Below, one piece after another: positions 1 through 64,000 of a stretch of 64,000 nucleotides of DNA; positions within the stretch are counted from its first letter, which is position 1, and every line of letters begins with the position of its first letter. Under the pieces are notes generated by a model. The model worked only from the letters and a program-made list of their open reading frames with translations, did not search any database and was not told the origin of the DNA. The stretch comes from Nocardioides coralli (lineage in GTDB: Bacteria > Actinomycetota > Actinomycetes > Propionibacteriales > Nocardioidaceae): NCBI RefSeq assembly GCF_019880385.1, contig NZ_CP082273.1, forward strand, positions 2,480,001 through 2,544,000. Direction: 5' to 3'. The position numbers were made by a program, and so were the translations under genes.

Positions 1-24
1 GTCCTTCATCGGTGGTCGGCCAAG

Positions 25-57
25 AAAAAACCCCTCGGTTGCTGGGCAACGAGGGGT
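25..57 (-). terminator. Attenuator-type intrinsic terminator
   Basis: On the minus strand, CCCCTCG plus TTGC pairs with GCAA plus CGAGGGG, with one bulged base (38) and a 3-nt loop, followed at once by six T residues (25-30). It begins 20 nt after the stop codon of the 13-codon leader ORF at 77-118. A second, weaker hairpin (58-63 with 85-90, GACGCG/CGCGTC) spans that stop codon and could act as the pause hairpin. Leader ORF, pause hairpin and terminator in this order match classic transcription attenuation. The controlled gene lies left of base 1. Confidence 0.8.
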
Positions 58-76
58 GACGCGTCGGCTGGCGTGG

Positions 77-118
77 TCAGTCGGCGCGTCCGGTGCGTAC
101 AAGAAGCTGCTGCGGCAT
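77..118 (-). CDS. Leader peptide of a branched-chain amino acid attenuator (13 aa)
   Basis: The ORF reads MPQQLLVRTGRAD. Residues 5-7 are Leu-Leu-Val, encoded by CTT, CTT and GTA. These codons are rare in DNA where nearly every third position is G or C, as expected for a sensor of charged Leu/Val tRNA. There is no Shine-Dalgarno sequence. A -10 box lies 6 nt upstream, so the ORF is probably leaderless. Actinobacterial ilvB and leuA genes are known to carry such leaders. With ilvD about 3 kb away on the same strand, ilvB (acetolactate synthase) just outside the window is the likeliest target (inference). The tiny size limits certainty. Confidence 0.6.
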   Translation of the reverse strand: MPQQLLVRTGRAD

Positions 119-154
119 GGCTGCACTGTACGTCCGGGCCCGCGTGCCCGTCAG
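118..154 (-). promoter_or_regulatory. Leaderless promoter of the leader peptide
   Basis: Minus strand: -35-like CTGACG (149-154), an 18-nt spacer, -10 TACAGT (125-130), then 6 nt to the A of the leader ATG at 118. This places the predicted transcription start on the start codon. The -35 matches four of six consensus bases. Confidence 0.55.
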
Positions 155-261
155 CGCAGTCTCCCACGCGTCCCGAATGCTGGGACGCCGGTCCCACGAC
201 TCGGTCGTTGCTGGCCTGGCCCTGCGCCACGACACCACGGTGCGTCCTCCCCACGCCGAGA

Positions 262-963
262 TCAAGCAGGCGAGGACAACCGACGCCGCTGGCGACCGGC
301 GCTGTCGAAGTTGGCCGGGTCGAGCCACGACTCGATCCGCGCCCTCACCGCCGGCCACTCGGTGTCGATGATCGAGAACCAGTCGGTGTCCCGGTTGCGG
401 CCCTTGTAGACGATGGCCTGCCGGTGGCGGCCCTCGTAGGTGAAACCGAGCCGGCGGGCCGCGGCGGCCGAGGGCTCGTTGCAGGAGTCCAGCTTCCACT
501 CCAGCCGTCGGTAGCCCAGGTCGTCGAAGACGTGCCGGGCCACGAGGTAGGTCGCCTCAGTGCTCGCCGGGGTGCGCTGCAGCGACCGCGCGTAGACGAT
601 GCCACCGACCTCGATCGAACCGTTGCCCGGGTCGATCCGGTAGAGGCTGGTGATGCCTCGCGCCACACCCTCCGACAGGGGTACGACGGCGAAGGTCAGC
701 TGGTCGGGGCCCGAGGTCCCGGCGGCGATGAGCGCTGCGGCCTGCTCCAGCGTCGCGGGGGGCTCGAGGTCGATGCGATAGGTCCACAGGTCGGCGTTGG
801 CCGCCCCGCCGAGCGACTCCAGCAGCGGCGCCGCGTGGGCCGGCGCCAGCGGCTCGAGGCGCACGTGTCGCCCCTCGAGCACCACGGGGGTCGGTCGCAG
901 CCGCGTTGTCCAACCCGGCACCTCGTCGCCGACCGGCTGCCCGTGGTCGTTGACGCGGGTCAT
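262..963 (-). CDS. GNAT family N-acetyltransferase (RimJ/RimL-like)
   Basis: This 233-aa protein has a single GNAT (Acetyltransf_3-like) domain covering about residues 28-215. It shows the typical central segment: a Glu-Val-Gly-Gly-Ile beta strand, a His/Asp loop, then an Asn-containing SCNEP turn followed by AAARRLGF, the usual end of the acetyl-CoA-binding part. Members acetylate small amines or protein N-termini, but the substrate cannot be read here. Its ATG overlaps the stop of the upstream LD-carboxypeptidase gene (ATGA), so it is probably translated as the last gene of the ilvD-kynU-LdcA operon. About 140 bp separate its stop from the leader peptide start. Confidence 0.85.
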   Translation of the reverse strand: MTRVNDHGQPVGDEVPGWTTRLRPTPVVLEGRHVRLEPLAPAHAAPLLESLGGAANADLWTYRIDLEPPATLEQAAALIAAGTSGPDQLTFAVVPLSEGVARGITSLYRIDPGNGSIEVGGIVYARSLQRTPASTEATYLVARHVFDDLGYRRLEWKLDSCNEPSAAAARRLGFTYEGRHRQAIVYKGRNRDTDWFSIIDTEWPAVRARIESWLDPANFDSAGRQRRRLSSPA

Positions 964-1967
964 CGCCACTCCTGCGTGAGCTCCCGACGGTCGCCGTCGA
1001 CGACCACCCGGGCAAGGGCGCCGTTGACGAGCGGCAGGTGTGGCGGGACGTGACCGATCTCGAGGTCGAGGACGACCGGGAGGCCGAGGTCGCCGATCGC
1101 GTCGGCCACCGCGTCGCGCTGGGTGAAGCCACCGACGCCGGCGGGCGCAGAGGTGCGCCCGATCAGGACAGCGACCGCGTGCTCGAACCAACCGGCGAGC
1201 CGGAGCCCGTGCAGCTGGCGGCAGGCCGAGAAGGCATCGTCCTCCGCGACCTCCAGGTAGACCACGAGCGGTCCGTGCTCGCGACCGAAGGCACGCACGT
1301 CGCCGTAGGGCGTCCCTGCGATCGGTCCCATCGTCTCCAGACAGCCGCCCACGAGGCGGCCCGTGACGTCGACCGCTCCCCCACCGAGCACCTCCCAGGA
1401 TCCCGTGCCGCGAGGCCGCCAGCGAGTGGCGGTGGCGTCCTCCTCGAACCGCACCCAGGTGGCCACCAGGCCGGAGTCGCGCTGGGTCACGGGGCCGGTG
1501 GCTGCGGCGAGGTCGAGCCAGTGGACCAGCCCGTCCGGCGCCGTGTAGGGGGTGTCGGCCAGGTTGTCGCCGTGGATGCTCGCGAGCCCTGCCCGGAGCA
1601 GGAGCGGCGTGAGCCAGGTGCTCGAGTCGGAGTAGCCGACGACCCACGTCGGCTCGGCCGCGGCGACGGCGTCGTAGTCGATCAGGTCGACGAGGTCGAT
1701 GGCGGTCTCGCCGCCCCAGGGTGGCACCACCGCGCGGATGGCCGGATCGGTGAGCATCGCCGTCAGCTCGGCTGCCCGTCGCTCGCGCGGGGCGCTCACG
1801 TGGCTCGAACCGTCCATGCACTCCCCGACCAGGACGTCGAAGCCGCGCTCGCGCAGCCACCGGACGCAGAAGTCGATGCGGTCGGTCTCCGCTCCGGCGA
1901 CGCCCGACGACGGCGCGGTGACGCCGATCCGGTCCCCGGGCCGGAGCGGGTCGGGGAACCGGATCAC
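960..1967 (-). CDS. S66 family LD-carboxypeptidase (LdcA/MccF-like)
   Basis: This 335-aa protein belongs to peptidase family S66. The N-terminal lobe starts with a PLRPGDRIGV strand and contains the nucleophile in GYSDSS (Ser113). The C-terminal lobe has the candidate Glu in VYLEVAEDD and the catalytic His near the end in GHVPPHLPL. Known members trim the terminal D-alanine from muropeptide tetrapeptides during cell-wall recycling, or hydrolyse microcin C-type nucleotide peptides (MccF); the sequence does not decide which. The GTG start at 1967 overlaps the kynU stop (GTGA), indicating translational coupling. No signal peptide is visible, so it should act in the cytoplasm. Confidence 0.85.
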   Translation of the reverse strand: MIRFPDPLRPGDRIGVTAPSSGVAGAETDRIDFCVRWLRERGFDVLVGECMDGSSHVSAPRERRAAELTAMLTDPAIRAVVPPWGGETAIDLVDLIDYDAVAAAEPTWVVGYSDSSTWLTPLLLRAGLASIHGDNLADTPYTAPDGLVHWLDLAAATGPVTQRDSGLVATWVRFEEDATATRWRPRGTGSWEVLGGGAVDVTGRLVGGCLETMGPIAGTPYGDVRAFGREHGPLVVYLEVAEDDAFSACRQLHGLRLAGWFEHAVAVLIGRTSAPAGVGGFTQRDAVADAIGDLGLPVVLDLEIGHVPPHLPLVNGALARVVVDGDRRELTQEWR

Positions 1968-3160
1968 GCGAGGAGCTCCGCGATCCGTGCCAGGCCCCGC
2001 TCCACCTCCGCGAAGCTGGTCGAGAGCGGCGAGAGCCCGATACGCAGCCCGTCTGGCTCGCGGTAGTCGGGGATCACGTCCTCCTCCCACAGCGTCGCCA
2101 CCACCTCGCGCATGCGGGGGTGGAGCAGTGTCACGTGACCGCCACGCTGCTCCGGGTCGCGTGGCGAGGCCACCACCACGCCGAGCGGGGCGAGCAGCTC
2201 GTCGGCGAGGTCGACGGCGTACGCCGTGAGCCGCCGTGACTTCTCGCGGACCGCGTCGATGCCGACCTCCTCGAGCAGGTCGACCATGTCAGCGAGCCCA
2301 AGCATGCCCGTGATCGGCGGGGTCCCGGAGATGAACCGACGCACGCTCGGCGCCGGGGTGTAGCCGGGGCCCATCAGGAAGGGATCCGCGTGGCCCATCC
2401 AGCCCTGGATCGGCTGCGTGAGTCCGTGGTGGCGCTCGGCGACGTAGCCGAAGGCCGGCGAGCCCGGCCCGCCGTTGAGGTACTTGTAGGTGCAGCCGGC
2501 CGCGTAGTCCGCGCCCCACGCGTCGAGCTCGACGGGCACCGAGCCCACCGAGTGGCTGAGGTCCCACAGCACCGGCGCCCCGGCGTCGTGGGCGACCCGG
2601 GTGAGCGCGGCCCCGTCGGCGACGTGGGCGGACCGGTAGGCGACGTGGCTGAGGGTGACCAGGGCAGTGCGCGGGCCGACGACGGCGGCGAGCTGGTCCT
2701 CGGTGACGCCGCTCGCCCGGTCGACCTCCACCCAGCGCACGGTGAGCCCGCGCTCGGCAGCCACCCCCTCGACCAGGTACCGGTCGGTGGGGAAGTTGTC
2801 GTCGTCCACCACGATCTCGTCGCGGCCCGGCCCGGCACCGTCGACCGCCGTGCGCATCAGCTTGTAGAGGATGACGGTGGTGGAGTCGCCGACAAAGGTC
2901 TGACCCGGCGCGGCGCCCAGGCAGGTGCGCGCGATCCGGTCGCCGAGGGTCAGCGGGAGCTCGTACCACTGCTCGTCCCAGCCGCGGATCAGTCGGCCGC
3001 CCCACTCGTGCTCCACGAACTCGCGCACCCGCTCCGCGGTCGCGACCAGCGGCCGGCCCAGGGAGTTCCCGTCGAAGTAGACGAGGTCGGACTCGGCCCC
3101 GACGAAACGGTCGCGGTACGTCGCCAGCGGGTCCGCGGCGTCGAGCTCGGCTGCCTTCAC
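1964..3160 (-). CDS. kynU: Kynureninase
   Basis: Kynureninase is a PLP enzyme of the class-V aminotransferase fold. It cleaves kynurenine to anthranilate and alanine, or 3-hydroxykynurenine to 3-hydroxyanthranilate. The 398-aa protein shows the family hallmark CTYKYLNGGPGSPAF, with Lys226 as the PLP-binding lysine, Asp200 in LWDLSHS, and SGTPPI near the C-terminus. No other kynurenine-pathway genes (dioxygenase, formamidase) are adjacent, which is unusual. It sits 17 nt after ilvD. The GTG start has no Shine-Dalgarno but carries TAGGGT 7 nt upstream, so it may also be made from its own leaderless transcript. Confidence 0.93.
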   Translation of the reverse strand: MKAAELDAADPLATYRDRFVGAESDLVYFDGNSLGRPLVATAERVREFVEHEWGGRLIRGWDEQWYELPLTLGDRIARTCLGAAPGQTFVGDSTTVILYKLMRTAVDGAGPGRDEIVVDDDNFPTDRYLVEGVAAERGLTVRWVEVDRASGVTEDQLAAVVGPRTALVTLSHVAYRSAHVADGAALTRVAHDAGAPVLWDLSHSVGSVPVELDAWGADYAAGCTYKYLNGGPGSPAFGYVAERHHGLTQPIQGWMGHADPFLMGPGYTPAPSVRRFISGTPPITGMLGLADMVDLLEEVGIDAVREKSRRLTAYAVDLADELLAPLGVVVASPRDPEQRGGHVTLLHPRMREVVATLWEEDVIPDYREPDGLRIGLSPLSTSFAEVERGLARIAELLA

Positions 3161-3173
3161 CCGGCCGACCCTA
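3160..3173 (-). promoter_or_regulatory. Leaderless -10 element for kynU
   Basis: Minus strand: TAGGGT (3168-3173), 7 nt, then the GTG start of kynU. The same TAGGGT plus 7-nt arrangement precedes cobQ (19195) and the antiporter gene (57078). It lies inside the ilvD operon, so it would be an internal promoter. No -35 box is evident. Confidence 0.45.
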
Positions 3174-3177
3174 GTGC

Positions 3178-4860
3178 TCAGCTGGTCACCGCCCCGACGG
3201 CTGCCGACTGCACCACCTGGCGGTACTTGCCGAGCACGCCCCGGGTGTACTTCGGCGGGTGGGGCGCCCAGCCCTCGCGGCGCGCGGCGAGCTCGTCCTC
3301 GGTCAGGTCGACGTCGAGCGACCGGTTGGCCACGTCGAGGGTGATCCGGTCTCCGTCCCGCAGGAACGCGATCGGGCCCGCGTCGACGGCCTCGGGGGCG
3401 ATGTGGCCGACACAGAGGCCGGTCGTGCCACCGGAGAACCGGCCGTCGGTGATCAGCAGCACGTCCTTGCCCAGCCCCGCGCCCTTGATGGCGCCGGTGA
3501 TGGCCAGCATCTCCCGCATCCCCGGCCCACCCTTGGGTCCCTCGTAGCGGATGACGACCACGTCGCCGGCGACGATCTGGCCGGCCGCGAGGGCGTCGAG
3601 CGCGGCCCGTTCGCCGTCGAAGACCCGGGCCGTGCCCGTGAAGGTGGAGTCGTCGAAGCCGGCGCTCTTGACCACGGCGCCGTCGGGGGCGAGGGACCCC
3701 TTGAGGATGGTGAGCCCACCCGTGGCGTGGATCGGCCGGTCCAGGGCTCGCAGGATCTCCCCGTCGAGCGGTTTCGGGTCGAGCTCGGAGAGGTTCTCGG
3801 CCATGGTCCTGCCGGTCACGGTCAGCACGTCGCCGTGCAACAGGCCGGCGTCCAGCAGGGCCCGCAGCAGAACCGGGATGCCGCCCACGCGGTCGAAGTC
3901 GGTCCACACGAACCGGCCGAACGGCTTCATGTCGGCGAGGTGGGGGACCTTCTCCCCGATCCGCGTGAAGTCGTCGAGCGTGAGGTCGACCTCGGCCTCC
4001 CGGGCGATTGCGAGCAGGTGCAGCACCGCGTTGGTGGAGCCGCCGAGCGCCATCACCATCGCGATGGCGTTCTCGAAGGCGGGGCGGGTCATGACCTGCC
4101 GGGCGGTGATGCCCCGCCGCAGCATCTCCACCACGGCCTCGCCGGACTTGTGGGCGAAGACGTCGCGGCGCCGGTCGACGGCCGGGGGCGAGGAGGACCC
4201 CGGGAGCGACATGCCGAGCGCCTCCGCCACCGACGCCATGGTGTTGGCGGTGTAGGCGCCACCGCAGGCACCCTCACCCGGGCAGATGGCCCGCTCGACC
4301 TTGTCGACCTCCTCGCGGCTGATCTTGCCGGCCAGGCAGGCGCCGACCGCCTCGAAGGCGTCGATGATCGTGACGTCCCGGCCGTCGACCCGGCCGGGCA
4401 TGATCGTGCCGGCGTAGAGGAACACGCTGGCGAGGTCGAGGCGGGCCGCGGCCATCAGCATGCCGGGGAGCGACTTGTCGCAACCCGCCAGGAGCACCGA
4501 CCCGTCGAGCCGCTCGGCCATCATCACGGTCTCCACCGAGTCAGCGATCACCTCGCGCGAGACCAGCGAGAAGTGCATGCCCTCGTGGCCCATCGAGATG
4601 CCGTCGGAGACGGAGATGGTCCCGAACTCCAGCGGGAAACCACCGGCGGCGTGCACTCCGCTCTTGACCGCCTTCGCCAGCCGGTCGAGGGAGAGGTTGC
4701 AGGGCGTGATCTCGTTCCACGAGGAGGCCACACCGATCTGTGGCTTCTCCCAGTCGTCGTCGCCCATGCCGACCGCCCGCAGCATGCCGCGGGCCGCGGC
4801 CCGCTCGAGGCCGTCGGTGACGTCGCGGGACCGGGGCTTGATGTCCGGGGTCTGGCTCAT
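3178..4860 (-). CDS. ilvD: Dihydroxy-acid dehydratase
   Basis: This enzyme converts 2,3-dihydroxyisovalerate and its homologue to the 2-keto acids in valine, isoleucine and leucine synthesis. The 560-aa length is normal. The three Fe-S ligand cysteines are present: Cys54 (ITPCNLSL), Cys127 in the AGCDKS motif next to the lysine that is usually carbamylated, and Cys199 in [16 protein letters not shown]. This pattern fits the [2Fe-2S]-type family. The gene opens the leftward operon ilvD-kynU-ldcA-GNAT. With the branched-chain attenuator at the left edge, it supports a split ilv locus. TAGGCT lies 5 nt before the ATG, so its start may be leaderless too. Confidence 0.96.
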
Positions 4861-4978
4861 GGGGCGAGCCTATTCCGGGCGAGGGTCGACCCGGCGGCAC
4901 CACCGGCCACCGGACGCGAGGCGGAGATCCCCAATCCGGACGACGCCGGGCACCCCCGACCTCGCGCAGGATGGCCAC

Positions 4979-5524
4979 ATGGCAGTCCGGGGTGGGGGAC
5001 GGGGTGACGCGTCGCGCGGCCGTGCCCACACGGCCGCGCGGCCTCTCGTGAGCGGCCGCGTGGCGGCCGTGGCACTGCTCCTCGTCACCGGTTGGTGGTT
5101 CCTGGCTCCGCCCGCGCTGGGCGGGCAGACGTCGTACGTCGCCACCGGCACCTCGATGCCGGACTACCCCGCCGGTGGGCTGGTGCTGGTCCGGGAGCGT
5201 GCCGGCTACGCGGTCGGTGACGTCGTGGCGCACCGGGCCGCCGACGGGACGCCGGCGCTCGGGCGGGTCGTGGCGGCCGCGGATGACCGCTTCCTGGTGC
5301 GCGGCGACACCAGCGCCCTCGCGGCACCGACGCGCCCCTCGACGGAGGCGCTGCTCGGGACCCCGTGGCTCCACCTGCCGCACGCGGCGACCCTGGTCGC
5401 GGCACTGACGAGCCCGGTGGGCTTCGGCCTGTCGTTGCTGGCCCTCATGGCGGTGGTCCTGGGGCTCGGCACCGCCCGCCAGGTCGGACCGGTCAGGCGC
5501 CCGGTGACTCCGCTGCGGCCTTGA
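4979..5524 (+). CDS. S26 signal-peptidase-like membrane protein, catalytic base missing
   Basis: This 181-aa protein has two predicted membrane helices (about residues 28-47 and 146-164) around an S26 peptidase core. GTSMPDYPAGGLVLV carries the nucleophile-type Ser59. The VGDVVAHR box and the ALGRVV...FLVRGD box follow in the order of the SipW/Sec11 (S26B) group. In that group the third box normally reads xxHRV, with His as general base; here the position is Gly95, and there is no Lys as in the Lep type. It may be inactive or use another base such as His85. A CAGGAT box 6 nt before the ATG suggests a leaderless start. Its 3' end overlaps the convergent SRPBCC gene by 32 bp. Confidence 0.75.
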   Translation: MAVRGGGRGDASRGRAHTAARPLVSGRVAAVALLLVTGWWFLAPPALGGQTSYVATGTSMPDYPAGGLVLVRERAGYAVGDVVAHRAADGTPALGRVVAAADDRFLVRGDTSALAAPTRPSTEALLGTPWLHLPHAATLVAALTSPVGFGLSLLALMAVVLGLGTARQVGPVRRPVTPLRP

Positions 5525-5954
5525 GCTGCGACAAGCCCTTCTCGAAGTCCTTGCCGACGGCGTTGTCGAAGTAGAGCTTGCCCATCAGCTGCATGACCGC
5601 GTTGCGCTCACCGCTGAGCGTCCAGGTGACGTCGGTCCCGGTGCCCGCCGGAGCGAGGTCGAAGCGGGTGACGTTCTCGGCCTTGAACGGCTTGGTGAAC
5701 CGCAGGTCGATGACGACAGCGTCCGGCCGTGACTCCGTGATCTCCATCGAGCCCGCGCCGGCCTTCCGGTTGCCGCTCCACTCGTAGTGGGCGCCGACCC
5801 CACGGTCGGGGCCGCTGTAGCTGCGGCTCTGGTCGGGGTCGAGGTCCTCCCACGGCGACCACTGCTGCCAGGCGTGGAAGTCGTCGACGAGGGCGTGGAC
5901 CCGCGCCGGGTCGGCATCGATCCGGGTGCTGCGCGAGAGCTCGAAAGTGGCCAT
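5493..5954 (-). CDS. SRPBCC family protein (polyketide cyclase/START-like)
   Basis: This 153-aa protein fits a single SRPBCC domain over its whole length. It begins with the first strand (FELSRSTRIDADPARVHALV), continues with the F-x-x-W-x-x-W-S-P-W segment and Y-x-W-S-G-N, and ends in a long C-terminal helix (FEKGLSQLKAAAE). Proteins of this fold bind hydrophobic ligands in a deep cavity. No specific ligand can be assigned. It lies downstream of phoD on the same strand but has its own promoter-like element, and it overlaps the 3' end of the convergent S26-like gene. Confidence 0.85.
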   Translation of the reverse strand: MATFELSRSTRIDADPARVHALVDDFHAWQQWSPWEDLDPDQSRSYSGPDRGVGAHYEWSGNRKAGAGSMEITESRPDAVVIDLRFTKPFKAENVTRFDLAPAGTGTDVTWTLSGERNAVMQLMGKLYFDNAVGKDFEKGLSQLKAAAESPGA

Positions 5955-5966
5955 GCCGGCACTCTA
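5954..5966 (-). promoter_or_regulatory. Leaderless -10 element for the SRPBCC gene
   Basis: Minus strand: TAGAGT (5961-5966), 6 nt, then the ATG at 5954. The hexamer overlaps the TAG stop codon of phoD (5964-5966). No Shine-Dalgarno precedes the ATG. Confidence 0.5.
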
Positions 5967-7607
5967 GCCACTCGCGGCGCCCACCTCCTCCCGCAGCGTG
6001 TCGGCGATGATCTGGCGGTCCGACGGGGCGGCGGTGCGCGCCGACAGCAGCGGGTCGTCGGCGGTCTTCTGCATGCCCCGCACGCGGTCCTCGAGCACGA
6101 AGCTCGTCCGGGTGAAGACCGGCGACCCCGGTGCGCTGACCTGGTTGACGCAGCGGTAGTCGACCGCCATCTCGGTGGGGGTGATCCGGGTGCTGACATA
6201 GCCCCGCAGGTTCGTCCAGAACCGGAGGTTCGGGTTCTGGGCCGCCCACGGGTGCTGGCCGTCCGCCTTGTCGTAGCCGTCGCCGCCCGAGGTGATCGAG
6301 CTCGTCACGAACTCCGAGGCGACGATGCCGGAGTCGGGCTCGGCCTGGTCGCGGTAGACCTCCGAGGCCCAGTGGGCGTGTACGTCGCCCGTGACGACGA
6401 CGGGGTTGCGCACGCGGGTGGCGAGCATGCCCTCGACGAGCCGACGGCGAGAGGCACCGTACCCGTCCCACGCGTCCATGGAGACGCGGTCGACGTCGGG
6501 GTCGGCGCTGGCGTCGCGTCGGCCAAAGAACACCTGCTGCCCCAGGACGTCCCAGGTCGCCCGCGAGTCGCGGAATCCCTCGAGCAGCCACCGCTCCTGC
6601 TGCCACCCGGGGAGGCTCCGGCCGGGCGCGTCCGCGTCCGGGCAGTTCTGGTAGCCATCTCCGCACGCCTGGTCGTCGCGGTACTGGCGGGTGTCGAGCA
6701 TGTGGAACGTCGCGAGCTGGCCCCACGCCACGCGCCGGTAGAGCTGCAGGTCGATCCCCCGCGGCACCGAGCGCCGGCGCAACGGCATGTTCTCGTAGTA
6801 CGCCTGGTAGGCGTCGGCGCGCCGCTGACGGAACGTTGCCTGCTCGGCAGGCTTCTCCGAGATCTCGTCGGCGTAGTTGTTGTCGACCTCGTGGTCGTCC
6901 CACACCGCCAGCCACGGGGCCGCCTGGTGCGCGGCCTGCAGGTCGAGGTCGGTCTTGTACTGGGCGTACCGGCGGCGGTAGTCGGCCAGCGTCACCGTCT
7001 CCCCACCCAGGTGGGAGCGTTCGCCGTTGTTGGCGGGCCCCTCGTAGTGGTAGTCGCCCAGGTGCAGCACCAGGTCGGGGCGCTCGTCGGCGAGGTGCCG
7101 GTAGGCGGTGAAGTAGCCGTGCTGGTAGCTCGAGCAGGAAGCGAACGCCATGGTGAGCTGCTCGACCCTCGCGCCCGGCGCCGGGGCGGTGAGGGCGCGG
7201 CCCACCGGCGAGAGCCAGGTCCCCACGCGGAACCGGTAGTAGTACTCCCGCCCGGGTCGCAGGCCGTCGACCTCGACGTGCACGGCGTGGGCGAGCTCCG
7301 GCCGGGCTGCGGCTGAGCCGCGGCGCACCACATCGGCGAACGTCGGGTCGGAGGCGACCTGCCACTCGACCCGGTAGCGCGATGCCGGCATCCCGCCCAG
7401 GCCGTCGTCGACGAGCGGGTCGGGAGCCAGCCGGGCCCAGATCACGAACCCGTCGGGGGCGGGGTCGCCGCTGGCGACGCCGAGGGTGAACGGGTCGTGA
7501 GGCAGTGGGGGTGCCGCCGCCGACGGGCGGGCGTCGAGCGCGACTCCCGCGGGCACGAAGGCGGCCAGCAGGCCGCCGCGCAACAGGTTCCTCCGAGACG
7601 AATCCAT
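5964..7607 (-). CDS. phoD: PhoD-family alkaline phosphatase/phosphodiesterase, Tat-exported
   Basis: This 547-aa precursor has a twin-arginine signal (SSRRNLLRGG, then a hydrophobic stretch ending near ARPSAAA), so it should be exported folded. An N-terminal PhoD_N beta domain (about 40-150) precedes the metallophosphatase domain. Metal-binding motifs are HLGDYHYEG, WDDHEVDNNY and TGDVHAHW. Characterised PhoD enzymes are Ca/Fe-dependent phosphomono- or diesterases that release phosphate from organic phosphate outside the cell. I prefer the ATG at 7607, but an in-frame GTG at 7613 is equally close. No pho box was recognised. The BNR-repeat gene lies 51 bp upstream on the same strand. Confidence 0.92.
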   Translation of the reverse strand: MDSSRRNLLRGGLLAAFVPAGVALDARPSAAAPPLPHDPFTLGVASGDPAPDGFVIWARLAPDPLVDDGLGGMPASRYRVEWQVASDPTFADVVRRGSAAARPELAHAVHVEVDGLRPGREYYYRFRVGTWLSPVGRALTAPAPGARVEQLTMAFASCSSYQHGYFTAYRHLADERPDLVLHLGDYHYEGPANNGERSHLGGETVTLADYRRRYAQYKTDLDLQAAHQAAPWLAVWDDHEVDNNYADEISEKPAEQATFRQRRADAYQAYYENMPLRRRSVPRGIDLQLYRRVAWGQLATFHMLDTRQYRDDQACGDGYQNCPDADAPGRSLPGWQQERWLLEGFRDSRATWDVLGQQVFFGRRDASADPDVDRVSMDAWDGYGASRRRLVEGMLATRVRNPVVVTGDVHAHWASEVYRDQAEPDSGIVASEFVTSSITSGGDGYDKADGQHPWAAQNPNLRFWTNLRGYVSTRITPTEMAVDYRCVNQVSAPGSPVFTRTSFVLEDRVRGMQKTADDPLLSARTAAPSDRQIIADTLREEVGAASG

Positions 7608-7658
7608 ACGCACAGCCCACCGGTCGCGGGCGACGACCGGATGACCGCCGGGCGAACG

Positions 7659-8744
7659 TCAGTCGGACAACTCCGCTGCGCGGACCACCAGCACGTCGGG
7701 GAGGTCGGCGGCGACCTGCCGCCAGGTGTCGCCCTCGTCGGGCGACCCCCACACGACGCCGTTGCGGCCGCCGAAGTAGAGGCCGGCCGGGTCGTGGTCG
7801 TCGGCGCACATCGCGTCGCGCATCACGGCGGCGTAGAAGCCGTCGGGGAGACTGCCCTCCCCCAGGGCCGACCACGAGCCTCCGGCGTCGGTGGTCCGCC
7901 ACACCCGGGCCCGGGCGTCGACAGGCCACCGGGCACCGGCGTCGGCGATCGGGAAGGTGTAGGCGGTGTCGGCCCGGTGGGGGTGGGCCACCATGGCGAA
8001 GCCGAACTCGCTGGGCAGGCCGGGGGCGATGTCGAGCCAGCTCGCTCCCCCGTCGTCGGAGCGGTAGACCCCGCCGTGGTTCTGCAGGTAGAGCCGCTCG
8101 GGGTCGGCCGAGTCGCGGGCCACCTTGTGGACGCACTGGCCGAACTCGGGGTAGTGGCGGTCGCCGGGCATGAACTCCGCCTTCACCCCGGTGTTGGAGG
8201 CCGACCACGAGGCGCCACCGTCCCTGGTGCGGTAGACCCCGCCCGTCGAGATGGCGGCCAGCACCGAGTCGCCGTCGGTCGGGTGGGGCAGGATCGTGTG
8301 GAACGCCTGCCCGCCGAACCCCTCGTTCCACTCCGGGCGGTGCGGGTGGTCCCACAGGCCACGCACCAGCTCGAAGCTCTCGCCTCGGTCGGTCGAGCGG
8401 AAGATCGCGCCGGGCTCGGTGCCGGCCCACACGACGTCGGGCTCGACCCCGGGCACCAGCTGCCACACCCGGGCCACCGCGGCACCGGTGTCCTCGGGGA
8501 AACGCACGCCCTCGGGGCTCTCCTGCCAGGTCTCCCCCAGGTCGTCCGATCGGCGGACCTGGGGCCCGAACCAGCTCGAGGAGCACCCGGCCAGCAACCG
8601 GGTCATCCCGTCGCGGCGGTCGACCAGGACGGAGTAGACCTCCTCCATGGCGAAGTGCGGCCCCGAGAGGCTCCAGTCGACCCGGTCCGGCGAGGTGGCC
8701 AGCCAGAGTCCCTTGCGGGTCCCGATCATGAGCAGCGTGGTCAT
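7659..8744 (-). CDS. BNR/Asp-box repeat beta-propeller protein
   Basis: This 361-aa protein contains six Asp-box (S/T-x-D-x-G-x-T-W/F) turns spread along its length: SDDLGETW, STDRGESF, TRDGGASW, SDDGGASW, TTDAGGSW and SPDEGDTW. They predict a sialidase/VPS10-like propeller. There is no signal peptide and no sialidase active-site arginine triad that I can point to, so enzymatic activity is not claimed. A perfect AGGAGG Shine-Dalgarno sits 5 nt before the ATG. It starts 9 bp after the ABC permease stop and is probably cotranscribed with the ABC exporter. Its role is unknown. Confidence 0.85.
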   Translation of the reverse strand: MTTLLMIGTRKGLWLATSPDRVDWSLSGPHFAMEEVYSVLVDRRDGMTRLLAGCSSSWFGPQVRRSDDLGETWQESPEGVRFPEDTGAAVARVWQLVPGVEPDVVWAGTEPGAIFRSTDRGESFELVRGLWDHPHRPEWNEGFGGQAFHTILPHPTDGDSVLAAISTGGVYRTRDGGASWSASNTGVKAEFMPGDRHYPEFGQCVHKVARDSADPERLYLQNHGGVYRSDDGGASWLDIAPGLPSEFGFAMVAHPHRADTAYTFPIADAGARWPVDARARVWRTTDAGGSWSALGEGSLPDGFYAAVMRDAMCADDHDPAGLYFGGRNGVVWGSPDEGDTWRQVAADLPDVLVVRAAELSD

Positions 8745-8753
8745 CGTGGCCTC

Positions 8754-9605
8754 CTACTGCTGGGTCCGCTTGCGGAAGACGCGGAGGGAGAGCGGCGCCA
8801 GGACCGCGGTCAAGGCCACGGTCCAGAACAGCGTCGCGAGCACCGGGTGCTGCAGCGGGAACGCGGCGTCGGCAGGCGCCGGCGGCGTGTTGCCCCAGAG
8901 CTCCCGGACCGCCTGCACCAGCGAGGAGATCGGGTTCCACTCGGCGATCGTGCGGAGCACCGTGCCCATCCGCTCCGTCGGCGCGAACGCGTTGGACAGG
9001 AACGTCAGCGGGAAGATCGTGGTGAACATCAGCCCCTGCACCGCCTCGACCGAGCGCATGGCCGAGCCGACCAGGATCCCGATCCAGATCATCGAGAAGC
9101 CCCACGCCAGCAGCAGCCCGTAGGCGGCCACCGCGTCGAGCACCGACCCACGGATCCGCCACCCGATGACGAGACCGGTCAGCGACATGACGAGGATCCC
9201 GATGCTGGAGTGGAGCAGGCTCGACATGCTCCGCCCGACGAGGACGGCCGCGGTGTGGATCGGGAGCGACCGCATCCGGTCGACGATCCCCTTGTCGATG
9301 TCGGCGGTCAGGCCCACCGCCACGATGAACGAGGCGAAGGCGATCGTCTGCCCCATGATTCCCGCCAGCAGCCACTCCCGGTAGCCGGCCGCCGAGTCGG
9401 TGGCGATCGCGCCGCCGAACACGAAGGCGAAGAGGAGCACGAACATCACCGGCTGGATGGTGACGTCCATCAGCATCTCGGGCATCCGGCGGATGTGGAT
9501 CAGGTTGCGGCGGGTGATCGTGAGCGACTGGCGCAGCAGACCCGTCCGCCGGATCTCCGGCCGCTCGAGGGTGGGGTGCTGGGTGACCTGGGTGGTCGTC
9601 GTCAT
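8754..9605 (-). CDS. ABC-2 type transporter permease (DrrB-like)
   Basis: This 283-aa inner-membrane protein has about six hydrophobic segments. The cytoplasmic N-terminus carries the family sequence LTITRRNLIHIRRMPEMLMDVTIQP. The middle holds the ABC2 signature around DKGIVDRMRSLPI and FSMIWIGILVGSAMRS, and FPLTFLSNAFAP follows. It matches daunorubicin-resistance-type exporters (DrrB). Its ATG overlaps the stop of the ATPase gene (ATGA), so the two are coupled partners. The exported substrate is unknown. Confidence 0.9.
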   Translation of the reverse strand: MTTTTQVTQHPTLERPEIRRTGLLRQSLTITRRNLIHIRRMPEMLMDVTIQPVMFVLLFAFVFGGAIATDSAAGYREWLLAGIMGQTIAFASFIVAVGLTADIDKGIVDRMRSLPIHTAAVLVGRSMSSLLHSSIGILVMSLTGLVIGWRIRGSVLDAVAAYGLLLAWGFSMIWIGILVGSAMRSVEAVQGLMFTTIFPLTFLSNAFAPTERMGTVLRTIAEWNPISSLVQAVRELWGNTPPAPADAAFPLQHPVLATLFWTVALTAVLAPLSLRVFRKRTQQ

Positions 9606-10573
9606 GCCGGGACCTCCTCGTCCGCGGAGCTCTCCTCGGCCCGGTGGCCGGTCAGGTGCAGGAACACGTCGTCGAGGCTCGGCCGCTGCAGGCCGAGGTC
9701 GTCGAGCTCGATCTCGCTCCCCTCGAAGAGCGACGCCACGCGGGTGACGTCGCGCAGGCCTTCGGCGGGTGCGGTGATGGTGCGGCTGCCCTCGTCGACG
9801 TGGAGCTCGGGCACGACCGGCCGCAGCATCTCGGTGGCAGCGGCCAGCTCCTCGGCCCGCGACACCGTGACCACCAACGCCGCTCGTCCCGAGGCGTCCT
9901 TGAGCTGCATCGGCGTGCCGTGGGCGATGACCTGGCCGTGGTCGATGACGACGATGTCGTCGGCCAGGTGGTCGGCCTCCTCGAGGTACTGCGTGGTCAG
10001 CAGCAGCGTCGTGCCGTCGCGGACCAGGCCCCGGAGCACCTCCCACAGCTCGACCCGACTGCGGGGGTCGAGGCCGGTCGTGGGTTCGTCGAGGAAGAGG
10101 ACCGGCGGGGTGGCGATCAGGCTGACCGCGAGGTCGAGACGCCGCCGCATGCCGCCGGAGTAGGTCTTGATCGTCCGGTCGCCTGCGGCGGCCAGCGAGA
10201 ACCGCTCCAGCAGCTCCTCGGTCACCCGTCGGATCGTCGCCCTGTCGAGGCCGTAGAGGCTGCCGACGAGCCACAGGTTCTCGCGACCCGTCAGCAGCTC
10301 GTCGACGGTCGCCGACTGACCGGTCAGGCCCATCGCCTGGCGGACGGCGTCGGGCTCGCGCGTCACGTCGTGGCCCGCCACCCGGGCGGTGCCGCTGGTC
10401 GGTCGGGTGAGCGTCGTCATCATCCGCACCGTGGTCGTCTTGCCCGCCCCGTTGGGGCCGAGCAGCCCCAGGACGGTGCCTCGTGGCACCTCGAAGCTGA
10501 CGCCGTCGACGGCGACGGTCTCCCCGAAGTGCTTGACGAGCTCCACGGCTTCGATGGCCGGGTTGCCGGTCAC
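9602..10573 (-). CDS. ABC transporter ATP-binding protein (DrrA-like)
   Basis: This 323-aa ATPase has Walker A GPNGAGKTT, a Q-loop region GLTGQSATVDE, signature YSGGMRRR, Walker B VLFLDEP and the DrrA-type extension after the H-loop, ending in a LDDVFLHLTG motif about 10 residues from the C-terminus. That motif is typical of the DrrA subfamily, which drives ABC-2 exporters of drugs or lipids. The GTG start at 10573 is chosen because GGAGG lies 7 nt upstream; the nearby ATG is in another frame and stops at once. The following permease overlaps by 4 bp. Confidence 0.93.
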   Translation of the reverse strand: MTGNPAIEAVELVKHFGETVAVDGVSFEVPRGTVLGLLGPNGAGKTTTVRMMTTLTRPTSGTARVAGHDVTREPDAVRQAMGLTGQSATVDELLTGRENLWLVGSLYGLDRATIRRVTEELLERFSLAAAGDRTIKTYSGGMRRRLDLAVSLIATPPVLFLDEPTTGLDPRSRVELWEVLRGLVRDGTTLLLTTQYLEEADHLADDIVVIDHGQVIAHGTPMQLKDASGRAALVVTVSRAEELAAATEMLRPVVPELHVDEGSRTITAPAEGLRDVTRVASLFEGSEIELDDLGLQRPSLDDVFLHLTGHRAEESSADEEVPA

Positions 10574-10688
10574 GTCATGTCCTCCCCTTGTCGTCCTCAC
10601 CTCGACGCTACGCCTCACCACCGACAGCGTCCTGCGGATTCCGGTGTGGCTCCGGTCGACCCGCGTGGGTCCCTGGCTGCCCACGCCC

Positions 10689-10701
10689 TACATTGACCCG
10701 G
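10689..10701 (+). promoter_or_regulatory. Leaderless -10 element for the EamA gene
   Basis: TACATT (10689-10694), 6 nt, then the GTG start at 10701. There is no Shine-Dalgarno, so this element also supports the GTG as the true start. Confidence 0.5.
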
Positions 10702-11555
10702 TGACGGCGCGATTCTCACCGGTCTGGCTGGTGCTCATCGGGATCGCCTCGGTCCAGCTCGGCGCCGCCGTCGCCAAGGACCTCTTCGGCGTCATTTCCC
10801 CGACCGGGATGGTGTGGCTGCGCCTGGTCACCAGCGCGGTGGTGCTGGCGGCGATTGCCCGGCCCCGCCTCCGCGGGCGCAACGCCGGCGACTGGTGGGT
10901 GGTCGTCGGCTTCGGCGTCGCTCTCGGGGTCATGAACTGGGCGATCTACCAGTCCTTCGCGCGGATCCCGCTGGGCATCGCCGTGACCATCGAGTTCGTC
11001 GGACCGCTGACCCTGGCCGTGCTCGGGTCCCGCCGCCCGCGGGACCTGCTGTGGGTGGCGCTGGCCGGGACCGGGGTGCTGCTGCTGGGTCTCCAGCCGG
11101 GCGACGTGACGCTCGCCGGCGTGCTGTTCGCGCTGCTCGCGGGTGCTGCATGGGCGGCGTACATCCTGCTGAGCGCGCGCACCGGCAGTCGCTGGGCAGG
11201 CCTGGACGGGCTGGCCGTCGCCAGCATCGTGGCGACCGTGCTGCTGACGCCCTGGGCGCTGGGCGGCTCGGGGAGCCAGCTGCTCGACGGCCGCGTGGTC
11301 CTGCTCGGCGTGCTCGTGGGCCTGCTCAGCTCGGTGATCCCCTACAGCTGCGAGCTGGTGGCGCTGCGGACCATCCGGCCGTCGGTCTTCTCGATCCTCA
11401 TGAGCCTCGAACCGGCGGCGGCGGCGCTGGCCGCGATCCTGGTGCTGCAGGAGTTCCTGACCGTCCCGCAGTGGCTGGCCCTGGGGTGCGTGGTCGTGGC
11501 CTCGGTGGGCGCGACGCGCTCCGGGCGGGTCCTGGCCGAACCCGTGCCCGACTGA
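10701..11555 (+). CDS. EamA family (DMT superfamily) transporter
   Basis: This 284-aa integral membrane protein has about ten hydrophobic helices arranged as two EamA repeats. Its features match the RhtA/YddG-like branch: an early ISPTGMVWLRL segment, AIYQSFARIPLGIAVTIEFVGPL in the first repeat, and ILMSLEPAAAALAAILVLQE in the second. Members export amino acids or related metabolites; RhtA itself exports threonine and homoserine. The substrate here is not determinable. Upstream in-frame codons are open, but the leaderless GTG fits family length. The next gene starts 14 bp after its stop. Confidence 0.88.
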   Translation: MTARFSPVWLVLIGIASVQLGAAVAKDLFGVISPTGMVWLRLVTSAVVLAAIARPRLRGRNAGDWWVVVGFGVALGVMNWAIYQSFARIPLGIAVTIEFVGPLTLAVLGSRRPRDLLWVALAGTGVLLLGLQPGDVTLAGVLFALLAGAAWAAYILLSARTGSRWAGLDGLAVASIVATVLLTPWALGGSGSQLLDGRVVLLGVLVGLLSSVIPYSCELVALRTIRPSVFSILMSLEPAAAALAAILVLQEFLTVPQWLALGCVVVASVGATRSGRVLAEPVPD

Positions 11556-11569
11556 GGGAGAATCCGGTC

Positions 11570-12484
11570 ATGTCCGCGCCGCAGATCAGCACCTCGGCCC
11601 CCACCGGTCTCGCCTTCGACGACGTCCTCTCCGACGACGGCACCCGGCTGCGGGTCTGGACCAACGACCCTGACGGCACCCTGGACGGGCCGACCGTGGT
11701 GCTCTGCAACGGACTGGGGACCAGCGCCTGGGCGTGGCCGGCGCTGCTCGACCCCGACTGCGGCGTCCGGGTCGTCAGCTGGAACCACCGCGGCACCGGT
11801 GGCTCCGAGCGCCCCGTCGACTCCCACCGCGTCGGTATCGAGGCGTTCGTCGAGGACGCGCTGTCGGTCATGGACCACTTCGGGATCGACCGCGCCGTTC
11901 TCCTGGGCTGGTCGATGGGCGTCAACACGATGTTCGAGCTGGCCGTCCGCCACCCCGAGCGCGTCAGCGGCCTCTTCGCGGTCGCCGGGGTCCCGGGCGA
12001 CACCTTCGCCACGATGCTGGCGCCGCTGCGCGTGCCGCGGGTCATGGCGAAGGTGCTGGCGGCCAACGTCTCGCGCGCACTGGCTCTCGGCGGCCGGGCG
12101 GTCACCCCCGTCACCAGCCGGATCCCCGTCGGCCGGCGGGTGATCGGCCTCCTCAGCCACACCGGCTTCATGCTTCCTGTCGCCGACCCGGAGCTCGCCG
12201 CGCGGGCGGTCCGGGAGTTCCTCGCCACGCCCGTGGACTGGTACTTCCACCTCGCGCTCCACACCCACCAGCACCCACGGGTGAGCCTCAGCGCCGTCAC
12301 GGTCCCCGCGTGCTTCGTCGCGGGCCGCTGGGACATCCTCACCGGTGCGCGCGACATGTACTCCGCCGCGGAGCGCCTGGCCGACTCGACGTACGTCGAG
12401 CTGCGCGGCTCGCACTTCATCCAGATGGAGCAGCCGGAGCAGGTGCACGCGCTGCTGCTGGAGTTCCTCGACCGGGTCGGCTGA
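11570..12484 (+). CDS. Alpha/beta hydrolase
   Basis: This 304-aa protein has the alpha/beta hydrolase fold: oxyanion region LCNGLGTSAWAW, HRGTGGS, nucleophile elbow GWSMGVN, Asp in AGRWDILTG and His in LRGSHFIQME. The catalytic triad is therefore complete. It has no signal peptide. A purine-rich AGGGAG lies 9 nt upstream of the ATG. It is sandwiched between an EamA transporter and a sugar-dehydrogenase-like lipoprotein with very short gaps, so the three are likely one transcription unit. The substrate is unknown. Confidence 0.88.
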   Translation: MSAPQISTSAPTGLAFDDVLSDDGTRLRVWTNDPDGTLDGPTVVLCNGLGTSAWAWPALLDPDCGVRVVSWNHRGTGGSERPVDSHRVGIEAFVEDALSVMDHFGIDRAVLLGWSMGVNTMFELAVRHPERVSGLFAVAGVPGDTFATMLAPLRVPRVMAKVLAANVSRALALGGRAVTPVTSRIPVGRRVIGLLSHTGFMLPVADPELAARAVREFLATPVDWYFHLALHTHQHPRVSLSAVTVPACFVAGRWDILTGARDMYSAAERLADSTYVELRGSHFIQMEQPEQVHALLLEFLDRVG

Positions 12485-12488
12485 ACCA

Positions 12489-13589
12489 GTGCGCCTCCCC
12501 GTAGCCCTGCTGGTCCTGCTGGTGCTCGTCGGCGGGTGTGGCGCCGGCGCCGACGACGGGCCGAGGCCGGCCACGGTGACCGCCACGCCGGAGGACGAGC
12601 CGTCGGAGGAGGACACGGGCCCACCCCGGGTGGTCGCGGAAGCCGCGACCGGCCTGTCGGTGCCGTGGGGCCTCGACTTCCTGCCCGACGGCCGCGCCGT
12701 CGTGACCGAGCGCGACACCGCCCAGGTGCTGCTCGTGGACCCCGGGTCGGGATCGGTGGCGACCGCCGGGCGCGTGGCTTCGGCGGCGCCGCAGGGCGAG
12801 GCCGGCCTGCTCGGTGTGGCCGTGTCCCCCGGCTTCGACGACGACCGGCTGCTCTACCTCTACGTCAGCACCGCGGCGGACAACCGCATCGTGCGGGCCG
12901 AGCTCGGCGAGGACGACTCCCTCGGTGAGCCGGAGGTCGTGCTGGACGGCATCCCCAACGGGTTCATCCACGACGGCGGCCGGCTGGTCTTCTCGCCCGA
13001 CGGCAACCTGTTCGCCTCCACCGGTGAGATCGGCGTCGGCGAGCTCGCGCAGGACCCCTCCTCGCTGGCCGGCAAGATCCTGCGCATCACCCCGGACGGC
13101 GAGCCGGCGCCCGGCAACCCCGACCCGGACTCCCCCGTGTGGTCGCTGGGTCACCGCAACGTGCAGGGTCTCGCCTTCGACGACGCCGGCAACCTCTGGG
13201 CGAGCGAGTTCGGCTCGTCGAGCTTCGACGAGCTCAACCTCGTCGAGGCCGGCGGCAACTACGGCTGGCCGCGGGCCGAGGGCCGCAGTGCCGAGGAGGC
13301 GTTCGTCAACCCGCGGATCGTGTGGTCCACCGACGAGGCGTCGCCGTCCGGCCTGGCGTACGCCGAGGGCCACCTGTGGCTCGCGGCGCTCCGCGGGACG
13401 CGGCTGTGGCGCATCGACGTGGAGGCGGGCCGGGCGAGCAACCCGCAGGACTTCTTCGTCGGCGACCACGGCAGGCTGCGGACCGTCGCCGTCGCCCCGG
13501 ACGGCCGGCTGTGGGTGACCACCTCCAACCGCGACGGGCGTGGCGAGCCGGCGCCCGGAGACGACCGGATCCTGGTCGTCGAGCCGTGA
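12489..13589 (+). CDS. PQQ-dependent sugar dehydrogenase-like lipoprotein
   Basis: This 366-aa precursor has a lipobox (LVLVGGC, acylated Cys17), a Thr/Glu/Pro-rich linker to about residue 50, then a six-bladed propeller of the soluble glucose/aldose dehydrogenase family (GSDH). Landmarks are LSVPWGLDFLPDGRAVVTER, EAGLLGVAVSPGF, NGFIHDGGRLVFSPDG, the GKILRITPDG segment, LGHRNVQGLAFD and GGNYGWPRAEG. These enzymes oxidise sugars with PQQ outside the membrane. It starts 4 bp after the preceding stop with a GTG. No PQQ synthesis genes are visible in the window. Confidence 0.88.
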   Translation: MRLPVALLVLLVLVGGCGAGADDGPRPATVTATPEDEPSEEDTGPPRVVAEAATGLSVPWGLDFLPDGRAVVTERDTAQVLLVDPGSGSVATAGRVASAAPQGEAGLLGVAVSPGFDDDRLLYLYVSTAADNRIVRAELGEDDSLGEPEVVLDGIPNGFIHDGGRLVFSPDGNLFASTGEIGVGELAQDPSSLAGKILRITPDGEPAPGNPDPDSPVWSLGHRNVQGLAFDDAGNLWASEFGSSSFDELNLVEAGGNYGWPRAEGRSAEEAFVNPRIVWSTDEASPSGLAYAEGHLWLAALRGTRLWRIDVEAGRASNPQDFFVGDHGRLRTVAVAPDGRLWVTTSNRDGRGEPAPGDDRILVVEP

Positions 13590-13615
13590 GGTCACGCGCC
13601 GTGGCTGGCGCAGGT

Positions 13616-13630
13616 CCCCGCCCGGCGGGG
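13616..13630. terminator. GC-rich hairpin between convergent genes
   Basis: CCCCGC pairs with GCGGGG across a 3-nt loop in the 45-bp gap between the sugar dehydrogenase gene (+) and cobS (-). No T tract follows on either strand, so termination is only suggested by position. Confidence 0.3.
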
Positions 13631-13634
13631 GTGC

Positions 13635-14405
13635 TCAGCCCCCGGGAAGCGTGACCACCTGACCGACGAGGTAGCCCGCCAGAGCGAGCTCCACACAGGC
13701 GCCGAGCACGTCGCCGGTGACGCCGCCGACCCGCGCCCGGGCCCGGTGGAGCACGACGCCGGCGAGGGCTGCTGCCAGGACCACCCCCACCACCCCGTGC
13801 CCGCCGTCGACGAGGACCGCCGCGGCACCCACTACGGCGACCACACCGACCGCGGCAGTGCGCGGCACCGCCCCCGCCACGGCGCTGCCCAGGCCACCAG
13901 CCCGCGCCGCGGGGACGCCGCGCACGCACGCCGCGGCCAGCGACGCCCGGCTGACGACGACGGCCAGCCCGGCCGTCAGCGCCGCCCGCCCGCCGTACGC
14001 CGACACGACCCCGGCCAGCGCCGCGACCTGGACGAGCAGCACGAGCACCAGCGTGGCGGCGCCCACCGGCCCGACGTCGCCGGTGCGCATCACCGTGAGC
14101 CGCCGCTCACGGTCGCCGGGCACGCTCAGCCCGTCGGCGGTGTCCGCCAGCCCGTCGAGGTGCAGGCCCCCGGAGCCCAGCCCGAGCAGCGACACCGCAA
14201 CGGCCGCGGTCAGCAGCGGGGGCGCCTGCAGGGCGTCGCCCAGCCAGACGGCGGCCCCGGTCACCACGGCCAGCGGCAGCACCGCGACCGGTGCCAGCAC
14301 CATCGCCACGCCGGGGCGGGCGCCGTCCAGGCTCCGAGGCGGCGCCACCGGCAGCACGGTCAGCGTGCCGACCGCCAGCCGGAGCGCGTCGCCGGCCACG
14401 CTCAC
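13635..14405 (-). CDS. cobS: Adenosylcobinamide-GDP ribazoletransferase
   Basis: CobS joins adenosylcobinamide-GDP with alpha-ribazole in the last steps of cobalamin synthesis and is an integral membrane enzyme. The 256-aa protein is mostly hydrophobic helices and carries the family motif GGLHLDGLADTADGL followed by RTGDVGPVG. The GTG start at 14405 overlaps the cobT stop (GTGA), which decides the start. It is the last gene of the riboswitch-controlled leftward operon. Confidence 0.92.
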   Translation of the reverse strand: MSVAGDALRLAVGTLTVLPVAPPRSLDGARPGVAMVLAPVAVLPLAVVTGAAVWLGDALQAPPLLTAAVAVSLLGLGSGGLHLDGLADTADGLSVPGDRERRLTVMRTGDVGPVGAATLVLVLLVQVAALAGVVSAYGGRAALTAGLAVVVSRASLAAACVRGVPAARAGGLGSAVAGAVPRTAAVGVVAVVGAAAVLVDGGHGVVGVVLAAALAGVVLHRARARVGGVTGDVLGACVELALAGYLVGQVVTLPGG

Positions 14406-15448
14406 CGCGGCACCGGCACCGGGTCCGTGACGGCGTGCAGCGTCGCCATGTCCGACAGCAGCGTGGCGGCGACCCGGAGCAGGGGCAGTGCGGTCAGCGC
14501 ACCGCTGGCCTCGCCCAGCCGCAGCTCGAGGTCGAGCAGCGGCTGCAGGCGCAGCGACTCCAGGGCCCGCCGGTGAGCGGGCTCGGTGGAGCGGTGACCC
14601 GCGCACCACCAGCCGACGGAGCCTGGTGACAGCCGCTCGGCCAGCAGGGCGCAGGCGCCCGAGACCACGCCGTCGAGCAGCACCGGGGTGCCCCGTTCCG
14701 CGGCCCGCACCAGCAGGGCCGTGGCTGCGGCAAGGTCGGCGCTGCCGATGGAGCGCAGCAGGGCCACCGGGTCGTCGCGGTGGGGTTCGGCGCGCCCGAT
14801 GGCCGCCGCGACGACGTCGCGCTTGGCGCGCCAGGTCGCGTCGTCGACACCGGTGCCGCGCCCGACCACGAGGTCGGCGTCGAGGCCGAGCACCGCCCCC
14901 ACGAGGGCGGCCGCGACCGTGGTGTTGCCGATCCCCATGTCACCCGGGACCAGCAGGTCCGCGCCGGCGTCGATCTCCTCGTCGGCCACCGTCCGGCCCA
15001 CCCGCAGCGCGGCCTCGAGCTCGGTGCCGGTCAGCGCGTCCTCGCGGTGGATCGCCCCCGACCCGCGGTGCACCTTGTGCCGGCGTACCTCCTCGGGGGT
15101 GTCGGCCAGGTCGTCGTCGACCGCGACGTCCAGCACCCGCACCCGTGCCCCGTGGGCGCGCGCCAGGACGTTGACCGCAGCGCCGCCGCGCAGGAACTCG
15201 CGCACCATCGCAGCCGTCACCTGGCGGGGGTACGCCGAGACGGGCCCGTCGGCAGTGACGCCGTGGTCACCGGCGAGCACCACCACCGCCACGTCACGAG
15301 GGGGGTGCGGCGTCGCGGTGCCCTGCACCCCGGCCAGCCAGACCATGAGGCCCTCAAGTCGCCCCAGCGCGCCGCCCGGCTTGGCCAGCGCGTCCACGCG
15401 GTCACGCGCCTGTGCCCTGGCCACCTCGTCGATCCTCGCCGCGCTCAC
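14402..15448 (-). CDS. cobT: Nicotinate-nucleotide-dimethylbenzimidazole phosphoribosyltransferase
   Basis: CobT makes alpha-ribazole phosphate from dimethylbenzimidazole and nicotinate mononucleotide. The 348-aa protein contains KPGGALGRLE, VLAGDHGVTADGPVSAYP, the GDMGIGNTTVAAAL glycine-rich motif and LDGVVSGACALLAE, all typical of CobT. The usual catalytic glutamate region lies near the C-terminus (LRLGEASGALTALPLL). The GTG start at 15448 overlaps the cobU stop. No bluB or cobC-like phosphatase gene lies next to it. Confidence 0.94.
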   Translation of the reverse strand: MSAARIDEVARAQARDRVDALAKPGGALGRLEGLMVWLAGVQGTATPHPPRDVAVVVLAGDHGVTADGPVSAYPRQVTAAMVREFLRGGAAVNVLARAHGARVRVLDVAVDDDLADTPEEVRRHKVHRGSGAIHREDALTGTELEAALRVGRTVADEEIDAGADLLVPGDMGIGNTTVAAALVGAVLGLDADLVVGRGTGVDDATWRAKRDVVAAAIGRAEPHRDDPVALLRSIGSADLAAATALLVRAAERGTPVLLDGVVSGACALLAERLSPGSVGWWCAGHRSTEPAHRRALESLRLQPLLDLELRLGEASGALTALPLLRVAATLLSDMATLHAVTDPVPVPR

Positions 15449-16050
15449 GCCCGTTCCCCTTCCAGTCGGTGCACCCGCCCGGCGACCACCAGGCGGACGT
15501 CGTCGGACAGGTCCGCGACCTGCAGGTTGAGCCGGCCCAGGGCGTCGCGGAAGAGCACACCCGACCGGGTGCCCGGCACCACGCCGGAGCCGACCTCGTT
15601 GCTCACCGCCACGACCGGGACGCCGCAGCCCCGCCACGCCCGGAGCAGTCGTGCGACCTCCTCCTCGAGGTCCGCCCGCCACTCCGCGTCGCCGTCGGCC
15701 GAGTCCCAGGCGCCGACCGCCTCCATGGTGGCGGCGAGCCACGTGGCCAGGCAGTCGACGAGCACCGGGACCGTCGCGGTCTCCAGCGCACCGGCGAGGT
15801 CACGCGTCTCCAGCGTCGTCCAGCCCTGGGGACGGGTACGCCGGTGCTCGGCGACCCGCTCGGCCCAGTCGCGGTCGCGGCCGTCGGGGACGGGCCCCGG
15901 CGCGACGTACAGGACGGCGTCGTGGTCGGCGAGCAGCCGTTGTGCGTGGCGCGACTTGCCGGAGCGGGCCCCACCCAGCACCAGGGTGCGGGGCGGCAGC
16001 CCGCGACGCCGCCGGCCGAGCACGCCGAGCAGGGAGCCGACGCCGGTCAT
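15445..16050 (-). CDS. cobU: Adenosylcobinamide kinase/guanylyltransferase
   Basis: CobU phosphorylates adenosylcobinamide and transfers GMP to it. The 201-aa protein has an early P-loop GGARSGKS (26-33), the second motif DCLATWLAATM, and NEVGSGVVP followed by RDALGRLN, all characteristic. Length is normal, with about 20 basic residues ahead of the P-loop. The ATG overlaps the preceding ATPase stop (ATGA). Together with CobT and CobS it forms the nucleotide-loop assembly pathway, which serves either de novo synthesis or salvage of imported corrinoids. Confidence 0.94.
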   Translation of the reverse strand: MTGVGSLLGVLGRRRRGLPPRTLVLGGARSGKSRHAQRLLADHDAVLYVAPGPVPDGRDRDWAERVAEHRRTRPQGWTTLETRDLAGALETATVPVLVDCLATWLAATMEAVGAWDSADGDAEWRADLEEEVARLLRAWRGCGVPVVAVSNEVGSGVVPGTRSGVLFRDALGRLNLQVADLSDDVRLVVAGRVHRLEGERA

Positions 16051-16838
16051 CGCGGACCCCGCACCGGCAGCACCGCCGGCCCGGTCTCCCGGGACAGCAC
16101 CTCGACCCGGGCGCCGTAGACCTCGGCGAGCCGGGCCGGCTCCAGCACCTCGCCGGGTGCGGCGTCGGCCACGACCCGGCCACGGTCGAGCAGCACGACC
16201 CGCCGGCCGTACTGACCGGCCAGGGTCAGGTCGTGCATCGCGGCGACGACGGTCAGCTCGTCCTGCAGCCGCATCGTGTCGACGAGGTCGAGGACCCCCT
16301 GCTGGTGGCCGATGTCGAGCGCACTGGTGGGTTCGTCGAGGAGCAGCACGTGCGGCTCCTGTGCCAGCGCCCGGGCCAGCACGACACGCTGCAGCTCCCC
16401 GCCGGAGAGGCCGGCGGCCGGGCGGTCGGCGAAGTCGACCAGGTCCAGGCGCCGCAGGGTGCGGGCCACGGCGTCACGGTCGGTCGCCGTCTCCGTCGCG
16501 AACCGGCCCAGGTGGGGCGTACGGCCGAGCGCGACCAGCTCCCGGACGCTGATCCCCTCGGGCACCACGGGCCGCTGCGGCATCAGCGCCACCACCCGCG
16601 CGACGCGACGGCGCGAGGCGTGGCCGGGGTCGATGCCGCCGATCCGGAGCCGGCCGGACGCGGGCAGCAGGCCCGCCACGGCCAGCAGCAGCGAGGTCTT
16701 GCCGGCGCCGTTGGGACCCACGACAGCGACCCAGTCACCCGGGTCGACCGCCAGGTCGACGTCGGTGACGACCCGGACGCCACCGCGGTCCACGGACACC
16801 CCCCGGCACTCGACGGCCGGCGCCGCGCCGCGCGTCAC
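16047..16838 (-). CDS. btuD: Corrinoid/iron-type ABC transporter ATP-binding protein
   Basis: This 263-aa ATPase of the FecE/BtuD family has Walker A GPNGAGKTS (41-49), signature LSGGELQRV, Walker B VLLLDEPTSALD and an H-loop His in AAMHDLTLAGQ. Its position between a FecCD-type permease and cobU, under a cobalamin riboswitch, points to vitamin B12 or corrinoid import rather than siderophore uptake. The GTG start at 16838 overlaps the permease stop (GTGA). Confidence 0.9.
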   Translation of the reverse strand: MTRGAAPAVECRGVSVDRGGVRVVTDVDLAVDPGDWVAVVGPNGAGKTSLLLAVAGLLPASGRLRIGGIDPGHASRRRVARVVALMPQRPVVPEGISVRELVALGRTPHLGRFATETATDRDAVARTLRRLDLVDFADRPAAGLSGGELQRVVLARALAQEPHVLLLDEPTSALDIGHQQGVLDLVDTMRLQDELTVVAAMHDLTLAGQYGRRVVLLDRGRVVADAAPGEVLEPARLAEVYGARVEVLSRETGPAVLPVRGPR

Positions 16839-17932
16839 AGCGTGCCCCGGTGGCGTCGCAGGACCACGAGGAAGAAGGGTGCCCCGACGAGGGCGGTGAC
16901 GACCCCGATCGGCACCTCGCTGGGCGCGAGCGCGGTCCGGGCGACCACGTCGGCGAGCACGAGGAACGCAGCCCCGAGCAACAGCGCCAGGGGCAGCAGG
17001 GTGTGGTGGGCAGCACCGAAGAGCAGCCGGACGGCGTGCGGCACCACGATGCCGACGAACCCGATCAGGCCGGACACGCTGACCACCGCGGCCGTGCCGA
17101 GGGTCGCCGTCACCACCAGCACCAGGCGGACCCGCGCAGGGTCGACCCCGAGACTGGCCGCCTCCACGTCACCCACCGCCATCACGTCGAGCACCCGCCG
17201 GTGGACCAGGATCACGGCGCAGGACACCACGACGTACGGCAGCGCGATGACGACGTCGGACCAGCCGTCGGTGCTGAGCCGCCCCAGCATCCACGAGTAG
17301 ACCGACAGCAGCGAGTCGTCGTACTGCTGCTGGACGAAGTTCTGGATCGCGTTGAAGAACGCCCCGACCGCCACCCCGGCCAGCACGATGACCACGGCGC
17401 CACGACCGGCGCCGACGGTGCTGCCGAGGGCGTACGTCGCGGCGACCCCGAGCAGGCCGCCGACGAAGGCGAGCAGCGGGATGCCGACCGGGCCCACGCC
17501 GCCGCCGGCGACGATCCCGACGGTCGCCCCGAGACCGGCCCCGCTGGAGATGCCCAGCAGGTAGGGATCGGCCAGGGGGTTGCGGAAGACCCCCTGGTAG
17601 GCGGTGCCGGCCGCCGCGAGCATCGCGCCGACCAGCACCCCCAGCACGACACGGGGCAACCGGATCTCCCAGAAGATGGCCTGCTGGGTGAGGGTCATGC
17701 CGGAGTCGACCTCGACGCCGGGAACGGCGTCGACCAGCTCCAGCAGGACGCCTCGCACCCCGAGCCCGGCCGGTCCGACGAGGCACCCGACGAGGACCGC
17801 ACCCAGGCAGACCACGGCGCCCAGGCCGACCTTGGTCCACCGCAGGTGCGGCCGCGCGGCCAGCCGCCGCAGGGCGCGTGCCCGCGCCGCCGCGGCCGCG
17901 CCGCCCCGCTCCCCCGTCAGGTCGAGTGCCAC
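16835..17932 (-). CDS. btuC: Corrinoid-type ABC transporter permease (FecCD family)
   Basis: This 365-aa membrane protein of about ten helices has family landmarks IRLPRVVLGVLVGAMLAAAGTAYQ, the NPLADPYLLGISSGAG loop and, near the C-terminus, GLIGFVGIVVPHAVRLLFG. It partners with the ATPase (4-bp overlap downstream) and the binding protein (6-bp gap upstream). The corrinoid assignment rests on the riboswitch and on the cob genes in the same operon. Confidence 0.9.
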   Translation of the reverse strand: MALDLTGERGGAAAAARARALRRLAARPHLRWTKVGLGAVVCLGAVLVGCLVGPAGLGVRGVLLELVDAVPGVEVDSGMTLTQQAIFWEIRLPRVVLGVLVGAMLAAAGTAYQGVFRNPLADPYLLGISSGAGLGATVGIVAGGGVGPVGIPLLAFVGGLLGVAATYALGSTVGAGRGAVVIVLAGVAVGAFFNAIQNFVQQQYDDSLLSVYSWMLGRLSTDGWSDVVIALPYVVVSCAVILVHRRVLDVMAVGDVEAASLGVDPARVRLVLVVTATLGTAAVVSVSGLIGFVGIVVPHAVRLLFGAAHHTLLPLALLLGAAFLVLADVVARTALAPSEVPIGVVTALVGAPFFLVVLRRHRGTL

Positions 17933-17938
17933 GGTGGG

Positions 17939-18934
17939 TCAGCCCCCCGAACCCTCGAGCTGCTCCTCACGCTCGACCAGGATGTCGCTCACCTGCTCGA
18001 CGAAGTCGACCACGCGGGGTCCCCAGCGGCTGGCGACGTCCTCGTCCACGACGTGCACCTGCCCGTCCGACACGGCGCTCATCTGCCGCCAGCCCGGGCG
18101 CTTGGCGACGTCCTTGACCTTGACGCCGCAGCACTGGCTGTCGGCGAGGAAGACCAGGTCGGGGTCGGCCTCGACGATGAACTCGTCGTTCAGCTGCGGG
18201 TAGAGGTCGCCGGTCTTCGACGTGTCGGCGATGTTCTCCAGTCCGAACAGGCCGTATACCTCACCGATGAACGTCTCGCCGGACGCGGTGTAGTAGTCGG
18301 TGGACAGCTCGTGGAAGTACGTCGTCCCCGTGGCATCGGGCGCGGCCGCCAGGGCATCCTCGATGTCCTGCCTCAGCTCGCCGACGGCCTCCTCAGCCTC
18401 CTCGGCGTGCCCGGTGGCGGCGCCGATGCGCTCGAGCTGGGAGTAGGACTCCTCCAGGTCGGCGGCCGCCGGCAGCAGCAGGGTCGGCACCCGCGCCTTC
18501 TCGAGGTTGGCGACCAGGTCACCGGTGTCGTCGGCCGCGATCACCAGGTCGGGCTCGTACTCCAGGATCGCCTCGACGTTCGGCTCGTAGCCCGACAGCT
18601 TGGTCCTCGGCGCCTCGTCGGGGTAGTCGGACTGGTCGTCGACGGCGACGACCTGGTCACCCGCACCCACCTCGAACAGCATCTCGGTGGCCGTCGGGCT
18701 CAGCGAGATGATCGACACGGGCTCGGACTCGATCGTGACCTCGTCGCCGCCGCCCACCGGGCCCGAGAGGACCTCGACGGGGAACTCCGCGTCGGCGTTC
18801 TCGGTGCCCTCGGGGGCAGCGGCCTCGTCGACGGTGTCGACGCCACCGCAGCCGGCCACGAGCGCGACCACGAGCAGCAGGAGCACGGACAGGGGGGCGC
18901 GCGCTCGAGAGCGCACAGAGATGTTCGGGTGCAC
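17939..18934 (-). CDS. btuF: Corrinoid ABC transporter substrate-binding lipoprotein
   Basis: This 331-aa precursor has a signal sequence and lipobox ALVAGC (Cys29), then an acidic linker and a TroA-fold binding domain. The domain starts at VSIISLSPTATEMLFEVGAGDQVVAV and includes a LADSQCCGVKV segment and the RPGW region seen in BtuF-like proteins. It captures the corrinoid outside the membrane and delivers it to BtuC. The GTG at 18934 is chosen because GGAGG lies 5 nt upstream, inside a hairpin, downstream of a cobalamin riboswitch. Longer upstream starts would run through the riboswitch. Confidence 0.9.
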   Translation of the reverse strand: MHPNISVRSRARAPLSVLLLLVVALVAGCGGVDTVDEAAAPEGTENADAEFPVEVLSGPVGGGDEVTIESEPVSIISLSPTATEMLFEVGAGDQVVAVDDQSDYPDEAPRTKLSGYEPNVEAILEYEPDLVIAADDTGDLVANLEKARVPTLLLPAAADLEESYSQLERIGAATGHAEEAEEAVGELRQDIEDALAAAPDATGTTYFHELSTDYYTASGETFIGEVYGLFGLENIADTSKTGDLYPQLNDEFIVEADPDLVFLADSQCCGVKVKDVAKRPGWRQMSAVSDGQVHVVDEDVASRWGPRVVDFVEQVSDILVEREEQLEGSGG

Positions 18935-18938
18935 AGCA

Positions 18939-18958
18939 TCCTCCGGTCTGCCGGAGGA
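18939..18958 (-). promoter_or_regulatory. Shine-Dalgarno-sequestering hairpin of btuF
   Basis: A perfect 8-bp stem (TCCTCCGG/CCGGAGGA) with a 4-nt loop lies directly upstream of the btuF GTG. The 3' arm contains the GGAGG ribosome-binding site. This is a simple expression platform for translational control by the riboswitch at 19021-19167: when the stem forms, the start site is hidden. Confidence 0.7.
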
Positions 18959-19020
18959 CGAAAGTCGTCGGGCCGCACGCGCCACGAGGGCCGTTGCCGC
19001 ACGAACTATCCTTCGTCCGA

Positions 19021-19167
19021 GGCTAGTTGCGTGGCCACGGGCCAGGTGACCTGGCTCGTCCGGCCTCGCGGCCGGCTTCACAGTTGCGGGACAGCACCGG
19101 GATTGCACCGGACTTCACTGAGCGCCGTGGCACCCCCGCGTGGGGCGGAGGCAGGAGCACTCTAACC
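19021..19167 (-). ncRNA. Cobalamin (B12) riboswitch aptamer
   Basis: On the minus strand the RNA has a closing P1 helix GGTTAG (19162-19167) with CTAGCC (19021-19026). It also has the conserved core GTGAAGTCCGGTGCAATCCC followed by GCTGTCCCGCAACTGTGAAGC, and the B12 box region AGCCAGGTCACCTGGCC. These are the diagnostic elements of the adenosylcobalamin riboswitch. It controls btuFCD-cobUTS, 87 nt upstream of the btuF start. Confidence 0.95.
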
Positions 19168-19194
19168 CAGCCCCACGTCCCCTCCCCGCCCGCC

Positions 19195-19208
19195 TAGGGT
19201 TCGTCCGG
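19195..19208 (+). promoter_or_regulatory. Leaderless -10 element for cobQ
   Basis: TAGGGT (19195-19200) and 7 nt precede the GTG start of cobQ. The surrounding CCTAGGGTTC is identical to that before the antiporter gene at 57091. It implies that cobQ has no riboswitch leader of its own. Confidence 0.5.
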
Positions 19209-20701
19209 TGAGCGGAAGCCTGATGGTCCTCGGCACCACCTCGGACGCCGGCAAGACGGTCCTCACGACCGGGCTCTGCCGCGTGCTCGCCCGCCGCGGC
19301 GTACGCGTGGCCCCGTTCAAGGCGCAGAACATGTCCAACAACTCGATGGTCACCGCCGACGGGGCCGAGATCGGGCGGGCGCAGTGGGTCCAGGCCCTGG
19401 CGGCCGGGGTCGAGCCGGAGGCTGCCATGAACCCCGTCCTGCTCAAGCCGGGGAGCGACCGCCGCAGCCACGTCGTGGTCAACGGAGCACCGGCAGGCGA
19501 CCTGCGAGCCGACGAGTTCGCGGGTCGCCGGGCGGACCTCGCCGGCGCGGCGTACGCCGCCTTCGACGACCTGCGTGGCCGCTTCGACGTCGTCGTGTGC
19601 GAGGGAGCGGGCAGCCCCGCCGAGATCAACCTGCGCGCCTGGGACTACGTCAACCTCGGGCTGGCCCGGCGCACAGGGACGCCCGCGCTCCTCGTCGGTG
19701 ACATCGACCGCGGCGGCGTCTTCGCGGCGCTCCACGGGACGCTCGCCCTGCTCGAGGCCGCCGACCAGGCCCTCGTCGCGGGGCTCGTCGTCAACAAGTT
19801 CCGAGGCGACCCGGGGCTCCTCGTCCCGGCCCTCGGCGACATCCACGCGCTCACGGGCCGGCCGGTGCTCGGCGTACTGCCGTGGCTCGACGGGTTGTGG
19901 CTCGACTCCGAGGACTCGCTCGCCGTCGAGGAGCGGGCGGCCGCGACCGACCCGGCTCGGACCCGGCTCCGGGTGGCCGTCGTCCGCCTCCCCCGGATCA
20001 GCAACCTCACCGACGTCGACGCCCTCGCGCTGGAGCCGGAGCTGGAGGTCAGCTTCGTCGCGGACCCGCGGTCGGTGCGCTCGGCCGACGTGGTCGTCCT
20101 GCCGGGGACCCGGGCGACGATCGCCGACCTGGCCTGGCTGCGGGAGCGAGGCCTCGACGCCGCCGTCGTGGAACACGCCCGCCGGGGTCTACCTGTGCTC
20201 GGCATCTGCGGCGGCTACCAGATGCTGGGACGGACGATCGTCGACCCGGAGGGAGTGGAGGGGCCGGCGGGTGCCGCCGCCGACGGGCTGTCGCTCCTGG
20301 ACGTGGTGACCACGTTCGGGGTCGACAAGGTCGTGGCGACGACCTCCGGCTCGGCATCGGGCGTGCCGGTGGCCGGCTACGAGATCCACTACGGGCGCGT
20401 GGCGGTCGCCGCCGGCGACCCCTTCCCCGGCGGCGTACGAACGGGCTCGGTGGCGGGCACGCTGTGGCACGGCTGCCTGGAGGGGGATGAGTTCCGCGGT
20501 GCCTGGCTGCGCGAGGCGGCGGCGCAGGTCGGGACGACCGTCGCGACGGGCAACGTGTCGTTCGCGGCCGCCCGTGATCGGCGGATCGACGCCATCGCCG
20601 ACGCCGTGGAGGCCCACCTCGACGTCGACGCCGTGCTACGGCTGGTCGAGCACGGCCCGCCCGGAGACCTCTCACCCGTCCGCGGTGGGCTCGTCCCCTG
20701 A
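19208..20701 (+). CDS. cobQ: Cobyric acid synthase
   Basis: CobQ amidates four side chains of adenosylcobyrinic diamide using glutamine and ATP. The 497-aa protein has an N-terminal P-loop-like GTTSDAGKT (9-17), FKAQNMSNNSMVT, the CEGAGSPAEINLR and VGDIDRGGVFA segments, and a C-terminal class-I-like glutamine amidotransferase domain with Cys334 in GICGGYQMLG and His421 in LWHGCLEG. It is divergent from the riboswitch operon and appears leaderless. No neighbouring cbiA/cobB is present. Confidence 0.95.
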   Translation: MSGSLMVLGTTSDAGKTVLTTGLCRVLARRGVRVAPFKAQNMSNNSMVTADGAEIGRAQWVQALAAGVEPEAAMNPVLLKPGSDRRSHVVVNGAPAGDLRADEFAGRRADLAGAAYAAFDDLRGRFDVVVCEGAGSPAEINLRAWDYVNLGLARRTGTPALLVGDIDRGGVFAALHGTLALLEAADQALVAGLVVNKFRGDPGLLVPALGDIHALTGRPVLGVLPWLDGLWLDSEDSLAVEERAAATDPARTRLRVAVVRLPRISNLTDVDALALEPELEVSFVADPRSVRSADVVVLPGTRATIADLAWLRERGLDAAVVEHARRGLPVLGICGGYQMLGRTIVDPEGVEGPAGAAADGLSLLDVVTTFGVDKVVATTSGSASGVPVAGYEIHYGRVAVAAGDPFPGGVRTGSVAGTLWHGCLEGDEFRGAWLREAAAQVGTTVATGNVSFAAARDRRIDAIADAVEAHLDVDAVLRLVEHGPPGDLSPVRGGLVP

Positions 20702-20724
20702 GTCGGTCCCCGGGGCCGCGCCGC

Positions 20725-21831
20725 TCACCTGGACTCGGCCGGGGTGTCGACGAACCACCCGCCCGGACCGAGCGGAGTACCGATCCTGGGCAGGTACTGG
20801 TCGAAGACGAGCTGGGCGACGAGAGCCTGGCGGCTGTTCACGCCGGTCTTCGCGTAGATGCTCTTGAGGTGGTCCTGCACCGTCCAGGCGCTGATGTGGA
20901 GGTCGCGTCCGATCGCACCGCGGGACTGGCCTGCCAGAACCTTCGCCAGCACCTCGGTCTCGCGGGCGGTCAGGCCGTGCACGGCCGCCATGAGGGCCAC
21001 CACCTCCGGGGGGCGGGCGCGCTCGATCGTCACCGCCAGCCGATCGTCACCCAGCTCGCCGACCCGCAGGACCACCCACGTCCCGGAGTGCGTGCGGACC
21101 CGCACCGAGTCGGTGCCGTGGTGGCGATAGCGCAGTCCCGCGAGCGCGACCGGAGCCGCACCGCCCCAGCCGATGCGCTGCAGCACCCGGGCCGCTTCCG
21201 GGGTCAGGTCCTCGACCACGTTGTCGCGCAGCACGACGACTGCCGGACCCTCCTCGTCAGGTGCACCCCCTCCCCCCGGTGAGACCTCGGGCCATGAGTG
21301 GCGCAGCAGGGTCCGACGCATCCCCTCGCCGATCACGCCGAGGCTCGCGCCCAGGGTCCGGGCGGCCTCGTCGTCGAAGGGACGCCCAGGTGCCCGCGAC
21401 AGCGTCGCCATCCCCCACGCACGACCGTCCCGGGCCCGGAACACCATGCGCACCTCGTCGCACAGACCGAAGGGAGCGAGCAGGTCCGTGTAGTGGTGGC
21501 TGTGCCTCCAGGCGCCCTCACCCACCTCCCGGCTGATCCGGACCGGCGTCCCGAGGCGGGACAGGGAGCTGAACGAGTTCGCGGGCGGGTCGGCGCCGTA
21601 CTCCGAGGCAGCTGCCAGCATGACCGCCTCCGGACTGTCGAAGCCCACCGTGGTGAGAGCGGTGGGGAGCAGCGTTGCCGGATCGGTCGCGGCCAGGCAC
21701 CCGCCGTCGAAGGGGACGACGGTGCGGATGGCGGCGAGCACGCGGGAGCGGAAGTCTCCGCAGTCCGCGGCAGCGGTGGTGGCCGAGAGGACCCGGGACC
21801 GGAGCAGGGCCGCCGACCTCGACAGGGTCAT
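20725..21831 (-). CDS. LuxR-type transcriptional regulator with N-terminal GAF-like sensor
   Basis: This 368-aa protein has a C-terminal LuxR helix-turn-helix (about 295-355): LTARETEVLAKVLAGQS, then RDLHISAWTVQDHLKSIYAKTG. The N-terminal two thirds resemble a GAF-like sensory region (CDEVRMVFRARDGRAWGMATLSR). There is no receiver domain, so a small ligand rather than a kinase probably controls it. It is divergent from the hemerythrin gene; the 110-bp region between them contains an 8-bp inverted repeat that could be its operator. Regulation of the hemerythrin gene is an inference from position. Confidence 0.88.
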   Translation of the reverse strand: MTLSRSAALLRSRVLSATTAAADCGDFRSRVLAAIRTVVPFDGGCLAATDPATLLPTALTTVGFDSPEAVMLAAASEYGADPPANSFSSLSRLGTPVRISREVGEGAWRHSHHYTDLLAPFGLCDEVRMVFRARDGRAWGMATLSRAPGRPFDDEAARTLGASLGVIGEGMRRTLLRHSWPEVSPGGGGAPDEEGPAVVVLRDNVVEDLTPEAARVLQRIGWGGAAPVALAGLRYRHHGTDSVRVRTHSGTWVVLRVGELGDDRLAVTIERARPPEVVALMAAVHGLTARETEVLAKVLAGQSRGAIGRDLHISAWTVQDHLKSIYAKTGVNSRQALVAQLVFDQYLPRIGTPLGPGGWFVDTPAESR

Positions 21832-21862
21832 GGCCCAGTATCGCCCGCGGTCGGGGTCGGGT

Positions 21863-21884
21863 CATCCCCCACGCAGGGGGGATG
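21863..21884. promoter_or_regulatory. Inverted repeat between luxR-type and hemerythrin genes
   Basis: CATCCCCC and GGGGGATG form a perfect 8-bp inverted repeat with a 6-bp centre. It lies 31 bp from the LuxR start and 57 bp from the hemerythrin start. This is a candidate operator; no experimental basis exists. Confidence 0.35.
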
Positions 21885-21941
21885 GAGCCTGCCCCGCGAC
21901 CGGCCCACGCTGGGACCTCGACAGGTCACGAGGGGGTCAGG

Positions 21942-22592
21942 ATGCGGGACAAGACGTCACTGATGACCGACGAGGATCTCGAGCTCATGTACATCCTCCA
22001 CGACGCATTCCGCCGGGACGTCGAGCGATTGGCCCGTGCCGCTGCTCGACCAGGCAGCGGCGACCCAGAGTCGCGCGCGGCACTGCGGCGGGGGTGGCGG
22101 GGATTCAGCCGCGAGCTGCACCTCCACCACCGGATCGAGGACACGTTCATCTGGCCGCTGATGCGCGGCAAGCTCGCCGCCCATCCGGACGACGTCGCGG
22201 TCCTCGACGACATGGAGTCCGAGCACGGGACGATCGACCCCGCGCTCGCCGCGGTCGAGGACGCGCTGTCTGACGAGGGAGACGATCGGACCGTGCTGGC
22301 GGACCGCGTCGACGACCTGGCGAGGCTCCTTCGGACCCACCTCGCCCACGAGGAACGCGACGCGCTGCCGCTCGTACGCCGGACCGTGACCGCCCACGAG
22401 TGGAGCGTGATGAACCGCGACTCCATGCGTGGCCTCGACTACCGCTGGATCACCGAGCTCGTCCCGTGGCTCGTCGAAGGACTGGACGAACCACGCCGCG
22501 ACGTCGCCCTGCGTGCCATCCCCGCACCGATGCGTCTCCTCAACCGCTACCGCTGGCAGCCCCGCTACGACCGCCAGCGACGCTGGGACTGA
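21942..22592 (+). CDS. Hemerythrin-like domain protein
   Basis: This 216-aa protein has a hemerythrin/HHE cation-binding four-helix domain over about residues 8-150. Candidate metal ligands are His in YILHDAFRRD, the HLHHRIEDTFIWP motif (H...HHxxE), ESEHGTID, and HLAHEERDALPL. Such domains bind a di-iron centre and sense or bind O2, NO or redox signals. The C-terminal 60 residues are basic (NRYRWQPRYDRQRRW). GAGGGGG lies 6 nt upstream of the ATG. The gene is followed directly by the 32-bp repeat array. Confidence 0.85.
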   Translation: MRDKTSLMTDEDLELMYILHDAFRRDVERLARAAARPGSGDPESRAALRRGWRGFSRELHLHHRIEDTFIWPLMRGKLAAHPDDVAVLDDMESEHGTIDPALAAVEDALSDEGDDRTVLADRVDDLARLLRTHLAHEERDALPLVRRTVTAHEWSVMNRDSMRGLDYRWITELVPWLVEGLDEPRRDVALRAIPAPMRLLNRYRWQPRYDRQRRWD

Positions 22593-22604
22593 GCCACCCG
22601 CCGA

Positions 22605-22764
22605 CCCGTCACTTGAGCTGGTTCAGACCCTGCCGAGCCGTCACTCCTGCTGGTTCACACCCCGCCCAGCCGTCACTCCAGCTGCTTCAGACCCCGCCGA
22701 GCCGTCACTCCAGCTGGTTCAGACCCCGCCGAGCCGTCACTCCAGCTGGTTCAGACCTCGCCGA
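22605..22764 (+). repeat. Five direct 32-bp repeats, forward arm
   Basis: Units start at 22605, 22637, 22669, 22701 and 22733 with an exact 32-bp period. The best-conserved part of each unit is GCCGTCACTCCAGCTGGTTC, and the remainder (AGACCCCGCCGA-like) varies slightly. The core contains the palindrome CCAGCTGG. The array begins 13 bp after the hemerythrin stop codon. No coding frame runs through it convincingly. Function unknown. Confidence 0.9.
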
Positions 22765-22796
22765 GCTGGCGGAGCGACTGTGGTGTCGCCATGCAG

Positions 22797-22875
22797 AGTG
22801 ACGGCTCGGTCACCTTCAAACCAGCAGAAGTGACGGCTCGGCCATGCTTGAACCAGCTGGAGTGACGGCTCGGCG
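22797..22875 (-). repeat. Inverted 32-bp repeats, reverse arm
   Basis: Units starting at 22797, 22829 and 22861 (AGTGACGGCTCGG...) are reverse complements of the forward repeats with the same 32-bp period. The last one is cut short by the gatB stop codon. The diverged 32 bp at 22765-22796 keeps the phase, so the whole block is one register with an inversion in the middle. RNA across it could fold into a long imperfect hairpin, and it may terminate both convergent genes (inference). Confidence 0.88.
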
Positions 22876-24366
22876 TCAGGTGAGTCGTTCGAGGATCAGC
22901 TCGCGGACCCGGCCCGCATCGGCCTGGCCACGCATCTCCTTCATGACCGCGCCGATGAGGGCGCCGGCAGCGGCCACCTTGCCGCCGCGGATCTTGTCGG
23001 CGACGTCGGGGTTGGCGGCGATCGCCTTGTCGACCGCGGCAGCCAGCGCCCCGTCGTCGGAGACGATCTCGAGGCCGCGGGCCTTCACGATCTGCTCCGG
23101 GGTGCCCTCGCCGGCCAGCAGCCCGTCGAAGACCTGGCGGGCGAGCTTGTCGTTGATCGTGCCGGCGTCGACGAGTGCCTGCACCTCGGCCACCTGGCCG
23201 GGGGTGACACCGACCTCGGACACCTCGACCCCTGCGTCGTTGGCCCGCCGGGCGAGCTCGCCGAGCCACCACTTCCGGGCCGCTTGCGGCGGCGTACCGG
23301 CGGCCACGGTCTCCTCGACCAACGACAGCGCGCCGGCTCCGACCGTGTCGCGCATCTCGAGGTCGGAGAACCCCCATGCGGCCTGCAGCCGGGCACGCCG
23401 CTTCGACGGCTCCTCGGGCAGGCCAGAACGCAGCTCCTCCACCCACTCACGCGTCGGCGCGACGGGCACCAGGTCGGGCTCCGGGAAGTAGCGGTAGTCC
23501 TCGGCGTCGGACTTCTCCCGGCCGCTCGTCGTGACGCCGGTGTCCTCGTGCCAGTGCCGGGTCTCCTGCGTGATCGAGCCGCCCGCGTCCAGGATGGCGG
23601 CCTGGCGCTGGATCTCGAACCGGGCCGCGCGCTCCACGGACCGGAACGAGTTGACGTTCTTGGTCTCCGTGCGCGTGCCGAGGCGACCGGAGTCGCGCGG
23701 CGAGAGGGAGAGGTTGACGTCGGCACGCAGCTGGCCCTGGTCCATCCGGGCCTCGGAGACGCCGAGGGCGACCATGAGGTCGCGCAGCTGCTGGACGTAC
23801 GCCCGGGCCACGGCCGGCGCCTTCTCACGCGTCGCCACGATCGGCCGGGTCACGATCTCGATCAGCGGGATCCCGGCGCGGTTGTAGTCGACCAGCGAGT
23901 GGGTGGCGCCGTGGATCCGCCCGGTGGTGCCGACGTGGGTCGACTTCCCGGTGTCCTCCTCCATGTGGGCGCGCTCGATCTCGATCCGGTAGGTCTCGCC
24001 GTCGACGTCGACCTCGGTCCAGCCGTCGAACGCGATCGGCTCGTCGTACTGGGAGGTCTGGAAGTTCTTCGGCATGTCCGGGTAGAAGTAGTTCTTCCGG
24101 GCGAAGCGGCACCACTCCGCGATCTCGCAGTGGAGCGCGAGCCCGATCCGGATCGCCGACTCCACCGCTGTCCGGTTGACGACCGGCATCGCACCGGGGA
24201 GCCCCAGGCAGGTCGGGCACACCTGGGTGTTGGGGGCAGCACCGAACACCGTCGGGCAGCCGCAGAACATCTTCGATGCGGTGTTGAGCTCGACGTGGAC
24301 CTCCAGCCCCATCACGGGGTCGTAGGTCGCGAGCGCGTCGTCGTAGGACACCAGGGTCTCGGTCAT
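22876..24366 (-). CDS. gatB: Aspartyl/glutamyl-tRNA(Asn/Gln) amidotransferase subunit B
   Basis: GatB binds the misacylated tRNA and phosphorylates the attached Glu or Asp before amidation. The 496-aa protein starts with [21 protein letters not shown] and has the zinc-site cysteines C35, C37, C50 and C53 (FCGCP, QVCPTC). It also has the kinase-domain segments [18 protein letters not shown] and [10 protein letters not shown], and a C-terminal helical/YqeY tail domain. Its ATG overlaps the gatA stop (ATGA). The last 32-bp repeat abuts its stop codon. Confidence 0.97.
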
Positions 24367-25901
24367 GATGCGGCTCCGCTCCGGGCGAGCAGGTCGAGGT
24401 CGGGGGCCTGGTCGAGCAGCGACCCGCCCCAGCGGTCGGTGAGCAGCCGCTCGAGCGCCGCACCGACGCGGTAGACGCGGTCGTCGGCCAGGGCCGGGGC
24501 CAGCACCTGCACCCCGGTCGGGAGACCGTCCTCGTCCGCGAGCCCACCCGGCACCGAGATGCCGGGGACGCCGGAGAGGTTGGCGGGGATCGTGGCGAGG
24601 TCGTTGAGGTACATCGCCAGCGGGTCGTCGAGCTTCTCCCCGAGCGGGAACGCCGTCGTGGGCGCCGTGGGCGACACGAGCACGTCGGCCTTCTCGAAGG
24701 CCGCCTCGAAGTCGCGCGACACCAGGGTCCGCACCTTCTGCGCCTGGCCGTAGTACGCGTCGTAGTAGCCGCTCGAGAGCGCATAGGTGCCGAGGATGAT
24801 CCGACGCTTCACCTCGTCGCCGAACCCAGCGTCGCGGGTCGCGCGCATCACCTCCTCCGCGCTGGGGTCACCCTCGGGGACGACCCGGAGGCCGTAGCGC
24901 ATGGCGTCGAACTTGGCGAGGTTGCTCGACGCCTCGGCCGGCAGGATCAGGTAGTAGGTGGCGAGCGCGTGGACGAAGTGCGGGCACGACACCTCCACCA
25001 CCTCGGCGCCCGCGTCGACCATCAGGTCGACGGACTCGCGGAAGCGCGCCAGCACCCCGGACTGGTAGCCCTCGCCGCCCAGCTCGGTGACGACCCCGAC
25101 GCGGACCCCGGTGAGGTCCCCGGTGCTGCCGCGCCGCACGGCGTCGACGAGCGCGGGCACCGGCTGGTCGATGCTGGTCGAGTCGAGCGGGTCGTGGCCG
25201 CCGATCACCTCGTGGAGCATCGCCGCGTCGAGCACGGTGCGCGTGACGGGTCCGGCCTGGTCGAGGGAGTTGGCGAGCGCGACCAGCCCGTAACGGGACA
25301 CGCCGCCGTACGTCGGCTTCACGCCGACCGTCCCGGTGACCGCGCCGGGCTGGCGGATCGAGCCGCCGGTGTCGGTGCCGATCGCCAGCGGCGCCTCGAA
25401 GGCGGCCACCGCCGCGGCCGAGCCGCCGCCGGAGCCGCCCGGGATCCGGCTGAGGTCCCAGGGGTTGCGGGTGGGCCCGTACGCCGAGTGCTCGGTCGAG
25501 GAGCCCATCGCGAACTCGTCCATGTTGGTCTTGCCCAGCAGGGGCAGTCCTGCCTCACGCAGGCGCCGCACGACCGTGGCGTCGTAGGGCGGCACCCAGC
25601 CCTCGAGGATGCGTGAGCCGCACGTCGTCGGCATGCCGCGGGTCGCCATCACGTCCTTGACCGCGATGGGCACCCCGTCGAGCGGGGAGCGCAGGCCGCC
25701 GGCCTCGCGGCGCTGGTCGGAGTCCTCCGCGGCCGCCAGAGCGCCCTCGGCGTCGACGTGGAGGAACGCGTGGACCGCGCCGTCCACGGCCTCGATCCGG
25801 TCGAGCTGCGCACGGGTCAGCTCCACGCTCGTGACCTCGCCCTCGGCGAGCGCCGTCGCCTGCTCGGCGGCGGTGCTGCGGGTCCAGTCGGGGGCGCTCA
25901 C
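24363..25901 (-). CDS. gatA: Aspartyl/glutamyl-tRNA(Asn/Gln) amidotransferase subunit A
   Basis: This 512-aa amidase-signature enzyme releases ammonia from glutamine for GatB. The Ser-cisSer-Lys triad is visible: Lys82 (PIAVKDVM), Ser157 (GGSGGGSA) and Ser181 (DTGGSIRQP). Length is typical. The GTG start at 25901 overlaps the gatC stop (GTGA), which fixes the start. Confidence 0.97.
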
Positions 25902-26212
25902 TGCTCCTCCCCCAGGATGCGGGGGACGCTGAAGCGCTGCTCCTCGGCCTCGGGCGCGCCGCTCAACGCCTCCTCCGGGGTGAGTCCCGGGGTGACCACG
26001 TCGTCGCGGAAGACGTTGGTCAGCGGTACCGGGTGGGAGGTGGGGGGCACGTCGTCCCCGGCGACGCCCTGGATGGAGGCGATGGAGTCGAGGATGACGC
26101 CCAGCTGGGGTGCGAGGTGGTCGAGCTCGGCGTCGGAGAGGTCGATCCGGGCGAGGTCGGCGAGGTGGGCGACCTGCTCCCGGGTGAGCGACGCTCCGGG
26201 GGTGTCAGACAT
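25898..26212 (-). CDS. gatC: Aspartyl/glutamyl-tRNA(Asn/Gln) amidotransferase subunit C
   Basis: This 104-aa protein stabilises the GatA-GatB complex. It shows [23 protein letters not shown] at the N-terminus, the ILDSIASIQ helix and the VFRDD...[23 protein letters not shown] tail typical of GatC. The ATG at 26212 is preferred over one at 26221 because a TAGGAT -10 box lies exactly 7 nt upstream of it. The gatCAB operon reads leftward. Confidence 0.95.
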
Positions 26213-26225
26213 GGCCGCCATCCTA
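26212..26225 (-). promoter_or_regulatory. Leaderless -10 element for gatC
   Basis: Minus strand: TAGGAT (26220-26225) and 7 nt precede the gatC ATG. An alternative ATG at 26221 would lie inside the hexamer, arguing against it. Confidence 0.45.
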
Positions 26226-26425
26226 GGAGGCGGTGACCCGCCGCCCCCACGGGCCCGTCGCCCGCTGGGGTGAGCACGCCGGCTCCGCTACCGTGGCAGC
26301 ATCGGGGCCACCCGGCCCCGCCCTCTCGCGGAACGCCCGCCCCCGCGCGTGCGGGTCCCCCGTCCCCGTCCAGGCCCCGGAGCTCGAGCCGGGTCCCTCC
26401 CCCACCCCCCACCCCAGGAGCCGTC

Positions 26426-27760
26426 ATGACCGCCGTCAGGGAGCGCCAGGCGCGCCTGCTCGCCGACCCCCGGTCGGCCGAGCCGCGGGCCCGGCTCGCC
26501 CAGGCGATGACACGGTCGGACTTCCTGCTCCGGCTCTCGCGCACCACGGCCGCGCTGCAGAACCCGCACCGGGCCCTGGCGGGCCTCACCACTCTCCTGG
26601 TCGACGAGCTGGTCGACGTGGCGCTGGTGTCGGTGCACACGGGGTCCCACGAGACGGTGTGCACCGCGGTGCGGGACCAGCCGTCCGCCACCGCCACCCG
26701 GCTGCTCGCCGACGGCGGCCGCGCCTACCGCGAGGCCATCCGCACCGGCGTCGCCGAGGAGGTCGTCGTCCCCAGCGGGGGCCCCGGCCAGCTCCGGGTG
26801 CTCCGCGAGTGGCTGGGCGACGAGGACGTCGTGGCGGCCGTCGACACCCTCGGCGTCGAGCTGTTGACGATCCGGCCGCTGACGGCACGCGGCCACACCT
26901 TCGGGGTGCTCGTCCTCGCCCGGGGCTCGGGGCAGGGCTTCCACGGCTCCTGGACCTTCGTCGACGAGCTCACCGAGCGCGTCGCCAGCGGGCTCGACGC
27001 GGTGCTGCTGGTCGCCGAGACGCGGTACGTCGCCGGCGTGCTGCGGCGGGCGCTCGAGCCGCAGGAGATGCCACAGCTGCCCGGGCTCGACCTCGCCAGC
27101 TTCTACCGCGTGGCCCGTCAGTCCGAACGGGTCGGCGGGGACTTCGTCGACGTCCACGCCCACCAACCCGACGACACGGTGCTGGTGCTGGGCGACGTCG
27201 CCGGGAAGGGCGTGGAGGCCGCGGTGCACGCGCAGCGGATCCGCAACGCCGTCCACACCGCCAGTCACGTCGACCGCTCGCCGGGGAGCATCCTCGCGCT
27301 CGTCAACCGGGTGCTGCTCGCCGAGGCGGGCCCCGTGGACGAATCACTGGCGACAGCCGTGTGCGCCCGTGCCCGGCCCGTGGCCGAGGGCCTGCGGGTC
27401 GACCTAGCCAACGCCGGTCACGTGCCCCCGGTGGTGCTGCGCGCCGCCGGCTCCGTCGAGGTCACGGGCGACGCCGACCCGATGCTGGCGCTCGACCCCG
27501 ACGCGAGCTACGACGACCGGACCGTGGTGCTGGGGCACGGCGACACGCTGCTCCTCTACACCGACGGGGTGACCGAGGCGCCGGGCACCACCGACCGCTT
27601 CGGCGAGGACCGACTCGTCGAGCAGCTGACCGGGCTCGGCGGCACCGTCGCCTCCGCGGTGGTGGAGTCGGTCGCGGTCGCCGTCTCGGAGCACCTCGCC
27701 GACCGGCACCACGACGACATGGCCATGCTCGCCATCCGCTACGTGGGTGGGGACCGGTGA
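26426..27760 (+). CDS. GAF-SpoIIE (PP2C-type) serine phosphatase
   Basis: This 444-aa protein has a GAF-like sensor (about 45-195) followed by a SpoIIE/RsbU-type phosphatase domain (about 215-440). Metal-binding motifs are VGGDFVDV (Asp239), GDVAGKGVEAA (Asp257), YTDGVTEA and the C-terminal DDMAML. RsbU-type enzymes dephosphorylate STAS anti-anti-sigma factors in partner-switching stress pathways. No STAS or anti-sigma gene is adjacent, so the target would lie elsewhere. AGGAG lies 5 nt before the ATG. Its stop overlaps the start of a B12-binding protein (GTGA), so the two are made together and probably act together. Confidence 0.88.
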   Translation: MTAVRERQARLLADPRSAEPRARLAQAMTRSDFLLRLSRTTAALQNPHRALAGLTTLLVDELVDVALVSVHTGSHETVCTAVRDQPSATATRLLADGGRAYREAIRTGVAEEVVVPSGGPGQLRVLREWLGDEDVVAAVDTLGVELLTIRPLTARGHTFGVLVLARGSGQGFHGSWTFVDELTERVASGLDAVLLVAETRYVAGVLRRALEPQEMPQLPGLDLASFYRVARQSERVGGDFVDVHAHQPDDTVLVLGDVAGKGVEAAVHAQRIRNAVHTASHVDRSPGSILALVNRVLLAEAGPVDESLATAVCARARPVAEGLRVDLANAGHVPPVVLRAAGSVEVTGDADPMLALDPDASYDDRTVVLGHGDTLLLYTDGVTEAPGTTDRFGEDRLVEQLTGLGGTVASAVVESVAVAVSEHLADRHHDDMAMLAIRYVGGDR

Positions 27761-28764
27761 GCACGGAGGTCGTACACCCCGACGAGGTGGAGTCCTACTG
27801 GGCGGCGGTGCGCGGCACCGACCTCGAGGGCGCGGCCGCGGTGGCCGAGGCCGTCTACCGGCGTACGTCGTCGGTGGAGGCGGTGCTCCAGGGCCTGGTC
27901 GTGGAGAGCCAGCAGCGGGTGGGGTCGCTGTGGGCGCACGGTGAGTGGACGGTCGCCGACGAGCACGCCGCCACCGCCATCAACGAGGTGGTCGCCCACC
28001 GGATCGGGCTCCACGTCCCCGGCCCCCAGACGGGGCCGTTGCTGCTGGTGTCGTGCGTGGAGCGGGAGTGGCACGCGCTTCCCGCGCTGGTCGTGACGCT
28101 GGTGATGCGGGCACGCGGCTGGCGTACCGAGCTGCTGGGTGCCAACACCTCGCGTGACGAGCTGGTGGACCGGATCCTCGACCAGGGTCCGCGCGCCGTC
28201 CTGCTGAGCGCGTCGCTGGCCTCCTCGCTCCCGCGGACACGGCGTCAGGTGGAGGCCGTGCGGGGCACCGGCACCCCGGTCGTCGTCGGCGGCCGGGCCT
28301 TCGACGCCGCGGGTCGGCGGGCCGAGCGGATCGGGGCGTCGGCGCACGCGACCGGTCCCGCCGAGGCCGCCGCCCGGCTCGACGCCCTGCCACACCACGT
28401 GCCACCGGCACCCCCGCTCCGCGACGCCGCTGCCCGTGAGGCCGCCGACCTCCAGGCCAGGACCGGCGACGTCGTACGCCGGGTGATGCTCGTCACCTTC
28501 GCCACCCTCGACCTGCCCCCCGAGGAGCACGCACCCGACCTGTGGTCCGGGGTGCTGGCGGGGTTCCTCCCCCACGTCGTCGACGGCGTGGTGGGTGCCC
28601 TGGTCACCGACGACCCGACGGTGGTGGCGGAGACCCGCAGCTGGCTGGTCGAGGTGCTCGGCGCCCGCCTGGCGGACCCCCGTGCGCTCGACGCGCTGTG
28701 GGGAGCCCTCGAGCACGAGCTGCGCGACTACCCCGAGGTCACGCGGCTGCTCGCCTCCGCCTGA
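27757..28764 (+). CDS. Cobalamin-binding photosensor-like protein without DNA-binding domain
   Basis: This 335-aa protein has an N-terminal four-helix B12 cap domain (about 10-85) and a Rossmann B12-binding domain (about 92-200). The cap carries the W-x9-E-H pattern of CarH/LitR photoreceptors: Trp59, Val66, Glu69 and His70. The Rossmann part has EREWHALP with His106 as the probable lower axial ligand; the usual Gly of E/DxHxxG is Pro here. The spacing Trp to His (47) is close to the 46 I recall for Thermus CarH. It lacks the MerR helix-turn-helix of CarH. The C-terminal about 110 residues, helical with conserved-looking Trp, Pro and Asp, are not recognised. It is coupled to the SpoIIE phosphatase by a 4-bp overlap. 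A B12-based light or corrinoid sensor is inferred. Confidence 0.8.
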   Translation: MSTEVVHPDEVESYWAAVRGTDLEGAAAVAEAVYRRTSSVEAVLQGLVVESQQRVGSLWAHGEWTVADEHAATAINEVVAHRIGLHVPGPQTGPLLLVSCVEREWHALPALVVTLVMRARGWRTELLGANTSRDELVDRILDQGPRAVLLSASLASSLPRTRRQVEAVRGTGTPVVVGGRAFDAAGRRAERIGASAHATGPAEAAARLDALPHHVPPAPPLRDAAAREAADLQARTGDVVRRVMLVTFATLDLPPEEHAPDLWSGVLAGFLPHVVDGVVGALVTDDPTVVAETRSWLVEVLGARLADPRALDALWGALEHELRDYPEVTRLLASA

Positions 28765-28827
28765 GGCGTCCACGAGGGCTGGGTCACACGCGGGGCTGGC
28801 GAATCCTCGATCGCACCCGGCGCCACC

Positions 28828-28840
28828 TATTCTCTCCGCG
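28828..28840 (+). promoter_or_regulatory. Leaderless -10 element for the acyltransferase gene
   Basis: TATTCT (28828-28833), 6 nt, then the GTG start at 28840. No Shine-Dalgarno is present, which supports both leaderless transcription and the GTG start. Confidence 0.5.
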
Positions 28841-30843
28841 TGCCCTGGTCCTACCGCCCCGCCCTCGACGGGCTCCGGACGGTGGCGGTCTATGCCGTGC
28901 TGCTGTTCCACACCGGGCACCCCTGGGCCCTCGGCGGCTTCGTCGGGGTCGACCTGTTCTTCGTCCTCTCCGGCTTCCTCGTCACGAGCGTGCTGCTCTC
29001 GGAGATCGACCGCACCGGCACGCTCAAGGTCGGCATGTTCTACACCCGGCGCGTGCGGCGGCTGCTCCCGGCAGCCGTCGTCGCGATCGTCGCCACCTGT
29101 GCGGTGTTCGTGCTCGTCACACCGGTCACGGAGCGGGTCGAGCTGGTCCGGGACGCCCAGAGCGCCCTGCTCTACGTCGCCAACTGGCACTTCCTCGTCG
29201 AGTCGGGCGACTACTTCGCGACCGACGTGGACCGCAGCCCGTTCCTCCACTTCTGGTCGCTGGCGATCGAGGAGCAGTTCTACCTGCTGTTCCCGCTGGT
29301 GCTGCTTGGCCTGACCCGGACCGGACGCCGCGTCACCGTCGCGGTGCTGGCTGCGCTGATGCTCGCCTCGGTGGGCGCCCAGCTGGTGTGGGCGCAGGTC
29401 GACCCCACGCACGCCTACTACGGCACCGACGCCCGCATCTACCAGCCGCTCGCGGGTGCGGTCCTCGCGCTCGTGGTGCACCGGTTGCCCGTCGGCGGAG
29501 GACGTCGCTGGGGCCTGGCCGCGACCGCGGGCCTGGCCCTCTTCCTCCTGCTCAGCAGCGGCCTGCTCGACATCGCGCCGTCCTGGCGCGGGCTCGCGGC
29601 CACGGTGGCGGCGGTGACCGTCGTCGCGGCCGTGAGCGTCGCCGAGGGCGGCCGGGTGGCGCAGGTCCTCGCCCAGCCGGTCCTGGTGTTCCTCGGCAAG
29701 ATCTCCTACGGCACCTACCTGTGGCACTGGCCGGTGATCCTGGTCCTGCAGGAGGTCTTCGCCACCAGCCCGCGGGTCGTCGCCGTCCTCACCGTCGCCC
29801 TCAGCACCGGGCTCGCGGCCCTGTCCTACGAGGTGCTGGAGAAGCCGATCCGCACCGCCTCCCTGCTGGACCGCCTGCGCTGGACGCCGGCAGTGGCCGG
29901 TGTCGCGGTCAGCGCCCTCCTGGCCTTCACCCTCGTACCGGGACTGCTGACACTGGACCGCAAGCCGGCCCTCGCGGCCGAGTCGGAGCGACCGCGGGCC
30001 CTGCCCACACAGCAAACGGTGGAGATCCCCGACGACGTCGACTGGGACAGCGTCGTCAAGGACCACGGCGAGATCGGCACCTGCGCGCCTGACGAGCCCG
30101 AGGCCTGCATCGAGGTCGAGGGCTCCGGACCGCACCTGCTCCTCGTCGGCGACAGCCAGGCCCAGTCCCTGGTGCCGATGTTCCGCAAGCTCGCCGAGGA
30201 GCACGACTTCACCCTGTCGATCAACGTCGTCCCGGGATGCCTGTGGCAGGAGGAGCTGGACAACGCGGACCTCTCCGACGGCAACCGGCAGCGCTGTGAG
30301 AAGGCGCGGGTCGGCTGGTACGACGAGGCGCTGCCCGAGCTCGAGCCGGACGTGGTCGTGCTGATGACCCGGCCTCGCGACAACGAGAAGGTCTTCGGTG
30401 AGGCAGTCTCCCGGCGCGACGGCAAGCAGATGCCGCTGGACACCATGACGCTGCGCGCCTCGCGGTCCACGCTGCGGACGCTGGAGAAGCTGGTGCCGCA
30501 GACGCTCATCGTCAACAGGATCGTCATGCCCGAGACGTTCGACCCGGCCGACTGCCTCACCACGGAGGAGAAGCCGACGAGGTGCGCCGTCCCGGTGCCG
30601 GTGGGGGGCACCGAGAGCGACAGCTTCGCCGAGACCCTGGCGACCGCCTCGGACAAGGTCGAGGTCCTCGACCTCAACCCGGCGTTCTGCCCCGGCGCGC
30701 CGGTGTGCATGCCGGTGGTGGGCGACGAGGTGGTCTGGCGCGACGACCACCACGTCACCGCGTCCTTCGCGACCGCCCGGCGCGACGTCGTCTGGGAGAT
30801 CCTCAACCGCTACGCCCCGTTCGGCTCCCAGGGCGGGGCCTGA
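28840..30843 (+). CDS. OafA/YrhL-type acyltransferase with C-terminal SGNH domain
   Basis: This 667-aa membrane enzyme has an N-terminal acyltransferase-3 domain (about 1-350, roughly ten helices) starting YRPALDGLRTVAVYAVLLFH. It also has FVGVDLFFVLSGFL, the R-x-x-R of TRRVRRLLPA and a HFWSLAIEEQFYL motif. After a linker, an extracytoplasmic SGNH domain (about 430-660) shows VGDSQAQS with Ser439 and a terminal DDHH (Asp635-His638). Such fusions O-acetylate cell-wall glycans or exopolysaccharides. The acceptor is unknown. It converges with ligA across a 50-bp gap. Confidence 0.92.
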   Translation: MPWSYRPALDGLRTVAVYAVLLFHTGHPWALGGFVGVDLFFVLSGFLVTSVLLSEIDRTGTLKVGMFYTRRVRRLLPAAVVAIVATCAVFVLVTPVTERVELVRDAQSALLYVANWHFLVESGDYFATDVDRSPFLHFWSLAIEEQFYLLFPLVLLGLTRTGRRVTVAVLAALMLASVGAQLVWAQVDPTHAYYGTDARIYQPLAGAVLALVVHRLPVGGGRRWGLAATAGLALFLLLSSGLLDIAPSWRGLAATVAAVTVVAAVSVAEGGRVAQVLAQPVLVFLGKISYGTYLWHWPVILVLQEVFATSPRVVAVLTVALSTGLAALSYEVLEKPIRTASLLDRLRWTPAVAGVAVSALLAFTLVPGLLTLDRKPALAAESERPRALPTQQTVEIPDDVDWDSVVKDHGEIGTCAPDEPEACIEVEGSGPHLLLVGDSQAQSLVPMFRKLAEEHDFTLSINVVPGCLWQEELDNADLSDGNRQRCEKARVGWYDEALPELEPDVVVLMTRPRDNEKVFGEAVSRRDGKQMPLDTMTLRASRSTLRTLEKLVPQTLIVNRIVMPETFDPADCLTTEEKPTRCAVPVPVGGTESDSFAETLATASDKVEVLDLNPAFCPGAPVCMPVVGDEVVWRDDHHVTASFATARRDVVWEILNRYAPFGSQGGA

Positions 30844-30893
30844 GACCGCTCAACGCGGCCACCATTCGGCGGTCGCGCTGGGCCACGCCGCCC

Positions 30894-35464
<4,571 letters not shown>

Positions 35465-35802
35465 TGTCGTGCCTGGCCAGGTCGTAGACGGAAGGACCGA
35501 ACGCCGTCCCCCGCTGATCCGTCACGCGGGGGCGGCAGCGGTGAGTCCTCGTTGGGTCCTTCCGGTTACGCCCAGGTCCCGCACCCGCGAGTCCCCGGTC
35601 CTGACGCGCGCCCGCACATCGGCACGACAGCGCCGCCGATGTGAGTCACCCGGGGGCGCAGATCGTCGGCACAAGGACGGTGTCGACGCATTGCCGACCT
35701 ACCGCTCGCCGACAAGAGCGGGCGACGCTCGCAGGAACTCCTCACCGATGAGTCGACGTCGACGGGCCAGCGTCTCGACCGGATTCGAGGAAGCGCCGGT
35801 GC
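35465..35802. other. 338-bp gene-free region with nested inverted repeats
   Basis: No convincing gene is present. Perfect inverted repeats are visible: CGGAAGGACC (35489-35498) with GGTCCTTCCG (35555-35564), enclosing a 7-bp CCCCCGC/GCGGGGG hairpin (35508-35532), and a separate 9-bp CACATCGGC/GCCGATGTG hairpin (35615-35643). The first could terminate the CocE-type gene (+). The region lies between convergent genes. A small structured RNA is possible but not supported by a promoter. Confidence 0.5.
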
Positions 35803-36771
35803 TCACCCCAGCCGGCCGGCCGCGGTCCGGGCCACCGTCAGCGCCCGGGTCGCCCACTCCGGCGACGCCCCAGCGAGGCCGCAGCCGGGGCTGACGACCA
35901 GTGCCTCGGAGGGTTCGAGGCCGACCATCTCCAGCCAGCGCAGCACGCGGTCGGTGACGTCGTCGACCGGCGTCAGGGTCGGGACGACCCCGAGGGCCAC
36001 CGCGACCCCCGCCTCCAGCGCCCCGGCGAGTGCGTCGTGGTCCGCCGGCCCGAGGGTGGCGGGGTCGACCGCCAGCCCGCGGGCACCGGCTCCGTGCAGC
36101 AGGTCCAGGGGGACGCCCGGCGCGCAGCAGTGCACCCACGGCTCGGCCCCGGCGTCACTGATCGCCTCGAGCACCCAGCGGAGCGCCTCGCTCGCCGCAG
36201 GCGGCTCGACGGAGCGGTGCTTGCCGAACCCGGACGCGGTCGGCACCCGCCCCGCGAGCACGGCGCCCAGGGCCGGCTCGTCGACCTGCACCACCCACCG
36301 GTCGACGCCGGGCAGCCGCCGGCGGAGGTCATCCAGGTGGCGGCGTACGGCCTCGGCGAGGGCCTGGGCGAGCTCACGACGGGCGCCGTGGTCGGCCAGG
36401 ACGCGGTCACCCCGAGGACGCTCCACGGTCGCGGCAAGGGTCCACGGGCCCGCCAGCTGGGTCTTGAACGCCCCCTCGTAGCCCTGCGCCTGCTCCTCGA
36501 GCCGGTCGAGGTCCTGGGCCAGCTGGCTGCGGGCGCGCCGCTGGTCACGGCCCGCCGCGTCGGTCAGCCGCCAGCCGGCGGGCTGCAGGTCGAAGGCGAG
36601 GTCGTCGGTCACGGCGACCGCGCGGCCGGTCATCGAGGCTGCCGCCCCGCGGCCGGGGACCTCGGGCAGGTAGGGCAGGTCGGGCAGCTCGCCGAGCACG
36701 ACCCGGACCGCCTCGGCGTACGCCGCGTCGTCCTCGCCCGGGTGGGAGCCGATCCCGGTGGCCAGCGTCAC
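35803..36771 (-). CDS. Short MetE-like (B12-independent methionine synthase fold) protein
   Basis: This 322-aa protein matches only the C-terminal catalytic barrel of cobalamin-independent methionine synthase. It has GSHPG near the start, Asp164-Glu165 in QVDEPAL, zinc ligands His214 and Cys216 (WVHCCAP) and Cys297 (SPGCGLAG). The N-terminal half of MetE, which helps bind polyglutamyl folate, is absent. Short core MetE enzymes that use other methyl donors are known, so the methyl donor here is open. It is the last gene of iscS-mnmA-metE-like; its GTG start overlaps the mnmA stop (GTGA). Confidence 0.85.
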
Positions 36772-37874
36772 GCGCGGCCCGCCTCGGCGCGGGCGGTGGC
36801 GCTGATGGTGGCCGAGCCGACCACGCGGGTCCCGTCGTAGATCACGGCAGCCTGGCCCGGCGCGATGCCGTACGCCGGGTCGAGGAGCTCGATCGCGACG
36901 TGGTCGTCGTCGACCGTCACCACGGCCCGGTGCTCGTCCCCGTGGGCCCGCAGCTGCACCGTGCCCTCGAGCCGACCCGGCACCGTGCCGCACCAGCGAG
37001 GACGGATCCCGGTGATCCGGTCGACCGCCAGCTCCGAGCGTGGCCCGACGGTGACCGTGCCGCTGACCGGCTCGATGTCGAGGACGAACCGCGGCTTGCC
37101 GTCCGGCGCGGGCCGCCCGATGCGCAGCCCCTTGCGCTGGCCGATGGTGTAACCGAACGTGCCGGCGTGCTGCCCCAGCACCTCGCCGGTGGCCGAGTCG
37201 ACGATGTCACCACCCCGGTTGGGGGCCCGGTCCCCCAGCTTCTCGGCCAGCCAGCCGGTGTTGTCGCCGTCGGCGACGAAGCAGATGTCGTGGCTGTCGG
37301 GCTTGTCGGCGACCAGCAGGCCACGCCGGGCGGCCTCCTCCCGCACCTGCGGCTTGGTCGAGCCGCCCAGCGGGAAGAGCGAGTGGCGAAGCTGCGCCTG
37401 GTCGAGCACGCCCAGCACGTAGGACTGGTCCTTGCCGTGGTCGACGGCGCGGTGCATCTCGACCAGGCCGTCGTCGCCCGTGCGCAGCTGGGCGTAGTGC
37501 CCGGTGGCGACGGCGTCGAAGCCCAGGCCGAGGGCCCGGTCGAGCACGGCGGCGAACTTGATCTTCTCGTTGCACCGCAGGCACGGGTTCGGCGTCCGCC
37601 CGGCGGCGTACTCGTCCATGAAGTCCTCGACCACGTCGTCGTGGAACCGCTCGGAGAGGTCCCAGACGTAGAAGGGGATCCCGATCACGTCGGCGGCGCG
37701 GCGGGCGTCGTTGCTGTCCTCGATGGTGCAGCAGCCCCGGGCGCCCGAGCGGTAGGAGGCGGGGTTGCGGGACAGCGCGAGGTGGATGCCGGTGACGTCG
37801 TGACCGGCGTCGACGGCGCGGGCGGCGGCGACCGCGGAGTCGACGCCGCCGGACATGGCAGCGACGACCCTCAT
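36768..37874 (-). CDS. mnmA: tRNA-specific 2-thiouridylase
   Basis: MnmA thiolates the wobble uridine (U34) of Lys, Glu and Gln tRNAs, taking sulfur that originates at a cysteine desulfurase. The 368-aa protein has the PP-loop [10 protein letters not shown] (8-17), the catalytic Cys pair Cys101 ([10 protein letters not shown]) and Cys198 (HDICFV), and the central ATGHYAQL and C-terminal beta-barrel ([24 protein letters not shown]). Its ATG overlaps the stop of the cysteine desulfurase gene, its probable sulfur donor. Confidence 0.96.
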
Positions 37875-39064
37875 GCGCGCTTCGCCGCCCTGGCCCGTTC
37901 GACGACCGGCCCGATCGCGGCGACGACGGCGTCCACGTCGGCCGGGGTAGAGGTGTGGCCGAAGGAGAACCGCAGCGAGTGTCGCGCCTGCTCCTCGTCG
38001 CAGCCCATGGCGAGCAGCACGTGCGAGGGCTGGGGTACGCCGGCGGAGCAGGCCGACCCGGTCGAGCACTCGATGCCGCGGGCGTCGAGCAACATCAGCA
38101 GCGAGTCGCCCTCGCAGCCGGGGAAGCCGAGGTGGGCGTTGCCCGGCAGCCGCTCGGTGCCGGCCACGTCGAGCTGTGGCCCGTGCAGGTGGGCGTCGGG
38201 CACGACCGCCAGCACCCGCCGCACCAGGTCGTCGCGGAGCGTCCGAAGACGCTCGGCGTGGTCGGGCTGCTCCTTGACCGCGGCCTCGACCGCCGCGGCG
38301 AACGCCGCGATGCCGGGGGTGTCGAGGGTGCCGCTGCGGATGTCGCGCTCCTGACCGCCGCCGTGGCCCAGCGGCGTCACGTCGACCTCGCGGCGTACGA
38401 CGAGGGCGCCGACGCCGTAGGGGCCGCCGAGCTTGTGGCCGGTGAGCGTCATCGCCTCGACGCCCGAGGCGGCGAAGTCGACCGGGACCGCCCCGACCGC
38501 CTGGACGGCGTCGGTGTGGACGGGGATGCCGTGCGGGCCGGCGATGGCGGTCACCTCGGAGACCGGCTGCATGGTGCCGACCTCGTTGTTGGCCCACATG
38601 ACCGACACGAGGGCGACGCTGTCGGGGTCACGCTCCACGGCCGCCCTGTAGGCCGCCTCGTCGAGCCGACCGCGCTCGTCGACCGGCAACAGCTCGACCT
38701 CGGCCCCCTCGTGCTCGGCGAGCCAGTGCAGCGGGTCCAGGACCGCGTGGTGCTCGACCGCCGTGGCCAGGATCCGGGTGCGGCGCGAGTCGGCCCGGCG
38801 GCGGGACCAGTAGATCCCCTTGAGCGCGAGGTTGTCGGCCTCGGTGCCGCCGGAGGTGAACACGACCTCTCCGGGTCTGCAGTCGAGCGCCTGCGCGATG
38901 GTCTCTCGCGACTCCTCCACGATCCGCCGGGCGTGGCGGCCGGAGGCGTGCAGCGAGCTGGGGTTGCCGACGTCGGCCAGCCGGGCCGTCAGCGCCTCGA
39001 TCGCCACGGGCAGCATCGGCGTCGTGGCGGCGTGGTCGAGGTAGACGGAGCCGGTCTCGGTCAT
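37871..39064 (-). CDS. iscS: Cysteine desulfurase (IscS/NifS-like)
   Basis: This PLP enzyme removes sulfur from cysteine as an enzyme persulfide. The 397-aa protein has [10 protein letters not shown] at the start, [20 protein letters not shown]-binding Lys211 ([11 protein letters not shown]) and the persulfide-forming Cys339 in STGSACSAG. Position directly before mnmA suggests tRNA thiolation as a main sulfur acceptor; Fe-S cluster assembly is also possible. TACGCT lies 9 nt upstream of the ATG. Confidence 0.95.
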
Positions 39065-39119
39065 GACCTGCCAAGCGTACGGCGGCGCGGCAACCTGCCC
39101 GGCATCCGCGGTCGCGGAG

Positions 39120-40235
39120 CTACAGCAGCACCAGGTCGTCGCGGTGCACGACCTCGCGCTCGTAGGCGGACCCGAGCTCTTCCCTGAGCTGGTGGGAGGA
39201 CTTGCCCAGCAGCGCCGGCACCTCCTCGGCGTCGAAGTTGACGAGCCCCCGGGCGACCGGGGTGCCGTCGGGCGCGACGAGGTCGACGGGGTCACCGGCC
39301 ACGAACACCCCCTCGGCCCCCGTGACACCGGCGGCCAGCAGCGAGGCGCGCCGCTGGGTCACCGCCCGCACTGCGCCGTCGTCGATCCTCACGGAGCCCT
39401 TCGGCTCGGTCGCGTGGGCGAGCCACAGCAGCCGGGTGGGCCGCCGTCTCCCGGTGGGGTGGAACAGGGTGCCGACCGGTTCGCCGGCCAGGGCGGCCGC
39501 CGCCTGGTCCGCGGAGGTCAGCACGACGGGGATGCCCGCTCCACCCGCGATCCGGGCGGCGTCGACCTTGGTCTGCATGCCCCCGCTGCCGAGGCCGGCG
39601 GCCCCGGTCCTGCCGATCCGGACCCAGGAGAGGTCGTCACCGGCGGGCACCTCGGTGACCAGGCTGGTCCCGGGTCGGGTCGGGTTGCCGTCGTAGAGGC
39701 CGTCGACGTCGCTGAGCAGCACCAGGAGGTCCGCGTGCACCAGGTGGGCCACCAGTGCCGCCAGCCGGTCGTTGTCACCGAAGCGGATCTCGGAGGTCGC
39801 GACCGTGTCGTTCTCGTTGACGATCGGCAGCACGCCGAGCTCGAGGAGCTTGGCGAAGGTCTGGTAGGCGTTGCGGTAGTGGGAGCGCCGGGTCACGTCG
39901 TCGACGGTCAGCAGCACCTGCCCGGTCGTGACGCCGTGTCGGGCCAGCTCCTCGGTGTAGCGGTGCACCAGGAGCCCCTGCCCCACCGACGCCGCCGCCT
40001 GCTGCGCCGGCAGCGCCCGGGGCCGGCGGGCCAGTCCGAGGGGTGCGAGGCCGGCCGCGATCGCGCCGGATGAGACGAGCACCACCTCGCGCCCGGCGGA
40101 CCGGCTCGCCGCCAGCACGTCCACGAGCCGTCGTACGCGCTCCGGGTCGATGCCGCCGGCGGCGGTGGTGAGCGACGAGGAGCCGATCTTCACCACCACC
40201 CGCCGGGCGGAGGTGACCTCGGGGCGGGTCGTCAT
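39120..40235 (-). CDS. proB: Glutamate 5-kinase
   Basis: ProB phosphorylates glutamate in the first step of proline synthesis. The 371-aa protein has an amino-acid-kinase domain (about 10-260: [62 protein letters not shown]) and a C-terminal PUA domain (about 285-365). The ATG overlaps the obgE stop (ATGA), so it is cotranscribed with obgE. Confidence 0.96.
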
Positions 40236-41800
40236 GCCTCGGGGTCCGACTCGGCCCAGTCGGGGTCGTCGGCGCCGCCGATCTCGTAGGACGTCGGCCC
40301 GTACGCCGCGTCGCCGGTGTCCTCGCCGGCGTCTCCGCCCGAGCCACGTCGCAGCCTGCGCGCCACGTCGGCCCGGGTCTCTCCCTCACCGCGGTCGTCC
40401 ATCCCGGCCTGGATGTCGCGGCGTCGGCGCGCGGCGGGCCGCTGCTCGTCGAAGCGGGAGTCCTCGCCCCGGCGGGCGAGGTTCTCCGCCCCGGCGTCGA
40501 GGCCCGGCCGGAAGTCGAAGACGACCGCGTCGTCCGGGTGACCGATGAGGACCGTGTCGCCCTCGACGGCGCCCAGCTCGAGCAGCCGTGCCTCCACCCC
40601 GAGCCGGTTGAGCCGGTCGGCGAGGAAGCCCACGGCCTCGTCGTTGCTGAAGTCGGTCTGCCGGACCCAGCGCTCGGGCTTCTCCCCCCGCACCCGCCAG
40701 CCTTCCCCGGTCTCCTTCACGGTGAAGGTGTCGGCTCCGTCGGCGCTGGGCGGCCGCAGCACGATCCGGGTCGCCTCCACCTCCGGCTCGGCCGCCCGCG
40801 CCGCCTCGACGATGCCGGCCATCGCGAAGGTGAGCTCGCGCAGCCCCTCCCCCGAGGCCGCCGAGACCACGAAGACGCGCAGGTCCCTGGCGTCGAGCTC
40901 GTCGGCGACCATCGCGGCGATCTCCCGCCCGTCGGGGACGTCCGCCTTGTTGAGGGCGACCAGCCGGGGTCGGTCCTCCAGCCCTCCGTAGCGGGCGAGC
41001 TCGTTCTCGATCACGTCGAGGTCGTCGACCGGGTTGCGGCCTGGCTCGAGCGTCGCGGTGTCGATCACGTGGACCAGGGCGGCGCACCGCTCGATGTGGC
41101 GCAGGAAGTCGTGGCCGAGTCCGCGGCCCTCGCTGGCACCCTCGATGAGCCCGGGGACGTCGGCCACCGTGAACGTGGTGTCGCCCGCCGTCACCACGCC
41201 CAGATTGGGTACCAGGGTGGTGAACGGGTAGTCCGCGATCTTGGGACGCGCCCGTGACATCGCCGCGACCAGGCTGGACTTGCCGGCGCTCGGGAAGCCG
41301 ACGAGCCCGATGTCGGCGACGACCTTGAGCTCGAGCACGATGTCGAGCTCGTCGCCGGGCTCGCCCAGGAGGGCGAAGCCGGGCGCCTTCCGCTTGGAGG
41401 AGGCCAGGGCCGCGTTGCCCAGCCCGCCGCGGCCGCCCGCCGCGACCACCAGCTCGGTCCCGGGGCCGACGAGGTCGGCCAGCACCGTGCCGCCCGGGTC
41501 GCGGACCACAGTGCCGTCCGGGACCGGCAGCACCAGGTCGTGGCCGTGGGCGCCGTTGCGGTGGCCGCCCGCGCCGTGCCCGCCGTGCTCGGCGCGCCGC
41601 TTCGGGCTGTGGTGGTAGTCGACGAGGGTGGTGACGTCGCGCTCCACACGGAGGATCACCGACCCGCCCGGGCCACCGTTGCCACCGTCCGGCCCGCCGA
41701 GCGGCTTGAACTTCTCACGGTGGACCGAAGCCACGCCGTTGCCACCCCGCCCGGCGGCGACGTGCAGCGTCACCCGGTCGATGAAGGACGGGACAGCCAT
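40232..41800 (-). CDS. obgE: Obg family GTPase
   Basis: This 522-aa GTPase is involved in late 50S ribosome assembly and the stress response. It has an N-terminal Obg glycine-rich domain (1-158: [33 protein letters not shown]), then a G domain (about 160-330: [26 protein letters not shown]). An OCT domain (about 350-430) and an Arg/Asp-rich C-terminal tail of some 90 residues follow, a tail common in actinobacteria. It sits in the conserved order rplU-rpmA-obgE-proB. Confidence 0.96.
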
Positions 41801-41840
41801 GAGGACATTCCTATCGGCTCGAGGGTCTGGTCGAAATGAC

Positions 41841-41872
41841 GAAGGGCGTCCCGGTCTGGCGGGACGCCCTTC
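41841..41872 (-). terminator. Strong hairpin after rpmA
   Basis: A perfect 13-bp stem (GAAGGGCGTCCCG with its complement) with a 6-nt loop lies 26 nt after the rpmA stop and 40 nt before the obgE start. The tail on the minus strand is GTCATTTCG, without a strong T run. It probably terminates or attenuates the ribosomal-protein transcript before obgE. Confidence 0.6.
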
Positions 41873-41898
41873 GGTGGTTCGGTGTGAGTGACGTCAGG

Positions 41899-42153
41899 TC
41901 ACTCCGCCGGGACGATGTTGACGACCTTGCGGCCGCGCTTGCGGCCGAACTCGACCGCACCGCCGACGAGCGCGAAGAGGGTGTCGTCGCCACCGCGACC
42001 GACGCCAGAGCCCGGGTGGAAGTGGGTTCCGCGCTGGCGGACGATGATCTCGCCGGCGTTGACGACCTGGCCGCCGAAGCGCTTGACGCCGAGGCGCTGG
42101 GAGTTGGAGTCGCGACCGTTCTTGGTCGAGGCCGCACCCTTCTTGTGTGCCAT
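41899..42153 (-). CDS. rpmA: 50S ribosomal protein L27
   Basis: This 84-aa protein has the invariant N-terminus [17 protein letters not shown], then [10 protein letters not shown] and the [13 protein letters not shown] segment. L27 reaches the peptidyl-transferase centre. There is no extra N-terminal extension of the kind that is cleaved in Firmicutes. AAGGA lies 9 nt upstream of the ATG. It follows rplU with a 19-bp gap. Confidence 0.98.
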
Positions 42154-42172
42154 TGCAGTAAGTCCTTCGGGC

Positions 42173-42481
42173 TCAGAGGGAGATGTCGGTGACCTTGACC
42201 TGGGTGTACTTCTGCCGGTGTCCCTGGCGCTTCTTGTACCCGGTCTTGTTCTTGTACTTCTGGATGACGATCTTGGGTCCCTTGGTGGCGCCGAGGACCT
42301 CGACCGTGACCGCGGCCTTGTCGAGCTTCTTGGCGTCGGTGGTGACCGTCTCGCCGTCCACGGCCATCACCACGGGCAGGGTCAGCGTCTCGCCGACGGC
42401 GGTCGAGACCTTGTCGATCTCGATGACGTCGCCGACAGCGACCTTCTGCTGGGTGGCGCCAGCGCGCACGATCGCGTACAC
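42173..42481 (-). CDS. rplU: 50S ribosomal protein L21
   Basis: This 102-aa protein starts [18 protein letters not shown] and ends with [18 protein letters not shown], as in L21. The GTG at 42481 is chosen over longer upstream starts because AAGGAG lies 7 nt before it and the length matches the family. It is the first gene of the rplU-rpmA unit and is driven by a consensus-like promoter about 100 bp upstream. Confidence 0.97.
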
Positions 42482-42583
42482 CGCGGTCTCCTTCACGTCT
42501 GTTGCATCGTCTGTGCCTGCGGCACGCACCGTGAGCTGGACGGGATGCCGTGCAGGGAGGCACGCAGCGCGCACCGAGGGTCA

Positions 42584-42612
42584 ATAGTACGGACCGGGCC
42601 CTCACCCCGCAA
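42584..42612 (-). promoter_or_regulatory. Promoter of rplU-rpmA
   Basis: Minus strand: -35 TTGCGG (42607-42612), a 17-nt spacer, -10 TACTAT (42584-42589). The predicted start near 42577 gives a 5' leader of roughly 95 nt before the rplU GTG, long enough for autogenous control, though no specific leader structure was recognised. Confidence 0.65.
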
Positions 42613-42711
42613 AACGGCACCCGGACGGTCCGTCGCCGCGCGCCACGGGGGGCGGGGTCGCCGTCGGCGATAGCCTGCTGGGCAGACCGACCGGGCCGAA
42701 AGGACAGTCAC

Positions 42712-43245
42712 GTGACCGACTACCCGCAGTATCCCCTGGACCCGAACCAGCCGGGTGGCGGAGCCCAGCCGTCGAGCGGCCAAGGGCCGCGCCCACAACC
42801 CGTCGACCTGGCCGTGAAGCTGATCTGGATCATGATCGGGCTGAGCGTCGTCGGGGCGCTCGTCACGTTCGTCAGCCTCGACAGCATCGTCGACCAGGCG
42901 CTCGAGGACGCCGGGGTCTCCGAGAGCCTCGATGCCGGCGCCGTGCGCACCGGTGCGGTCATGGGCGCCGTCGTGGGGCTGGTCATCAGCGTCGGCCTCT
43001 ACGCCCTCCTCGCGGTGTTCATCGGCAAGGGCGCCAACTGGGCCCGCATCGTCTACACCGTCCTGGCGGGCCTCGGCATCGCCCTGTCGCTGCTGGGCTT
43101 CCTCACCGGTGGCGTCGGCGGACAGCCGATCCTGCTGACCCTGATCTCGCTGGTGTCGCTGGGCCTGACGATCTGGGTGCTGGCCCTGCTGTGGAGCTCG
43201 GAGTCGAGCGGCTGGTTCAAGCAGCCGCGCTCCCCCGTGGCCTGA
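42712..43245 (+). CDS. Small integral membrane protein of unknown function
   Basis: This 177-aa protein has a Pro/Gln/Gly-rich N-terminus (about 1-30) and four hydrophobic helices (about 36-57, 82-103, 112-133 and 140-162). It resembles many actinobacterial DUF4064/DUF-type four-helix proteins with disordered proline-rich starts. No catalytic motif is visible. The GTG start at 42712 has AAAGGA 7 nt upstream. It is divergent from rplU and convergent with rne. Function unknown. Confidence 0.8.
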   Translation: MTDYPQYPLDPNQPGGGAQPSSGQGPRPQPVDLAVKLIWIMIGLSVVGALVTFVSLDSIVDQALEDAGVSESLDAGAVRTGAVMGAVVGLVISVGLYALLAVFIGKGANWARIVYTVLAGLGIALSLLGFLTGGVGGQPILLTLISLVSLGLTIWVLALLWSSESSGWFKQPRSPVA

Positions 43246-43255
43246 CCCACGACCG

Positions 43256-43283
43256 GGTGCGCGGCCCCCTCGGGCCGCGCACC
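43256..43283. terminator. Bidirectional hairpin between convergent genes
   Basis: A perfect 12-bp stem (GGTGCGCGGCCC/GGGCCGCGCACC) with a 4-nt loop fills the 52-bp gap between the membrane protein gene (+) and rne (-). No T tract is present. Its position suits a shared terminator. Confidence 0.55.
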
Positions 43284-43297
43284 GGAGCCGTACGGGG

Positions 43298-46180
43298 TCA
43301 GCGCTTGCGCGATCCGCGCTTCTTGACAGGGACGTGCTCGACCACCGGTGGCGTGGCCGGCTCGGCGTCGGCCGTCCCCGGCTCGACCGCCCCGTCGACG
43401 GGCGGGGAGCCGATCGACCCGACCGCCGTGGGGGGCGCAGCGCTCGCTCCCGCCGGTGGTCCCGCGGGTCGGCTCGCGCTGCGGCGACGCGTCCGCGTCA
43501 CGACCTTGGGCGCCTGCGGCTCGGCGGGCCGCTCCGGCCCGGGCTCCGTCGGCGTATCAGCGCCCCGTGCCGGCTCCGAGGCCGGGCTCGGCTCGTCGGA
43601 CTCGGGCCGGTCGGGCGCCTGGTCGGGCTTCTCCTGGGCGGACGGCTCGCTGGCTCCACCCGACCGGTCGGGGGTCGCGTCAGCCGCCTGCTCCGCCGCC
43701 GGTTGGGCTTGGTCAGCGGCGGCTGCAGGCACCGGGGCATCGGGCTCGGCCGTGGATCCCTCGGTCTCGGTCTCGGCGGTCTCGGCGTTCCCGGCATCCT
43801 CAGCGTCCTCTGCCTGCTTCGGTGCGGGCCGCGCCATCGCCGCGACGTCCTTGGGCGACGGGCTGGCGGACTGACCGTTGCCTCCGCTGCCCCCGTTGCC
43901 GTTGCCGGACCCGGCTCCGCCGCGGCCGCGGCGCGAGCGCCGGTTGCCACGTCGTGAGTCGTCGTCGCCCTTCTTGGGCTCGACCGGGGCCTCGGTGGTG
44001 ATCAGGCCGCGCCCACCACAGTGCTCACAGGTCTCCGAGAACGCCTCGAGCAGACCGGTGCCGATCCGCTTCCTGGTCATCTGCACGAGGCCGAGCGAGG
44101 TGACCTCGGCGACCTGGTGGCGGGTCCGGTCACGGCCCAGGCACTCCACGAGCCGACGCAGCACGAGGTCGCGGTTGGACTCGAGCACCATGTCGATGAA
44201 GTCGATGACGATGATGCCGCCGATGTCGCGCAGCCGGAGCTGGCGCACGATCTCCTCGGCCGCCTCGAGGTTGTTCTTGGTGACCGTCTCCTCGAGGTTG
44301 CCCCCGGAACCGGTGAACTTGCCGGTGTTGACGTCCACGACCGTCATCGCCTCGGTGCGGTCGATGATCAGCGAGCCACCGGAGGGCAGCCAGACCTTGC
44401 GGTCGAGACCCTTGTGGATCTGCTCCTCGATCCGGTAGGTCGCGAAGAGGTCGGCGTTGTCGCCGTCGTGCTTCTCCAGCCGGTCCTCGAGGTCGGGAGC
44501 CACGTGGGTGACGTAGCCGTGCACCGTGTCCCACGCGTCGTCGCCCTGCACCACCAGCTTGGAGAAGTCCTCGGTGAAGAGGTCACGCACGACCTTGAGC
44601 ATCAGGTCGGGCTCGCCGTAGAGGAGCTGCGGGGCGTTGCCCTTGGCCTTCTTCTCGATGTCGGCCCACCGTGCGGTGAGACGTTCGACGTCGCGGGTCA
44701 GCTCATCCTCGCTGGCGCCCTCGGCGGCGGTGCGGACGATGACACCGGCCCCGTCGGGGACGATCTCCTTGAGCAACGACTTCAGGCGGTTGCGCTCGGT
44801 GTCGGGGAGCTTGCGGGAGATGCCGCTGTTGGTGCCGTCGGGCACGTAGACCAGGAAACGACCCGCGAGGCTCACCTGGCTGGTGAGCCGGGCGCCCTTG
44901 TGGCCCACCGGGTCCTTGGTGACCTGGACGAGCACCGACTGGCCGGAGGAGAGGACGGACTCGATCTTGCGCGGCTGCCCGTCCTTGTGGCCGAGCGCGG
45001 ACCAGTTGACCTCACCGGCGTAGAGCACGGCGTTGCGGCCCTTGCCGATGTCGATGAACGCCGCCTCCATGGAGGGCAGCACGTTCTGGACCCGGCCGAG
45101 GTAGACGTTGCCGATCAGGGAGGTCTGCGACTCCCTGGCTACGTAGTGCTCCACGAGCACCTTGTCCTCGAGGACGGCGATCTGCGTCAGGTCCTCACGC
45201 TGCCGGATCGCCATCACGCGGTCCACGGACTCGCGGCGGGCGAGGAACTCGGCCTCGCTGACGATGGGGGCCCGACGGCGCCCGGCCTCACGTCCCTCGC
45301 GGCGTCGCTGCTTCTTGGCCTCGAGGCGGGTGGAGCCGGTCACGGCCGTGATCTGGTCCTCGGCGGACCTGCCCTGGCGGACCTTGGTGACGGTGTTCTG
45401 CGGGTCGTCGTCGGCGTCACCGCCGGACTCGCCGGCCCGCCGACGGCGGCGGCGACGCCGTGACGAGGAGGAACCGGGCTCACCGGCCTGCTCGTCCGTG
45501 CTGCCGGGGTCGCCGGAGGTGTCGGCGGCGTCGGCGTCCTGGTCGGACTCCCCCGCGCCGTCCTCGCCGCCGGACTTGCGACGGCGACGTCCCCCGCGCC
45601 GCCGACGCCGGCGGCTGGCACCGTCGCCCGACTCGCTGCCCTCGGCGTCATCGGGGCCCTGGTCCTCACCGGTCTCGTCGTCCCCGGCCGCGGGAGCGCC
45701 GTCCTGGACCGGCTCGGCCTCGGCCGCCGGCTTGGCGCGGCGCGGCTTGGCGGGCGCCTGCGTGGTGTCCGGCGCCTGGAAGAGCAGCATGGTGGGGGCC
45801 GGCCCCTCGTCCGGCTCCGTCGACTCGCTCGGGCTCTCGGCCGGGGCGGGCTCGGCCTTCTTCCTCGTGGCGCGCTTGGGGGCGGCCGGGGTCTCCGTGT
45901 CGGTCGCCGACCCGTCGGACTCCGCGGCATCGGCCGTGGCGTCGGCGGCGGTCGGCTCGGCGGCCTTCTTCGCCGCGCTCTTCTTCGCGGCGGTCTTCTT
46001 GGCGGTCGGCTTCTTGGCGGTCGTGGACTTCTTCGCCGTCGTCGCCTTCTTCGCCGCGGCCTTCTTTGCGGGCTTGGCGTCCTTCCCCGAGGAGGCCGAG
46101 GCGCCGGCGTCCTCCGGTGCGGGCTGCGCAGCCGCCTCGGCGGCTTCAGGGGTGGATTCGGGAGTGGTGTCCTCAGTCAT
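43298..46180 (-). CDS. rne: Ribonuclease E/G family protein
   Basis: This 960-aa endoribonuclease initiates mRNA decay and processes stable RNAs. The catalytic core is central (about 320-760): an S1 domain (YLGRVQNVLPSMEAAFIDIGKGRNAVLY), a 5'-sensor/RNase H-like region, the DNase I-like active-site part (MTVVDVNTGKFTG, GGIIVIDFIDM) and the zinc-link Cys718 and Cys721 (CEHCGGRG). It is flanked by long low-complexity arms. The N-terminal arm has Ala-Lys-Lys repeats (about 33-75) and two Arg-rich blocks; the C-terminal arm is Pro/Ala/Glu-rich. This layout, with an N-terminal extension, is typical of actinobacteria. A long 5' leader precedes it. Confidence 0.95.
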   Translation of the reverse strand: MTEDTTPESTPEAAEAAAQPAPEDAGASASSGKDAKPAKKAAAKKATTAKKSTTAKKPTAKKTAAKKSAAKKAAEPTAADATADAAESDGSATDTETPAAPKRATRKKAEPAPAESPSESTEPDEGPAPTMLLFQAPDTTQAPAKPRRAKPAAEAEPVQDGAPAAGDDETGEDQGPDDAEGSESGDGASRRRRRRGGRRRRKSGGEDGAGESDQDADAADTSGDPGSTDEQAGEPGSSSSRRRRRRRRAGESGGDADDDPQNTVTKVRQGRSAEDQITAVTGSTRLEAKKQRRREGREAGRRRAPIVSEAEFLARRESVDRVMAIRQREDLTQIAVLEDKVLVEHYVARESQTSLIGNVYLGRVQNVLPSMEAAFIDIGKGRNAVLYAGEVNWSALGHKDGQPRKIESVLSSGQSVLVQVTKDPVGHKGARLTSQVSLAGRFLVYVPDGTNSGISRKLPDTERNRLKSLLKEIVPDGAGVIVRTAAEGASEDELTRDVERLTARWADIEKKAKGNAPQLLYGEPDLMLKVVRDLFTEDFSKLVVQGDDAWDTVHGYVTHVAPDLEDRLEKHDGDNADLFATYRIEEQIHKGLDRKVWLPSGGSLIIDRTEAMTVVDVNTGKFTGSGGNLEETVTKNNLEAAEEIVRQLRLRDIGGIIVIDFIDMVLESNRDLVLRRLVECLGRDRTRHQVAEVTSLGLVQMTRKRIGTGLLEAFSETCEHCGGRGLITTEAPVEPKKGDDDSRRGNRRSRRGRGGAGSGNGNGGSGGNGQSASPSPKDVAAMARPAPKQAEDAEDAGNAETAETETEGSTAEPDAPVPAAAADQAQPAAEQAADATPDRSGGASEPSAQEKPDQAPDRPESDEPSPASEPARGADTPTEPGPERPAEPQAPKVVTRTRRRSASRPAGPPAGASAAPPTAVGSIGSPPVDGAVEPGTADAEPATPPVVEHVPVKKRGSRKR

Positions 46181-46525
46181 CGGTACATCCCTCTGTCCGA
46201 CGCCACGGGTGCGCCGGACCGTCGGCGTCGCCGTCGCGGTGGTGCCAGACGGCGTCGCAAAGCCTTCGTGTGTGCCGACGACACCCTCCGCGGGCCGCGT
46301 CGACGCTCACCTGTCGCCGGCCTGCCGCGGTCGCCGGGCCCCTGTACGCCGGAGGTCTGTCACCCACTCCAGCCGGGCCGCGTCGCGGTCGGGCGACGAC
46401 GGGCGTTCGTCGTGCCGGCCCACTCGTGCTGACCGGCGAGAACGTCGTCGGGTCGGTTCGGACCGACCGAGGCCGAGTATCGCACACGGGCCCGCGAACG
46501 GGGTCATGCCCGGAGGGTGGGTCGC
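46181..46525 (-). other. 345-bp gene-free region, probable long 5' leader of rne
   Basis: No credible ORF is present. The segment lies upstream of rne and downstream of the DUF2344 gene, both leftward. If the promoter-like element near 46476 is used, rne has a leader of about 290 nt. Long rne leaders with autoregulation by RNase E are known in other bacteria; here it is inferred only. Confidence 0.45.
46451..46481 (-). promoter_or_regulatory. Possible rne promoter with 5'-terminal stem-loop
   Basis: Minus strand: TGTGCGATACT, an extended -10-like element with GATACT at 46476-46481, is followed 7 nt later by GGTCGGT/ACCGACC (46451-46468), a 7-bp hairpin with a 4-nt loop. The RNA would begin with a stem-loop. 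No good -35 was found. Confidence 0.35.
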
Positions 46526-47218
46526 TCAGGCGAAGGGGTCGCGCAGGGATCCGTCCTCGGCGAGGGTCCCCTGCTCGAGCCGCGTGAGGAGCGGGGCGTC
46601 CCCCGTGTGCAGTCCCGTCAGCTGGCGCAGCCCGGTGAGGACGTCGTCGGGCCGGACAGCCGGGACCGTGTGGTGGAGGACGAGGTCGAGCGACCCGCCG
46701 TCGGCGGTCAGGGTCACCACGGCCGCCCGGCAGTCGAACTCACGCATCCCCTTCTTGGTCATCCGCTCCACGGTGACCGAGTCGGCATCCAAGAAGCGCG
46801 TCACCGCACCGGCCAGCGCCTCCGGGTCCGCGGCGGTGTCGATGCGCCAGCGGCTCGCGGTCAGCAGGTCCGCGAGCGATCCCCCGGGCGACTCAGCCAC
46901 GGCGAGCACGTCGAGGCCGGCGGGCAGTGCGTCCTCGAGGTCGCGCCGGACCTGGTCCGGCTCGGCCCGCTCGGCGAGGGCGATCTCGAGGTACTCGGCC
47001 TCGCTCGCGGAGCCGGTCGGCGCCGCTCCGGCGTAGGAGATGCGCGGGTGGGGGTTGAATCCCGAGGAGTAGGCCATGGGGACGCGGGCCCGGAAGACGG
47101 CGCGCTCGAAGGCGCGGGAGAAGTCGCGGTGGGAGGTGAAGCGGAGCCGGCCCCGCTTGGCGTAGCGGACCCGGAGCCGCTGGACAGGTGGGGCTTGCTG
47201 CTCAGGCTGCTCGCGCAC
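46526..47218 (-). CDS. TIGR03936/DUF2344 family radical-SAM-associated protein
   Basis: This 230-aa protein begins with the family sequence RLRVRYAKRGRLRFTSHRDFSRAFERA, followed by FSSGFNPHPR-like MAYSSGFNPHPRISYA. Proteins of this family accompany, or are fused to, the TIGR03960 radical SAM protein. Their reaction is not established. In many actinobacteria the pair lies side by side just upstream of rne. Here its partner is 5.7 kb further upstream (52971-54926), with accessory genes between. Confidence 0.88.
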   Translation of the reverse strand: MREQPEQQAPPVQRLRVRYAKRGRLRFTSHRDFSRAFERAVFRARVPMAYSSGFNPHPRISYAGAAPTGSASEAEYLEIALAERAEPDQVRRDLEDALPAGLDVLAVAESPGGSLADLLTASRWRIDTAADPEALAGAVTRFLDADSVTVERMTKKGMREFDCRAAVVTLTADGGSLDLVLHHTVPAVRPDDVLTGLRQLTGLHTGDAPLLTRLEQGTLAEDGSLRDPFA

Positions 47219-47268
47219 CCGGACAGGGTAGGACCCCGCCCGGGTGCGCTCGCATTCCTCGGTTGGGG

Positions 47269-48975
47269 TCAGCCGGTCAGCGAGGTGTCGTCGACGACGA
47301 AGCTGGTGGCGAGGCTGGAGTCCTCGGTACCGACGAACTTCACCGTCACCGCGTCACCGGCCCAGGCCGAGACGTCGAAGCTCCGCTCGACGTACGACGT
47401 CCCCTCGTCGAGGTTGGAGAACGTCCCGAGGGTCGTGGTCGACCCGCCCGACACGATCTGCACCCGGAAGGTGTCGTAGGCCGTCCACGCCGTGGTCTCC
47501 GCGCTGGAGATGTAGAGGTGGAACGACAGGGTGGCGTTGCCCGAGCTCGGCACCGTGACGTCCTGGGTCAGCGTGTCGGTGTTGGAGGTGCCGTAGCCGT
47601 TGAACCAGGCCTTCCACGACCCGGTGCGCGCGGGGGCGCCGGTCGAGCTGGTGATCACGCCGCTGGTGGCGGTCCAGGCCGTCGCACCGGACTCGAAGCC
47701 GGGGTTCTGCAGGACGTTGCCGGTCGGCGGGGGCGGCGGGGGCGTGCCACCGGTCAGCAGCGAGTAGAGCAGCCGGTTGGGCGATCCGCTGCCCGCGTTC
47801 GTGACGACACCGGAGGTCGCGGTGCTGGTAATGGTGCTGGCCACCGTGCTCGGCGACGCGGTCGGGTTGCCCTGCAGGTAGAGGGCGGCCACGCCGGCGA
47901 CGTGCGGGGTCGCCATCGAGGTGCCGGAGATGGTGTTGGTGGCGCTGTCGGAGGTGTGCCACGCCGAGGTGATGCTCGAGCCCGGGGCGAACAGGTCGAG
48001 GCAGGAGCCGTAGTTGGAGAAGCTCGACCGGGCGTCGGAGCTGGTGGTCGAGCCGACGGTGATGGCCGCACCGACCCGCGACGGGGAGCCGTTGCAGGCG
48101 TTGGTGTTGTCGTTGCCCGCCGCCACGGCGTAGGAGACGCCGTCGGCGATCGAGTTGTTGACGGCGTTGTCGAGGGCGGTCGAGACACCGCCACCGAGGC
48201 TCATGTTGGCGACCGCCGGGGTGCCGGCCGCGTGGTTGCTGGTCACCCAGTCGACGCCGGCGATGACGCCGGAGGTGCTGCCCGAGCCGTTGCAGTCGAG
48301 GACCCGCACCGGGCGGATGGTGACCTGCTTGGCGACGCCGTACGTCGTGCCGCCGACCGTGCCGGCGACGTGGGTGCCGTGCCCGTTGCAGTCGTCGGTG
48401 CCGCGACCGTCGCTGATCGCGGTGTAGCCGGAGGCCATCCGGCCGGTGAGCTCGGCGTGCGACGCGCGGACGCCGGTGTCGATGATGTAGGCCGTGACGC
48501 CCGAGCCCGTCGGCGTGTAGGTGTAGGTGCCGTTGAGGGGCAGGTTGCGCTGGTCGATCCGGTCCAGGCCCCAGGTGGCGTTGTTCTGGGTGGTGGCGAT
48601 CGACACCCGCTGGTCGGCCTCGATGAAGGCGACGTTCGGGTTGCTGCGCAGCGCCTGGAGCGCGCGGTCGGGGAGCTTGGCGGAGAAGCCCTCGAGCGCG
48701 GACTGGAAGCGGGCGACGTCCGAGCCGCCGTTGCGGCGGGCGACGTCGGCGGCCTGCTGCTCCTGCGCGCCGCTGGCGCGCTCCTCCATGACGACGATGT
48801 AGCGACCGTCGATGGCCGAGGACCGCTCCTCGCCCAGCACCGGGGCCTTGCGGTCCGGGTCGGGTGACGCCGCTGCCGGTCCGGCAGTGGCGGTGAGCGT
48901 GCCGAGGGTGAGGGCGGCGGCCGCGGTGACGGCCAGGCCACGCCCGCGGCGCGCCGGTGATGACGACAGGTTCAT
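47269..48975 (-). CDS. Secreted subtilisin-like serine protease (S8) with I9 propeptide
   Basis: This 568-aa precursor has a signal peptide ([19 protein letters not shown], cleavage near AAAS), an inhibitor-I9 propeptide (about 57-127) and a proteinase-K-like catalytic domain (about 135-405). Catalytic residues are Asp166 (IIDTGV), His199 (CNGHGTH) and Ser353 (GTSMATPH). A Pro-rich linker and a C-terminal beta-sandwich of about 130 residues ([14 protein letters not shown]...) follow, probably for substrate binding. GGGAG precedes the ATG. It is probably an extracellular scavenging protease. Confidence 0.94.
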
Positions 48976-48993
48976 GTCTCTCCCGAGGGATGT

Positions 48994-49022
48994 CGATGGC
49001 CCCGCCGAGTGCGGGGCCATCG
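48994..49022 (-). terminator. Perfect 12-bp hairpin upstream of the protease gene
   Basis: CGATGGCCCCGC pairs completely with its complement across a 5-nt loop. It lies 19 bp before the protease start and 82 bp after the stop of the winged-helix gene on the same strand. It may end the upstream transcript or form a structured leader for the protease. There is no T tract. Confidence 0.4.
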
Positions 49023-49104
49023 GAACCTAGCCAGCGCCGACGAGGGTCCGCCGGAGGTTGCTGCCTCATGTTCGTGCACCGCACGAACCTGCAGGTTTAG
49101 CGCC

Positions 49105-50289
49105 TCAGGGCAGCGGCTGGCCCTTCATCAGCGCCGACCTGTAGACCGAGGAGATCACCACGCCGTCCAGCCAGCGGGTCAGCCGCTGGGCCTCCGCGTC
49201 GAGCAGGCCGCGGGCGTCGGCACCGACGTCCTCGCGAAGGAACACCTCCACCGCACCCGCGTCGTCCTGGACCCAGCACCCCACGATGCGGCCGTCCACC
49301 CAGGCGGTGGAGCCGCCGTTGCCGTTGCTGTCGAAGAGGTACGGCGTGTGTGCCGGGTCCAGGTAGAACTCGCGGTCACGCCACCCCATCGTGGTGGGGT
49401 CGAGCACCGGCAGCAGCGCCGCCCAGGGCGCGACCGTCGGTTCCGGGTCGAGGTCGTCGGGCAGCAGGTAGCCCGTCCGCCCACCGTCCAGGGCGACCTC
49501 GACGGCACCGACGTCGCCGAGGGCGCGGCGGACCGCGCCCTTGGTCGCGCCGAGCCACCACACCAGGTCCGCCTCGGTGCCGGGACCGAACCGGGACAGC
49601 CACCGGCGTACGAGCTCGGCGTAGCCCTTCTCCTCGGGCCACGGCTCCGGCGCCTCGCCGAGCCAGGCCTCCATCCGGGCCCAGGTCGGGCGCGAGGTCC
49701 GCCAGTGGCCGTCGTTGTGCGTCCGCACCAGGTCACCGCGCGCGCCCAGGAGCGTCAGCACCCGGGGTGCGAACGGCGTCGCGAAGGACCACTTCTTGCC
49801 GTCCACGGCCCGGCTGCGACCGGCCAGCTCCGGCACCTCCTCGCGCAGCCGCGTGGCCGACATCGACGAGCCGTCGGACAGCCGTTCCAGCACGGCACGC
49901 TCCGCCGCGACCAACCACGCCTCGCCGTCCTCGGTGACGCCCGCACGGACCAGCTCCTTGACCAGCAGCCGGCGCTGCTGCTCGGCCACCCGGGCCGACG
50001 CGCTGCCGAGCGCGGCCGGGAGCAGGTCACGGGGGAACACGAAGAGCGTGCGCCGCATCGCGAGCTGCCGGACGAGTGTGCGGTCGGTGTAGAGAGCGGC
50101 CGCGACGTCGTCGGGGCCGGGATCCTCGGTGCGGGCGGCGATCGACAGGTAGGGACCGAAGGGCTCGGTGGCGTGCAGGACGACCATCGCCTCGGTGGCC
50201 GCAACCGGACCCGCCACGCGGTGGGCGGGGGCGACGGCGTGCCGACGAGCGAGACGGGCGCGGCGCTCCGTGTCGGGAACGTGCCTCAC
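49105..50289 (-). CDS. Winged-helix DNA-binding domain protein (HTH_42/AlkZ-like)
   Basis: This 394-aa protein resembles the HTH_42 (AlkZ-related) family. It starts with RRARLARRHAVAP, has YTDRTLVRQLAMRRTLFVFPRDLLPAAL in the second tandem winged-helix module, then ATPFAPRVLTLLGARG, LVWWLGATKGAVRRAL and a C-terminal DPTTMGWRDREFYLD barrel-like part. AlkZ-type members are DNA glycosylases; the catalytic Gln motif was not identified, so activity is uncertain. The GTG start has CAGGAT 7 nt upstream and no Shine-Dalgarno. Confidence 0.82.
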   Translation of the reverse strand: MRHVPDTERRARLARRHAVAPAHRVAGPVAATEAMVVLHATEPFGPYLSIAARTEDPGPDDVAAALYTDRTLVRQLAMRRTLFVFPRDLLPAALGSASARVAEQQRRLLVKELVRAGVTEDGEAWLVAAERAVLERLSDGSSMSATRLREEVPELAGRSRAVDGKKWSFATPFAPRVLTLLGARGDLVRTHNDGHWRTSRPTWARMEAWLGEAPEPWPEEKGYAELVRRWLSRFGPGTEADLVWWLGATKGAVRRALGDVGAVEVALDGGRTGYLLPDDLDPEPTVAPWAALLPVLDPTTMGWRDREFYLDPAHTPYLFDSNGNGGSTAWVDGRIVGCWVQDDAGAVEVFLREDVGADARGLLDAEAQRLTRWLDGVVISSVYRSALMKGQPLP

Positions 50290-50310
50290 GCGGCCTATCC
50301 TGCCGGAGCC

Positions 50311-50385
50311 ATGTCCAGCTCTCCCCTCACCCACCGGCACGCCACGGTGCGGTGCCGGCTCCTCACCCGGGCAGCGGCGTCGTGA
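50311..50385 (+). CDS. Possible 24-aa upstream ORF
   Basis: An ATG at 50311 opens a 24-codon frame (Met-Ser-Ser-Ser...Ala-Ala-Ala-Ser, with many Arg and His) whose TGA overlaps the GTG of the next gene in the GTGA form used by real operons here. TATCCT lies 9 nt upstream, and GGAG sits only 2 nt before the ATG. It could couple translation of the nuclease-family gene or be chance. Confidence 0.3.
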   Translation: MSSSPLTHRHATVRCRLLTRAAAS

Positions 50386-51302
50386 AGCGGGCACTGGTGG
50401 TCCTCGTCGCGGTCGCCGTGGTGGTGACCGCCGTCGTGGCGGGGCTCGCGGCGGCGGACCGACCGACTCCCTCGCCCCCTCCCCCGGCTCCCTCGGCGGA
50501 TCCCGACGAGCCGCCCCCGACAACCCCGGGACAGGAGACCGCAGCAGGCGCCACGCTCGCGCCGTGCCCGCTCCCCGCGCGCGCGGACCTGACCGTGCTG
50601 TCGCTCAACATCCACGCCGGCCGCACCAAGGCCGGCCGCCTCGACCTCGGGCGGGTGGCCGCGGAGCTGCGGGCGTGGGACGCCGACGTGGTGCTGCTGC
50701 AGGAGGTCGACCGCGGCCGGCGGCGCAGCGACGGCGTCGACCAGGCGCGATGGCTGGGCCGCCGCCTGGGCATGGACGCCGTGTTCGGTCCCGGCCGACG
50801 CGCGCGACCGGGCGCCAGCGGCAACGCGGTGCTCTCGCGCTACCCGATCGTCACGTCGGGGAACCAGCGGCTGCCCTCACGGGCCGGCCTCTACGGCCGG
50901 GGTCTCGTGCGGGCGACGATCGACGTCGACGGCCGACGGGTCGACGTCTTCAGCACCCACCTCGAGCACGCCTCGCGCCGGGTCCGCACGCAGCAGGCCG
51001 GCGCCGTCGTGGAGCGGGTGCGGCAGTCGCCCCGACCGGTCGTGGTCGGCGGTGACGTCAACGCGGTGCCCGGTACGCCGCCGCTGCGCCGCCTCCAGCG
51101 CGCCGGCCTCGTCGACGCGTGGGCCGTCGCCGGCCGCGGGGACGGGTTCACCGTCCCGGCGTACGCACCCCGGCGCCGGATCGACTTCGTGCTCGCAGAC
51201 CGCTCGTTCCGGGTGAGGTCGACCGAGGTGGTGCTGAGCTCGATCAGCGACCACCGCGGGGTCCTGGCCGAGCTCACCCTGCTGCCGGCGGCCTGCGACT
51301 GA
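50382..51302 (+). CDS. Secreted/membrane-anchored endonuclease/exonuclease/phosphatase family protein
   Basis: This 306-aa protein has an N-terminal hydrophobic segment (about 5-25), a Pro/Ser-rich linker and an EEP domain (about 60-305). Active-site motifs are SLNIHAGR, LLQEVDRGRR, FSTHLEHAS, GGDVNAVPGTPP, RRRIDFVLAD and SSISDHRGV. All the metal- and phosphate-binding positions of the fold appear present. The substrate could be nucleic acid, phosphoinositide or another phosphodiester; the sequence does not tell. It acts outside the membrane. Confidence 0.87.
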   Translation: MKRALVVLVAVAVVVTAVVAGLAAADRPTPSPPPPAPSADPDEPPPTTPGQETAAGATLAPCPLPARADLTVLSLNIHAGRTKAGRLDLGRVAAELRAWDADVVLLQEVDRGRRRSDGVDQARWLGRRLGMDAVFGPGRRARPGASGNAVLSRYPIVTSGNQRLPSRAGLYGRGLVRATIDVDGRRVDVFSTHLEHASRRVRTQQAGAVVERVRQSPRPVVVGGDVNAVPGTPPLRRLQRAGLVDAWAVAGRGDGFTVPAYAPRRRIDFVLADRSFRVRSTEVVLSSISDHRGVLAELTLLPAACD

Positions 51303-51330
51303 CGAGCGGCCCCGTCGGCGCGTGGGCCCC

Positions 51331-51380
51331 GGTGGTTTCGTGGCTCGTCGCTGGCGCTCCTCGCACCTCAACCTCCGAGC
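51331..51380. repeat. Candidate dispersed intergenic repeat element
   Basis: The stretch beginning GGTGGTTTCGTGGCTCGTCG and ending near CACCTCAACCTCCGAGCG lies in the 87-bp gap between convergent genes. From memory it resembles a short element repeated in intergenic DNA of many Nocardioides-type genomes. Only one copy is in this window, so the repeat status rests on recall. Confidence 0.35.
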
Positions 51381-51389
51381 GTGCCGGCT

Positions 51390-52091
51390 TCAGCGCTGGG
51401 GGACGATGCCGGTGCGTCCCTCCCAGGAGCCGTGCTCGGAGAGCGCGCGGAACCGGTAGGTCGCGAACTCGTGGTGGAAGTCGCGGCGCCGCCGCTCCGC
51501 CATCGCGACGGCGTGCCGGTCCGGCTCGGTGACTGAGGACCGGCCGTGCACCATCTCCTCCATCTCCGCGACCGTCCGCCAGACCGAGAACGTCGAGATC
51601 GTCCGCGGCGGCCGGACGGCCGCGAGGGCCAGGGTCGTCCCGGGGTGGTCCCGGACCAGACGTTCGACGGGCTTGCCCCAGCGCAGGAACCGCGGCACCT
51701 CCGGCAGCCGCATCCGGGCGACCGTGACGGCGACCACCGGCTCGTCCTGGGACCAGGTGCCCGCCCTGCGGGGCAGGTCGGGCAGGGCCGCGAGGGCTGA
51801 CCAGCGTCGCAGGAACTCCAGCCGGACGTGCCAGCCGACAGCGAGGTGGCGGCCCAGCGGGTGGTCGGCCAGGAACTGGTCGATCGCCGCCTCGTCGCGC
51901 CACTGCGCGAACACCGCCAGCCGGCGCAGCTGCATCCGCTCCGGTGACACCGTGGCTGCGCCGAGCCGCATGAGCGCCAGGCACTCGGCGTGCTGCAGCC
52001 CCGGCACGGACGCGCACGTGGGTGGTCGCGCGAGCGCTCGCGCCGTCGCCGTCCACGGCAGCTCGACCAGGTGGAACGAGTGCACCGTCAT
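51390..52091 (-). CDS. CrtA-like (spheroidene monooxygenase family) protein
   Basis: This 233-aa protein starts TVHSFHLVELPWTATARALARPP and has the family landmarks VPGLQHAECLALMRLG, RRLAVFAQWRDEAAIDQFLADHP, VRLEFLRRWS...GTW, and near the end TISTFSVWRTVAEMEEMVHG followed by FHHEFATYRFRALSEHGSW. This layout is that of CrtA-type spheroidene monooxygenases, heme-dependent oxygenases of carotenoid tailoring. No carotenoid genes are in the window, so the true substrate is open. The ATG overlaps the stop of an unknown gene (ATGA), probably its partner. Confidence 0.72.
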   Translation of the reverse strand: MTVHSFHLVELPWTATARALARPPTCASVPGLQHAECLALMRLGAATVSPERMQLRRLAVFAQWRDEAAIDQFLADHPLGRHLAVGWHVRLEFLRRWSALAALPDLPRRAGTWSQDEPVVAVTVARMRLPEVPRFLRWGKPVERLVRDHPGTTLALAAVRPPRTISTFSVWRTVAEMEEMVHGRSSVTEPDRHAVAMAERRRRDFHHEFATYRFRALSEHGSWEGRTGIVPQR

Positions 52092-52927
52092 GCCGCGCGC
52101 TCGAGCTTGTAGTGCAGTCGCACCGCCCACGTACGACGCAGCCGCAGCTCGTGGTCGGTGCGCAGGACACCGGCCTGGTCCACGTAGACGTGGAAGGTCT
52201 CGTGCAGCGGCACCCGCGCCGCGTGGTCGCGCCGGTCGCGGACCACCACGTAGGCGCCGTCCTGCCCGAACCTCCCGGGAGGGGACGCCAGGACGAGCCC
52301 GCCGGCGGCGGTGACCGACGGTCGGAGGAACACCTGGACGTTCCCGGACTCCAGGGGGAAGGCGACGTGGACGCTCGGGCGGTCTGCCCCGGGCAGCAGG
52401 CGGGCGGAGTAGCAGCCGCTGAACACGTGCCGGCCGCCGCGGCGCAGGGTCCGCACCCAGGCGGCAGCGACCTGGGCGCCGTCGCCGTCACGGATCAGGG
52501 TCAGGCGGCTGTCCATGCCGTGCGCCACGTCGAGGGGTCGCATCGGCAGCGCGAGCTGCTCGACCCGTCGCCCGTAGAGCCTCGACACCAGCTCGCCGGC
52601 CGGCCAGAAGACGGGCGACCAGCCGGTCCACACCTCCATCTGCCAGGCGGCGGTGTGCTCGTAGAAGTCGCGGACCTCGGGACGGAGACAGGCCGCGTCG
52701 AAGCCCGGCCCGTCCAGGACGGCCATCGACGGCAGCAGCCCTGCCGTGGCCGAGTCCTCCTCGAGGCGGCCCCCGTGTCGGGCCGCCTCGGTCGCGAGCC
52801 ACCCGTCGGCCACCCGGGCCGTGCGGCTCGTCGGCGCCGCCAGCCACGACTCCGTGCCATGGAGGTCCACCGGGCGCCCGGTGAGTCGCCAGAGCTTCCG
52901 GGAGGCGAGGTCGAGCAGATGGTTCAC
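52088..52927 (-). CDS. Conserved-looking protein of unknown function, partner of the CrtA-like gene
   Basis: This 279-aa soluble protein is not recognised. It starts VNHLLDLASRKLWRLTGRPVD, is rich in Trp and Arg, and has GLLPSMAVLDGPGFDAACL, FYEHTAAWQMEVWTGWSPVFWPAGEL and a beta-rich second half ending RRTWAVRLHYKLERAA. No signal peptide, membrane helix or catalytic motif is obvious. Coding is supported by codon bias and by the 4-bp ATGA overlap with the following CrtA-like gene. It starts 43 bp after the radical SAM gene, so it may share its transcript. Confidence 0.75.
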   Translation of the reverse strand: MNHLLDLASRKLWRLTGRPVDLHGTESWLAAPTSRTARVADGWLATEAARHGGRLEEDSATAGLLPSMAVLDGPGFDAACLRPEVRDFYEHTAAWQMEVWTGWSPVFWPAGELVSRLYGRRVEQLALPMRPLDVAHGMDSRLTLIRDGDGAQVAAAWVRTLRRGGRHVFSGCYSARLLPGADRPSVHVAFPLESGNVQVFLRPSVTAAGGLVLASPPGRFGQDGAYVVVRDRRDHAARVPLHETFHVYVDQAGVLRTDHELRLRRTWAVRLHYKLERAA

Positions 52928-52970
52928 GGGCCCGGAGTCTGGCACGTCGCCCCCGGCGGGGCCGCGTCGA

Positions 52971-54926
52971 TCAGACGACCGAGAGCGGGAGCAGCTTCTG
53001 GCCGGTCGGTCCCACCTGGATCTCGGTGCCCATCTCGGGGCACACACCACAGTCGTAGCAGGGGGTCCACCGGCAGTCCTCGACGTCGACCACCGAGTCG
53101 GGGTCGTCCGCGGCGGCGAGCGCGTCCTCCCAGTCGGCCCACAGCCAGTCCTTGTCGAGACCGGAGTCGAGGTGGTCCCACGGGAGCACCTCGTCGTAGT
53201 CGCGGGGACGGGTGGTGTACCAGTCGACGTCGACACCGGTGCCGGCCAGCGCGCGCTCGGCGCTGTCCATCCACCGCTCGAAGGAGAAGTGCTCGCTCCA
53301 CCCGTCGAAGCGGCCGCCGTCGCGCCAGACCTGCTCGATGACCCGGCCCAGGCGGCGGTCACCGCGTGAGAGCAGTCCTTCGACGATGCCGGGCTTGCCG
53401 TCGTGGTAGCGGAACCCGATGGCGCGGCCGTACCGCTTGTCCTCGCGCACCGTCTCGCGCAGCTTGCGGAGCCGCTCGTCTGTCGTCTCGTGGTCGAGCT
53501 GGGCGGCCCACTGGAACGGCGTGTGCGGCTTGGGGACGAAGCCGCCGATCGAGACCGTGCACCGGATGTCGTTGCGCCCCGAGACCTCGCGGCCCTTGGC
53601 GATGACCTTCTTGGCGAGGTCGGCGATCGCCAGCACGTCCTCGTCGGTCTCCTCCGGGAGCCCGCACATGAAGTAGAGCTTGACCTGCCGCCAACCGTGG
53701 GAGTACGCCGTGGCGACGGTCCGGATCAGGTCCTCCTCGGTGACCATCTTGTTGATCACCTTGCGCATCCGCTCCGACCCGCCCTCTGGGGCGAAGGTCA
53801 GCCCGGAGCGCCGGCCGTTGCGGGAGAACTCGTTGGCGAGGGTGATGTTGAAGGCGTCGACCCGGGTGGAGGGCAGCGAGAGCGAGACGTTGGACCCCTC
53901 GTAGCGGTCGGCCAGCCCCGTGGCCACGTCGCCGATCTCGGTGTGGTCGGCGCTCGACAGCGACAGCAGGCCGACCTCCTCGAAGCCGGTCTTGCGGATG
54001 CCGTTCTCCACCATGTCGCCGATGGTGTTGATCGAGCGCTCACGGACCGGCCGCGTGATCATGCCGGCCTGGCAGAACCGGCAGCCGCGCGTGCAACCGC
54101 GGAAGATCTCGACGCTGAAGCGCTCGTGGACGGTCTCGGCCAGGGGCACCAGCGGCTTGGCCGGGTAGGGCCAGGCGTCGAGGTCCATGAGCGTGTGCTT
54201 GCGCACCCGGTCGGGGATGCCGGGCCGGTTGGGGACGACGGCCTCGATCGTGCCGTCGGCGGCGTACGCGACGTCGTAGAACCGGGGCACGTAGACCGCG
54301 CCGCTCACCGCGAGCCGGCGCAGCAGCTCGTCGCGGCCCCCCGGGCCGTCCTCGTCCTTCCACTCCCTCACCACGTCGGAGATCGCGAGCACGACCTCCT
54401 CGCCGTCGCCGAGCACGACGGCGTCGACGAAGTCGGCGATCGGCTCCGGGTTGAAGGCCGCGTGGCCGCCGGCGACGACCACGGGGTCCTCCTCGCCGCG
54501 GTCGGCCGCCTGCAGCGGGATGCCGGCGAGGTCGAGGGCGTTGAGGAGGTTGGTGTAGCCCAGCTCGGTGGCGAAGGAGACGCCGAGCAGGTCGAAGGCC
54601 CGCACCGGCCGGTGGCCGTCGACGGTGAACTGCGGGATCGGACCCTCGCTGTCACCCTCGCGCATCACGCGCTCCATGTCGGGCCAGACCGAGTAGGTGC
54701 GCTCGGCAAGGATCCAGTCCCGCTCGTTGAGCACCTCGTAGAGGATCTGGACGCCCTGGTTGGGCAAGCCGACCTCGTAGGCGTCGGGGTACATCAGCGC
54801 CCAGCGGACGCTGACGGAGTCCCAGTCCTTGACGGTGGCGTTCAGCTCACCACCGACGTACTGGATGGGCTTCTGCACCGATGGCAGCCTCGGCTCGAGC
54901 CGGGGAAAGACCGATGCGACGGGCAC
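52971..54926 (-). CDS. TIGR03960 family B12-binding-like radical SAM protein
   Basis: This 651-aa radical SAM protein has an N-terminal cobalamin-binding-like domain (about 20-200: MYPDAYEVGLPNQGVQILYE, AGGHAAFNPEPIADFVDAVVLGDGE) and a radical SAM core (about 270-500). The core has the cluster motif CTRGCRFCQ after EIFRG. The C-terminal region has CRWTPCYDCGVCP, which may bind another cluster. The family works with TIGR03936 proteins; its chemistry is unknown. The GTG at 54926 is chosen because it gives the usual length and has GAGG about 10 nt upstream. Confidence 0.9.
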   Translation of the reverse strand: MPVASVFPRLEPRLPSVQKPIQYVGGELNATVKDWDSVSVRWALMYPDAYEVGLPNQGVQILYEVLNERDWILAERTYSVWPDMERVMREGDSEGPIPQFTVDGHRPVRAFDLLGVSFATELGYTNLLNALDLAGIPLQAADRGEEDPVVVAGGHAAFNPEPIADFVDAVVLGDGEEVVLAISDVVREWKDEDGPGGRDELLRRLAVSGAVYVPRFYDVAYAADGTIEAVVPNRPGIPDRVRKHTLMDLDAWPYPAKPLVPLAETVHERFSVEIFRGCTRGCRFCQAGMITRPVRERSINTIGDMVENGIRKTGFEEVGLLSLSSADHTEIGDVATGLADRYEGSNVSLSLPSTRVDAFNITLANEFSRNGRRSGLTFAPEGGSERMRKVINKMVTEEDLIRTVATAYSHGWRQVKLYFMCGLPEETDEDVLAIADLAKKVIAKGREVSGRNDIRCTVSIGGFVPKPHTPFQWAAQLDHETTDERLRKLRETVREDKRYGRAIGFRYHDGKPGIVEGLLSRGDRRLGRVIEQVWRDGGRFDGWSEHFSFERWMDSAERALAGTGVDVDWYTTRPRDYDEVLPWDHLDSGLDKDWLWADWEDALAAADDPDSVVDVEDCRWTPCYDCGVCPEMGTEIQVGPTGQKLLPLSVV

Positions 54927-55083
54927 GACGGAACACCTCGAAGACTGGCGTGGGGTCGGAAGGGGCCATCGTACGCCCGCCTCGCGGCTGTGCCGATTCA
55001 GCGAGTCAGGGCACCCGGGACCCCACGAGCGCCTACCATCCGAAGCGACCGGGAGTCGACTGTGTCCCGGACGGGGAGAACAC

Positions 55084-57039
55084 GTGGGAGAACAGACGGA
55101 GACCACTGCGGCACGGCGTCTCGCGGTCGTCGTGCCGCTGGCGCTCGCCTTCACGGTCTTCAGCCTCGAGGTGATGCCGCCGGCCGACCAGCCCACCGAG
55201 ATGTGGGGCACCATGGCCGCCACCGTCATCTGGTCGACGGTCGTCTGGGACGGCCGCACCCGCCCGGGCCTCACACAGGCCGCACACGTCCTCGGGCAGC
55301 TCAGCCTCTTCCTCATGGTCGCCCTGGCCTTCGACTGGCCCCTCGCCGACGCGCTGTGGATGGGGGTGACGAACATCGGGGTCGGGGTCGGGCTGGTGGT
55401 GGTCTACGCCCGGCTGCGACGCGGGCACGGCTGGTCGCCGGCCACGGCGTCGGCAAACCTGACGCTGCTCGGCCTGGCTGCGGTCGCCGGCGTCCTCGTG
55501 GCACTCCTCGGTGGCTACCCCAACCTCGAGGCGGGCCAGATCGACCGGCTCACGCTGTGGTGGATCCTGCGCAACACCGTCTACGTCTACGTGGGCAGCG
55601 TCTGCTTCCTCGGGCTCTTCTTCAGCGGCCAGAGGTGGGTCGGCGAGGGCGTGCCCCGCTGGGTGGTCGGCGCCCTCGCCCCACTGGGCGCCGTCTGCCT
55701 CTGGGTCACCTACTACGACCCGGAGCTCCCGCTCACCTGGTTCCTGCTACTGCCGGCGGTCGTCGCGGGCAGCGTGCTGACGGTGCGAGGGGCGGCGCTC
55801 TACGCCCTCTGCGTCGCCCTCGGGGGTGCCCTCGCGACGCTCCACCCCATCAACCAGTGGGGCTACACCGGGATCATCCCCGGGTCGGTCATCATCGACC
55901 TGCTGCTGACCGCCTCCACCTTCATCACCCTCCACCTCGCCGTGCTGCGCGACCAGCGCGCGGCCGCGACCGACCTGCTGGAGCAGGAGCGGGCAGCCGC
56001 CGACGAGCAGGCCGAGCTGCTCCGGACCGTCTTCGAGTCGATGTCCGACGGGCTCGTGGTCCTCGACGACCAGCAGCGCGTGGTCCTCCACAACGTCGCC
56101 GCCCGCCAGCTGGTCGGACGCCGCATCCCCGTCGGGGTGCCGGTGGACTGGGTGACCCACTTCGGCCTGCGCAGCGGTGACGGCACCGACCTCTCCCTGC
56201 AGGACCTGACCGCGGACGCCGACGGGTCCTGGTCCGGGCAGCTCATGGTCGACAGCGACGGTCACCCGCGGGTCCTCGACGTCCGCTCGTGGCCCATGCA
56301 CGGGACGCCGGACCGCACCATCGTGCTCTTCTCGGACGTCACGGCCGAGCGCGACCGGCTCAGCGAGCTGACCGGCTTCGCCGGAGTGGTCGCCCACGAC
56401 CTGCGCAGTCCGCTGGCGAGTCTCCACGGCTGGCTCGAGCTCGCCGCCGACGCCGTCAGCGGACCGCGACCCGCGGGGGCGATGCTCTTCCTCGAGCGGG
56501 CCCAGCTCAACAGCCACCGCATGCTGCAGGTCATCGAGGACTGGCTGGCCTACACCGTCAACCGGGACGGTCTCCTCAACCGCAGCCAGGTGTGTCTCGA
56601 CGGCCTGCTGTCCGAGATCGTGGCCCCCTACTCCTCCCAGGACGCCGACTCCTCCCCCCTGTTCGAGCTCGACGCCCGCCACACGGTCGACGCCGACCGG
56701 ATGCTCACCCGCCAGCTGCTCGCCAACCTCATCGGCAACGCCGTCAAGTACACCCGGGACGGCGAGCGGCCCCACGTCCGGGTGTGCTCCCGGCCGGACG
56801 AGGAGGCGGGCTTCGTCCGCGTCGACGTCAGCGACCGGGGCATCGGCCTTCCGCCAGGGCAGGAGGAGCGGATCTTCGAGGAGTTCCACCGGGCCCCCGA
56901 GCACGCCCAGACCTTCGCCGGCACCGGCCTGGGCCTCTCGTTGTGCCGCCGCATCGTGAGTCGCCACGGGGGGCAGATCATGGCCCGCAACAACCCCGAG
57001 GGTGGGGCCACCTTCAGCTTCACCCTGCCGGCCGCCTGA
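55084..57039 (+). CDS. Membrane sensor histidine kinase with PAS domain
   Basis: This 651-aa protein has an N-terminal membrane sensor of about eight helices (MASE1-like, residues 12-300), a short coiled segment and a PAS domain (about 315-420: VFESMSDGLVVLDDQQRVVLHN). HisKA carries the phospho-accepting His438 in VVAHDLRSPLASLHG. HATPase_c follows with N box LLANLIGNAVKYTRDG, G1 VSDRGIGLPPG and G2 GTGLGLSLCRRI. No response regulator gene is adjacent, so it is an orphan here. It is divergent from the radical SAM gene. Confidence 0.92.
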   Translation: MGEQTETTAARRLAVVVPLALAFTVFSLEVMPPADQPTEMWGTMAATVIWSTVVWDGRTRPGLTQAAHVLGQLSLFLMVALAFDWPLADALWMGVTNIGVGVGLVVVYARLRRGHGWSPATASANLTLLGLAAVAGVLVALLGGYPNLEAGQIDRLTLWWILRNTVYVYVGSVCFLGLFFSGQRWVGEGVPRWVVGALAPLGAVCLWVTYYDPELPLTWFLLLPAVVAGSVLTVRGAALYALCVALGGALATLHPINQWGYTGIIPGSVIIDLLLTASTFITLHLAVLRDQRAAATDLLEQERAAADEQAELLRTVFESMSDGLVVLDDQQRVVLHNVAARQLVGRRIPVGVPVDWVTHFGLRSGDGTDLSLQDLTADADGSWSGQLMVDSDGHPRVLDVRSWPMHGTPDRTIVLFSDVTAERDRLSELTGFAGVVAHDLRSPLASLHGWLELAADAVSGPRPAGAMLFLERAQLNSHRMLQVIEDWLAYTVNRDGLLNRSQVCLDGLLSEIVAPYSSQDADSSPLFELDARHTVDADRMLTRQLLANLIGNAVKYTRDGERPHVRVCSRPDEEAGFVRVDVSDRGIGLPPGQEERIFEEFHRAPEHAQTFAGTGLGLSLCRRIVSRHGGQIMARNNPEGGATFSFTLPAA

Positions 57040-57077
57040 GCCGGCGACTCCCGGACCGGACCCTTGCCGTCCTCCCC

Positions 57078-57091
57078 TAGGGTTCTGGGCA
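57078..57091 (+). promoter_or_regulatory. Leaderless -10 element for the antiporter gene
   Basis: TAGGGT (57078-57083) and 7 nt precede the ATG at 57091. The 10-nt context CCTAGGGTTC is identical to that at cobQ. No -35 or Shine-Dalgarno is seen. Confidence 0.5.
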
Positions 57092-58197
57092 TGCTGGGGG
57101 CGAGGGTCGGGAACCGGATCTCCTGGACGACCGCCGTCCCGGTGCTGGCCATGCTCGCCCTGGTGGCGACCTGGGGACGCAAGCCCGGCGATGTCGTCCT
57201 CGCGCTGGTGGGGCTGCTGCTCGGCGGCGCGGTCCTGGCGGCCGTGCACCACGCCGAGGTCGTGGCCCACCGCGTGGGCGAGCCGTTCGGCTCGCTGGTC
57301 CTGGCGGTGGCCGTCACCGTGATCGAGGTCGCGCTGATCGTCACGTTGATGATCACCTCGACATCCGACACCAGCGGGCTGGCCCGCGACACCGTCTTCG
57401 CGGCGGTGATGATCTCGATCAACGGCATCGCCGGCCTCTCGATCCTCGTCAGCGCCCTGCGCAACCGGTTGGCCGTGTTCAACCCCGAGGGGACGGGCTC
57501 GGCGCTGGCGACCGTCGTCACCCTCGCCACGCTGTGCCTGGTGCTCCCCCGCTTCACCACGAGCGAGCCCGGCCCGGAGTTCTCACCCGGCCAGCTCGCC
57601 TTCGCCGCCGTGGCCTCCACAGCCCTCTACCTGATGTTCGTCTTCACCCAGACCATCGCCCACCGCGACTTCTTCCTGCCCGTGGAGGAGGGCGGCACGG
57701 CGGTCGACGAGGATCACGACGGTCACGCGGACCCACCCTCGAACACCATGGCGCTGCGCAGTCTCGGCCTGCTCCTGGTGTCCCTGGTGGCCGTGGTGGG
57801 GCTGGCCAAGGTCGAGTCGGTGGCGATCGAGCGGGCGGTGGCGGCACTCGGCTTCCCCGCCGCGTTCGTCGGCGTCGTGATCGCGTTCGTCGTGCTGCTG
57901 CCCGAGTCCATCGCTGCCGTCAGGGCAGCACGTCGGGACCGCACCCAGATCAGTCTCAACCTGGCGTTCGGTTCTGCCGGTGCGGCCATCGGACTCACCA
58001 TCCCCACGATCGCCATCGCCTCGATCTGGCTCGAGGGGCCGCTGGCCCTCGGTCTCGGCCAGACGCAGATCGTGCTTCTCGTGGTGACGGCGTTCGTCGC
58101 TGTCCTGACGGTGGTCCCCGGACGCGCCAAGCCGCTCGCCGGCGGGCTCCACCTGGCGCTGCTGGCGGCCTTCGTGTTCCTCTCGATCCGGCCCTGA
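57091..58197 (+). CDS. Calcium/proton (cation) antiporter, CaCA/ChaA-like
   Basis: This 368-aa membrane protein has two homologous halves of the sodium/calcium exchanger family. The acidic repeat motifs are VTVIEVALIVTLMI in the first half and VLLPESIAAVRAARRDR in the second. An acidic, His-containing loop (VDEDHDGHADPP) separates the halves. ChaA-type members expel Ca2+ (and Na+ or K+ at high pH) against protons. The leaderless -10 box fixes the ATG at 57091. Confidence 0.9.
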   Translation: MLGARVGNRISWTTAVPVLAMLALVATWGRKPGDVVLALVGLLLGGAVLAAVHHAEVVAHRVGEPFGSLVLAVAVTVIEVALIVTLMITSTSDTSGLARDTVFAAVMISINGIAGLSILVSALRNRLAVFNPEGTGSALATVVTLATLCLVLPRFTTSEPGPEFSPGQLAFAAVASTALYLMFVFTQTIAHRDFFLPVEEGGTAVDEDHDGHADPPSNTMALRSLGLLLVSLVAVVGLAKVESVAIERAVAALGFPAAFVGVVIAFVVLLPESIAAVRAARRDRTQISLNLAFGSAGAAIGLTIPTIAIASIWLEGPLALGLGQTQIVLLVVTAFVAVLTVVPGRAKPLAGGLHLALLAAFVFLSIRP

Positions 58198-58206
58198 GCG
58201 GGCGCC

Positions 58207-59124
58207 TCAGCCCTTGACGTAGGAGAGCTTCTCGCAGACCCGCCCGTCCCGGAGCCGCAGCACGTCGACACCACGCACGTGGCCGGGGGCGCCGTCGGCC
58301 TCCGTCCAGTCGAAGCGCCACCGCAGCACTCCCCGGTCGCCGTGGACGAACGACTCCTCCTCGGTGAAGGTCGCCTCGGCCGTGGTCGCGAACAGGTCCT
58401 CCCAGACCCCGCGCACGGCTTCCTCACCCTCGTGACGGATGCCGTCAGGAGCCGGGCCGGTCGCCTCGAAGACGCAGTCGTCGGTCATCAGCGCCATGAT
58501 CGCGGGTACGTCGCCACGGCCGAACGCAGCCGAGAACTGCGCCAGCGCCGCGTGGGTCGGACCCCACGCCGGGTCACGACCGAACGCGGAGAGCAGCTGG
58601 GCCTGCGGGTCGTCCCGGGCGCCCGCACGCGGTGCGATCACCCCCGCCTGCCGATACAGCTCCTCCCGCTCCGCGAACCACGCCCCCACCTCGTGGACCA
58701 GGGCCGGGTCGAGCCGGCGGTCGGCCCCGGTCGCGACGGCGAGGTCCCAGCCGTGGACCAGGTGGTCGGCGGCGAGCTGACGGACGTACTCGTCCATGCG
58801 CTCCTCCCCGTAGGACAGGTGGACCGTGCCGCCGCCCGGCAGCGTCTCCGCGACCGCGAGCACGGCCTCCTGCGCGGCCCGGAGGGCGCTGTCGATCGGG
58901 TCGTCCCCGAGGAGGTCGCCGTCGAGCCGGTCGCCCACCTCCTCGATCGTCCTCCCGTGCATGAGCGGGGCGGTCCAGCGGTCCTCGCCCGTGACGTGGT
59001 TGACGAGGTCGTGGACGGTCCACTCCGTGCACGGCGTGGGGTCCTGCCACTGGTCGGGCTTCACGGCGTTGACGTGGTCGGCCCAGCTCTCGACGGTCCG
59101 GTGGTAGAGCGTGTTGAGGTCCAT
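58207..59124 (-). CDS. MDMPI/DinB-type metal-binding protein fused to a SnoaL-like domain
   Basis: This 305-aa protein has an N-terminal maleylpyruvate-isomerase-type (TIGR03086-like) four-helix domain (about 5-185). Candidate metal His residues are in VHDLVNHVTGED and AADHLVHGWDLA. A SnoaL/NTF2-like domain (about 190-303) contains FSAAFGRGDVPAIMALMTDDCVFEATGPAP and a C-terminal DVLRLRDGRVCEKLSYVKG. MDMPI proteins are often mycothiol-dependent, which fits an actinobacterium. The specific reaction is unknown. It starts 1 bp after the kinase-like gene. Confidence 0.85.
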   Translation of the reverse strand: MDLNTLYHRTVESWADHVNAVKPDQWQDPTPCTEWTVHDLVNHVTGEDRWTAPLMHGRTIEEVGDRLDGDLLGDDPIDSALRAAQEAVLAVAETLPGGGTVHLSYGEERMDEYVRQLAADHLVHGWDLAVATGADRRLDPALVHEVGAWFAEREELYRQAGVIAPRAGARDDPQAQLLSAFGRDPAWGPTHAALAQFSAAFGRGDVPAIMALMTDDCVFEATGPAPDGIRHEGEEAVRGVWEDLFATTAEATFTEEESFVHGDRGVLRWRFDWTEADGAPGHVRGVDVLRLRDGRVCEKLSYVKG

Positions 59125-59125
59125 C

Positions 59126-60103
59126 TCAGGCGACTCCTGACTCGAAGGCCGCCGCGGCCTGGTGCAGCCACCAGCCGAGGTTGACCCGTTCTCGTTCCCT
59201 GACGTGGGGGGTGGGGTGCTCGACGATGTCGAGCGCCTTGTTCCAGCCGAGCCAGACCAGCCCGGCCAGCAGCCCGAGCCGCATCGCGTCCGCGTCGTAC
59301 GCCGCGCCCATGACCTCGCGGTAGCGCCGAACCAGCTCGTCGAGGCCGCCGTCCATCACGTGGGCGCAGCCGGCGAGCAACCGCCCGACGTCGATCTCTG
59401 CCGGGCCCACGGTCGTCATGCCCCAGTCGAGGAGGGTCACGGTTCCGGGCCGGTCGCTCTCCAGCGCGAGGTTCACGATCGACAGGTCGCCGTGCAGCAG
59501 GGCCGGCGGGTGCTGGGCGCACGCCGCGACCAGTGGCGCGGTGTCGTGGGCGAGCGCCATGACCCGGTCACCCACGTCCCCGGGCGCGACCTCGGGCCAG
59601 TGGGCCCAGCCCCGGAGGGCGAGGTCGATCAGGCCGGCGCCCGCCAGGCGCTGCAACCGCGGTACCTCGAAGACGCCCAGCACCTCCCGTAGCGGGGTCA
59701 GCACACCCGGGTCCGCCGCGAGCGGGGTGGCATGCAGCTGCGCCGCCGCCCGGAACACCGTGCGCGACTGCATCGCGGACACCCGTGAGTGCCAGCCCAG
59801 CACGGCTGCTCCGAGGTCGCGCATGACCACGACGCCGAGGCCGTCGTCGTCGTACCAGGCGTCGAGGATCGCGTGGTGGACGAGCGGCGGCAGCGCGTGC
59901 AGCAGACCGCTCTCGAAGACCGCCACCTCGCGGCCCCGCTCGTCGCCCAGCATCCGCATCACGAGGTCGCGGTCGGGGTCGTAGCGCTTGACCACCACGG
60001 TCGAGCCGTCTGCGAGCACGACCCGGTCGAGGGTGGCTCCCGAGCGGCCGTCCTCACCCAGTGGCGTGCGCTCCAGCGCGGCGTCCAGCACCGCACGGTC
60101 CAT
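59126..60103 (-). CDS. Aminoglycoside phosphotransferase (APH)-family kinase
   Basis: This 325-aa protein has an APH/choline-kinase fold: a beta-rich ATP lobe with the Lys in VVVKRYDPD, the catalytic loop LLHGDLSIVN and the metal-binding DWGMTTVGPAEIDVGR. The family phosphorylates many small molecules, and resistance should not be assumed. The ATG at 60103 is preferred over open upstream codons because the kinase fold begins shortly after it. It probably forms a two-gene unit with the MDMPI-SnoaL gene. Confidence 0.85.
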   Translation of the reverse strand: MDRAVLDAALERTPLGEDGRSGATLDRVVLADGSTVVVKRYDPDRDLVMRMLGDERGREVAVFESGLLHALPPLVHHAILDAWYDDDGLGVVVMRDLGAAVLGWHSRVSAMQSRTVFRAAAQLHATPLAADPGVLTPLREVLGVFEVPRLQRLAGAGLIDLALRGWAHWPEVAPGDVGDRVMALAHDTAPLVAACAQHPPALLHGDLSIVNLALESDRPGTVTLLDWGMTTVGPAEIDVGRLLAGCAHVMDGGLDELVRRYREVMGAAYDADAMRLGLLAGLVWLGWNKALDIVEHPTPHVRERERVNLGWWLHQAAAAFESGVA

Positions 60104-60156
60104 GGCCCCATGGTGCTCCTGGTTCCCCCGCCGGGCCAGACCCGTCCGGGGGATCT

Positions 60157-61344
60157 TCACCGCCGGACGAGCACCCGCTGCTGGGCCACGAGGCGGGCTG
60201 CCGGGGAGACTGCCGACCGCAGGTGGATGTTCTGGAGCAGGCCGACGGCGAGCAGACCTGCGAACATCGAGCTGCCCCCGTAGGACACGAACGGCAGGGG
60301 TACGCCGGTGACCGGCATGATCCCCAGGCACATGCCGATGTTCTGGAACGCCTGGAAACCCAGCCAGCAGGCGATGCCCGCGGCTGCGATCCGGCCGAAG
60401 GTGTCCTCAGCCCGTGCGGCGATGACCAGCGCCCGCCAGATGACGACCGCGAGCAACGCGATGACCAGCCCCGCGCCCAGCAGGCCGAGCTCCTCGCCCG
60501 CCACGGTGAACACGAAGTCGGTGTGCTGCTCGGGGACGAACCCGGAGCGGGTCTGGGACCCGTCGAAGAGCCCCTGCCCGAAGAGACCCCCGTTGCCGAC
60601 GGCGATCCTGGCCTGCTCGGTGTTGTAGCCGGCGCCGCGGGGGTCCAGGTCCGGATTGGTGAAGGCCAGGAACCGGTCGACCTGGTAGGCCTTGAGCATC
60701 CCGCCGGCCACGGCGGCGGTCGCCGCGACGACCCCGCCCGCCAGCAGCAGGCTGAGCCAGCGGCGCGGCGTACCGGCGGCGGCGAGCACGCCGAAGACGG
60801 TGGCGGTGAGGACCAGCATCGTCCCGAGGTCGGGCTGCAGCAGGATCAGCACCGCAGGGAGACCCGCGATCAGGAGCATCAGGCTGACGTCGATCCAGTC
60901 GACCGTGCGGTGCCGCCTGCCCTCCGCACGCTCCGCGACGACGAGCGCCATCCCGATGACGACCGCCAGCTTGGCCAGCTCGGCCGGCTGGATGGACAGC
61001 CCGGCCAGCTGGATCCACGACCGGGACCCGTTGATGGTGACCCCGTTGGTCAGCACCAGGACCAGCCCGCCGACCGAGACCAGGTAGGCCACCGGCGCCA
61101 GGATCCGCACCCACCGGTGGTCGGTGGCCAGCACCAGGACCATGAGGACCAGGCCCACCGCGATGTTGACCAGCTGCTTGCGCAGGTAGGCCGCCGCATC
61201 GCCGCCGGTGAGGTCGAGCCGGGCCGAGGTCGCCGACCACACCAGCAGCGTCCCGAGGACCAGCAGGGCGGCCACGGCCGACATCAGCAGCCAGTCGAGA
61301 CCGGGCACGCGCAGGGTCGCGCTGCCCCGACCCCGGCCGGTCAT
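60157..61344 (-). CDS. rodA: Rod-shape SEDS peptidoglycan polymerase
   Basis: This 395-aa SEDS family protein has about ten membrane helices. Landmarks are GSRSWIQLAGLSIQPAELAKL, LLQPDLGTMLVL (with the key Asp), YNTEQARIAVGNGGLFGQG, PEQHTDFVFTVAGEE and the C-terminal PFVSYGGSSMFA. It polymerises lipid II with its partner PBP2 in cell elongation. Its ATG overlaps the mrdA stop (ATGA), linking it to PBP2 and so supporting rodA rather than ftsW. Confidence 0.95.
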   Translation of the reverse strand: MTGRGRGSATLRVPGLDWLLMSAVAALLVLGTLLVWSATSARLDLTGGDAAAYLRKQLVNIAVGLVLMVLVLATDHRWVRILAPVAYLVSVGGLVLVLTNGVTINGSRSWIQLAGLSIQPAELAKLAVVIGMALVVAERAEGRRHRTVDWIDVSLMLLIAGLPAVLILLQPDLGTMLVLTATVFGVLAAAGTPRRWLSLLLAGGVVAATAAVAGGMLKAYQVDRFLAFTNPDLDPRGAGYNTEQARIAVGNGGLFGQGLFDGSQTRSGFVPEQHTDFVFTVAGEELGLLGAGLVIALLAVVIWRALVIAARAEDTFGRIAAAGIACWLGFQAFQNIGMCLGIMPVTGVPLPFVSYGGSSMFAGLLAVGLLQNIHLRSAVSPAARLVAQQRVLVRR

Positions 61345-63461
61345 CGCCGGCTCCGGGGCGGGATGATCGAGCCGTCGCGCTGGAAGCTCGGGAGGGCGTC
61401 GGGCGCGACCACCCCCGGGACCGCCGCCCGGTCGGCCCGGACCTCGAGCCCCTCGACGCCGTAGAGCGCCTCCCAGATCCTGCGGAGGGCCGGACCCGAC
61501 GTGCCGGAGCCGGTGCCTCCCTGGCTGACCATCATCACCACGACGTAGTCGTCGGTGTAGGAGGCCACCCACGAGGTCGACTGCTTGCCGTAGACCTCGG
61601 CGGACCCGGTCTTCGAGCGGATGACCACCTTGTCGTGCGGGAAGCCGACGAGCCGCCAGCTCATCGTGCCGCGGGTGCTGACCCCCTTCAGCGCGGTGTC
61701 GATGTAGGACAGCACCTCGCGGGGCAGCCCCACGGTGCCGACCTTGCGGGGCCGGAACCGCTCGAGCACCGTGCCGTCGGGGCTCACGATCGCCTTGGCG
61801 ATCTGCGGCGCGTGGAGCACGCCCCCGTTGCCGAGCGCGGCGTAGCCGCGGGCCAGCTGGAGCGGGGTGACGATGGTGTCGCCCTGGCCGATCGCGAAGT
61901 TGACGGCGTCGCCGGCGCGGTAGGCGTAACCCTCGATGCAGAACTCGCGGGCGAACTTGTAGACGAAGTCGCTGGTCTCCTGGTCCTGCGGCTTGGCGGC
62001 GATCCCGCAGTAGTAGTCCTTCATCTGCTTCCAGTAGCCGCGCTTCCAGCGCCGGTCGGCGATCCGGCCGGATGCCTCGCCGGGCAGGTCGATCCCGGTC
62101 TCGGCGCCGAAGCCGAAGGTCTTGGCCTCCTCGACCAGCGGGTCGCGGGCCGTGACGTCGTCGACGTCGGAGCCGTACTTCGCCCAGTAGTTGAAGCCGA
62201 TCCGGTAGAAGAAGGTGTTGCAGGAGACCTCGAGCGCGCGGTCGAACCCGATGGACCCGTAGGCACCGGACTCGTAGTTCTTGAACACCCGGTTGCCGAC
62301 CTGGAAGCCGGAGGAGCAGTCCAACCGGCTCGCCGGGGAGTAGCCGTGGGTCAGCGCCCCGGCGGTCATGAACGGCTTCCACGTCGAGCCCGGGGCGAAC
62401 TGGCCCTGGGTGGCGCGGCCGAGCAGCGGCGTACCGGCCTTCTCGGAGTAGAGGTGGGCCAGCTGCTTCTTGGTGATGCCGCCGACCCAGACCTCGGGGT
62501 CGTACGTCGGCTGGCTGGCCATCGCCACGACCCGGCCGGTCTGCGTCTCGAGGACGACGGCTGCGCCGGCGTCGGCGACGTAGTTGCGGCCCGTGACCGT
62601 GTCGCGGGTCTGGCGCGCGGTGCGGATCGTCTGCGCGAGCTGCTTCTCGACCACGCCCTGGACCTTGGCATCGAGGGAGGTGACGAGCGTGTCACCGGGC
62701 TGGCCCGGGATCTCCTGCTCCTCCCCCAGCACCCGGCCCATGGAGTCGACGGCCACCCGCTGGTAGCCGGGCATCCCGCGCAGCCACACGTCGTACTGCT
62801 TCTCCACCCCGGCGCGCCCGACCGCCGAGGCGCCGTTGAGGGAGCGGTCGCCGTTGTCACGCGCCTGGTCGTACTCCTCCTCGGTGATGGGGCTGAGGTA
62901 GCCCAGCAGGTGGGCGGCGTTGATCCCGAAGGGTCGCGGGTAGGCGCGGACGCTCTGCTGCTCCGCGATGACCGCGGGGTGGTCCTCCGGCTGCTCGAGG
63001 ATCCGCAGCGCGACCTGCTTCGGCACGTCGTGGGCGATCGGGACCGGCTGGTAGGGCGAGCCGTTCCAGCACACGCCCGGCACGCTGCCCTCGAAGCCGC
63101 AGGTCACCAGCTTCTTGCGGATGCGGGAGGGGGGCTGGTCGACGGTCGAGCCGATCCGCTGGAGCAGCCGCTGCTGCTGCGACTCCGTGAGCCGCTCCAG
63201 CAGGGTGCGGTCGATCGAGACGACCCACGACATCCGGTTGGCGACCAGCGGGCGGCCCTGGGCGTCGACGATCAGCCCGCGCTGCGGCTGCACGACGATC
63301 TCGCGCACCGACTGGTCGGCTGCCTGGGCGGTGTACTGCTCGCCGCTGACCACCTGCAGGTAGTAGAGGCGGACGAACAGCGTCGCGAACAGCGAGAACA
63401 CCAGCGCCTGGATCACCACCAGGCGCAGGCGGCTGCGGGTGTCGGCGCTGGTGGCCGACAT
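61341..63461 (-). CDS. mrdA: Penicillin-binding protein 2 (class B transpeptidase)
   Basis: This 706-aa bitopic protein has a membrane anchor (about 14-34), a pedestal/dimerisation domain (about 50-260) and a transpeptidase domain (about 310-660). The transpeptidase has the active-site Ser359 in GSTWKPF, the SCN motif in LEVSCNTFFYR and KTGSAE. It crosslinks peptidoglycan together with RodA in elongation. Its ATG shares one base with the mreD stop (TGATG). Residues QTRDTVTGRNYVADAG form a small insertion typical of actinobacterial PBP2. Confidence 0.95.
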   Translation of the reverse strand: MSATSADTRSRLRLVVIQALVFSLFATLFVRLYYLQVVSGEQYTAQAADQSVREIVVQPQRGLIVDAQGRPLVANRMSWVVSIDRTLLERLTESQQQRLLQRIGSTVDQPPSRIRKKLVTCGFEGSVPGVCWNGSPYQPVPIAHDVPKQVALRILEQPEDHPAVIAEQQSVRAYPRPFGINAAHLLGYLSPITEEEYDQARDNGDRSLNGASAVGRAGVEKQYDVWLRGMPGYQRVAVDSMGRVLGEEQEIPGQPGDTLVTSLDAKVQGVVEKQLAQTIRTARQTRDTVTGRNYVADAGAAVVLETQTGRVVAMASQPTYDPEVWVGGITKKQLAHLYSEKAGTPLLGRATQGQFAPGSTWKPFMTAGALTHGYSPASRLDCSSGFQVGNRVFKNYESGAYGSIGFDRALEVSCNTFFYRIGFNYWAKYGSDVDDVTARDPLVEEAKTFGFGAETGIDLPGEASGRIADRRWKRGYWKQMKDYYCGIAAKPQDQETSDFVYKFAREFCIEGYAYRAGDAVNFAIGQGDTIVTPLQLARGYAALGNGGVLHAPQIAKAIVSPDGTVLERFRPRKVGTVGLPREVLSYIDTALKGVSTRGTMSWRLVGFPHDKVVIRSKTGSAEVYGKQSTSWVASYTDDYVVVMMVSQGGTGSGTSGPALRRIWEALYGVEGLEVRADRAAVPGVVAPDALPSFQRDGSIIPPRSRR

Positions 63462-63973
63462 CAGGCGGCGACCCGTTCGGGCTCGATCCGCCGGAACATG
63501 CCCATCAGCGGCGGCAGCACGAACGGCGTCAGCAGCACGTCCCAGAGCACCGCCACCAGGATCACCTGCAGCAGCGTGCCGACCTCGAACCCGGGAGCCT
63601 CGAGCAGCGTCCCGGTCAGGGCGAAGACGGACGTGCCGACGAACGAGGACACCGCGACCGTGGCGACCACCGCGGTCGCGGTCGGGCGCTGCTCCTGGTG
63701 GACCCGGCCGGCGACGTACCCGACGAGGACGAGGGCCAGTGCCCACTGACCGGCGACGTGGTCGGCCGGTGGCGCGAGGTCGAGGGCGACTCCGGCGACG
63801 AATCCGACGACGGCGGCGAACTGGGCGCCGCGGACCAGCGCGGCCGCGACCACCACCAGCAGCACCAGGTTGGGCACGATGCCCTGCCAGGCGACGTGCG
63901 GGAAGACGGTCACCTGCAGCACCAGCGCGACGACGACCGCTGCCAGCGCCACCCCGGCCCGGACGAGGGTCAT
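63461..63973 (-). CDS. mreD: Rod shape-determining protein MreD
   Basis: This 170-aa membrane protein has about five hydrophobic helices, with VFPHVAWQGIVPNLVLLVVVAAA near the start and LLTPFVLPPLMGMFRRIEP near the end, as in MreD. It forms part of the elongasome with MreC, PBP2 and RodA. The position mreC-mreD-mrdA-rodA supports the call, because the primary sequence is poorly conserved. Its ATG overlaps the mreC stop. Confidence 0.88.
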   Translation of the reverse strand: MTLVRAGVALAAVVVALVLQVTVFPHVAWQGIVPNLVLLVVVAAALVRGAQFAAVVGFVAGVALDLAPPADHVAGQWALALVLVGYVAGRVHQEQRPTATAVVATVAVSSFVGTSVFALTGTLLEAPGFEVGTLLQVILVAVLWDVLLTPFVLPPLMGMFRRIEPERVAA

Positions 63974-64000
63974 CGCAGGCTCCCGTCGGCCTCGACCACG
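63970..64000 (-). CDS. mreC: C-terminal tail of MreC (partial, cut by window edge)
   Basis: The last nine codons (VVEADGSLR) and the TGA stop are visible, overlapping the mreD ATG as ATGA. The identity rests on the reading frame, the overlap style of this operon and the usual mreC-mreD order. The rest lies right of the window. Confidence 0.55.
   Translation of the reverse strand, partial: VVEADGSLR

Follow-up and report, generated by a model that had tools for sequence, protein, structure and literature searches.

An overlapping SpoIIE-type phosphatase and standalone photocobilin gene pair in Nocardioides, conserved among actinobacteria and a candidate light input to partner switching

In the 64-kb window (the whole stretch of DNA analysed here, drawn from a genome of one 3.53-Mb contig), two genes, A and B, lie in tandem on the forward strand and are joined by a 4-bp overlap, GTGA at 27757-27760, as an earlier note on this DNA had correctly placed them. 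The features of the pair are the following:

26426..27760, + strand: gene A, a 444-aa GAF-like/SpoIIE (PPM) serine phosphatase (Pfam SpoIIE; PDB match to Rv1364c; five invariant Asp)
26513..27016, + strand: GAF-like sensor region of gene A, bounds approximate (from the alignment; this copy uncalled by Pfam)
27167..27742, + strand: SpoIIE/PPM catalytic domain of gene A, residues 248-439 (Pfam)
27757..28764, + strand: gene B, a 335-aa photocobilin with a GTG start (8j2w, 8j2x and 8j2y matched by sequence and structure)
27796..27981, + strand: four-helix B12-binding region of gene B (B12-binding_2), which holds W59 and E69-H70 (Pfam, alignment)
28042..28371, + strand: B12-binding Rossmann domain of gene B with E104-x-H106, the lower axial ligand by homology (Pfam, alignment)
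28426..28758, + strand: photoglobin (bilin-type globin) domain of gene B, residues ~224-334, with F270 and W296 (sequence and structure comparison)

The pair is flanked by gatC on the opposite strand (25898-26221) and by an AT3/SGNH acyltransferase gene (28840-30843), with ligA further out; gatC and ligA are presumptive names, given from the sequence. Corrinoid import and nucleotide-loop genes (CobS, DBI_PRT, CobU, an ABC transporter with FecCD and a binding protein, and a CobQ-like gene) occupy window positions 13635-20701, and the transporter's binding-protein gene (17939-18886) is 7.5 kb from the pair, in agreement with the distance of about 8 kb previously given for B12 import genes. Together with a PduO-type adenosyltransferase present in the genome, these genes suggest that the host is able to make adenosylcobalamin (AdoCbl).

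Gene A encodes a phosphatase of the SpoIIE/RsbU type whose N-terminal domain is GAF-like. It matches the PPM/SpoIIE family (5.6e-38) and has D239, D257, D380, D430 and D431, which are invariant in 33 aligned sequences and which we take to be the metal-binding set. The previous designation of a GAF-SpoIIE phosphatase holds for the SpoIIE part, whereas GAF is not called by Pfam in this copy but is called in 25/33 of the aligned sequences. The closest solved structure by sequence is Rv1364c (PDB 3ke6, 1.2e-15 for the phosphatase domain), in which phosphatase, anti-sigma and anti-anti-sigma domains are fused (PMC12143880), unlike gene A, which has no such fusion.

Gene B, the closest named relatives of which are from Nocardioides, is a standalone photocobilin. 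Pfam matches B12-binding_2 (1e-7) and B12-binding (3.6e-16), and over the full length the four-helix and Rossmann B12 domains are followed by a C-terminal globin, the photocobilin architecture; the model of gene B superposes on photocobilins over residues 4-335. The C-terminal 110 residues, which had been left unassigned as a possible output or docking part, are, by sequence and structure matches, the known bilin-type globin domain of photocobilins. At ~34% identity, gene B is like SasPcob of Saccharothrix syringae (PDB 8j2w, 8j2x; PMC10979010) in length, fold, Trp/Glu-His/His pocket, C-terminal globin and standalone form. It also shares the photocobilin fold with AbDPcob (PDB 8j2y is its photocobilin part), the output of which is a fused diguanylate cyclase, in contrast to the separate SpoIIE phosphatase that accompanies gene B.

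The pocket residues named in the earlier note, that is, the W-x9-E-H set (Trp59, Glu69, His70), Val66 and His106, are all present in the 335-aa protein. In SasPcob numbering, which we fixed from the residues given in PMC10979010, W59, E69, H70 and H106 correspond to Trp61, Glu71, His72 and His108. In a 63-sequence family alignment, W59, E69 and H106 are invariant and H70 and V66 are conserved in at least 90% of the sequences, a conservation that arises partly by construction, given that the scan that yielded most of the relatives used EHAATA as one of its two patterns. In an alignment of 109 sequences, Trp61, Glu71, His72 and His108 are kept in 108, 108, 106 and 108, respectively, a sample that is biased in that in-genus rows were chosen by W-x9-EH and L038, L042 and L045, which have no EH, were left out. 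Both the row choice and the scan pattern contribute to how nearly invariant the EH pair looks; with this qualification, the aligned homologues, for which loss of the Trp/Glu/His set had been raised as a possibility, keep it. Both motifs of light-dependent B12 domains, W...EH and E/D-x-H, are present in gene B, and the GxxH motif (PMC11796333) corresponds to R103-x-x-H106, with a different first letter. Gene B has a conserved B12 photo-pocket and is predicted to bind AdoCbl via W59, E69-H70 and H106.

At the position of TtCarH His132, which we take to be the light-state ligand, gene B has Ala60 and SasPcob has Gln; His61, which follows Ala60, is not kept in relatives. These residues make a CarH-type bis-His light state of gene B unlikely. 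By comparison, we would expect a light state similar to that of SasPcob, which is water- or hydroxide-ligated and not bis-His (PMC10979010).

On the bilin side, the alignment with SasPcob is gap-free up to Trp296 and places Phe270 of gene B at Asp270, the main SasPcob biliverdin ligand, and a Glu at His137, the biliverdin contact across the dimer; the biliverdin contact Trp296 is present in gene B and kept in 109/109 aligned sequences. Column 270 is Asp in 54/109 sequences; in the Nocardioides members linked to SpoIIE, it is for the most part Phe, Tyr, His or Gln. AbPcob, an accepted photocobilin whose residue 270 is His, takes up a certain amount of biliverdin and shows a red-light response, and AbDPcob, likewise with His in place of Asp270, binds biliverdin weakly and has an output enzyme that is activated by light (PMC10979010); residue 270 thus bears on biliverdin binding and not on membership of the family.

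A PF01126 search found no heme oxygenase in the window's genome; in the genus, 112/215 genomes have one and 103/215 do not. Among 60 species with a SpoIIE-linked photocobilin, heme oxygenase was found in 24/31 with Asp270 vs. 14/29 with other residues (Fisher p = 0.03, a value that overstates the case because the species are related); this count left out eight duplicate species (two collections, judged by eye), loci without an upstream SpoIIE gene, and 23 of 73 loci. By residue type, heme oxygenase was found in 0/2 species with Phe, 0/2 with Tyr, 1/6 with His, 1/5 with Ala, 6/8 with Gln and 6/6 with Val. A simple rule that heme oxygenase tracks Asp270 was rejected, as the Val and Gln types contradict it and the three in-genus genomes of the Asp270 type are split (G180 with heme oxygenase, G075 and G179 without).

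Given Phe270 and the lack of a canonical heme oxygenase, gene B probably senses green/blue light through B12 alone or, like AbPcob, is a weak bilin binder. A full two-chromophore photocobilin, in which biliverdin and AdoCbl serve red and green sensing, would be a variant of the explanation that we prefer below and not exclusive of it, and we judge it rather unlikely: an external source or an enzyme outside PF01126 could supply biliverdin, the protein retains the globin fold and W296, AbPcob takes some biliverdin and is red-responsive with His270 (PMC10979010), and the V270 and Q270 relatives mostly have heme oxygenase although they, too, are without Asp270, but the Phe at position 270, the negative PF01126 search and the absence of heme oxygenase from 9/10 tested species of the F/Y/H270 types, as compared to 103/215 genomes of the genus, speak against it.

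Conservation of the pair was assessed in the best 80 of 244 confirmed loci from a scan of genome contigs; the photocobilin gene was called in 79. SpoIIE is the next same-strand upstream gene in 69 of the 77 loci with a full-length photocobilin and more than 1.3 kb of upstream sequence, across many actinobacterial genera, so that the co-occurrence proposed for checking in the earlier note is indeed conserved. In 66 of these 69 pairs, the two genes lie no more than 50 bases apart; 52 pairs overlap, 38 of them by exactly 4 bases. These counts are slightly inflated, as L081 and L082 look identical in the printed stretches. The eight loci without an adjacent SpoIIE gene comprise six from Nocardioides and two from Streptomyces. 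Among the 30 best in-genus photocobilin loci, SpoIIE is upstream in 19 and absent in 11, nine of which form a paralog group whose neighbours are a dehydrogenase and a metallo-beta-lactamase-like gene; L025 has no SpoIIE within its 4-kb stretch. L018 (G070:C1:1062207-1063205) is flanked, like the pair in the window, by gatC- and ligA-like genes and keeps the photocobilin without SpoIIE, an apparent loss of the partner at a syntenic site, which suggests that the photocobilin can persist alone. The gene names in these SpoIIE-less loci (dehydrogenase, metallo-beta-lactamase-like, gatC/ligA-like) are presumptive. A joined-pair search, with scoring limited to the 8000 candidates that had the most words in common with it, found no genuine SpoIIE-photocobilin fusion; P0123 and P0124, considered as SpoIIE + B12 fusions, have an arginine-rich stretch in place of the SpoIIE C-terminus and were discarded as frameshift or contig artefacts.

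A second photocobilin-like paralog, without SpoIIE, occurs in Nocardioides (L031, L034, L035, L037, L038, L042-L045, L056, L057, L061, L063, L075 and L106). Its apparent neighbours are a zinc-type dehydrogenase, a metallo-beta-lactamase-fold protein and a methyltransferase-like gene, as well as groES/groEL where the flanks are long enough; some copies, e.g., L038, L042, L045, L063 and L075, are without the EH of the photo-motif.

Partner-switching genes accompany the pair in relatives. A STAS gene is at position +1 after the photocobilin in 34/79 loci (33 of the 34 were scanned, and 33/33 are STAS by Pfam), and ATPase genes of one cluster occur at varying positions in 23/79 loci (4/4 scanned members match HATPase_c_2). 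In Actinokineospora (L059, L064, L067, L072 and L073), the gene order is ATPase, sigma, WhiB (opposite strand), STAS, ATPase, SpoIIE, photocobilin, STAS, with domains checked for all of L059 and the first two genes of L064; in one of the six Actinokineospora loci, L115, the ATPase cluster is missing within reach. The sigma factors checked in these two loci exceed the SigB/SigF/SigG cut-off, and RsbW models match the first ATPase with scores under their cut-offs. A profile search of the 64-kb window gave no match to STAS or HATPase_c_2; the STAS and anti-sigma neighbours that the earlier note had proposed to look for are thus found in relatives but not in the window. In the window's genome, two sigma factors exceed the SigB/SigF/SigG cut-off, one of which (1148246-1149058) adjoins an RsbW-like gene (1149060-1149467) whose product scores below the Pfam and NCBIfam cut-offs; single STAS proteins are encoded at 267004 and 1190029, and there are three SpoIIE proteins in all. 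The conservation of the pair and the clustering of STAS, RsbW-like and SigB/F/G-type genes in relatives lend strong comparative support to the previously suggested light or corrinoid input into partner switching.

The earlier note knew of no described system of exactly this form, but part of it is in print: the characterisation of photocobilins dates from 2024, and a network prediction has SasPcob interacting with SpoIIE, STAS and PP2C-like proteins (PMC10979010). Among the sources found in a literature search for B12 photoreceptors with SpoIIE or anti-sigma partners, which covered sources other than the photoglobin paper of Schneider et al. 2022, PMC10979010 alone links photocobilins to SpoIIE. 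The same source describes the role of standalone photocobilins as less well understood than that of fused ones; a diguanylate cyclase fused to a photocobilin turns over more than 10-fold faster in the light, and standalone SasPcob acts in trans on a foreign diguanylate cyclase. Loaded with AdoCbl and without biliverdin, SasPcob activated this cyclase in the dark and inhibited it in the light, the opposite of the holo form. Photoglobins are treated as homologues of the RsbR globin, which belongs to environmental stress signalling (PMC10151467), and control of PPM phosphatases of the gene A kind is proposed to occur via coiled-coil linkers, with exchangeable sensor domains shared with cyclases (PMC12143880). 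The RsbQ-RsbP system of Bacillus subtilis resembles A-B in its adjacent genes for a sensor partner and a sensor-PPM phosphatase and in its control of a sigma factor, but RsbQ is a hydrolase involved in energy stress, and RsbP has a PAS domain where gene A is GAF-like (PMC3183031).

We consider it likely that the A-B operon represents photocobilin-based light control of a SpoIIE phosphatase that acts through STAS and RsbW-type proteins on a SigB/F/G-type sigma factor. The products of A and B would be made together from one operon; green light would cleave the Co-C bond and change the shape or oligomeric state of gene B, which may touch the GAF/linker region of gene A and thereby switch the phosphatase; the switched phosphatase would dephosphorylate a STAS anti-anti-sigma protein, which could then capture an RsbW-type anti-sigma kinase and free the sigma factor. 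We infer the light response, the A-B contact, the direction of control and the target from comparison with related systems. Light-gated contact between the two proteins is suggested by the control of cyclases by photocobilins, fused or in trans, by the coiled-coil linker model (PMC12143880) and by RsbQ-RsbP (PMC3183031), and the direction of control could be either way, because the sign for SasPcob depends on biliverdin, which gene B may lack.

A sensor of corrinoid level, in which AdoCbl occupancy and not photolysis sets the phosphatase activity, would fit the location of the pair, which has genes for corrinoid import and assembly ~6-13 kb away, and the different activities of apo and AdoCbl-bound AbDPcob (PMC10979010). 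We regard it as quite unlikely, given that the aligned family retains the W and EH residues that face the adenosyl group and typify light-responsive domains, and that no B12-synthesis or import family was seen by eye among the neighbour families present in at least 5 loci (the loci reach 6 kb on each side). A and B could also be co-transcribed without contact, the photocobilin acting on another target such as a cyclase or a metabolic enzyme, as might be suspected from SasPcob acting in trans on a foreign cyclase (PMC10979010) and from the photocobilins without adjacent SpoIIE (8/77 loci, and 11 of the 30 best in-genus loci); this we find distinctly improbable, because the genes overlap and are co-retained over many genera, and the A and B distance matrices are correlated (Mantel r = 0.94, 67 pairs), to which we give little weight, as shared species ancestry alone yields a high value. 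That gene B is a CarH/LitR-type (MerR-B12) transcription regulator with an overlooked DNA-binding domain, as its CarH-like B12 domain with the W-x9-EH pocket and lower-ligand His might suggest, has a negligible probability and was rejected on domains and fold: a Pfam scan of the whole protein found no DNA-binding domain, as the note had already stated, the match to photocobilins from residue 4 to 335 leaves no space for one, the globin is additional, Ala60 replaces His132 of TtCarH, and residues 17-195 score 62 bits against the NCBIfam CarH model, the cut-off of which is 400.

The preferred reading, photocobilin light control of the SpoIIE phosphatase, concerns a described family, and the partner link was partly predicted in print (PMC10979010); new here are the breadth of the gene pair, the Actinokineospora partner-switching neighbourhood and the replacement of Asp270 in the window's branch. 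As a pair conserved across numerous actinobacterial genera, A-B points to a concrete partner (the SpoIIE phosphatase) and pathway (STAS, RsbW, sigma factor), which makes the function of standalone photocobilins directly testable, and the pairing probably lets light control a stress response. More tentatively, and with somewhat less than even confidence, we propose as a whole that light feeds into SigB/F/G-type partner switching through the SpoIIE-photocobilin(-STAS) operon widespread in actinobacteria and that the window's Nocardioides branch has dropped the bilin antenna to become B12-only, with a SasPcob-like rather than CarH-like light state. Were this to hold, vitamin B12 would link visible light to a stress-type sigma factor in many actinobacteria. 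The existence of a branch that has no Asp270 suggests that the B12 half of photocobilins may be separable from the bilin half in the course of evolution.

Two further loci of the same genome were observed. A MerR-B12 (CarH/LitR-like) protein with W-x9-EH and no E/D-x-H match is encoded at L136:3005-3901 (genome 2826004-2826900), and neighbouring MEDS-STAS and MEDS-ATPase proteins, possibly a further anti-sigma pair, are encoded at L133:4782-6418 (genome 1909781-1911417).
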